Origin: Planctomycetota bacterium
GTDB lineage: Bacteria > Planctomycetota > Phycisphaerae > UBA1845 > UTPLA1
Assembly (NCBI GenBank): GCA_015654675.1
Contig: JAATGM010000012.1
Span: 1-34,024, forward strand
Direction of reading: 5' to 3'
DNA: 34,024 bases
A program made the translations under genes and the position numbers. The notes under the pieces were generated by a model that saw only the letters and a program-made list of their open reading frames with translations, did not search any database and was not told the DNA's origin. Shown here piece by piece: positions 1 to 34,024 of the stretch (positions within the stretch are counted from its first letter, which is position 1; the number at the start of each line of letters is the position of its first letter).

Positions 1-1456
1 ACCCGTCGGTGTAATACTCGCGGACGAGCAGTCCGGCGCCCGCAACGGCCGGACTGGCCATCGAGGTGCCGGTCATGCTGGCCGTCGTGCAGACAGTGCC
101 GCTGCCGCCGGCCGAGACGGTGTTGCATCCCGGGGCCATCACTTCGGGCTTGCGTCGGCCGTCCTGGGTATACCAGGTTCCGCCCGAGCAGAAGCTGCCC
201 TGGTTGGGGGTGTCCTGCGACGCGGCGACGGCCAGGCAGTTCTTGGCGTTTTCCGGTGTCTTGATCGCCGAGCTGAGATTGGTCACGGCAAAGCAGACGA
301 GATTGTCTTCATTCTCGAACGAGAATTGATCGACCGACTGCGTCCATGAGATGTAGTTGACCGTGTTGTCATTGCCCCAGCTGTTGGTGTGAACGCGTGC
401 CCCCACGCCCGCATTCTGCACGAGCTTTGAAAGCAGGTTGGTCGAGGAGACGGAGCTGAGATTGGTGAACGAGATCTTCGCGTCGTAGGCGAGCCCGCGA
501 TAGGTTGCAGCGCCGCCGGCCGGAACGGGATCGCCCGCAAATGTGCCGGCCGTGTGAGTTCCGTGCGAATCGTATGTGGTGCTGCCGAAATAGCCGACCA
601 GCTTGCGATGCGTCGGGCCGATCGGATTGCCGTTCGGGTCGCGGAACATGCAGTGATTCTGATTCACGCCACCGTCGATGTGGCCGCCGATCTGGCCGAC
701 GCCGGTGATGCCGTGGTCCCAGACGGGCGTCGAGTTGGAGACATTGCTCTGAAGGATCCACGCGTTGCTGTTGTTTCGCAGGGTGAGTTCGGGGGCGTCT
801 TCGACCCACTGAACGGAATCTAGATCGGCCAGTTGCGGATAGGCGGCGGCCGGCATGGTGAGTTCGATCAAGGGGTGTTCACCATTTTGCTGCTGGTCGG
901 TGATCGTAACGTTCGGAAGGGCGCCGATTCTCGCGGCGGCGGCTTGCAGGTTCTCATTGTCGAATAGCGCCACGGTGAGCTTCACGCGGCCGCTTTGGGC
1001 CAGCGCGGTTCGCTCGGCAGACGAATAGGTGCGCGTGCCGATTTCAGGATCGAGCTTCCACGCCTTTTCGAATGGACCAACCCAGCGGACGTAGGACAGA
1101 TTCGCAAGCTTGGTTCGCGATTGAAAGCCGGCCGGCAACTGCACAATGAAGGCATTCGATGGCATGTACGCGCCGACGTCGACGCCGGCGGCGGCAAGCT
1201 GGGCACGCCGTTGCGGCGTCATGGGCCCGGTAAGTTGAATGAGCGCCCGCGTCGCGGCGCGCAAGGGTTCGCCTTGCGTGGAGAGCAGCGAGGTCTCTGT
1301 CTTCAGCGTGAATTTCCCGGCGCGGAGATGGAGCGCGTCGGACTCTAGCGGCGTGGGGGCCGCGATGATCGGCGTCGCGATAATTTGCGCGAGCGCGAAG
1401 TTGGATCCGAGGAAAATGGAAACGACAATTGAGGCGAAGCAAACCCGACGAGGCAC
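1..1456 (-). CDS. Secreted subtilisin-like serine protease (peptidase S8), C-terminus off window
   Basis: Extracellular or periplasmic endopeptidase of the subtilisin family. Read on the minus strand, a GTG start at 1456 is preceded by a strong GGAAAGGAG ribosome site. The first 23 residues form a signal peptide ending FALA-Q. Residues of about 40-180 look like a propeptide or inhibitor-like region. The catalytic triad is visible: Asp261 in HIDGGV, His298 in SHGTHTAG and Ser465 in GTSMASP. The frame stays open to base 1, so everything after about residue 485 (including any C-terminal sorting or dockerin domain) lies outside the window. No ATG starts this frame, so an ATG-only search would miss it. 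It probably has its own promoter in the 166-base gap behind the glycosyltransferase gene. Family assignment is secure; the substrate is unknown. Confidence 0.93.
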   Translation of the reverse strand, partial: MPRRVCFASIVVSIFLGSNFALAQIIATPIIAAPTPLESDALHLRAGKFTLKTETSLLSTQGEPLRAATRALIQLTGPMTPQRRAQLAAAGVDVGAYMPSNAFIVQLPAGFQSRTKLANLSYVRWVGPFEKAWKLDPEIGTRTYSSAERTALAQSGRVKLTVALFDNENLQAAAARIGALPNVTITDQQQNGEHPLIELTMPAAAYPQLADLDSVQWVEDAPELTLRNNSNAWILQSNVSNSTPVWDHGITGVGQIGGHIDGGVNQNHCMFRDPNGNPIGPTHRKLVGYFGSTTYDSHGTHTAGTFAGDPVPAGGAATYRGLAYDAKISFTNLSSVSSTNLLSKLVQNAGVGARVHTNSWGNDNTVNYISWTQSVDQFSFENEDNLVCFAVTNLSSAIKTPENAKNCLAVAASQDTPNQGSFCSGGTWYTQDGRRKPEVMAPGCNTVSAGGSGTVCTTASMTGTSMASPAVAGAGLLVREYYTDG

Positions 1457-1622
1457 GCGCCAACTCCTTTCCGGATTACCAATTTTCGAAAATGCCGGCC
1501 CGCCCCCACAAATGCACCGATGCCCGGACCGTGTGATAACTGATCCTGAAACCGATTCACAATTCTACGGCCGGGATCGGCCAAAATGAAGTGAAAACCG
1601 ACCCGGATTCTCGGAACCAGCG

Positions 1623-2741
1623 CTAGGCCACCATGGCGGCATCATGAACGCCATCGGTCACGGGACGCCGGTTGGCAACGTTCGAATAGAGTGCCCCCAT
1701 ATTGTCGAGCAGGCCTCGCGAACTGAATACCTCGAATGCCTGCCCGCGTGCGGTGTCGGTCAGCTTCGTCTTCAGCGGTGCGTCCTCTAACACGCGTAAT
1801 AGTGCCGCTGCCAGACGCCTCGGCTGGTTGTTTATGCACAGCAGGCCATTGCTTCGATCGGCTATCAGTTCGGCGACCGAGCGCCGCGCAACCCCGACAA
1901 TGGCGGCCCCGGCCGCCATGGCCCATCCGACGGCGTGGCAATCAGCTTCGCTTTTCGGTGCGACGACGAACACGTCCGCGGCTGCGGCGAGTTCAGCCAT
2001 GTTGAAGCGCGAACCAGTCGTCAGCAGCATGTCCGGAAGTTCGAGCGACTGCGCCATGCGGCGAAGCCGATCGGTCTCGGGCGACGCACCGGGGACAACC
2101 ACGCGAATGGCGGGAAAGATCTGCTGCAGCATGGCGCAGGCCCAGAGCGTCTCGAATTGCCCTCCGTCGCGCTCTGCGGTCGTGGGCGTCAATATGACGG
2201 GGGCCGCGTCGCCCGCAATGCGTCGCCGCGCATCAGCGTTCCGCGCCGCGTTGATCTCGCCAAAGTCGACGGCGTCGCGGACTACGGCAATGTGGTCGGC
2301 ACGAACTCCAAACCCGGCCAGTTGGGCCCGCGCGACCTGGCTGGCCGCCACCACGGCCGGTGTCGGTCGAATCTGTCGCAGCCATGCGGCCGCTTTGTCA
2401 GCGTCCTCGATGCGAATTCCCGAGACGACGAGCGGCTGTCCCTCGCTCGCGGCTTTGCTTGCTGCCAGCGCGTCGGGTCCCCAGGTATGAATCATGTCGA
2501 TTCGGCGCGAGCGGACCAGCGATCGCAGGGCCGGCCCGGCCGAGGAACCAATCCATATCCGTTGATCAGCGCGATGAATCAGTCGGCGCAGAAAGCTCGT
2601 CGCCGCAATCGCAGGGCGTGAGTCAGTCGCCGCTACCTCATGCGCAAACGATTCCGGCGGAAGGCGATCGAGCAGCAGACGGATAGCGCGGAACTCGGGC
2701 TCGCCGGCGGCGGCGTCGAGGACGTGCAGAAGACGGATCAA
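1623..2741 (-). CDS. Glycosyltransferase, family 4-like (GT-B fold)
   Basis: Probable cytoplasmic glycosyltransferase adding a sugar from an activated donor to a glycan or lipid carrier; donor and acceptor cannot be read from sequence. The N-terminus (MIRLLHVLDAAAGEPEF) and the C-terminal donor domain (AADVFVVAPKSEADCHAVGWAMAAGAAIVG, given here in part) follow the GT4 layout, and 372 residues is normal length. The usual EX7E motif is degenerate: Glu265 is present but the second Glu is Trp273 in WAMAAG. The start is TTG, overlapping the TGA of the preceding lipoprotein gene by 4 bases, with AGGAAAAGGA just upstream, so the two are translationally coupled. It is the last gene of the minus-strand run from about 4984. 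Family is fairly sure; activity is uncertain because of the altered motif. Confidence 0.8.
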   Translation of the reverse strand: MIRLLHVLDAAAGEPEFRAIRLLLDRLPPESFAHEVAATDSRPAIAATSFLRRLIHRADQRIWIGSSAGPALRSLVRSRRIDMIHTWGPDALAASKAASEGQPLVVSGIRIEDADKAAAWLRQIRPTPAVVAASQVARAQLAGFGVRADHIAVVRDAVDFGEINAARNADARRRIAGDAAPVILTPTTAERDGGQFETLWACAMLQQIFPAIRVVVPGASPETDRLRRMAQSLELPDMLLTTGSRFNMAELAAAADVFVVAPKSEADCHAVGWAMAAGAAIVGVARRSVAELIADRSNGLLCINNQPRRLAAALLRVLEDAPLKTKLTDTARGQAFEVFSSRGLLDNMGALYSNVANRRPVTDGVHDAAMVA

Positions 2742-3376
2742 TCCTTTTCCTTGTGGTCGTAGAACAGCTTGGCGACGCTGTCGGCCATTTCGTCGGCAAG
2801 CTGGCGGGAAATGTCGCCGGCCGAGTCGTCGGCGTCGCTGGGGCCGGGCTTGGTGGTGACGACCACATCTTCGCCGTCGGATTGCAGCGGCCAGAGGCGA
2901 ACGTCGCGCTTTCGTTCAGTGGAGTAAATCGCCACGCGCACGGCGAAGCGACCCTCATAGATTGGGGCGGCCGGTTCCTTCTTGAGCCGGAAGTCGGTGA
3001 CATTGAGGAACAGCACCTGGTCGGCGCCGAGCTTTTCGCCGATGAGGCGGCGGGTCATCTTGTCGGTGTTGTAGTCAGGATCGCGCTGGCGGAGCTGCTG
3101 CCATTCTTCAAACGGAATGACCTTCGACTCGATCCCGTTGGCTCGCAGCGCTTCGACGAACTTGTCGTGGAACTCGCGAAACGTGACCGGCGTCACGACG
3201 AAGCCCTGCGGGTCGTCAACGATGACGGCCAGCTTGCCTTTGGTCAGCTTGAATTTCGCCTCGATGGTTTCGCCGCCGGTCAGGTGGTGCCAGAGAATCG
3301 CCATCTGCGTGGGGTTGCACGCGAACGCGGGCGCGAGCAGGAGAACGGCAACGACGAAGCGCGAGCGCGGGGACAT
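2738..3376 (-). CDS. Small lipoprotein, function unknown (paralogue of the next gene)
   Basis: Predicted lipoprotein of 212 residues. The N-terminus (MSPRSRFVVAVLLLAPAFAC) is a signal peptide ending in a lipobox with Cys20. The mature part alternates beta strands and helices (KLAVIVDD, FHDKFVEALRANGIE, IGEKLGADQVLFLNVTDF, GRFAVRVAIYSTE). The upstream neighbour has the same order of elements, so the two look like diverged paralogues. The layout recalls TolB-N/CsgG-like periplasmic folds, but that is inference from pattern only. The ATG at 3376 overlaps the upstream TGA by one base (TGATG), and its own stop overlaps the glycosyltransferase start, so three proteins are made in a coupled way. This suggests a shared role in the cell envelope, perhaps with the glycosyltransferase. 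No name assigned. Confidence 0.75.
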   Translation of the reverse strand: MSPRSRFVVAVLLLAPAFACNPTQMAILWHHLTGGETIEAKFKLTKGKLAVIVDDPQGFVVTPVTFREFHDKFVEALRANGIESKVIPFEEWQQLRQRDPDYNTDKMTRRLIGEKLGADQVLFLNVTDFRLKKEPAAPIYEGRFAVRVAIYSTERKRDVRLWPLQSDGEDVVVTTKPGPSDADDSAGDISRQLADEMADSVAKLFYDHKEKD

Positions 3377-4017
3377 CAGTACGATTCCTCGTGCTCGACG
3401 AACTTCTGCGCCACCTTTTCGCCAAAGATTGCGAGCGCGCCGTTGAGGATGGAACTGTCGCTGGCGTTCATCACGTCGGTCTTGCCGTCCGGCGGATAGA
3501 CGGCGCTGATTTCCTTGCCGTAAACCGGATGGTCTGCGCCTGGCTTGGTGACGTCGTAGACGCTGACTGTCGCGCGAACGCGACCCTTGCGGACTTCGCG
3601 CGAGTCGCGCGCTCGAACCGTGTACTCAAGCAGGTCAACGCGGAGAACAAAGTCGGCCTTGAACTCCTTGCCCAGCTCGGCATTGGTCATGCCTTCCCAA
3701 TCGTTGCCGCTGGATTCCTGGAAGCGGGTGATCTCGCGGATATCGACGAGTTTGGCGTCTTTGATTTTCTGGGTGAGGTGGTATCGAACGGCGTCAGCCG
3801 TGCGATAGCGGGCGGCGTAATCTTCATCCAGCGTGGCCTGGTCGGCCCAGACGACGATCGCTACCGGCTTGCCGCCCAGCTTGTCGAACTCGGGGGCAAT
3901 TTTCTTCTTCGGCTCATTGAGCATCGCGAGGAAGTAGGCATTCTGGCACGCCGAGTGGATCGGCAGAAGCGCGGCGAGGCAGATCAGGAACAGCGGGGCA
4001 GTGTATCGTCGGCGCAT
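3376..4017 (-). CDS. Small lipoprotein, function unknown (paralogue of the downstream gene)
   Basis: Predicted lipoprotein of 213 residues, starting at the ATG at 4017 (MRRRYTAPLFLICLAALL) because the signal peptide and lipobox (PIHSAC, Cys24) follow directly. A longer reading to 4152 would bury the signal inside the protein and overlap the DUF2752 gene. The mature domain has KPVAIVVWADQ, a helix ending in TQKIKDAKLVDIREI, then GKEFKADFVLRVDLLEYTV and GRVRATVSVYDV. This matches the strand-helix order of the downstream lipoprotein, with the same 'K..AD.VL.V.....' centre. The stop overlaps the next start by one base. No clear ribosome site stands at the usual distance before 4017. Probably an envelope lipoprotein; role unknown. 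Confidence 0.72.
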   Translation of the reverse strand: MRRRYTAPLFLICLAALLPIHSACQNAYFLAMLNEPKKKIAPEFDKLGGKPVAIVVWADQATLDEDYAARYRTADAVRYHLTQKIKDAKLVDIREITRFQESSGNDWEGMTNAELGKEFKADFVLRVDLLEYTVRARDSREVRKGRVRATVSVYDVTKPGADHPVYGKEISAVYPPDGKTDVMNASDSSILNGALAIFGEKVAQKFVEHEESY

Positions 4018-4087
4018 GGCAATCGTGCTCGGATGACCTTTTCTCTCAGTTTTGTCGGCGGGTTGCGCCGCGGTACTGCGGGATTTC

Positions 4088-4603
4088 TCAATGCGGCTGG
4101 AGCAGGTGGAGGGTGATTTTCCAGGCCCAGGCGCCGAAAAACACGACTCCAAGCGTCGCGAGTCCCCGGCCGGTCCCCAACCAGTCCCAGTTTATTCGTG
4201 GAAGCCGCCCTGTCCAGGCAGCTCGCCAGCTGGCGACCAGGGCCGCGAGCGTCAGGAGGAACAGAATGGCGCCAGCCGGTTGCGACCGAAAGGCGGCAAG
4301 CGGCCGGCCATGCGCCATGAGACTAAAAGCGGTCGTCATGCCGCAGGTGGGGCAAGGCAGTCCGGTCATTTCGAGAAAGCCGCAGGGCGGCAGGCCCATC
4401 GCCGTATGCGTCCCGACGCCGGACGGCGACGGTCTTAAGCTGATCGCCGTAATGAGAACCGCAGTTGCGGTAATCGCGATCGCCGCCGCGCCCACGCGCA
4501 CTTTCCAGGGTCGAAGCGGCGCGCCCGCCAGCGGAGCGGCGAACACCGGTTGAGCCATGATGGGGGGCCGGCCATCGACGTCGGCCGGCAGATCGCTGGC
4601 CAT
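4088..4603 (-). CDS. DUF2752 family membrane protein
   Basis: Integral membrane protein of 171 residues with the DUF2752 signature: a first membrane segment (VGAAAIAITATAVLITAI), then PCGFLEMTGLPCPTCGMTTA with three conserved cysteines, and two more hydrophobic segments (AGAILFLLTLAALVASW and LATLGVVFFGAWAW). The function of DUF2752 is not established; the cysteine-rich loop next to the membrane could bind metal or do thiol chemistry, but that is inference. The ATG at 4603 is used here; another ATG at 4558 (MAQPVFAAP) is possible, and neither has a strong ribosome site. It sits between the basic protein gene and the two lipoprotein genes, all on minus, probably one transcript. Confidence 0.82.
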   Translation of the reverse strand: MASDLPADVDGRPPIMAQPVFAAPLAGAPLRPWKVRVGAAAIAITATAVLITAISLRPSPSGVGTHTAMGLPPCGFLEMTGLPCPTCGMTTAFSLMAHGRPLAAFRSQPAGAILFLLTLAALVASWRAAWTGRLPRINWDWLGTGRGLATLGVVFFGAWAWKITLHLLQPH

Positions 4604-4663
4604 GGGGCGGGTTCCGTGGAGAAACTGAATGCGCCGCGCGGACTGCGCGACGCACGTGCGTGA

Positions 4664-4984
4664 TCAGCTGGCGGTGGTCACTTTGACGAACCGAGCCACG
4701 CTTCCGAGGTCGCGCAGAATGTCGGTCGTTGCTCGGATCTTGCAGGTCGCTCCTTTTTCGGGCTGCACGAACCGCGGCGCCGAGGGGCGCACGACCCAGA
4801 TTCGTCCGCCGCGACGTCGATCTTCAAAACGCCGCGTACGCGTCTTCGTACGAAGCCGGTCGGCGCGGGCGTTGGTGGGGTCCTTCTTGAAGAGACGCGA
4901 AAGTGTCTTTGCCGCGCGCTCACTCGCGGGTTTCTTGGTCACTTCGATGTGGACGACTGAACCGGGTTTGATATCTGGCTGCAT
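4664..4984 (-). CDS. Conserved basic protein, function unknown
   Basis: A 106-residue protein, rich in Arg and Lys, with no signal peptide or membrane segment. It opens with MQPDIKPGSVVHIEVTKKP, has a strongly basic middle (about residues 30-60: RLRTKTRTRRFEDRRRGG) and ends in a beta-rich segment (GATCKIRATTDILRDLGSVARFVKV). The start at 4984 is preferred over 5008 because AGGAG lies 10 bases before it. The composition would suit nucleic-acid binding, but I recognise no domain and assign no function. A good promoter lies just upstream (5025-5052), so this is likely the first gene of the minus-strand run ending with the glycosyltransferase. Confidence 0.65.
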   Translation of the reverse strand: MQPDIKPGSVVHIEVTKKPASERAAKTLSRLFKKDPTNARADRLRTKTRTRRFEDRRRGGRIWVVRPSAPRFVQPEKGATCKIRATTDILRDLGSVARFVKVTTAS

Positions 4985-5024
4985 GATCTCGTTGCTCCTC
5001 ACGCTCATCTAATTCAAGCGGGAC

Positions 5025-5052
5025 AGTATACGCGATTTTGACGCGTTTGCAA
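5025..5052 (-). promoter_or_regulatory. Sigma-70-like promoter for the minus-strand operon
   Basis: On the minus strand TTGCAA and TATACT are separated by 16 bases. The predicted transcript would start near 5018, giving a leader of about 35 bases before the ATG at 4984. Position and match are good; not proven. Confidence 0.55.
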
Positions 5053-5145
5053 ATCGCCCCGCCGGCCGCCACTAACCTCGGGTTTTTGAGGGTGTCTAAG
5101 GGTCTGCAAGGCCGCGGAATCGCGGATCGCGACGGTGGAGGATCG

Positions 5146-5436
5146 ATGGCAATGTTGGCGGAAAAACGCATGCGAAATGTTGGCTTGCTTTCTCGGACTG
5201 TGTACCGAACGGTGGTACTCGCGGCGCTCGGCATGGCTGCAATTGGAGCCGGTGCCGGCGCGACGGGTTGCGGAACGGGGATCTATCAGGACTTCACCGA
5301 CGCGATCAACGGCTGCTGCTGTGATGACTGCGACGACTGCGATGATTGCGGCGACTGGTACTACGACGATTGCTATTACGGCGACTGCGGCAGCTGGAAT
5401 TTCGACTTCGGATTCGGGTTTTTTGATGGCTGGTGA
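5146..5436 (+). CDS. Small exported Cys/Asp-rich protein, function unknown
   Basis: A 96-residue protein. The ATG at 5146 follows GGTGGAGGATCG, a good ribosome site. Residues of about 15-41 are hydrophobic (LSRTVYRTVVLAALGMAAIG...) and end in ATGC, a possible though atypical lipobox (Cys42). The rest is very unusual: a Cys triplet (57-59) followed by repeated Asp-Asp-Cys units (Cys62, 65, 68), then CYYGDC and a Gly/Phe/Trp-rich tail (FDFGFGFFDGW). Nine cysteines in about 55 mature residues plus many Asp suggest metal binding or a disulfide-stapled surface peptide; this is inference. It lies alone on plus between two minus operons and converges on mauE. No family recognised. Confidence 0.6.
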   Translation: MAMLAEKRMRNVGLLSRTVYRTVVLAALGMAAIGAGAGATGCGTGIYQDFTDAINGCCCDDCDDCDDCGDWYYDDCYYGDCGSWNFDFGFGFFDGW

Positions 5437-5463
5437 TCGGCCGCGCTCCTTTGACTGCGTGAT

Positions 5464-5928
5464 TCAGGCAGCGGGCTCAGGCGCTTCGGCAAAGGGCAAG
5501 GCCTCCGTGCGAGCGCGCGGCTGATACCATAGAACCAACGCGGCGGCGGCGATCAGTCCGAAGTTCTCGGCGAGCTTCGGATAACCCGCATGGCCGCTTC
5601 CCTTTCCGAAGCAACCGCACGAGATGTTAAGGCCGCGCGAAACGGCCGAAGCGATGCCGGCAGTGAAGACGATCAGCATCAGGAAAATGAGCCAACCGCC
5701 GACTCGCCGCCAGCTTCGCGTGAGGATGGCCACGCCGGCCGCGACTTCCCACCACGGAAGAATCAGGGCCACCGCGTTCACGAGCGACAGCGGGACCATC
5801 TGAAAATACTTGATGCTCTGGGCGAACTGTTTCGGATCGATGATTTTCTCGACGCCGGCGTAAATGAACAGCAGGCCGAGAACCCACGCCAGCAGCGTGC
5901 TCAGGGTATTCCAGAGTCGCGCGCTCAT
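5464..5928 (-). CDS. MauE/DoxX-like membrane protein
   Basis: Four-helix membrane protein of 154 residues in the MauE/DoxX superfamily. Segments: LLAWVLGLLFIYAGVEKII, LVNAVALILPWWEVAAGVAIL, VGGWLIFLMLIVFTAGIASA and FGLIAAAALVLWY. The MauE-like CGCF motif is present (Cys104, Cys106), following GLNIS. In methylamine-utilisation clusters MauE is tied to disulfide or redox maturation of periplasmic proteins; here the neighbours are a rhodanese and a DUF1573 protein, pointing to envelope thiol or sulfur chemistry (inference). The ATG at 5928 is chosen: it lies 2 bases after the rhodanese stop and has GGAG 8 bases before it. Last gene of the operon. Confidence 0.83.
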   Translation of the reverse strand: MSARLWNTLSTLLAWVLGLLFIYAGVEKIIDPKQFAQSIKYFQMVPLSLVNAVALILPWWEVAAGVAILTRSWRRVGGWLIFLMLIVFTAGIASAVSRGLNISCGCFGKGSGHAGYPKLAENFGLIAAAALVLWYQPRARTEALPFAEAPEPAA

Positions 5929-5930
5929 GA

Positions 5931-6422
5931 TCACTCCGCCCCGTGCATGATGGGGATGTCGGTTTGCTTGCCGATCCACTCCCACCCGTCTTCAAAAATG
6001 CGCAGGTTTTCCTTTTTGAATTTTGCGCCGATCAGAAACTCAAAGACTTCCGCGCTGGCCTCGCACTTGCCGCCGCCGCAGTAAATGACGATGAGCGAGT
6101 CGGGCGGCAACCGCGAGAAAACGGTCCCGATGTATTGCTCCTTCATCGTCGATGGAATGTTGATCGCGCCGGCGACGTGCCCCTCGGCGAACTCTTCCGG
6201 CTTCCGGGCGTCGATGATGGTGGCCGTACCCGTGGCAATGTAGTTCCGGAATTTTTCTGGGGTGACACGGACCTCATCGAAGAGTTTCGGGTTTTCTTTC
6301 GGATTGGTGCTTTCGTCGGGCTTGATGACCCAGGGTATGCGCGGCCGCACGGCATTTGCGAACACCGCCGCAGCGCTGGAGGCGACCAGCAGCACCACAA
6401 TTCTAAGAGCCGTTCGCTCCAT
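5931..6422 (-). CDS. Exported rhodanese-like domain protein
   Basis: A 163-residue protein with one rhodanese domain behind an N-terminal hydrophobic segment (LRIVVLLVASSAAAVFANAV), so it acts outside the cytoplasm or anchored in the membrane. Visible motifs: IIDARKPEEFAEGHVAGAINIP (residues 69-90, key DAR..EEF..GH..GA.NIP), and the active-site loop YCGGGKC with Cys115 as the persulfide-carrying cysteine and a second Cys at 120. Rhodaneses move sulfane sulfur between thiols; the acceptor here is unknown. The ATG at 6422 has an excellent ribosome site (GGAGGTGATC). It sits between DUF1573 and mauE in one operon, with an intercistronic hairpin before it. Confidence 0.9.
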   Translation of the reverse strand: MERTALRIVVLLVASSAAAVFANAVRPRIPWVIKPDESTNPKENPKLFDEVRVTPEKFRNYIATGTATIIDARKPEEFAEGHVAGAINIPSTMKEQYIGTVFSRLPPDSLIVIYCGGGKCEASAEVFEFLIGAKFKKENLRIFEDGWEWIGKQTDIPIMHGAE

Positions 6423-6443
6423 GAGATCACCTCCGGAAAGAGA

Positions 6444-6469
6444 GGTGGGCGGATCGACGTCCGCCCACC
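6444..6469 (-). terminator. Intercistronic hairpin between DUF1573 and rhodanese genes
   Basis: Perfect 10-bp inverted repeat (GGTGGGCGGA and its complement) around a 6-base loop. On the minus strand only a short pyrimidine stretch follows, not a clean U-run, so it may be a partial terminator or an mRNA-stabilising hairpin that sets DUF1573 levels above those of the two downstream genes. Confidence 0.5.
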
Positions 6470-6497
6470 GGGTTGGCTTGTATTGCCGTTGGCGCTA

Positions 6498-7751
6498 TTA
6501 GTGCCCCGCGGGCTGCGTCGTCGGCGTCTTGGTCATGTTGATGGTGGGGGGCGTCGCCTGGTTCATTGGGACGCGGATCGGCTGTTGCGGCGTGCCGGTC
6601 GGCTGAGCCGTAACCTGCGTTCCGACGGCTTCAACCGGTACCGAAACCTCCGCGAAGGCCTTGTCGCTCGTCTTGAACGTGATCTTGGCCGGAGTTCCGT
6701 TCGGAAGCTCGTAGCCCGCCGGGAACTTCACGACGATGCGGAAGCGCTTGCCGGGAGCGTCCTCGACGAGTTTGGCCGCGATCTTCGAATCACTCATGGC
6801 GACATCCGACACCTTCAGGTCTGTGCCGGCATTGAAGGTGACATAAACAGCGCGCTCGAGCTCAACAGTCAGCGGCTTCGGGATGAGAATCTTGGCGGGC
6901 TGAACCTCAACGCGGGCCGGGACATAAGCGGTCGCGTTCACGGTCAGGTTCGGCATCTTCGCGTTGCCGGTATCGGCCGTGATGTTGGCGACCTGCGATC
7001 CAGTCGGCATCGGAGGAAGCACGGTGACCTTCATCTCGTATTCCTTGCCTTCGGTGATCGGCTTCACCTCGACGCGGAACATCGGATTGCTGCTCTTGAC
7101 GTTCTTGATCGAGATCTTGTCGTCGAGCTTGTTCGTGATCTTGACGATCTGCTCCTTCGGATGGTCGGTGTCGGTGATGGCCCCGAAGTTGACGTAGGCG
7201 GGCTGGACGTCAATCGGCGTCCAAATGGTGCCCTTCAGCCAGAGCACCGTCTCGGGCTGGCCCTGGATGTTGGTCGTCACGCTGATGTTCTTCTGAACCG
7301 CGCCGTTCATCTTCTCGGTTCGCAGCATGACCGGAATCTTGCCGGTCTTTCCGGGCTCGACGCGGCGGTCCCAGTCGCCCGCCACGGTGCAACCGCAGCC
7401 GGGGCGAACAGCACTGACTTCGAGAACCGCGTTGCCGCGATTGGTAAACCAGAAGTCATGCCGAATCGGCTCGCCGGCCATCTGCTTGCCGAAGTCAAAA
7501 CTGGGCGTATCGAAAACCATTTGCGGCCCCTGGCCGGGCTGCGAAGCAGCGGAAATGCCGACAGCCGGCGTTCCCGGAACGGGTGCACCGCCGTGCGGTG
7601 CAGTCGGAACCGGCTGCGGGGTTGTTTGCGCCGGAGCGGCTTGGGCCGGAGCGCCGGGCGGGTCGGCCAGGGCGATGCCAGCGGATGAGAGGGACGAAAC
7701 CAGGGCGAAGATGGCAACCTTGCCCAGCCGGTTCATTGAGGGTCGATACAT
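6498..7751 (-). CDS. DUF1573 domain exported protein
   Basis: Exported 417-residue protein with a signal peptide (residues 1-29, ending IALA-D), a Pro/Ala/Gln-rich linker to about residue 75, then several Ig-like beta-sandwich units of the DUF1573/ASH type. The first unit is canonical: FDFGKQMAGEPIRHDFWFTNRGNAVLEV followed by PGCGCTVA, the family's Cys motif (full run not quoted). Two further units begin near PAYVNFGAI and PAKILIPK. A low-complexity Thr/Pro tail follows (TPTTQPAGH). DUF1573 proteins are thought to be periplasmic or surface scaffolds; no reaction is known. The ATG at 7751 is preceded by GGAG at 9 bases. First gene of the operon with rhodanese and mauE; the Cys-x-Cys motif fits a thiol-related module. 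Confidence 0.88.
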   Translation of the reverse strand: MYRPSMNRLGKVAIFALVSSLSSAGIALADPPGAPAQAAPAQTTPQPVPTAPHGGAPVPGTPAVGISAASQPGQGPQMVFDTPSFDFGKQMAGEPIRHDFWFTNRGNAVLEVSAVRPGCGCTVAGDWDRRVEPGKTGKIPVMLRTEKMNGAVQKNISVTTNIQGQPETVLWLKGTIWTPIDVQPAYVNFGAITDTDHPKEQIVKITNKLDDKISIKNVKSSNPMFRVEVKPITEGKEYEMKVTVLPPMPTGSQVANITADTGNAKMPNLTVNATAYVPARVEVQPAKILIPKPLTVELERAVYVTFNAGTDLKVSDVAMSDSKIAAKLVEDAPGKRFRIVVKFPAGYELPNGTPAKITFKTSDKAFAEVSVPVEAVGTQVTAQPTGTPQQPIRVPMNQATPPTINMTKTPTTQPAGH

Positions 7752-8055
7752 GTCACTCGCTCCAAAGACGTGGTTAAGTTAGACGGTGTTCCGTTCAGCC
7801 CCGGTCGACCGTGACTAGCGGGGTTGGACCTCAGTCCGAACGCGTTATCCTAATAAAGAACAGCCGGGCGGTCACCCGAAGAGGCCCGACTTTGTATCCA
7901 CTTATTTGCGGCATTTTGCGGAGCGCTCGGCACATTTCAAGCGAAGAATTGAAGGTATGGCCATCGCAATTGGGGCAGGTCGGGAAGTCGCCGTCGATCG
8001 GGTCGCCGGCCGCTCTGATTTCGGGGCCGGTGCCAATCGGTTACAGCTATGTTTG
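7752..8055. other. Divergent intergenic region (DUF1573 / sigma factor)
   Basis: About 300 bases between divergent genes. It must hold both promoters, but I find no convincing -35/-10 pair. It contains the 20-base element at 7911-7930 that is also found before the giant lipoprotein gene. The minus strand also has an open frame (7831-8040) encoding a CPNC motif but without a normal start codon. Confidence 0.4.
7911..7930 (+). promoter_or_regulatory. Shared 20-base upstream element, copy 1
   Basis: The sequence matches 18 of 20 bases with 20708-20727, upstream of the giant lipoprotein gene (common core GCATTTTGCGGA, two variable bases, GCTCGG). It could be a promoter or operator used by the adjacent ECF sigma factor; inference only. 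Confidence 0.3.
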
Positions 8056-8760
8056 ATGCATTCAAGCGATTCCGAGGATGATCACGCTTCAAGTGTCGCG
8101 AGCCGTTCCGTCGCGGCATGCGTCGCCGAGGCAATGTCTGGTAACGGGGCGAGTTTCGAAGCCCTACACGAACGTTACTGCCACGGGCTCGCTCGCTTTT
8201 TCATGAAACGGACGATCGGGCGAATCGACCTGGCCGACGAGCTGTCCCAGAAGACATGGGTCCTGGTGTGGCGGGCGCTTCAGGCGGGCCGATACGACCC
8301 TGCCCGGGCGGCAATTTCGACATTCATCTATGCGGTTGGCCAGAACGTCTGGCTGCAGCATCGCCGTTCGGCGGCTTCGGCCGCGCTCGTCAGCGGCGAC
8401 TTCGACGATTTTTCCGGGCTGGTCTCGGCGACGATCGAAGACCCCGCTGGCGAACTCGCCGCGGCCGAGCTGCTGGAGGCGTTACTCGAAGGCATCCGCT
8501 CGAATGAGCATGAAGACGCCCTGACCAGCGCCGAACGCGAAGTGGTGCGCGGACTGCAGGCCGGGCACTCTGAGCGGGGCTTGGCCGATCGGCTTGGCGT
8601 CGCCGCGAGCACCGTTCACACACGCAAGGTTGCGGCATTTGACAAGCTCCGGCGGTTTCTGGCGAAGCGGGGTTTTGCCGGGCCGGATGCGAGCGCGGCG
8701 GGCATGATGAACGAATCACAAGAGGGGGCGGCCTCCGTTCGGAGATTTGGTCGTGAATGA
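8056..8760 (+). CDS. ECF-type RNA polymerase sigma factor
   Basis: Sigma-70 family factor of 234 residues that would direct RNA polymerase to a specific promoter set. Region 2 is seen in FEALHERYCHGLARFF and in LADELSQKTWVLVWRAL, followed by the aromatic stretch FIYAVGQNVWLQHRR. Region 4 is the helix-turn-helix LTSAEREVVRGLQAG...LADRLGVAASTVHTRK. The ATG at 8056 is chosen because it leaves a short acidic leader before region 2; an ATG at 7957 and a TTG at 7906 are also in frame and no start has a clear ribosome site. The last 8 bases overlap the next gene, an anti-sigma factor, so the pair is co-translated, the usual sigma/anti-sigma arrangement. Likely held inactive at the membrane until an outside signal arrives. 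Confidence 0.87.
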   Translation: MHSSDSEDDHASSVASRSVAACVAEAMSGNGASFEALHERYCHGLARFFMKRTIGRIDLADELSQKTWVLVWRALQAGRYDPARAAISTFIYAVGQNVWLQHRRSAASAALVSGDFDDFSGLVSATIEDPAGELAAAELLEALLEGIRSNEHEDALTSAEREVVRGLQAGHSERGLADRLGVAASTVHTRKVAAFDKLRRFLAKRGFAGPDASAAGMMNESQEGAASVRRFGRE

Positions 8761-9376
8761 TGAACTGATGCAGCGCTTGATTCGAATGTCCGCCGAGGCG
8801 GACGCACTCGACCAGGTGGGCGACCGATCGCGTCGCCGCTTGGATGGCTGCGTGGGCATGGCCCAATTGCAATCGCGGGCCGATTCCGCTGACTCGCTTT
8901 CGTCGCTGGAGCAGGATCACATTCGGGCATGCGCGGTTTGCGGCCCGCGTTGGAAGGCGATGCTCGCGTCGCGTCCGGTTCCGGCTCAGCCGACCGGTCC
9001 ATCGCGCTGGTATCGCTATGCAACCGGCCTGACGGCGGCGGCGGCATGCTTTGCGGCGTTGTTCACGATCTCATCGCGACCTTCCCAACCCAATGCCACC
9101 GTATCCGGCCGCGGGCCCATCGCATCGATTGCGACCACTGAAACCCCGGTGACCGCGGCCGCCACGAGTCTGCTGATTTGCATTCCCGGCGACTCCAATT
9201 GCGACGGTGTCGTCGATAGCTCCGATCTGACCGCCCTCGGATTCGCGGTCCATCGTCCGGAAGAATATGCCGACCGTTTTCCCAACTGCGATGCGGTCTG
9301 CTCAAACGACGTCAACGGCGATTCGGTCGTCGATGAGTGCGATCAGGATGATCTGGTTCAGTGCGTGGGCGGCTAA
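8753..9376 (+). CDS. Membrane anti-sigma factor (ZAS type) with external dockerin-like calcium-loop domain
   Basis: A 207-residue protein starting at GTG 8753 (GGAG upstream), overlapping the sigma gene by 8 bases. The cytoplasmic part carries the zinc anti-sigma motif HxxxCxxC (His56, Cys60, Cys63 in HIRACAVC). A single membrane segment follows at about 88-107 (YATGLTAAAACFAALFTI). The outside part, residues 143-207, is a dockerin-like domain with two F-hand calcium loops: Asp147, Asn149, Asp151, Asp155, Asp158, and Asp186, Asn188, Asp190, Asp194, Asp197. Six cysteines lie in this part. ZAS proteins bind and hold ECF sigma factors; dockerin-like modules in planctomycetes usually end secreted proteins. 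Here the module sits where a sensor would, so calcium or a cohesin-like partner may be the signal (inference). Confidence 0.83.
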   Translation: MNDELMQRLIRMSAEADALDQVGDRSRRRLDGCVGMAQLQSRADSADSLSSLEQDHIRACAVCGPRWKAMLASRPVPAQPTGPSRWYRYATGLTAAAACFAALFTISSRPSQPNATVSGRGPIASIATTETPVTAAATSLLICIPGDSNCDGVVDSSDLTALGFAVHRPEEYADRFPNCDAVCSNDVNGDSVVDECDQDDLVQCVGG

Positions 9377-9402
9377 ATCTATTTCTCGGAAATCAGCGCA
9401 CG

Positions 9403-9445
9403 AAAAAGGCCCGCGATCTCCTTCATCGCGGGCCTCGTCCTTTTT
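9403..9445. terminator. Bidirectional rho-independent terminator
   Basis: Perfect 11-bp stem (AGGCCCGCGAT and its complement) with a 7-base loop, flanked by five A on the left and five T on the right. It lies between the convergent anti-sigma and hsp20 genes and can end both transcripts. Confidence 0.88.
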
Positions 9446-9460
9446 CCAAGACTGCGCCGA

Positions 9461-9856
9461 TCAGGTCGCTGTCTTGACGTCGATCCGGCGCGGTTGCGCC
9501 GCGGCGACCTTCGGGAGCCGCAGCGTGAGGACGCCGTTGGCGTACTCGGCACTGATGCGACTTGCGTTGATCATTTCTCCAATCTCGAACGTCCGGTGGA
9601 AGTCCCCGACGCCATATTCCTGAAGCAGGAATCTCGCTCCGGGTGCGGCCGTCGGCTGGGCCCGGCCGTGAATCGTCAACGTACCCTGCTCAAATTGGAT
9701 GTCGATGTCTTTCGGCGCGATGCCCGGCATGTCGGCGAATATGGCGAGATGGTCGCCCGCTTCGACAATGTCGACTGCCGGTGCGAAAGTCCCTTCGCCG
9801 CAGCAACTCCCGGCCGCGCACGTCGACTGCTTCTCAATCGTTGCTTGTGCACTCAT
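9461..9856 (-). CDS. Small heat-shock protein (Hsp20/alpha-crystallin)
   Basis: ATP-independent chaperone of 131 residues that holds unfolding proteins. The alpha-crystallin domain runs from about residue 25 to 120: APAVDIVEAGDHLAIFADMPGI, IQFEQGTLTIHGRA, FHRTFEIGEMINASRISAEYANGVLTLRLPK (quoted in parts). The C-terminal I-x-V motif (IDV) that bridges subunits is present. The N-terminal arm is short and Cys-rich (Cys13, Cys18, Cys19), unlike the usual hydrophobic arm, which might allow redox control or metal binding. The ATG at 9856 has a strong ribosome site (GGAGG, 8 bases away). It is 29 bases behind the second hsp20 gene and shares its promoter. Confidence 0.94.
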   Translation of the reverse strand: MSAQATIEKQSTCAAGSCCGEGTFAPAVDIVEAGDHLAIFADMPGIAPKDIDIQFEQGTLTIHGRAQPTAAPGARFLLQEYGVGDFHRTFEIGEMINASRISAEYANGVLTLRLPKVAAAQPRRIDVKTAT

Positions 9857-9885
9857 GAATTATTCCTCCAGACTCATGCGCTGAG

Positions 9886-10341
9886 TCATTGATTTCCGGT
9901 TTTCACCTCAATGCGTCGTGGGCGAGCCGCCTCGGCCTTCGGCAGTGTGACATGCAGCACGCCATCCTTGAATGACGCGGCGATCTTCTCGGCGTCCACG
10001 TCAAACGGCAGCCGCAGAACGCGGGCAAACGTGCCGGCGCTCCGCTCGCGGCGATGCCAGGTCGCATCCGTCGCGCTCTCCTGCGATCGCTCGCCCTTGA
10101 TCGTTAGCTCGCGTCCCATGACCGAAAGCTCGATGTTCTCCATTTTGAACCCGGGGAGTTCGGCCTCGACAGCCAGGGCTTCCTCGGTCTCCCAGACATT
10201 GAGGGCGGGGTAGGTCGGCGCCACGTTGAACGCCAGTGGCGTCCAGTTCACGGAGCCATCAACCATGTGGCCAACGAGCCGATCGACTTCATCCCGCAAA
10301 TGACTCAAAGCACTGTTTCCGCTCGCGATTCGTCCAAACAT
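9886..10341 (-). CDS. Small heat-shock protein (Hsp20/alpha-crystallin)
   Basis: A 151-residue small heat-shock chaperone starting with MFGRIASGNSALSHLRDEVD at ATG 10341, chosen over a longer reading because TAGGAGGAAAAAC precedes it. The alpha-crystallin domain begins at about residue 35 (FNVAPTYPALNVWETEEALAVEAELPG, in part) and contains ENIELSVMGRELTIKGER, the glycine-rich turn SAGTFARVLRLPFDVD and FKDGVLHVTLPK. The C-terminal IEV motif is present. First gene of a two-gene sHSP operon. Its promoter resembles a sigma-54 site rather than a heat-shock sigma or CIRCE-controlled one, so induction probably needs an enhancer-binding activator encoded elsewhere (inference). Confidence 0.95.
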   Translation of the reverse strand: MFGRIASGNSALSHLRDEVDRLVGHMVDGSVNWTPLAFNVAPTYPALNVWETEEALAVEAELPGFKMENIELSVMGRELTIKGERSQESATDATWHRRERSAGTFARVLRLPFDVDAEKIAASFKDGVLHVTLPKAEAARPRRIEVKTGNQ

Positions 10342-10427
10342 GTTTTTCCTCCTATGCGTGATCTCGCGCTCGCGACTCAGATCAGCCGCCAGCGCGCCAT
10401 CCCCTGTTTGGTAACGGGCCTCATTTA

Positions 10428-10444
10428 TGCAAAGGGCGTGCCAA
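10428..10444 (-). promoter_or_regulatory. Sigma-54 (RpoN) -24/-12 promoter for the hsp20 operon
   Basis: On the minus strand the sequence reads TTGGCACGCCCTTTGCA: the TGGCACG-N4-TTGCA consensus, with GG and GC exactly 10 bases apart. Transcription would start near 10418, giving a leader of about 77 bases before the ATG at 10341. No CIRCE repeat is seen. Confidence 0.75.
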
Positions 10445-10547
10445 GCGGGTTGAGTGGCGTTTTGGTTCAATCGTCGGCCGTGGTCGGCTGCCTTCTGTCA
10501 GCATGGCAGACAGTCGCGACTGGGTGGCGGCGCTCGGGGGTGGCCGT

Positions 10548-11927
10548 ATGATGGCCCGCGCGACTTTTTCAGCACGGACTTCGGAGATGGATCGATTGGT
10601 CTGGAAGCTGCGACAACGGCGGACATTTCAAGGCGGGCTCTTTCTACCGGATGAAAAGGCACTGACCGCCCGCAAGCCGATCGAGCAACTGCCGACCGAC
10701 GCGCCGCTCGATGTGCCGGCACAGCTCTCGCCCGGACTGCCGACGCGCATCCTCGTCCACGCCGGGCAGATTGTGGCGATGGGCGAGATACTGGCGGAGG
10801 CCGCGTCCGACGAATCGCTATCGGTGCGGTCGCCGGTCGATGGTCGCATAGTCGAAATCGGAAGGGCGTGGACAGCCCGTGGCGGATTTGCCCCCTCCAT
10901 CAGAATTGAACCCGCCGGCGCTCGTGAGCCAAGACGAGCGCTCGCGCCGCTCGCATCTGGCGGCTCAACCCTGCGCGACGTCGCGGAACTCGCGCGCTCG
11001 GCTGGTGTAGTGGGCCTCGACGGCGCGCCCTTGCACGTGTCGCTCGGTACCGCGCGCGATGATCGAATTGACACGTTGATCGTAAACGCCATGGAGACGG
11101 AGCCAAACCTGACTTGCGATCTTCGGCTGTTGGTCGAACGTTCAGCGGATCTGGTTGCAACAATCGATTGGCTCGCGGGCATTGAATCAGGGGAAGTGTT
11201 TCGAAACGTGATCCTGGCCGTTGCGTTGCGGCATGGGCGAATCGTGCGCCAGCTTCACCGCCGCGCGGCCGCCGCCTCGCGCAGAATTCGGGTGGTGGCA
11301 CTGGAGGACAAGTATCCGCAGTGTCATCCGTCATTGATTTGCAAAGTGCTTCTCGGGCGCGAGCCGGGGCCGGGCAGTGATGCCCGCGAGCTTGGAGCGC
11401 TAATTGTTCCACTCGCCACGCTTGCGGCACTGGCGGAGGCGTGTGAAGGCCGTCCGTGCGTTTCGCGCGTGCTCACAGTCAGCGGCGACGCGGTCGAGCA
11501 GCCCGGGAACTTGAACGTTCCGTTCGGAACACCGATTCAGCGCCTCATTGAACACGTCGGGCTCCGCAGGCGGCCCCTCGTGGCGCTGGCGGGCGGGCCG
11601 ATGACCGGGATTCCGCTGCCAGACGTCCGCGCGGTCACGACGCCCGACATGGCCGGCCTGACGCTGTTATCACGACTGCCGCGCGGTGCGCCGATTGCGT
11701 GCGTGCGCTGCGGATGGTGCGTCGAAGACTGTCCCGCCGGGATCGATCCTCGCGCTCTGTCGCAACTCGAATTGAAGGAGGATTTCTCAGACTCAGAGCG
11801 TTACTCGCTCGCGGCCTGTATCGAGTGCGGCATTTGCACCTACGTCTGCCCGAGCCAATTACCGCTGGCCGAGGCGATTCGGCAATGTCGCGGACGGCTG
11901 GAAGAATCAGCGGCGGGTTCAGCGTGA
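10548..11927 (+). CDS. rnfC: RnfC-like electron transport subunit
   Basis: Homologue of RnfC/RsxC, the peripheral subunit that takes electrons from NADH into the Rnf complex (ferredoxin:NAD oxidoreductase, ion-pumping). Typical N-terminal block: FQGGLFLPDEKALTARKPIEQLP, then the biotinyl/barrel-like IVAMGEILAEA...VRSPVDGRIVEIG. The SLBB/NADH-binding middle includes NAMETEPNLTCDLRLL. Two 4Fe-4S motifs close it: CVRCGWCVEDCP (near residue 385) and CIECGICTYVCPS (near 424). Several starts are possible (10503, 10548, 10587); 10548 has a GGTGG-like site at a useful distance, while 10587 has GGAG touching the ATG. About 460 residues is short but complete for the core. It overlaps rnfD by 4 bases; rnfA, B, E and G are not in the window. 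Confidence 0.88.
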   Translation: MMARATFSARTSEMDRLVWKLRQRRTFQGGLFLPDEKALTARKPIEQLPTDAPLDVPAQLSPGLPTRILVHAGQIVAMGEILAEAASDESLSVRSPVDGRIVEIGRAWTARGGFAPSIRIEPAGAREPRRALAPLASGGSTLRDVAELARSAGVVGLDGAPLHVSLGTARDDRIDTLIVNAMETEPNLTCDLRLLVERSADLVATIDWLAGIESGEVFRNVILAVALRHGRIVRQLHRRAAAASRRIRVVALEDKYPQCHPSLICKVLLGREPGPGSDARELGALIVPLATLAALAEACEGRPCVSRVLTVSGDAVEQPGNLNVPFGTPIQRLIEHVGLRRRPLVALAGGPMTGIPLPDVRAVTTPDMAGLTLLSRLPRGAPIACVRCGWCVEDCPAGIDPRALSQLELKEDFSDSERYSLAACIECGICTYVCPSQLPLAEAIRQCRGRLEESAAGSA

Positions 11928-13186
11928 GCGATACCGTTCTAGGGTCGGCGGACCGGGGCGGCGAGGCCGGGCGCCTAACGCTGTGGGCGGAAGGCACGAG
12001 TCCGCACATTCACTCGCAGCACAGCGATCGGCAGATCGTTTCGGCATGGACGCTGGCGGCCGGGCTGGTGGCCTGTTGCGGGGTCGTCTTGTTTGGCTTC
12101 GCGGCGCTGCGCGTCATCGTGTTGGCAGTTGCGTCGGCCTCCGCCTGCGAGGGGTTGCTGTCACTGGTGACGCTCGAGCGCAGCGGGATCGGAGCGCGCT
12201 ATGCAGCGCTGACCGGCCTGCTGGTCGGGCTGACGCTTCCAGCGACCGTGCCGTGGTACGTGCCATGCGTGGCGGCGTTCGCCGCGGTCGTTCCGGCGAC
12301 GTGGATGTTCGGCGGATTCGGACATTGTCTCTGGCAGCCGGCGGTAGTGGGGCGCGTGCTTGCCCAGTTTCTGTTCGCCGGGACGCTGTCAGCGACATCC
12401 GGGCCCGTGTTGTCGCCCGGGCGACTGCTGGTGGGAAGCGTCACGGAGCCGGCGTCAATCGAGATGATCGCGCCGGGGCAATATCGCGGCTGGGCCGAGA
12501 CGACGCGCGGACCACGCACGGAGGCCTTTGCGATCGACCGGCCGATCTGGACGGCGCGCCGCCTGGCGTCGGGCGACCTGCCCGTGGGAAGCACCGCGCC
12601 GCTGACAACACTGACGCGCGACTTCCTCCCGCCGTGGGAGGACACCGTCGTGGGAAGCGTACCGGGCGGGATCGGTGAAACCTGCACGATCGCTTTGATC
12701 GTCGTCGGGTTGTATTTGGTCTATCGCGGATACCTGCGGTGGCAAATCCCGATCTTCGGAGTCGCCGCCGCGGCAATCGCCGCAGCCATCCTGCCCATTC
12801 GTGTTCCACTCGGCAACGGCCAGTTTGACGTGCGCTGGTTGCCGGGATCGATCGTGGAGCGCGAGTGGCCGGTCGGCGCGTTGTACGTGCTGTTTTGCCT
12901 GACCAGCGGGGGGCTGATGCTGGGGCTTTTTCTACTGGCGGGGGACGTGTTGTCGCGACCGCTGACGGCGCGCGGCCAGGCCCTGTTCGCGGCCGGGATT
13001 GGCGCGCTCACCATCGCGATGCAGTCGTTCGGGCCGGTGGACACGGCCGCCTACTGGGCCATTCTCATCATGAACACATTCGTGCCGCTGATCGATCGGA
13101 TGACGCGGCGCCGACCGCTGGGGAGCGGCTACGCCGGGCGGACAACCCGATTGACGCGCGAGCCGAGCAGACAGGTCACTTCGTAG
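11924..13186 (+). CDS. rnfD: RnfD-like membrane subunit
   Basis: Membrane subunit of the Rnf/RsxD (NqrB-like) family, 420 residues from GTG 11924, which overlaps the rnfC stop as GTGA. Supporting blocks: TSPHIHS near the N-terminus, FGGFGHCLWQPAVVGR, and VGSVPGGIGETCTIALIVVGLYLVYRG (quoted in part), plus about eight hydrophobic segments and NTFVPLIDRMTRRRPLG at the usual family end. RnfD normally carries a covalent FMN on Thr in an SGATPL-like motif; here the matching stretch is GSTAPL (residues 222-227), so the Thr is displaced by one and its place is Ala. A tail of about 18 residues past the usual end overlaps the convergent alr gene by 58 bases. Function without the other Rnf subunits is open. 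Confidence 0.85.
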   Translation: MSDTVLGSADRGGEAGRLTLWAEGTSPHIHSQHSDRQIVSAWTLAAGLVACCGVVLFGFAALRVIVLAVASASACEGLLSLVTLERSGIGARYAALTGLLVGLTLPATVPWYVPCVAAFAAVVPATWMFGGFGHCLWQPAVVGRVLAQFLFAGTLSATSGPVLSPGRLLVGSVTEPASIEMIAPGQYRGWAETTRGPRTEAFAIDRPIWTARRLASGDLPVGSTAPLTTLTRDFLPPWEDTVVGSVPGGIGETCTIALIVVGLYLVYRGYLRWQIPIFGVAAAAIAAAILPIRVPLGNGQFDVRWLPGSIVEREWPVGALYVLFCLTSGGLMLGLFLLAGDVLSRPLTARGQALFAAGIGALTIAMQSFGPVDTAAYWAILIMNTFVPLIDRMTRRRPLGSGYAGRTTRLTREPSRQVTS

Positions 13187-14271
13187 GGGATGGTGTTCAG
13201 CTTTTTGGCGATTTGCTCGACAGAGTTGGGCCGGTCGTGGCGATCATCGATCAGCACAATCTCTGCGCCGACGTTGACGGCCGGCAGGTCGGTGAGGTCG
13301 ATGGCGAGTTGGTCCATGCTAATCCGTCCGATGATCGGCGCATCGCCGGCCGGCGTTCCGACAATGGCTCGATTCGATAATCCGCGAAGCAGTCCGTCCG
13401 CATAGCCGGCAGGGACGATCCCGAGCCGCGTCGCTCGCTCGGTGGTGAAGATCTGTCCGTACCCGACGCAGTGCCCGGCCGGGAGCTGCTTCACCAGCGT
13501 GACGCGCGAGAGAAGGCGAAGGCACGGACGGAGATCATGCTGTTGCCGCAGAGCGTCGGAGGGGGCGTAGCCGTAAAGTCCGACACCCGGGCGGACCATG
13601 TCGAATTGGGCGTCGGGCCAGGCAAGCGTTGCAGCGGTGTTGGACATGTGCCGAATCACGCCGGTCGGCAGACGGTCGGACAGTTCCGTCATTAGTCGCT
13701 TGAAGAGTTCGAGTTGATGGACGGCCAGGTCGTGGGCCGAAAGATCGGCGGTGGCGAAGTGCGAATAGAGTCCTGCCATTCGCAGCGTGGGCTGAGCGCG
13801 GACCGCTTCCACGATGGCGGGAAGCTCTGCGGGAATGAGACCCTGCCGACCCATGCCCGTGTCCAGTTTGATATGGATGTCGATTTTGTGAGTAGCGGCG
13901 TTCGCGGCAGCACCCAGCGCAGCAACCACGGCCGCATCGGTGACGGTCGGCGTAAGATTCTGGTCGATGATGGCGGCGATGCGTTCGCGGCGTTCGGCAT
14001 CGCGCAGCCCCGCGAGCACGTTGCCGAGGATCAGGATAGGTCGCGTCCAGCCGATCCGGCGAAGGTCGACCGCTTCAGCCAGCGTGGCGACCGCCGCGTG
14101 ATCGGCCCCGGCCTGAAGCAGGATCGGGGCTACCTGCGCAAGACCATGGCCGTAGGCGTCGGCCTTCAGGGCCACGCAGACTCTCGTGTTGGGCCTGCAT
14201 CGGGCTGCGAGCAAACGGAGATTGTGGGCGAGTGCGGCGGGGTCGATGACGGCAGTGAGTTCGTGATGCAT
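13129..14271 (-). CDS. alr: Alanine racemase
   Basis: PLP-dependent alanine racemase making D-alanine for peptidoglycan; cytoplasmic dimer. 380 residues from ATG 14271. The PLP lysine is Lys36 in VCVALKADAYGHG; the second catalytic base Tyr290 is in PAGYADGLLRG; IGRISMDQ and KIDIHIKLDTGMGRQG are also family blocks. Length is normal. The ORF could extend to a TTG at 14331, but the ATG gives the standard N-terminus. A promoter-like TTACAC/TATTAT pair lies only about 11 bases upstream, so the leader would be very short. The 3' end overlaps rnfD on the other strand by 58 bases, which could allow transcriptional interference. Confidence 0.95.
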   Translation of the reverse strand: MHHELTAVIDPAALAHNLRLLAARCRPNTRVCVALKADAYGHGLAQVAPILLQAGADHAAVATLAEAVDLRRIGWTRPILILGNVLAGLRDAERRERIAAIIDQNLTPTVTDAAVVAALGAAANAATHKIDIHIKLDTGMGRQGLIPAELPAIVEAVRAQPTLRMAGLYSHFATADLSAHDLAVHQLELFKRLMTELSDRLPTGVIRHMSNTAATLAWPDAQFDMVRPGVGLYGYAPSDALRQQHDLRPCLRLLSRVTLVKQLPAGHCVGYGQIFTTERATRLGIVPAGYADGLLRGLSNRAIVGTPAGDAPIIGRISMDQLAIDLTDLPAVNVGAEIVLIDDRHDRPNSVEQIAKKLNTIPYEVTCLLGSRVNRVVRPA

Positions 14272-14282
14272 GTCCAGCGCGG

Positions 14283-14310
14283 ATAATATCGGCGGGAGTC
14301 GACCGTGTAA
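14283..14310 (-). promoter_or_regulatory. Candidate promoter of alr
   Basis: On the minus strand TTACAC and TATTAT are 16 bases apart, with the -10 ending 11 bases before the ATG. This predicts a leader of only a few bases. Confidence 0.4.
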
Positions 14311-14472
14311 CGGACTTGATTGCCTCCGCAAAAGTCAGGTGGCCTCGGGACCGCACGACGACGGGTCGGCGGTCGTTTTCTCGCGTGCGACTATGATTGC
14401 ACCGGATTAGGCGGTCGAGACTGGGAATGCGGCTTAACTGCCGGGCGATGACAACGACGTCGGAGTGGATTT

Positions 14473-15120
14473 ATGAAATACGATCGGCGCGATACTGCAC
14501 TGGTAGTCATCGATCCGCAGAATGATGTCTTGAGCGAGAAGGGCGTCTCGTGGGGTCTGGTGGGCGCGAGCGCCAAAGAAAACAACACGGTCGTGAATCT
14601 TGAGCGGCTCTTCGTGGGCGCGAAGGAACGCGGGTTCGGGGTCTTCATTTCGCCGCATTATCTTTTCCCGGCCGACCAGGCGTGGCTGTATGGCGGAGTG
14701 GTCGAGAAGATGATGCTCGACACCAAAGAGTTTTTCCGGCCCGATCCGCTCAAGCTCGATGGTTTCGCCGGGTCCGGGGCGGATTGGCTCGAACGCTACA
14801 AACCCTACATCGAGGATGGTAAGACGGTGGTGGTCAGTCCGCACAAAATGTGGGGGCCGCAGACCAACGATCTGGTGCTCCAGCTCCGCAAGCGTGGCAT
14901 CAATCGGATCATCCTATCCGGCATGCTGGCTAATCTTTGTGTGGAGAGTCATCTGCGCGAATTGCTCGAGCAGGGTTTCGAAGTTGCCGTGGTGAAGGAT
15001 GCGACCGCAGCGCCGCGGCATCCCGAGCTGGGCGACGGCTACGCCGCGGCCATTATCAACTACCGCTATCTGGCAAATGCAGTTCTGTCGACGGACGAGG
15101 CCGTGCAGGCCATGGCGTAA
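14473..15120 (+). CDS. Isochorismatase-like cysteine hydrolase
   Basis: Cytoplasmic hydrolase of the isochorismatase-like superfamily (nicotinamidase, N-carbamoyl amidohydrolases, isochorismatase), 215 residues. The Asp-Lys-Cys catalytic set is visible: Asp14 in VVIDPQND, Lys125 in SPHKMWGP and Cys156 in [11 protein letters not shown]. The C-terminal half has the typical [13 protein letters not shown]. The substrate cannot be assigned; the HKMWG segment and long loop after ISPHYLFP resemble the broad 'cysteine hydrolase' group rather than nicotinamidase. The ATG at 14473 has no strong ribosome site. First of three plus-strand genes (hydrolase, alpha/beta hydrolase, flavin-type protein) with gaps of 47 and 18 bases, probably one operon for breakdown of a small xenobiotic or metabolite (inference). 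Confidence 0.9.
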
Positions 15121-15167
15121 CCCCGAACGGCGGACAGGCGTCTAATTCATTTCTTGGAGACAACGGT

Positions 15168-16166
15168 ATGAACCTCGCGACAAAGTTCAGGGTGGTCGTC
15201 TGTCTGGCCGCGGCCGGGTTGGTGGGGGGCGTGAACCGCGCCGGGGCGGACGAAAAGCCGGCAACTGCTGTCACGAATGCCGGCGGAGACGCAACCAGAG
15301 TCCGGTACAAGACCGTGAAAGTGGGGGACCTCGACATCTTCTATCGCGAGGCCGGGCCGAAGGACGCCCCAACGATTCTGCTGTTGCACGGTTTCCCGAC
15401 CAGCTCGCAGATGTTCCGCAACCTGATCCCGGCCCTGGCGGATCAATACCATCTGATCGCGCCGGACTATCCCGGCTTCGGGCACAGCTCCATGCCTCCG
15501 CACGACAAGTTCATTTACACCTTCGACAACCTGGCGAAAGTGATCGACGAGTTCACCGACAAACTCGGGCTGAAGAAATACGCGCTCTATGTGCAGGACT
15601 ACGGCGCGCCGATCGGCTACCGGCTGGCGGCCAAACACCCGGATCGCATCACGGCCATCGTGGTGCAAAACGGCAACGCCTACGATGAGGGGCTCGACAA
15701 CAAGTTCTGGAAGCCGATCAAGGAGTATTGGAAGGAACCGAACAGCAAGGAAAAGCGCGACGCCATTCGCGGGCTGGTCACCTATGACGCAACCAAATGG
15801 CAATACACCGAGGGCATGAAGGATCCCGAACTCGTCAGCCCGGATGGGGCCGCCCACGACCAGTTTCTGCTCGACCGCAAGGGCAACGACGAGATTCAGC
15901 TCGACTTGTTTCTCAGCTACGGAAGCAACCCTCCGCTCTATCAGAGCTGGCAGGAATATTTCCGCAAAAATCAACCGCCCATGCTGATCGTGTGGGGCAA
16001 GAACGACCAGATCTTTCCCGCGGCCGGGGCCGAGCCCTACAAGCGCGATCTGAAAACCCTGGATTTTCATCTGCTCGACACGGGGCATTTCGCGCTGGAG
16101 GGCGAGGGCGACACGATCGCGAAGCTGATGCGGGAGTTTCTGGGCAAGTACGTGCCGCGAAAGTAG
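15168..16166 (+). CDS. Exported alpha/beta-fold hydrolase (epoxide hydrolase/haloalkane dehalogenase-like)
   Basis: A 332-residue hydrolase with an N-terminal signal peptide (residues 1-27, [21 protein letters not shown]), so it acts outside the cytoplasm. Core motifs: the oxyanion block [13 protein letters not shown] (residues 71-83), [10 protein letters not shown], the nucleophile elbow [10 protein letters not shown] with Asp144, the acid Asp280 in [10 protein letters not shown] and the base His307 in [10 protein letters not shown]. An Asp nucleophile places it with epoxide hydrolases and haloalkane dehalogenases rather than esterases. The ATG at 15168 follows GGAG at 8 bases. The start lies inside a longer reading from 14937 that overlaps the upstream gene and is not used. 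Substrate unknown. Confidence 0.9.
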
Positions 16167-16184
16167 CGGCCGGAGACAGCGTCC

Positions 16185-16775
16185 ATGCCAGCGGTTCCGA
16201 GCGACATTGCATTTACGCCGGCCGTGAAATCGGTTCAACAGCGATTGGGGTCGCGGCAGGGTTATGCCCGCATGGAGCGGGGCGAGGGCTGGCAGACCAC
16301 GATCACGCCCGACCTGGCCGAGTTCATCGCCGGGCTGGACATGTTCTACCTCGGCACGGCCAGCGCCGACGCCCAGCCCTACATTCAACACCGCGGAGGC
16401 CCGCCCGGCTTCCTGAAGGTGATCGACGACAGAACACTCGGCTTCGCCGACTTTGGCGGCAACCGGCAGTTCATCACGGTCGGCAACCTCGCGGAGAATC
16501 CGAAGGCGTTCATCTTCCTGATGGATTATGCAAACAGCCGGCGGGTGAAGCTCTGGGGGACGGCCCGCGTGGTGGAGGAAGACGCCGGGTTGCTCGAGCA
16601 ACTGAGCGATCCGAGCTACTCCGGGAAAGTCGAACGGGCGATTCTGTTCGCCGTCGAGGCGTGGGACATGAACTGCCCGCAACACATAACCCCGCGGTTC
16701 TCCGAGCGCGAGATTGCTCCGGCCGTCGAGAAGCTCAAGGAGCGCATTCGAGAGCTGGAGGCGAAATCACGGTAG
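16185..16775 (+). CDS. Pyridoxamine 5'-phosphate oxidase-family flavin-binding protein
   Basis: A 196-residue protein of the FMN-binding split-barrel (PNPOx-like) family. Typical parts: DLAEFIAGLDMFYLGTASADAQPYIQHRGGPPGF (residues 43-76, key FYLGTAS..A.P...HRGG.PGF), then GFADFGGNRQFITVGNLAENPKAFIFL and VKLWGTARVV, ending in a charged helix EKLKERIRELEAK. It probably binds FMN or F420 and reduces or oxidises a small molecule; not a true PdxH, as it lacks the PLP-specific ends. ATG 16185 lies 18 bases after the hydrolase stop, with GGAG upstream. Third gene of the cluster. Confidence 0.87.
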   Translation: MPAVPSDIAFTPAVKSVQQRLGSRQGYARMERGEGWQTTITPDLAEFIAGLDMFYLGTASADAQPYIQHRGGPPGFLKVIDDRTLGFADFGGNRQFITVGNLAENPKAFIFLMDYANSRRVKLWGTARVVEEDAGLLEQLSDPSYSGKVERAILFAVEAWDMNCPQHITPRFSEREIAPAVEKLKERIRELEAKSR

Positions 16776-16911
16776 CAGGCGTCACTCCCGGCTGTTCGGA
16801 TGCTATTTTCCGCTAATCCGCGCCGGCATGGCCCCCAACTGCACGAATTGGCGCATTCACACTCGCTAAGGATTCTCACTCAGGCCCCGCACTCACCCGA
16901 ATCCCCGTTCG

Positions 16912-16917
16912 TACAAT
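16912..16917 (+). promoter_or_regulatory. -10-like hexamer TACAAT, 6 bases before ATG (leaderless start)
   Basis: TACAAT ends exactly 6 bases before the ATG at 16924, so transcription would begin at or next to the A of the start codon. No good -35 is seen. The same spacing recurs at 17840 and 18614. Confidence 0.5.
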
Positions 16918-16923
16918 GAACGC

Positions 16924-17697
16924 ATGCCCACTCAACTCCCCGAAAACGCCCGTTGCCTCCACTGCAACTATCTCCTCAAGGGCCTCCCCGAAAACAAATG
17001 CCCCGAATGCGGCCATACATTCGATCCGGCCAACACCGATTCTTTCCGCATTGACGCCAAGCGCCGTCGCCTCGTTCGACTAGCGCTCCCACCCGGCCCG
17101 CTGCATACTCGCCTATCGCTGATTGTCGCTTTTCTCCTGCTATTCGAAAGCAGCGACCCCGGCGGCGCTGCCTCCATACCGCTGCTCACATGCGCCCTTT
17201 ACTTACTCTCGATCGCACTCCTGATTGCCTACGTCGTTCGCCTCGCCGCCAGTTTCTGTTTCGCCATCACCGATCACGGGCGCGCCGGCACAATTCGCAA
17301 GGCGCGTCTCGCACACTGGCGATGGTGGCTATTCCCGGTCTGCATCGCGGTCCTCGCCTCAACTGAGCTCACCAATTGGCCGCTCCAGATTCGCTTCAAA
17401 CTCAGCCACGCCGCGTTCGAAGCCGAAGCTGCAAGGTATCAGTCCTCGCAACCATCTTCGGGGGTAACACAATCAAGCAACTCGCGCCGGATCGGTCTTT
17501 ACTATGTCGATCGAATCATCGTCTCCGATGCCGGGCCGGGGAGTCGCACCATCTTATTTGTGACCACTAGCTTCTTTCGCGGCGCATGGGGATTCGCGAG
17601 AACTGCAAACGGCCCCGGCTCTCTGCCGCCATTTACCGAAATCACGGACGTCGGTCTTCCGCGCCCATGGTACGCATCCGCCGACATTCGGCCGTGA
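16924..17697 (+). CDS. Zinc-ribbon membrane protein, function unknown (paralogue 1)
   Basis: A 257-residue protein with an N-terminal zinc ribbon (Cys11, Cys14, Cys26, Cys29; CLHCNYLLKGLPENKCPECG) followed by about three membrane segments: LSLIVAFLLLF, LTCALYLLSIALLIAYVV and WWLFPVCIAVLASTEL. The C-terminal third is a soluble, beta-rich domain (IGLYYVDRIIVSDAGPGSR). This 'CxxCxYxLxGL..CPECGxxFDP' head is common in planctomycete proteins, but no function is known to me. The next gene has the same layout and near-identical first 45 residues, so the pair arose by duplication. There is no ribosome site; a -10-like TACAAT sits 6 bases before the ATG, suggesting a leaderless mRNA. Confidence 0.75.
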   Translation: MPTQLPENARCLHCNYLLKGLPENKCPECGHTFDPANTDSFRIDAKRRRLVRLALPPGPLHTRLSLIVAFLLLFESSDPGGAASIPLLTCALYLLSIALLIAYVVRLAASFCFAITDHGRAGTIRKARLAHWRWWLFPVCIAVLASTELTNWPLQIRFKLSHAAFEAEAARYQSSQPSSGVTQSSNSRRIGLYYVDRIIVSDAGPGSRTILFVTTSFFRGAWGFARTANGPGSLPPFTEITDVGLPRPWYASADIRP

Positions 17698-17839
17698 TTC
17701 TTCCGCACCATTCGATAACCAATCGCTCCGTAAGGACTCAGCGGCAATGAGTCGGCTCACTGGAGGCGCTCTCTCCCGCAATTCGCTCGCTTAGTGGTCT
17801 GTATCGAATCGCCGCCAAACCACAAGCCATCCGCATTCG

Positions 17840-17845
17840 TACAAT
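17840..17845 (+). promoter_or_regulatory. -10-like hexamer TACAAT, 6 bases before ATG (leaderless start)
   Basis: Same TTCGTACAATG sequence and same 6-base spacing to the start codon (17852) as in the upstream paralogue. The flanking bases differ, so this short block looks conserved on its own. Confidence 0.5.
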
Positions 17846-17851
17846 GGGCGG

Positions 17852-18571
17852 ATGCCCGCTCAACTCCCAGACAACGCCCGCTGCCTCCAGTGCGATTACC
17901 TTCTGCGCGGACTGAATGAAAACAAATGCCCCGAGTGCGGAGCAAACTTCGATCCCGCCAATCCCACGACGTATCGCGAGCCCCAAATCCCAGCACATAT
18001 CTACCGCTGGGTACGTCCGGCAAGCAGAATCGTCCCGCCGATCGTCGCAGTCTTCGCCGTCACACTGCAGTATGCCGCGCGCGGCTCACGCGAATTCGAC
18101 CGCTTCCTGGCAATCGCGTTGCTTGCCATCGGGCTCGCGCTGGGACTCGACACGTTAGCGCGTAAGCACGCCCGAAATGAGATTCGGCGCCAAGCCCCTG
18201 ACAATACGCAACATCAAGACTCTTGGCCGGACGATCGCCACCGGCTAATGCCGATTGCATGGACGGTCATTGCGTTGGTCTTACTGACCAGCATAGTCGG
18301 CATAAACATCCCGCTGCTCGTGGCCTTCCAATTCAGCCGACCGGCCCTTGAGCGTGAAATTGCGTCGATCCGCACTCGCGTGCCATACGGCACGCCCGGT
18401 TTCGTCGTGCTGAACAAGCGAGTCGGCGCCTTCGATGTCAGCGCCGTCCGCGTCGACCCCGGGAACAACTTCACGTTTTGGGGTGACGAACTCATCTACT
18501 CCGAATCAACCCCAATCCCAGACTCCCTCTGGCTCGCTCCCCACTGGCGCATTAAGCGCCCTCGCCTGTAG
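17852..18571 (+). CDS. Zinc-ribbon membrane protein, function unknown (paralogue 2)
   Basis: A 239-residue paralogue of the previous gene: the same N-terminal zinc ribbon (Cys11, Cys14, Cys26, Cys29; CLQCDYLLRGLNENKCPECG), then hydrophobic segments RIVPPIVAVFAVTLQYA, FLAIALLAIGLALGL and LMPIAWTVIALVLLTSIVGI, and a soluble C-terminal part (TPGFVVLNKRVGAFDVSAVRV). Beyond the first 45 residues similarity is low, so the head is under stronger constraint than the rest. The zinc ribbon faces the cytoplasm if the N-terminus stays inside, and could bind nucleic acid or a partner protein; inference. It has the same short TACAAT leader as paralogue 1 and ends 54 bases before mutS2. Confidence 0.75.
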   Translation: MPAQLPDNARCLQCDYLLRGLNENKCPECGANFDPANPTTYREPQIPAHIYRWVRPASRIVPPIVAVFAVTLQYAARGSREFDRFLAIALLAIGLALGLDTLARKHARNEIRRQAPDNTQHQDSWPDDRHRLMPIAWTVIALVLLTSIVGINIPLLVAFQFSRPALEREIASIRTRVPYGTPGFVVLNKRVGAFDVSAVRVDPGNNFTFWGDELIYSESTPIPDSLWLAPHWRIKRPRL

Positions 18572-18613
18572 GCGATTGATCGTCGCTTCCTATCCGCCAC
18601 TCCGCCCAAGGGA

Positions 18614-18619
18614 TATCAT
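18614..18619 (+). promoter_or_regulatory. -10-like hexamer TATCAT, 6 bases before the mutS2 GTG
   Basis: TATCAT ends 6 bases before GTG 18626, as in the two genes upstream. No ribosome site is visible, in line with a leaderless transcript. Confidence 0.42.
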
Positions 18620-18625
18620 CCCCAA

Positions 18626-20581
18626 GTGGACCGCCATTCCCTCGACATCCTCGAATTCGACCGCATCCGCAAACTGCTCGCGGCGCATGCCCAGTGCTCC
18701 CTCGGGCGCGAACTCGCTTCCTCGCTCGAACCGTCGCCCGATGTAGCACGCATCGCCCGCCGCCTCGATGAGCTCCGCAACCTCCGCGATCTGGTCGCCG
18801 TCCGCGGTCTCCCGCCCTTCGGCGGAATCACCGATGTCCGCCCGCTGATCAAACGTGCCGTCCCACCCGCCAACCTCGAACCCGAAAACTTCTCCGCCAT
18901 CGCCGACGCGCTCCGCGGCGTCGCCTCGCTCCGCCGCTGGTTTGCCGAAGGCGCCACGAATTCCCCAACGCGTACAGCCGCCGCGCCCCGGACGCCGGTC
19001 CCCGAGCCCACACCCCTCACCGGCCCGATCGCCGCGCTAGCCGCCCGCATCGGCGACTTCTCCCACCTCGCCGAACGCATCGACAACGTCATCGACCGCC
19101 GCGGCAAAGTCCGCGACGACGCCACACCGCGCCTCGCACGCATCCGCTCTCACTGCGAGCAACTCCGCCGCGACATCGCCGATCTCTTCGAGCGCCTCCT
19201 CCGCCAGTCACACATTACGAAGCTGCTGCAATACCCGGCCGCCACCTTCCACGGCGATCGCATGGTGCTCCCGCTCAAGTCCGACCACCGCGGCCGCATC
19301 CCCGGCATCATCCATCGCTCCAGCGACTCCGGCCAAACGCTCTTCATTGAGCCGACGCAGGCCGTCGAGCTGAACAACGCCATCATCCAGCGCACTCAGG
19401 ACGAAGCCGAAGAGATCGCCCGCATCCTCTGGGAGCTGACGCACCTAATTCATCTCAATCAGGTCGCGCTGCTCGCCACCTTTGATGCCGTCGCGGTCGT
19501 CGACCTCATCGTCGCGAAGCTCCGCATGGCCCACCGTTTCGACATGACCATTCCCACCGTCAATGACGAGCATATGCTCAAGCTTCGCGCGGCCCGTCAC
19601 CCCGTCCTGCTCGCCATGGCCGCCGAAGACGAAGCCGAGAAGCGGCCCGCCCGAAATGTCGTGCCAATCGACGTCCGTCTCGGCGACGACTTCGACGTGC
19701 TCATGGTCACCGGCCCCAACACGGGCGGAAAAACCGCCGCCCTCAAAACCGTCGGCCTGCTCGCCCTCATGGCCCAGACTGGGCTGCCCATTCCCGCGGC
19801 CGACGGCTCGACACTGCCGGTCTTTGACGATGTGCTGGTGGACATCGGCGACGAGCAGAGTCTCCAGCAATCCCTCAGCACATTCTCGGCCCACCTCGCC
19901 CGCGTGCTCGATGTCCTGCAGCGCGGCACCCGCAACACCCTCGTCCTCATCGACGAACTCGGCGCAGGCACCGACCCGGACGACGGCGCAGCCCTCGGCC
20001 GGGCCGTCGTCGACCGCCTGCTCGAAACCGGCTGCCTCACCATGATCACCACCCACTTGGGCGCGCTGAAAGCCGTCGGCTACGAACACCCGCGCGTCGA
20101 CAACGCATGCGTTCAATTCGATTACGAGACCCTGCAACCCAGCTACGCCCTCACCATCGGAGAGCCCGGTAACTCGAGCGCCCTCATCATCGCCGCCCGC
20201 CTCGGCATGCCCACCGAACTCGTTTCGCTCGCGCAGCGCTACCTGAATGATCGCGACCGCACCCTGGCCCGCGCCATCGCGGGCACCATCGAATCACGCC
20301 GCGGCGCCGAGGAGGCCCGCAAGCTCGCCGACGAAGCCCGCCGCGCCGCCGATGAGCAGGCCCGCGCCGCAGCGACCGAGAAACAACGCCTCACCGACGA
20401 ACAGCAGCGATTCCAGAACTGGGTAGCGCGGGTCAACTCCCTTCGTCCGGGCGAAACCGTGCGGGTGAAACGATTTGACCGTGAAGGAAAAGTCGTTCAT
20501 GTCCATCTTCATAAACAAATTGTAAAGGTGGCGGTGGGGGCCCTCGAAGTTGAAGTTCCGCTGACCGAGATCGAGTTGTAA
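18626..20581 (+). CDS. mutS2: MutS2-family ATPase lacking the Smr nuclease domain
   Basis: MutS2 homologue of 651 residues, a DNA- or ribosome-associated ATPase (suppression of recombination, or rescue of collided ribosomes, depending on species). The start is GTG 18626. The N-terminal core and clamp helices run to about residue 340, with the family block GRIPGIIHRSSDSGQTLFIEP (key residues). The ATPase has Walker A GPNTGGKT (363-370), Walker B LVLIDE (439-444), and STFSAHLARV and TTHLGALK blocks. A coiled coil (about 550-605) and a KOW-like beta segment (PGETVRVKRFDREGKVV) end the protein. Bacillus MutS2 (about 785 residues) continues into a C-terminal Smr endonuclease domain; here the stop comes straight after the KOW-like part, and no Smr reading follows in any frame before the next gene. 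Confidence 0.93.
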   Translation: MDRHSLDILEFDRIRKLLAAHAQCSLGRELASSLEPSPDVARIARRLDELRNLRDLVAVRGLPPFGGITDVRPLIKRAVPPANLEPENFSAIADALRGVASLRRWFAEGATNSPTRTAAAPRTPVPEPTPLTGPIAALAARIGDFSHLAERIDNVIDRRGKVRDDATPRLARIRSHCEQLRRDIADLFERLLRQSHITKLLQYPAATFHGDRMVLPLKSDHRGRIPGIIHRSSDSGQTLFIEPTQAVELNNAIIQRTQDEAEEIARILWELTHLIHLNQVALLATFDAVAVVDLIVAKLRMAHRFDMTIPTVNDEHMLKLRAARHPVLLAMAAEDEAEKRPARNVVPIDVRLGDDFDVLMVTGPNTGGKTAALKTVGLLALMAQTGLPIPAADGSTLPVFDDVLVDIGDEQSLQQSLSTFSAHLARVLDVLQRGTRNTLVLIDELGAGTDPDDGAALGRAVVDRLLETGCLTMITTHLGALKAVGYEHPRVDNACVQFDYETLQPSYALTIGEPGNSSALIIAARLGMPTELVSLAQRYLNDRDRTLARAIAGTIESRRGAEEARKLADEARRAADEQARAAATEKQRLTDEQQRFQNWVARVNSLRPGETVRVKRFDREGKVVHVHLHKQIVKVAVGALEVEVPLTEIEL

Positions 20582-20705
20582 CGCCCGCAAAGCCCATCCA
20601 GCCCCGTTTCGCGCATGTCCCACAAGCGAACGCGCCGCTACGCACAAGTCGGGCCGAGGCACCCAGCCCGGCCTGAAAACATTTCCGCTAGAAACCGTAG
20701 AAAAC

Positions 20706-20735
20706 TTGCATTTTGCGGACAGCTCGGACTAACAT
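20706..20735 (+). promoter_or_regulatory. Candidate promoter of the giant lipoprotein gene
   Basis: TTGCAT and TAACAT are 18 bases apart, about 56 bases before the ATG. The spacer contains the 20-base element (20708-20727) shared with the sigma factor upstream region, so an ECF-type promoter is an alternative reading. Confidence 0.35.
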
Positions 20736-20791
20736 CCATGGGCCTCGCCGCGTCTAGGAGGCCCGTCTTCTAACGGGTCGGAAACCAAAAG

Positions 20792-23700
20792 ATGGGTAAC
20801 TGGAAAATTTCGGAGCCGCACACACGAGGGCGGCTTTCATTTATTTTGCGCGCGTTTTTGATGCTGGGTCTGGCCGGCTGTGGTACCCCCACGCCTGTTC
20901 CAAACCCGACGCCTAACGCTGCGCCCTTCGTCAATCGCAACGACGCGTTCACCAACGAAGACACGCCGGTGGTGGTAAACGTCCTCGATAACGATTCCGA
21001 CCCGGACGGCCAGATCAATCCGGGCAGCGTCACGATCACCATTCCGCCGGCGCACGGCACGACCCAGATCGACGCCGCCACCGGCCAGATCACCTACAGC
21101 CCGAATGCCAATTTCAACGGCGAAGATATTTTCACTTATCAGGTCTGCGACAACGACGCGACTCCGCTGTGCGGCACCGCGACCGTCAACGTTTTCATCA
21201 CCGCCGTGAACGACGCGCCCGTCGCAGCCAATGACACGCTCGTCACCAACGAAGACACACCAGCCGACGTCGCGGTTCTCGCAAATGATTCCGACGCCGA
21301 CGGGCCGCTATCGGCCACGGGTCTGTCGATCAGCGCGGCGCCCGCGCACGGCACGGCTCAGATCAACCTTGCGACTGGCCAGATCACCTACACACCCGCG
21401 CACAATTACAACGGCCCTGACGCATTCACCTACCAAATCTGCGACAACGGAACACCGCAACTCTGCGCAAGCGCGAGCGTCAATATCACCGTCAATCCTG
21501 TCAACGATCCACCGGTCGCCGTGGCCGACACCGCGACGCTTGATGAAGATTCGCAAGTTGTCATCAACGTGCTGGCGAATGACTCCGACCCCGACAGCCC
21601 CCTTAATCCGGCCAGCGTGACGGTCACCATTGCGCCGCAGCACGGCTCGACCACGATTAACCCGGCCATCGGCGAGATCACCTACATTCCGACAGGGGAC
21701 TTTAACGGGCCTGACAGCTTTACCTATCAGATCTGCGACAATGCGGTTCCGGCGTTGTGCGCTACGGCCGTCGTCAGCATCACCGTTAATCCCGTGAACG
21801 ATCCGCCCAGCGCGGCCCCGGATGCCGCCGACATCACCGAAGATGCGGCCCCCAATACGGTGACGGGCAACGTTCTCGCGAACGACACGGACATCGACAG
21901 CACGCTGACGGTAGCATCGGTCAACGTCACGCCTGCCAATGTCGGCGTCGCGGTAGCCGGCACGTTCGGCAGCGTGGTCATCAACGCCGACGGCAGCTTT
22001 ACTTACACGCTCAACAACGCTCTACCGTCCGTCCAGGCCCTGGCCCCCGGCGATACGGTGCAGGATTCGTTTACATACGCAAACACCGACGGTGCTGCTT
22101 CCGCCTCGTCAACACTCACGATCTCCATTCACGGAGCGAACGACGCGCCCGTCGCGAGCAACGATTCCGCCGACGTCACCGAAGACGCCGCACAGAACAC
22201 CGCCACCGGCAATGTCCTGAGCAACGACACCGACGTCGACAATAATGACACGCGTACCGTTACGCAGGTGAATAACGACGTCGACAACGTCGCCCATCCG
22301 CTGGCGGGAAGCTTCGGCTCATTCACGCTCAACGCCGACGGCACGTTCACCTATACCCTCGACAACGCCAATCCGCAGGTCAACGCCCTCAACGCCGGAG
22401 GCACGCTCACGGATGCGTTCACCTACGTCGTCTCCGACAGCCACGGCGGTTCCGCCACGGCCTCGGTCACCATCACTATTCATGGGCACAACGATGCCCC
22501 GGTCGCTGCGGCCGATGCAAACACGGCCGTCGAAGATGGCGGCCCCGTGAATGGCAATGTTCTGACCAACGACACCGACGTCGACAACCCCACGCTCACC
22601 GTCGCATCGGTCAACGCTGCGCCGGCCAATGTGGGCGTCCCGGTCGCCGGGCTCTATGGACAGGTCACCATCAACGCCAATGGGGCTTACACATACACGC
22701 TGAACAACGCCTTGCCGGCCGTTCAGTCGCTGGGCCTCGGCCAGACGCTCAGCGACGTCTTTAACTACACGGCCTCCGACGGCTCGCTCGCCAGCAATAC
22801 GGCAATGCTCACAATCACGATCAACGGCGCGAACGACGCACCGGTCGCGACAGCGGACGGTCCGTTCGCCATCACCAACGGCGCGACCCTTAACATCAGC
22901 GCGCCGGGCCTGCTTGCGAACGATTCCGACATCGACACCGGCGACACGCTGACAGCCATCCTCGACACGCCACCGGCGCTCGCCGCCAGCTTTACCGTTA
23001 ACCCGAACGGCTCGTTCACCTACACCCACAATAACTCCGGTGCGGGCAACGACAGCTTCTCCTATCACGCGCGCGATTCGCACAACGCGGTCAGCAACAC
23101 CATCGTCGTTAGCATCACCATCCAGACCGGCCCGGCCGCCAATGATGACCAGTACACCACCCTCGCGAACACCCCGCTCAACATCAACGCCGCGGCCGGA
23201 GTCATCCAGGGCAACTCGCCCGGCGCAGTCGCCGACACCGGCAGCCCGACGCCCACGCTGACTCACTACGGCCCGGTCGGTGGCCCGCTCGCGACCACGC
23301 CCGGCAACCCGTTCGTCACGGCCGGTGGCGCGACGCTCAACATGAGCGCCAACGGCGCGTTCACCTACGCGCCGGCGGCGAACTTCTCCGGCGTGGATCA
23401 TTTTGATTACGAGATCACCAACCCGGCCGGTGTCGATACGGCCACCGTCACAATCACGGTCAACAAGCTCCCGGTGGCAAACGAAGATAACCCCGGCGCG
23501 ACTTACACCATAATCCTCGGCAACACGCTGACGCGCCCGGCCGGCGACCTCTTCGCCAATCATGGCGCCGGCGCGGATGATCTTGGTTTCCCCGCCGCAA
23601 CGATCTCCAGCTTTGGCCCCACGACCGGCACGGAAACGCTGGCCGGTCAACCCGGTTCAACTTCCGGCAGCGCCGGTCTCACGGTGAACGCGAACGGCAG

Positions 23701-26700
23701 CTTCGTCTATACGCCAACCGCTACCGGCGTTCACACTTTTGTGTACACGCTTGCGAACACTGTCGGCTCCGACACCGCCGTGGTCACGATCACGGTTAAC
23801 AAGCCCCCGACGGCGAATGACGACAACCCCGGCGCGAGCTACACGCTCCTGCTGGGCGGCAGTCTGTCACGCCCGGCCGGCGACCTGTTCGCCGACCATG
23901 GCGCGGGCGCTGACGATCTCGGCTTCCCGGTTGCCACGATCGCGAGCTTTGGTCCCGCCACCGGTTCCGAAACACCAGCCGGCCAGGCCGGATCGACGAC
24001 CGGTGGCACCGGCCTCGTGGTCAACGCCAACGGCAGCTTCAACTACACGCCGACGACCACCGGCATCCACACATTCGTCTATAGACTGTCGAACTCAGTC
24101 GGCTCCGACACCGCGACGGTAACCATCACCGTCAACAAGATTCCGATTGCCAATGACGACAATCCCGGTGCGGCCTACACCATCCAGTTCGGTAACACGC
24201 TGACCCGCCCGGCCGCTGACTTGTTCGCCAATCACGGCGCCGGGGCCGACGATCTCGGATTCCCAGTCGCAACCATCACCAGCTTCGGGCCGTCCACCGG
24301 CGCGGAAACGCCCGCCGGCCAGCCCGGCTCCACAACCGGCGGTTCAGGGCTGACGGTAAATGCGAACGGCAGCTTCACCTACACGCCCACGACTCCCGGC
24401 GTTCACACGTTCGTTTACACGTTGGCCAATGCCGTCGGCTCCGACACGGCCGTGGTCACCATCAGTTCCACGCAAGCCCCGGCCGCAGTCGACGATCCGC
24501 CCGGCGGAATTCCCGCGAATAGCACGCCGCCCTCCGGCGCAAACCCTAATCCGTATCACACGGCCATCAACACCGTGCTCAACATCCCGGTCGGTGCGAA
24601 CGGCCTGCTGGCCAACGACACCATCGGCAGCCCGGTCGCGTCGATCGTCAGTTTTGGCCCGTCCACCGGACTCGAAACTACGGTCGCTTCGAACACCGAC
24701 GGCGCAACCGCCAGCGGCGGAACACTCCGTGTCCGCGCGGACGGCAGCTTCACCTACACGCCGGCGTCCAATTTCACCGGCCTCGACCAGTTCAAGTATT
24801 CGCTGAGCAATGGCGTCAACCCGGCCACCGTCGCGACGGTTTCGCTCGCGGTCGGGTTCCGTCTCGCCGTCGCCGACGATACCCACGCCGTGACCGGCAA
24901 TATTGCCATCGACACGTCGCTGGCCCCCGCATTCAGCGTGACCAGCAACGACTCGGGCGACCAGCTCGCTATCGCGCTCGTCGGCGCAACGCACGGAACC
25001 GCCGTCCTCAACCCGAACGGGACGTTTACCTTCGATCCGGATGCCGGCTACACCGGCCCCGCCACGATTACATATTCAGCAACCAACGGGTACGGCTCGT
25101 CGCAGGCCACCGTCAACCTCACCGTCTCCAATCTCGTCTGGTTTGTGGATAACTCGCTGCTCGCCACAGGCGACGGGCGGCGCACAAACCCGTTCAACAG
25201 TCTCGCTGACGCCGCCGCGGCGCCCGTCGGAACCGTCTTCGTCTATCGCCACGCCGGCAGCTATACCGCCGGCTACACGCTCCGCGCTTCCGAGCGACTC
25301 ATCGGCCAGGGCGTCGCCTTCGATGCCACCGCGCTCGGCTTCACCCCCGCGCCGCACAGCGCCAATCTTCCGACGCAATCGATCGCTCCGACGCTCACGA
25401 GCACCGTGACCCTTGCCAACAATTCGGCAGTTCGCGGCCTCAATGTCACGACGACCGGCGCAACCGCGCTGGCGGGTTCGAACGCCATCGGCCTCGATGT
25501 CGCCTCCGTTCTGCTGAACGCAACCACGGCATCCGCGCTATCGTTGACCAATTGCTCCGGCAGCGTCGCGATCTTCAGCACCACCGTCACCAATTCGCCG
25601 ACCGCCGGCGTCGCGCTGGCCAACAATTCGGCCACGATCAGTGTGGGCGCGCTGAACGTCACCAATACCAGCTCGAACCAGCCCGGTCTGGTCGCCACTG
25701 ACAGTTCCGGCACGATCACAGTTTCGTCCGGAGCGCTCAGCACCGGCACGGCCACCGCCATTAACATCGACGGCCCGCCCGCCCGGACGCCGCTCGCCAT
25801 TTCGCTCACCAGCATCACGTCGATCGGCGGCAGCGCCCCCGGCCTGCTGCTCACCGATATTTCAGGCACGTTCTCCATCATCGGCGCTGCAGGCGCCAAT
25901 TCGGGCGGAACGATTCAAAACAAGACCACCGACGGAGTCCGCCTGCTCAACGTGAGCGGCGTGACCCTGACGAAGTTGCTCGTTTCAAACAGCACCGACA
26001 ACAACGTCGACGCGACCAACGCCTCCGGCCTCCGTCTGAGCGGCGTCACGCTCGATCAGTCCGGCAACGACAACTTCCGTGGAAACTCCATGACCAACCT
26101 CGTGCTCTCTGACAGTTGCCTCGTGGATCGCTCCGGAACCCTGCCGGGCATTCACGGAATCAACATCGAAGGGCTGTTCGGCTCGGGCAACTCGATCACG
26201 GCCACGACCATCCGCCGCTCGTCGGCGATTCAGCTTCGCGTCCATAGTGTCATCGCTTCGGCCGCGATTCCGGCGGCGCCGCAGGACATTCTGACGCTCT
26301 CCGGTTGCACGTTCGACCAACACACGGGCATGTTCGCTCAGGACAGCGTCCTGTTCAGCGTTGACTCGGGCGCGAATGCCCGGCTTGTCACCGATGCTTC
26401 GGTCGGCCCCGTGAACATCGCCGACGGCATCGCGGGCATTCACTGCACCGGCACGACCGGCGCACGCCTGGATGCGCGCGTCTCGAATATCAACCGCACC
26501 GGCGGAACGGGAGCGGGCGTGACACTCACCCCGACTGGCTCATCCGGCGCCGGCCCGACCACGATCACGTTCAACATCTCAAACAACACCATCACCAACG
26601 CCGCTGGCGGTCCGCTCAATTTCTTCGCCTCGGCCGGTGGTGCAATTGTGGGCATCGCAGACAACAACACCCTGACTGGTTCACCGAGCAACAGCGCCAT

Positions 26701-27196
26701 CAATCTCGTCGCCGAGGGCAGCGGCCCCGCCAGCTCGGCCATCGCGACGGCTACCATCTCGAACAACAACATCACCGGCGTACAGATCGGTTCGGGCATC
26801 AACTGCCAGGCCCGTACCGGCGGCGCGGCCAATCTCAACATCCTGAACAATCACATCAACATCAACGACGCCCAGAACCAGGAAGGCATCGCCGTCCAGT
26901 CCGGTTCGACCAACGCAGGCGAAGGCAACAGCACCGTTTGCCTCAACCTGGCCGGCAATCGCTCAACGGTGGGTCCGGCCTCCGGCCAGGAGGACTATCG
27001 CCTCACCGTCCGCGGCCCGAGCGTCTTCCGCCTCCAGGGTTTCACCGGCAATGGCGCAAACTTCGCCGAAGTGAGCAGTTGGCTCGTCAATGTGAAGGAC
27101 AACAAGCGATTTGACGGCTCAGCCCCAACCTCCCAAATCAGTATCTTCACCGCCGGCGTCTATACCCAGGCCCCGGTCAACTGTTCCGTCCCTTAG
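20792..27196 (+). CDS. Giant surface lipoprotein: cadherin/VCBS-like repeats plus beta-helix domain
   Basis: A 2134-residue surface protein, probably an adhesin. A hydrophobic signal segment ends in a lipobox (LGLAGC, about residue 29), then a Pro/Thr linker. Three cadherin-like (tandem-95 type) units follow, each opening near NDAPVA or NDPP and holding VLANDSD and YNGPDAFTYQICD-like blocks. Three VCBS-type units come next (TEDAA.N..TGNVL.NDTD), then further Ig-like units, then three tandem 112-residue repeats (23459-24466) and two more beta units. From about residue 1450 (WFVDNSLLATGDGRRTNPFNSL) the rest reads as a right-handed parallel beta-helix rich in Asn and Thr. Calcium binding at the Asp-rich loops is likely. 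ATG 20792 lacks a close ribosome site; a perfect AGGAGG lies 30 bases upstream. No C-terminal sorting signal seen. Confidence 0.88.
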   Translation: MGNWKISEPHTRGRLSFILRAFLMLGLAGCGTPTPVPNPTPNAAPFVNRNDAFTNEDTPVVVNVLDNDSDPDGQINPGSVTITIPPAHGTTQIDAATGQITYSPNANFNGEDIFTYQVCDNDATPLCGTATVNVFITAVNDAPVAANDTLVTNEDTPADVAVLANDSDADGPLSATGLSISAAPAHGTAQINLATGQITYTPAHNYNGPDAFTYQICDNGTPQLCASASVNITVNPVNDPPVAVADTATLDEDSQVVINVLANDSDPDSPLNPASVTVTIAPQHGSTTINPAIGEITYIPTGDFNGPDSFTYQICDNAVPALCATAVVSITVNPVNDPPSAAPDAADITEDAAPNTVTGNVLANDTDIDSTLTVASVNVTPANVGVAVAGTFGSVVINADGSFTYTLNNALPSVQALAPGDTVQDSFTYANTDGAASASSTLTISIHGANDAPVASNDSADVTEDAAQNTATGNVLSNDTDVDNNDTRTVTQVNNDVDNVAHPLAGSFGSFTLNADGTFTYTLDNANPQVNALNAGGTLTDAFTYVVSDSHGGSATASVTITIHGHNDAPVAAADANTAVEDGGPVNGNVLTNDTDVDNPTLTVASVNAAPANVGVPVAGLYGQVTINANGAYTYTLNNALPAVQSLGLGQTLSDVFNYTASDGSLASNTAMLTITINGANDAPVATADGPFAITNGATLNISAPGLLANDSDIDTGDTLTAILDTPPALAASFTVNPNGSFTYTHNNSGAGNDSFSYHARDSHNAVSNTIVVSITIQTGPAANDDQYTTLANTPLNINAAAGVIQGNSPGAVADTGSPTPTLTHYGPVGGPLATTPGNPFVTAGGATLNMSANGAFTYAPAANFSGVDHFDYEITNPAGVDTATVTITVNKLPVANEDNPGATYTIILGNTLTRPAGDLFANHGAGADDLGFPAATISSFGPTTGTETLAGQPGSTSGSAGLTVNANGSFVYTPTATGVHTFVYTLANTVGSDTAVVTITVNKPPTANDDNPGASYTLLLGGSLSRPAGDLFADHGAGADDLGFPVATIASFGPATGSETPAGQAGSTTGGTGLVVNANGSFNYTPTTTGIHTFVYRLSNSVGSDTATVTITVNKIPIANDDNPGAAYTIQFGNTLTRPAADLFANHGAGADDLGFPVATITSFGPSTGAETPAGQPGSTTGGSGLTVNANGSFTYTPTTPGVHTFVYTLANAVGSDTAVVTISSTQAPAAVDDPPGGIPANSTPPSGANPNPYHTAINTVLNIPVGANGLLANDTIGSPVASIVSFGPSTGLETTVASNTDGATASGGTLRVRADGSFTYTPASNFTGLDQFKYSLSNGVNPATVATVSLAVGFRLAVADDTHAVTGNIAIDTSLAPAFSVTSNDSGDQLAIALVGATHGTAVLNPNGTFTFDPDAGYTGPATITYSATNGYGSSQATVNLTVSNLVWFVDNSLLATGDGRRTNPFNSLADAAAAPVGTVFVYRHAGSYTAGYTLRASERLIGQGVAFDATALGFTPAPHSANLPTQSIAPTLTSTVTLANNSAVRGLNVTTTGATALAGSNAIGLDVASVLLNATTASALSLTNCSGSVAIFSTTVTNSPTAGVALANNSATISVGALNVTNTSSNQPGLVATDSSGTITVSSGALSTGTATAINIDGPPARTPLAISLTSITSIGGSAPGLLLTDISGTFSIIGAAGANSGGTIQNKTTDGVRLLNVSGVTLTKLLVSNSTDNNVDATNASGLRLSGVTLDQSGNDNFRGNSMTNLVLSDSCLVDRSGTLPGIHGINIEGLFGSGNSITATTIRRSSAIQLRVHSVIASAAIPAAPQDILTLSGCTFDQHTGMFAQDSVLFSVDSGANARLVTDASVGPVNIADGIAGIHCTGTTGARLDARVSNINRTGGTGAGVTLTPTGSSGAGPTTITFNISNNTITNAAGGPLNFFASAGGAIVGIADNNTLTGSPSNSAINLVAEGSGPASSAIATATISNNNITGVQIGSGINCQARTGGAANLNILNNHININDAQNQEGIAVQSGSTNAGEGNSTVCLNLAGNRSTVGPASGQEDYRLTVRGPSVFRLQGFTGNGANFAEVSSWLVNVKDNKRFDGSAPTSQISIFTAGVYTQAPVNCSVP
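23459..24466 (+). repeat. Three tandem 336-bp coding repeats in the giant lipoprotein
   Basis: Copies begin at 23459, 23795 and 24131, each exactly 336 bases (112 residues), opening with VNK.P.AN.DNPGA and containing RPA.DLFA.HGAGADDLGFP and FVY.L.N.VGSDTA. Differences are largely synonymous, so the protein is conserved while the DNA has drifted. Confidence 0.9.
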
Positions 27197-27237
27197 GGCG
27201 CACCAGACTCGGCACCCATCCCGACGGAAGAAACAGG

Positions 27238-27267
27238 TTCACAGGACCAGGCCGCCGCGCTTATAAT
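27238..27267 (+). promoter_or_regulatory. Promoter of the WDG-repeat protein gene
   Basis: TTCACA and a perfect TATAAT are 18 bases apart. Transcription would start near 27274, giving a leader of about 83 bases. Confidence 0.65.
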
Positions 27268-27283
27268 CCCGCCATCGTGCGCT

Positions 27284-27325
27284 TCGGCGAACCGACTCGG
27301 GCGCACAAGCACTCACGTTCGCCGA
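27284..27325 (+). repeat. Inverted repeat in the 5' leader
   Basis: A perfect 9-bp inverted repeat (TCGGCGAAC / GTTCGCCGA) around 24 bases, lying wholly within the predicted leader. It could fold in the mRNA and affect translation or stability. Confidence 0.45.
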
Positions 27326-27356
27326 TCCACGTCGCCCTTAGATCGGAGAACTGCAC

Positions 27357-28541
27357 ATGCCGCACCACAACACGGTCCGCGCCGTCGGTCTCGTCATCAC
27401 TCTGGTTGCCTCGACCTCCGCAAGCTCTTCATTCGCCCAATGCGCTCCCGAGTGGCGACTAGGCGACATCCGACCCGGTATCGGCGGGAGTCCGCGCGCC
27501 ATGATCGAATGGGATCGGGACGGCGCAGGCTCCGAACCCGCGGTTCTCGTTATGGGAGGGCAATTGGCGTCGTCGTTGGGCGGCCCGGTTCTTCAAAACG
27601 TCGCTATCTGGAACGGCTCGACCTTTGAGTCCCTCGGATCGGGCATCTCCGCGACTCCGCCCATCGCACCTACCGTTTGGGCATTTGCAATCTACCAGGG
27701 CGATCTCATCGCCGCAGGCCGCTTCAATCTGGCCGGCGGCGCATCCGCCAACTACGTAGCTCGCTGGGATGGTTCCACATGGCATCCGCTCGGTGCCGGA
27801 ATGGACAACGATATATACGCCCTCGCCATCTACAACGGAGACCTGATCGCCGGCGGGGCTTTCGGTACGGCGGATGGCGCGCCCTGCTCGAACATCGCGC
27901 GCTGGGATGGCACGCAATGGCATCCGCTCGGCGCCGGCCTGAATGACAGCGTCACCGCTTTGGCGGTGCATGCCGGAGCGCTGTTTGCGGGCGGCGCCTT
28001 CATTGCCTCCGGTGGCGATGCGGTAAGTCACATCGCCGGTTGGGATGGCGCGGAATGGAAGCCGCTCGGCGCGGGCGTCGACAACGAGGTCTGGGCCTTC
28101 GCCGATTTCGGCGGCGACCTGATTGCCGCCGGCCGGTTCGCCGTTGCAGGCGGCAGCCCGGCGAACTTCATCGCCCGCTGGAATGGTGCAACCTGGTCGA
28201 CTCTTGGCAATGGGCTCGGAGCACGGGCATGGGATCTGACCGTTCTCAACAACGAACTCGTCGTGGGAGGTGACTTCAACACTGCCGGCGGTATTCCCGC
28301 TCGCGCAGTCGCCGCTTGGAACGGTTCGCAGTGGCGCGAGTTCGGCCCCGGCGTCAGTAACGGCGTCTTCTCAGTGCTTCCCTTCAAGGATGAATTGTTT
28401 GCTGGTGGCGGGTTTAGCAGCGGTAGCGCAGGGCCCAATCAAGGGGTCGCCCGCTTTGACGGCACCGACTGGCACCGACTGGCGCCCACTCGGAAGGGGC
28501 ATGAACGGCAGAGCGACCGCTGTTACAACTTTTCGCGATGA
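27357..28541 (+). CDS. Secreted WDG-repeat (propeller-like) protein, N-terminal part before a frameshift
   Basis: N-terminal 394 residues of a secreted repeat protein. ATG 27357 follows GGAG at 8 bases; the signal peptide ends SSSFAQ. Six repeats of about 46 residues follow, each of the form RWDG..W.PLG.G....V.AL....G.LIAGG.F..AGG.....IA, resembling Rax2- or Kelch-like beta propellers. A seventh repeat begins (RFDGTDW) and is then cut by a 10-bp tandem duplication at 28461-28480 that shifts the frame; the last 20 or so residues (HRLAPTRKGHERQSD...) are out-of-frame read-through. Removing one copy joins this to the next CDS in a clean 782-residue reading. Either a true frameshift, a reversible length switch, or a sequence error. 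Function: surface or secreted scaffold, unknown. Confidence 0.82.
   Translation: MPHHNTVRAVGLVITLVASTSASSSFAQCAPEWRLGDIRPGIGGSPRAMIEWDRDGAGSEPAVLVMGGQLASSLGGPVLQNVAIWNGSTFESLGSGISATPPIAPTVWAFAIYQGDLIAAGRFNLAGGASANYVARWDGSTWHPLGAGMDNDIYALAIYNGDLIAGGAFGTADGAPCSNIARWDGTQWHPLGAGLNDSVTALAVHAGALFAGGAFIASGGDAVSHIAGWDGAEWKPLGAGVDNEVWAFADFGGDLIAAGRFAVAGGSPANFIARWNGATWSTLGNGLGARAWDLTVLNNELVVGGDFNTAGGIPARAVAAWNGSQWREFGPGVSNGVFSVLPFKDELFAGGGFSSGSAGPNQGVARFDGTDWHRLAPTRKGHERQSDRCYNFSR
28461..28480 (+). repeat. 10-bp tandem duplication causing a frameshift
   Basis: GGCACCGACT is present twice in direct contact, followed by another GGC. Deleting one copy restores DGTDWRPLGRGMNGRA, exactly the repeat pattern of the protein, and makes 27357-29715 one open frame. 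Confidence 0.92.
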
Positions 28542-29715
28542 ACTTGTCCTCGCCGGTGGCTTTACCCAGGCCGGTGCTATTTCCGCCAGTCGCGTCGTCC
28601 GATGGGACGGTCTCGACTACAAAGCTCTCGGAAGCGGCGTGAACGGCGAAGTCAGCGCCGTGGGAGTTTTCGGCGATAACCTGATCGTCGCCGGTTCGTT
28701 CAATGCCGCCGGCGGCAATCCCGCCAACTCGATCGCCCGCTGGGACGGCACGGACTGGTATCCACTCGCCCAGGGCATCACAGGTCAGATCCGCGCGCTC
28801 GCGGTCCATGGACCCGATCTGATCGCGGCCGGCAAGTTTCAACTCGCCGGTTCAGCCCTCGCAGCCAACATTGCCCGATGGAACGGTTCCGAATGGAGCC
28901 CGCTCGATTCCGGCCTCACCGGCAACGACGCGACTGTCCTGTCCCTCGCCAGCTATCAGGGCGAACTCGTCGCCGGCGGATGGTTTTCGTCCGCGGGTGG
29001 TGCGTCCGTCCAGAACGTGGCACGCTGGAATGGAAAGTACTGGACTCCATTTGCGTCGGGATTGGCCGGTGGCGTCGGCGCGCTGACGATCTTCAATGGC
29101 GAGTTGTTCGCGGCCACTTGGCAGGTTTATCGGTGGGACGGCGTAAGCTGGCAATCGACCCATCTTCCGGACGGTGATGGAATTCGGGCTCTATTTCCGT
29201 ATCAGAGCGAGCTGTTCGCCATCGGCGAAGACTATTTCTTCAGATGGAATGGCGCCACGTGGAGCGGGTCTTTCAGCTACTTCCACAGAGACGGACGCAT
29301 GGCCGAATACCACGGCGAACTCATCTTCAGCGACGCCTTCAACACGGGATCGACCGCCGGCGCCTGGGGACGCTTCGGCCCCGCTGAACCGCAATTCGTT
29401 CAACAGCCGTCCAGCAGCGCCGTACGAACTGGCGCCGCCGCCACATTTCGTGCAGCCGCCATTGGCAATGCCGATCTGAGCTACCAATGGCGCCGAAACA
29501 GCGCGGACCTCGCCAATGGCCCCAACATCAGCGGCGCGCAATTCCCGATCCTGACAATCAACTCCGCGACGATGGCCGACGCAGGTCAATACGACTGCCT
29601 CGTCGCCAACAAATGCGGAACGGCAACCAGCGCTACCGCGCGCCTCCGTGTGATCGGCTCAGCGCCCACCCCGCCCGGCCTGACACTTCCGGTCTCGCCG
29701 GCAACAATGGACTAA
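28501..29715 (+). CDS. Secreted WDG-repeat protein, C-terminal part after the frameshift (with Ig-like domain)
   Basis: C-terminal continuation of the broken gene. The same about-46-residue repeats go on (seven more, for instance RWDGLDYKALGSGVNGEVSA and RWDGTDWYPLAQGI), the last ones more diverged. From about 29380 there is an I-set-like immunoglobulin domain (PQFVQQPSSSAVRTGAAATF, YQWRRNSADL, ADAGQYDCLVANKCG). As an independent product it would have to start inside, for example at ATG 28501, which has GGAAGG just before it and overlaps the end of the N-terminal part by 41 bases; such a product would lack a signal peptide and stay in the cytoplasm. The frame is also open upstream to a GTG at 28270, but that stretch is out-of-frame translation of the first part. 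Confidence 0.78.
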   Translation: MNGRATAVTTFRDELVLAGGFTQAGAISASRVVRWDGLDYKALGSGVNGEVSAVGVFGDNLIVAGSFNAAGGNPANSIARWDGTDWYPLAQGITGQIRALAVHGPDLIAAGKFQLAGSALAANIARWNGSEWSPLDSGLTGNDATVLSLASYQGELVAGGWFSSAGGASVQNVARWNGKYWTPFASGLAGGVGALTIFNGELFAATWQVYRWDGVSWQSTHLPDGDGIRALFPYQSELFAIGEDYFFRWNGATWSGSFSYFHRDGRMAEYHGELIFSDAFNTGSTAGAWGRFGPAEPQFVQQPSSSAVRTGAAATFRAAAIGNADLSYQWRRNSADLANGPNISGAQFPILTINSATMADAGQYDCLVANKCGTATSATARLRVIGSAPTPPGLTLPVSPATMD

Positions 29716-29756
29716 AGCAAGCACCGCCCGGCAAAGGTGAATCGCGACAGACCGTC

Positions 29757-29786
29757 GTGCGGTGAATACGGCCCTATTCACCGCAC
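29757..29786. terminator. Hairpin between convergent genes (likely bidirectional terminator)
   Basis: Perfect 12-bp stem (GTGCGGTGAATA and its complement) with a 6-base loop, between the WDG-repeat gene and the minus-strand multicopper oxidase. No T-run follows on either side, so termination may be inefficient or factor-assisted. Confidence 0.6.
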
Positions 29787-29834
29787 ATTCTGCGGCGAAT
29801 AGCGACTACGGCACGCGCGCCCCCGTGGTCCGCC

Positions 29835-31091
29835 TCACCGAGTTCCACTCTCCACCAACTCCGCCTGTGTCCCCGCCGGATACTCATACCACCCCGGATC
29901 CTCGTAGCTCGCCAGGTTCTCCCGCACCTTCAAAATCGTGAACATCCCGCCCATTCCGATCGACCCGTACGGCCCCATCATGCTCAGCATCGGAATGCTG
30001 TTCTTCGGAACCGGCATCTTCATCATCTTTTCCCCCGGCACGCCCATCGTCATGTAGTCCGGCAGCAGCGGCCGCGTCAGCGCATCCATCTCCCCCGGGC
30101 GCACGCCCACCATGTTCGGAAAATCATGCCCCATCTGGTTCATCACGTGGTGCGTCATATGGCAGTGAAACGCCCAGTCCCCCGGCTCCGTCGCCACGAA
30201 CTCGATATCCCGCGTCGTCGCCACCGGCACCAGCACGGTCGACTCCAGATATCGCGCCGATTCCTGCACCGTCGCACCGTCCCGCGCCGTCACCGTGAAC
30301 TGATACCCGTGCAGGTGGATCGGATGATGATCCATCGCGCTCAGATTCCCAAATCGCACCCGCACCCGATCGCCGCGCTTCGCCACCAGCGGCGCGGTCC
30401 CCGGAAATGCCTTGCTGTTCATCGTCAGAATGTTGAAATCGTTCATCGCCCGCGGATTCGGCGTCGACTGCCCGACCGGAATGTCCCACTCGCCCAGCAT
30501 GATCGAGAAGTCGCGGTCCACCGCCGCCCGATCCGGCGTCTTCGGATGGATCACGATCATCCCCATCATTCCCATCGCCTGCTGCAACATCTCGTTGTGA
30601 TGCGGGTGATACATCACCGTCCCATGCTGCCGCAGCGTGAACTCATAGCGAAACGTCTCGCCCGGCCGGATCGGCCGCTGGTTGAGCCCGCTCACCCCGT
30701 CCATGCCGCACGGCAGATACAGCCCATGCCAGTGCACAGTCGTCGGCTCGGGTAGCTCGTTCGTCACAAAGATCCGAACACGGTCTCCCTCCACTGCCTC
30801 GATCGTCGGTCCGGGAGTTTGCCCGTTGTATCCCCAGCAGTTCGCCACCAGCCCCGGCGCGAACTCATGCTTGAACGTATTCGCGACGAGCCGATACTCT
30901 TTCGCCCCGTCGACCATCTTCCACGGCAGCGAGCTTCCATTCGGCGTAATCACCGGCCGGTGTCCGTCCGCGCCCCCGCGAGCGCTCGCCGCGCCTTCCT
31001 CCGCCGCCAGTGCCTGCCGCAACCCGCCCGAAATCGCCGCGCCCACCGCCAGCGCACCGCTGCCCGCAATCATCTCTCGTCGCGATATCAC
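29835..31091 (-). CDS. Tat-exported multicopper oxidase (copper-resistance type)
   Basis: Periplasmic multicopper oxidase of 418 residues, likely oxidising Cu(I) or another metal or phenol with reduction of O2. GTG 31091 with GGGAGG 6 bases before it; the N-terminus MISRREMIAGSGALAVGAAI has a twin-arginine-like signal (SRREM). All four copper motifs are present: HWHG (120-123), HPHH (162-165), HPIHLHG (256-262) and HCHMTHHVMNQM (309-320: HCHxxxHxxxxM, the type 1 site with axial Met). Unusually, about 98 residues follow this last motif, with many Met (PDYMTMGVPGEKMMKMP, IPMLSMMGPYGSIGMGGM), which could bind or hand over Cu(I). It overlaps the TolC-like gene by 4 bases and is its downstream partner. 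Confidence 0.92.
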   Translation of the reverse strand: MISRREMIAGSGALAVGAAISGGLRQALAAEEGAASARGGADGHRPVITPNGSSLPWKMVDGAKEYRLVANTFKHEFAPGLVANCWGYNGQTPGPTIEAVEGDRVRIFVTNELPEPTTVHWHGLYLPCGMDGVSGLNQRPIRPGETFRYEFTLRQHGTVMYHPHHNEMLQQAMGMMGMIVIHPKTPDRAAVDRDFSIMLGEWDIPVGQSTPNPRAMNDFNILTMNSKAFPGTAPLVAKRGDRVRVRFGNLSAMDHHPIHLHGYQFTVTARDGATVQESARYLESTVLVPVATTRDIEFVATEPGDWAFHCHMTHHVMNQMGHDFPNMVGVRPGEMDALTRPLLPDYMTMGVPGEKMMKMPVPKNSIPMLSMMGPYGSIGMGGMFTILKVRENLASYEDPGWYEYPAGTQAELVESGTR

Positions 31092-32569
31092 CGTGATCCT
31101 CCCGCGTGATGGTGCATCTCCATCGAATGATCCATCGGCGCCGCCTCTGCCGGCTGCGTCGCCACGACGGGCGGAACAGCCGGAACCGGCTGACTCGTCG
31201 CCGCCTCATTCGCGGCGATCCGCGCGCCCACCGCCCGCTGCAGCTCACTCCGCGCCACCCAATAATCGCGCAGCGCCTCGACATACGCCCGCCCCGTATC
31301 AATCTGTTGTTGCCGAATCCGCAGCAAGTCGAACATCCCGATCTGCATCGCGTTGTACCGAAGCTGCGCATCCTCGGTGATCTGCTGCCGCAGCGGCATC
31401 AACACGCCGCGATACCGCTCCACCCGCTTCCGCGCCACCTTCACCCGGTTGCACGCCCGCTGCACCTCGGCCCGCACCTCGACCATCAGCGCCGCATATC
31501 GATGCCACGCTTGCCGCAACCGCGCCTCGTCCGCCCCGATCGCGCCCTGCCCCTGGTCCCACAACGGCAACACCACGCCGATGCTCGGCCCCACGGTCGC
31601 AATTCCCTCCGGCTCGCCCTCGGCGTGCGCGGTCAGATCCAGCCCCGGCAGCGCCGCCCGCGCCCGCGTCATCCCCAGCGAAGCCACCATCACGCGCACC
31701 TCGCGCCGCGCCGCCGCCAAATCCAGCCGCCGCGCAACCGCCGCCCGCTCCAGCTCATCCGCCGAGATCGTCTCAGCCGGCAGGTCCGCCAGCCGCTTCT
31801 CCATATGCCACTGCCCGTCCGCGCCCCAGACGCCCATCAGCGCGCTCAGCGTCGCCCGCGCGTCCACCACGCGCCCTTCCGCCTCCGTCTTCTCCAGCAT
31901 CGCCCCCTCATGCGCCGCCTTCTGGTTCGCGAAGTCAAAGTCCGTCATGTTCCCCGCGTCGTGCAGTCGCTCCGCCGCATACTCCGACGCCTCCGTCGCC
32001 GCCGCATACAGCCCCCACAACTCCAGCATCTGCTCGGCCGCCTGATACTCAAACGCCGCCGCCCGCGCCCGCGCCGCCATCTCCAGCACCGCATGCGCCA
32101 CGCGCAGCTTGGCCCGCTCGTACGCCGCGCCGGCCACGCGCGTCCGCAGCGGAATCAGAAACAGATCGAGAAAGTCCTGCGTGAAGTCGATCTCAAACGG
32201 AAACGCCGGCTTCTTCGGAAACCGCATCTCCATCGAAAGAAACGGATTCCTCAGCAGACCCGCCTGCACAAGGTCCGCCTGCGCAATCCCCAGCTCTTCG
32301 TAAGTCGCCTGAAGTTCGCGATTATTCAGCAGCGCGACCTGCACCGCCTCGTCCGCCGAAATCTCCCGCCCCAGCATCCCCCTCACTGCGACATCGACTG
32401 ACAAATCTTCAGGGCTCCCCCGATTCCAAACCACGCGCAGCCCCGACCGTTCATCCACGATCCGCCGCACATCCTCAAACCCGTCGCGCTTCGCCTCCCC
32501 CGCGCACCCCGAGAGAAACCACGCCCCCGCCAACACCCCCACAAACCCCGCCGTGCCAAGTCGAGGCAT
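31088..32569 (-). CDS. TolC-family outer membrane factor (CusC/CzcC-like) with Met/His tail
   Basis: Outer membrane efflux channel of 493 residues, lipid-anchored: signal peptide ending in LSGC (Cys22). ATG 32569 has GGAG at 7 bases. The OEP layout is clear: ISADEAVQVALLNNRELQATYEELGIAQADLVQAGLLRNP (quoted in parts) near residues 70-110, long alpha-helical hairpins with coiled-coil character, then the second repeat (RRLDLAAARREVRVM...GPSIGVVLPLWDQGQG...). The C-terminus after an Ala/Pro/Thr linker is MDHSMEMHHHAGG, a likely copper-binding tail. Its stop overlaps the start of the multicopper oxidase (GTGA). No RND pump, membrane-fusion protein or copper regulator is seen in the window, so it must use distant partners or serve another role. 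Confidence 0.91.
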   Translation of the reverse strand: MPRLGTAGFVGVLAGAWFLSGCAGEAKRDGFEDVRRIVDERSGLRVVWNRGSPEDLSVDVAVRGMLGREISADEAVQVALLNNRELQATYEELGIAQADLVQAGLLRNPFLSMEMRFPKKPAFPFEIDFTQDFLDLFLIPLRTRVAGAAYERAKLRVAHAVLEMAARARAAAFEYQAAEQMLELWGLYAAATEASEYAAERLHDAGNMTDFDFANQKAAHEGAMLEKTEAEGRVVDARATLSALMGVWGADGQWHMEKRLADLPAETISADELERAAVARRLDLAAARREVRVMVASLGMTRARAALPGLDLTAHAEGEPEGIATVGPSIGVVLPLWDQGQGAIGADEARLRQAWHRYAALMVEVRAEVQRACNRVKVARKRVERYRGVLMPLRQQITEDAQLRYNAMQIGMFDLLRIRQQQIDTGRAYVEALRDYWVARSELQRAVGARIAANEAATSQPVPAVPPVVATQPAEAAPMDHSMEMHHHAGGSR

Positions 32570-32895
32570 CCACGCGCTCCACTCCCCAACACCGACCTCG
32601 CCGGATTCTAACTGGCTACCTTTACCCCACCATTCCCACCAATTTCGTCACTGAATTCCCAATTCCGTGCCGTCCCGCGAACCCCCGGCTTTCGCTCAAT
32701 CACCGAATTGGGAAGCTTTGAAGTCTCGATCCCCGTTGGGTACCACGCATGCAACTCCCGCTACCGCCTCGTCCCCCGCGACACCGGATCTAATCACCGG
32801 TCCTCGTCGTAATTAAAACGGAGCACCCCATTTCTCGCCGTCCGAGTGAATACTGAGCGGATTCCTTAGGAATTCTTCGTCAGTCCGGACTTTTA
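32570..32895. other. Divergent intergenic region without a gene
   Basis: Between the TolC-like gene and the PEP-CTERM gene. It holds a 10-bp inverted repeat with arms at 32656-32665 and 32705-32714 (TTCCCAATTC / GAATTGGGAA). A TAGAAT hexamer on minus at 32605-32610 may be the -10 of the copper operon, but no -35 fits well. No CueR- or CopY-type palindrome seen. Confidence 0.35.
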
Positions 32896-32925
32896 TTGAT
32901 CTTCGCCCGTGGTTTCCGCTACAAT
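32896..32925 (+). promoter_or_regulatory. Promoter of the PEP-CTERM gene
   Basis: TTGATC and TACAAT are 18 bases apart. Transcription would start near 32932, leaving about 70 bases of leader before the ATG at 33002. Confidence 0.6.
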
Positions 32926-33001
32926 GACGCGGTGAGCGAAGACGACTAGCACTCGTCAACGATCGCAACGCGGAAGAAGCAGCGATAAGGGAATGAAGTC
33001 G

Positions 33002-33631
33002 ATGCTGCAACGCAGCACGAAATCGAAACTGTGGGTCGCGGCCATCGCAATGGTCGCAACGGCGTCGGTCGCTTACGCGGTGCCGTTGCCGGTTGGCGGG
33101 ACGCTTTTCCCGGCACCCTCCGATCCGGGTCCAATCCCCGGCACAGTCGTCGACTCCGTCAGCTCTCCGTTCGTCACGCCCACATTCACAGGAACGATTG
33201 TCACCACCGTCATATCTGGTGATCTGAGCAATCCGTTCGGCGGACTCACCTTTATCTATCAGGTCGCCAACGATATCGGCTCCGTGCATCCGATCAGCCG
33301 CGCCACCATGAACGGCTTCACCGGCTGGCTCACTGACGTCAGCTACCAAGTTCCGACCACTGGCGTGGCACCAGCGCTCATCAATCGTCCCACTGCCGAC
33401 TTCGTTGGATTCACCTACTTTGATGCACCGCTCGGTTCCGGCCTGATCACCCCAGGCGCAACGAGCGCCGTGATGGTCATCCGGACCAATGCACCCGCCT
33501 ACCGCGGCAACTTCGTCTCCGTCATCGATGGCTTCGTCGCCACCGTCCCGAGTTTCTCCCCCATTCCGGAACCGGCCACCATGGCCCTGCTCGGCTTGGC
33601 CGGCATCCTCGCCGCCCGCCGCCGCAAGTAA
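33002..33631 (+). CDS. PEP-CTERM sorting-signal protein, function unknown
   Basis: Exported protein of 209 residues with a signal peptide (MLQRSTKSKLWVAAIAMVATASVAYA, given by its ends: M1 to A26) and a C-terminal PEP-CTERM signal: PEPATMALLGLAGILAARRRK without a gap, that is PEP, hydrophobic helix, Arg-rich tail. Such proteins are processed by an exosortase and reach the outer surface or matrix, often with exopolysaccharide. The middle is beta-rich (GGTLFPAPSDPGPIPGTVV, FGGLTFIYQVAND) with no recognised domain. An ATG at 32993 is also in frame, but AAGGGA abuts it directly and is better spaced (9 bases) for 33002. Own promoter and own terminator, so monocistronic. The exosortase gene is not in the window. 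Confidence 0.87.
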   Translation: MLQRSTKSKLWVAAIAMVATASVAYAVPLPVGGTLFPAPSDPGPIPGTVVDSVSSPFVTPTFTGTIVTTVISGDLSNPFGGLTFIYQVANDIGSVHPISRATMNGFTGWLTDVSYQVPTTGVAPALINRPTADFVGFTYFDAPLGSGLITPGATSAVMVIRTNAPAYRGNFVSVIDGFVATVPSFSPIPEPATMALLGLAGILAARRRK

Positions 33632-33663
33632 TCGACCGAAGCAAAATCAAAAAGTCTTAATAA

Positions 33664-33694
33664 GGACCGGCTCATCAGCCGGTTCTTTTTTTTT
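33664..33694 (+). terminator. Rho-independent terminator of the PEP-CTERM gene
   Basis: A 9-bp GC-rich stem (ACCGGCT core with its complement, one G-U pair) and a 4-base loop, followed directly by nine T. Located 33 bases after the stop codon. Confidence 0.93.
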
Positions 33695-33942
33695 GCCCTG
33701 ACAGGCACTTCGTACGGCGCGATCTATCCGCCCCAACGCACCGTGCCGGCTAGTCTCCGCCGGCCAGCCCCAGCAAAATCCCGCCTCTGAAAGAACAGAA
33801 CCCGCGCGGCAGATCCCGGCCCCACGCCGCCAATTCCTACTGCCGCACGTTTTTCGACACACCCGCCTGCGGCCGGCCGCCGACACGACTTCCGTGCCGC
33901 GCGACCGTAAACGAACGAACCCCGCGGGATAAAGGACCCCCA
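33695..33942. other. Intergenic stretch without a recognised feature
   Basis: No convincing gene, repeat or promoter here apart from the ribosome site AAAGGA just before 33943. Minus-strand readings in this stretch lack starts with ribosome sites and look non-coding. Confidence 0.4.
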
Positions 33943-34024
33943 ATGTCTGCAGTTGCCGCTCGAGGGCCGATTTCGGCCCCCAGTTTCATTTTCCCAATCA
34001 TTGTCGCACTCAGCTCCATCGCCG
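33943..34024 (+). CDS. Start of an exported protein, cut by the window end
   Basis: ATG 33943 is preceded by AAAGGA at 6 bases. The 27 visible residues (MSAVAARGPISAPSFIFPI, then IVALSSIA) look like the start of a signal peptide or first membrane segment. The coding sequence holds a 7-bp inverted repeat (GGGCCGA / TCGGCCC, 33964-33979) that could fold near the start codon. Too short to name. Confidence 0.5.
   Translation, partial: MSAVAARGPISAPSFIFPIIVALSSIA

Follow-up and report, generated by a model that had tools for sequence, protein, structure and literature searches.

RsrA is a class-I anti-sigma domain protein. Anti-sigma factors of this zinc type are assigned by an Hx3Cx2C signature, as set out in the available part of PMC7406223, and the locus described here resembles the class-I ASDI/ZAS proteins ChrR and RsiW treated there in having that signature together with an upstream cysteine, an adjacent ECF sigma gene, and a membrane-bound form. 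Unlike ChrR and RsiW, the partner protein studied here has a predicted extra N-terminal helix before its zinc core, is too divergent to be matched by the Pfam zf-HC2 model or by a PDB sequence search, and carries a dockerin-like outer domain. The clostridial SigI/RsgI systems are similar in another respect: they consist of a membrane anti-sigma factor with exchangeable outer sensors, which in that case are CBM3, CBM42, CBM35, and PA14-like modules (PMC3413522, available text). Our partner protein differs from them in having no RsgI family match, and the outer modules of RsgI are described as binding polysaccharides, with no dockerin named in the part of PMC3413522 at hand.

With type I dockerins (PF00404) and the dockerin-like C-terminal modules of planctomycetes, the outer module shares two F-hand loops, its length, and a weak profile match, and at least 64 related modules are found in its own genome; it is unlike type I dockerins in scoring below the Pfam cut-off, in its extra cysteines, in its place on a predicted membrane signalling protein, and in that no cohesin was found in three of the four genomes concerned. 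The nearest idea that we found is the Caulobacter CaBP-SigV circuit (PMC13171946), in which an ECF sigma factor is coupled to calcium sensing by a periplasmic EF-hand protein; the EF-hand protein there is separate and periplasmic, and its membrane link to the sigma factor is left open, whereas here the calcium-type loops lie inside a putative anti-sigma factor. In the open-licence literature on dockerins and anti-sigma factors, to the extent that its text was accessible, we found no anti-sigma factor with a dockerin-type sensor. By their titles, most of the papers concern gut or reactor communities, the breakdown of biomass, or producers of cellulosomes.

The sigma factor and its probable membrane-bound partner

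The window, by which we mean the whole 34,024-nucleotide stretch of planctomycete DNA that was analysed, is contig C59 of a 4.93 Mb genome in 62 contigs (G000); its relevant features are collected in Table 1. The first gene of the pair encodes a protein with a clear sigma region 2 (Pfam Sigma70_r2, 28.2 bits against a cut-off of 24) and a region 4 that stays below threshold (Sigma70_r4, 17.5 bits, cut-off 24.1; GerE, 21.8 bits, cut-off 23.5), and the NCBIfam sigma70-ECF model scored 35.0 bits, below its cut-off of 42.9. A profile made from nine relatives matched chain 2q1z_A (RpoE, ECF SigE) at 1.2e-15 with both regions covered. Judged by these profiles, the product is a divergent ECF-type sigma factor. 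Two CARF models also matched it in a PADLOC scan (1.7e-5 and 0.0014); we read these as matches to its helix-turn-helix. The same scan gave no model match for the partner protein.

Table 1. Features of the sigma/anti-sigma locus, with positions in the window; residues are numbered from the GTG start at 8753.
Feature	Positions	Strand	Basis
Divergent DUF1573 gene, candidate sigma target	6498..7751	-	Conserved neighbourhood
Candidate shared upstream element, GCGCTCGGCACATTT	7923..7937	+	Lead only
ECF-type sigma factor gene, 234 aa	8056..8760	+	Sigma70_r2 above cut-off; RpoE-chain profile match
Anti-sigma gene, 207 aa from likely GTG start	8753..9376	+	Homologue alignment
Predicted N-terminal helix, residues 1-24, MNDELMQRLIRMSAEADALDQ...	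8753..8824	+	Common to partners without zinc site
Zinc-type anti-sigma core: C33, H56, C60, C63	8849..8941	+	Invariant in 6/6; weak profile match
Single hydrophobic segment, residues 90-108, taken as transmembrane	9020..9076	+	Hydropathy
Dockerin-like ectodomain, residues 141-207, six cysteines	9173..9373	+	Profile matches, loop alignment
F-hand calcium loop 1, DSNCDGVVDSSD, residues 147-158	9191..9226	+	Complete loop
F-hand calcium loop 2, DVNGDSVVDECD, residues 186-197	9308..9343	+	Complete loop

Seven loci with relatives of the sigma factor come from Phycisphaerales, Phycisphaerae, Planctomycetaceae, and Planctomycetia MAGs. Within the order, with 27 candidates scored per genome, the family was found in 19 of 114 genomes, as a single copy in each (E <= 1e-25), and 15 of these are close (E <= 1e-60); a draw of 392 genomes from the phylum added distant sigma genes in G433 and G171. 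A tree of 21 sigma proteins was poorly resolved, with 3 of its 18 inner branches well supported.

The open reading frame of the partner was listed as 8747-9376 with a TTG start; the GTG at 8753 is the more likely start because the homologues align there, and it gives an 8-base overlap with the sigma gene that includes the sigma stop codon. All residue numbers refer to this 207-residue protein except those of the AlphaFold model, which was made from the 209-residue form. The zinc signature is HIRACAVC, that is, H56xxxC60xxC63, with C33 as the upstream cysteine, and these four residues are invariant in all six partners that have the pattern, two of which carry another ectodomain. Pfam zf-HC2 gave no match to the partner, and a PDB sequence search returned no anti-sigma protein for it. 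An hhalign comparison with the zf-HC2 proteins of the same genome placed the HxxxCxxC motifs in register, a weak match (26.6% probability, E 7e-4). An AlphaFold run on the window protein and two homologues (A5) was poor (mean pLDDT 41.7) and was left out of the fold search. Class-I anti-sigma domains fold as three helices, with the signature spread over helices 2 and 3; the low-confidence helices of the model lie at residues 38-46, 53-61, and 65-74 (209-residue numbering; block means of pLDDT 46-63). The best 19-residue Kyte-Doolittle mean of the window protein is 1.51, which is borderline. The other 12 partners measured span 1.41-2.20, and for the further dockerin-type proteins described below, three in number, the values are 1.64-1.97. 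Pfam includes an RsgI_N model, and neither the Pfam nor the NCBIfam scan of the partner protein brought up an RsgI family.

These results bear on the possibility that the second protein is an unrelated membrane protein that merely follows the sigma gene and is no anti-sigma factor, a reading that the silence of zf-HC2 and the unlinked arrangement in one genome (G019) would suit. The two reading frames overlap in the window, however, the zinc pattern is invariant wherever it is present, and partners with the same helix follow the sigma gene in G056, G047, G070, and G062 and in eight further genomes, and we hold this reading to be decidedly unlikely. The sigma/anti-sigma pair proposed in the first-pass annotation is supported by the sigma profile matches, the overlap, and the adjacency kept in G056 and G047, and its single membrane segment agrees with the one borderline hydrophobic stretch. 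Its "textbook" HxxxCxxC motif is present as a signature and is invariant in the six proteins, but the adjective was too strong because zf-HC2 has no match. We conclude that the partner is a predicted membrane-bound variant of the class-I anti-sigma factors in which a dockerin-like outer domain occupies the place of the sensor, and that this arrangement is real and conserved.

The dockerin-like module

Both F-hand loops of the outer module are complete, and when the ectodomain was shuffled 100,000 times, two complete loops arose in only 2 cases. In the four anti-sigma proteins of this type the loops are complete in 8 of 8 cases, and four of the module cysteines are invariant. The Dockerin_1 model (Pfam PF00404) scored 14.4 bits on the window partner, below its gathering score of 22.9, and 12.2 and 11.9 bits at two of the homologous loci (L004 and L003, respectively), with no Dockerin_1 hit among the matches listed for L002. 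Because the window score is below the Pfam cut-off, we call the module dockerin-like only. A profile of the four proteins matched the solved dockerin 5m2o at E 7.3e-4, a match that covers only the first loop and is partly to a tag.

Full-length homologues with both loops and the four module cysteines are encoded in three other genomes of the order (G056, G019, and G047), at 34-38% identity. When 114 genomes of the order were searched, with 27 candidates scored per genome, the four dockerin-type proteins stood at 280-330 bits versus at most 75.2 for the other matches listed, and that 75.2-bit runner-up covers the module alone. Since three other genomes keep both the loops and the cysteines, the predicted fusion of anti-sigma core and module is not a product of chance. 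In the 392-genome phylum draw, which included the window's own genome and scored seven candidates in each, a dockerin-type match was found in that genome only; the genomes were sampled evenly from a larger group, G056, G019, and G047 were not seen among them, and fusions whose zinc core or module has diverged further would escape the search. The homologous sigma gene lies directly upstream of the dockerin-type partner in G056 and G047, close and without overlap. In G019 the lone sigma gene of the family and the anti-sigma homologue (loci L101 and L102) are on different contigs, with no sigma gene of the family in the 10 kb around the homologue and no such partner seen in the 1.5 kb after the sigma gene.

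A true dockerin would bind a cohesin-bearing surface protein, and the switch would then read a cellulosome-like or "planctosome"-like assembly. A cohesin/dockerin "planctosome" has been proposed for freshwater Phycisphaerae (PMC6461901, available part), and the window's genome has two cohesin (PF00963) matches, one of them over the cut-off. Against this, a cohesin search at E <= 0.01 found none in G056, G019, or G047, genomes that are 93-99% complete and encode the same anti-sigma type, and Dockerin_1 remains below its cut-off. A fifth genome, G003, likewise gave no cohesin match, so that four of the five genomes checked lack a detectable cohesin. With Dockerin_1 sub-threshold and no cohesin found in three of the four genomes that encode the type, we regard a classical cohesin-dockerin switch as unlikely for these predicted anti-sigma factors and as the most improbable of the readings.

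Several first-pass statements about the module can be taken together. Its two F-hand loops and six cysteines were counted correctly, and the architecture search that it had suggested, for ZAS-plus-dockerin proteins, turned up the type in three further members of the order. The designation as dockerin-like holds for the two loops in the sensor position and falls short in the Dockerin_1 score, and the idea of a surface cohesin partner is weakened by the cohesin counts. The remark that planctomycetes attach such loops to secreted proteins fits the setting, since such modules are common in the window's genome, as detailed below.

Differing outer domains and the module pool

The outer domain of this single sigma/anti-sigma lineage differs between genomes, because homologous sigma genes precede partners with other outer domains. 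The partner downstream of the sigma gene in ten further genomes shares the N-terminal helix and the membrane segment and carries another outer domain; two of these proteins keep the zinc pattern. Among the 15 close systems, three combine the zinc core with an adjacent dockerin-like module (window, G056, and G047), and one has no adjacent partner (G019, with its dockerin-type homologue elsewhere); two have the zinc core with a different cysteine-containing outer domain (G070 and G062), eight have the helix, the membrane segment, and that same cysteine-containing outer domain without the zinc core (G022, whose partner is broken by a run of N, G029, G003, G035, G038, G065, G071, and G044), and in one the partner is unclear at a contig end (G066). 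The four distant sigma genes of G078, G086, G106, and G007 also have partners, which combine a helix and a membrane segment with an outer domain of yet another kind. The N-terminal part is common to the 13 partners aligned, so that the predicted helix is the most widely kept element; only some partners have the zinc core, and their outer domains differ. Anti-sigma groups that include members both with and without the zinc site have been described (PMC7406223, available text).

A second cysteine-containing outer domain, with ..CxCLxWxxHxW.. in most members, was seen at L022, L023, L025, L026, L027, L052, L053, L054, L055, and L073. Pfam found no family over its cut-off in the four proteins of this type that were scanned. 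This domain was modelled from A6; the model was beta-rich with a mean pLDDT of 65.3, and we left the domain unnamed because Foldseek found nothing like the model in the PDB at E <= 0.001. A likeness to DUF4384 was considered and is unsupported: in the seven scanned proteins whose outer domain is of a different type from the window's, no Pfam family exceeded its cut-off.

Modules related to the one on the anti-sigma factor are abundant. The window's genome has at least 92 Dockerin_1 matches (150 of 233 candidates scored), beside which stands the one cohesin-domain ORF over the Pfam cut-off (L121, on G000:C58), and the profile of the anti-sigma module gave at least 65 matches there, its own copy included (150 of 223 candidates scored), and at least 121, 150, and 150 matches in the three relatives (150 candidates scored in each). 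Among the 29 other modules compared from the window's genome, 26 end within five residues of the C-terminus, and several of eight module loci inspected by eye begin with an apparent export signal. Seven other ORFs of the genome contain zf-HC2 (eight matches), and no dockerin-like module was seen in these seven, two of which (L093 and L097) are truncated where their locus ends.

This abundance lends itself to a second interpretation, in which anti-sigma control is real, the signal is sensed through redox at the zinc core or at the membrane segment, and the dockerin-like module is a passive tag that anchors, sorts, or stabilises the protein, a role it may also have on the many other proteins that bear it. 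The numbers of matches and the C-terminal placement of the module would both suit a tag, and the first zinc ligand is a cysteine, a feature that in RsrA can permit cytoplasmic redox sensing. What speaks against a tag is that related systems hold a different domain at the same position, as is expected of an exchangeable sensor, and that the module copies on the anti-sigma proteins share a feature absent from the pool of the window's genome. We compared them with a pool of the 54 best-scoring module loci, 27 from the window's genome and 27 from the other three, after removing the duplicate rows L140 and L147. Two complete F-hand loops are present in 40 of the 54. A cysteine-bearing link of six residues joins the module halves in all four anti-sigma proteins and in none of the 27 own-genome pool modules, but it does occur in 8 of the 27 from the other three genomes; two own-genome modules have a cysteine in a shorter link. 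The link was located by a regular expression, and the nine rows without one were then read by eye. Combined with a cysteine four residues before loop 1, it is found by reading in 4 of 4 anti-sigma modules versus 1 of 54 in the pool (L169). In a tree of 58 module rows, built on few columns, the four anti-sigma modules were clustered (2 changes, a number as low in 1 of 500 shuffles) and did not form one clade.

The distribution of the link and its cysteines speaks against a recent capture of the window's module from the pool of its own genome and speaks for common descent of the putative anti-sigma modules, on which the trees lack resolution. The window's copy thus resembles a retained special version rather than a tag of recent own-genome origin. 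On balance we find the passive-tag interpretation doubtful, if the most serious of the alternatives.

A proposed switch, its candidate targets, and its meaning

The reading that we favor, and consider probable, is that the protein is a class-I membrane anti-sigma factor in which a dockerin-like, probably disulfide-braced calcium domain gates release of the sigma factor. The N-terminal helix and the cytoplasmic zinc core would hold the ECF sigma factor encoded by the overlapping gene inactive, and one predicted membrane segment would join this core to the extracytoplasmic module. Calcium is the probable ligand of the two F-hand loops in this module, and its conserved cysteines are probably paired in disulfides. 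Loss of calcium, a change in disulfide state, or a partner other than a classical cohesin would alter the module, and a conformational change or proteolysis might then free the sigma factor. The freed sigma factor would probably act first on the operon that encodes it and, in genomes that have one alongside, on the divergent DUF1573 gene.

The DUF1573 gene divergently adjoins the sigma gene in six genomes, namely the window's and G022, G029, G003, G066, and G062 (L104, L105, L106, L109, and L114). Upstream sequence is present for 13 of the close systems, so that the adjacency holds in six of 13; the sigma genes of G065 and G071 stand at the very start of their contigs. Because each of the 13 genomes searched has only two to seven DUF1573 matches, chance seems, by these counts, a poor explanation for the adjacency. 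Among the four dockerin-type systems, the adjacency is found in the window only. G022 and G003 share an identical 15-mer ahead of the sigma gene (L104 4550-4564 and L106 5684-5698), which matches the window at 12 of 15 positions. An 11-mer with one mismatch in four of the six upstream regions was equalled in 7 of 60 shuffles, and a 12-mer in three of the six in 15 of 60, both weak; the window contains a single occurrence of a pattern fitted to its own site, and 17 of 100 shuffles contain one or more. We therefore carry the upstream element as a candidate and a lead only. Elsewhere in the window, two HSP20 genes on the minus strand (9461-9856 and 9886-10470) converge on the anti-sigma gene, and a plus-strand ORF at 20792-27196 (2134 aa) has many repeated motifs that, by eye, resemble those of large surface proteins.

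Beyond these readings, we considered that the anti-sigma factor may be a cargo mimic, which would compete for, or share, a receptor, a sorting step, or a calcium- or disulfide-dependent folding step with the apparently exported module proteins, so that occupancy would set sigma activity. We regard this as unlikely; if it is true, the switch would be a cohesin-free feedback gauge of export and surface assembly. If the calcium reading of the gated switch is true, calcium-type loops would be built into the anti-sigma factor itself. The same type of outer module also ends dozens of other, apparently exported proteins, which suggests calcium, disulfide state, or the machinery that deals with module proteins as possible cues for gene expression here. 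Dockerin-like modules are abundant in these planctomycetes and cohesin was undetected in four of five genomes, and a regulator that carries such a module offers a handle on the role of the modules: deleting or mutating the module in the anti-sigma factor should give a transcriptional readout.
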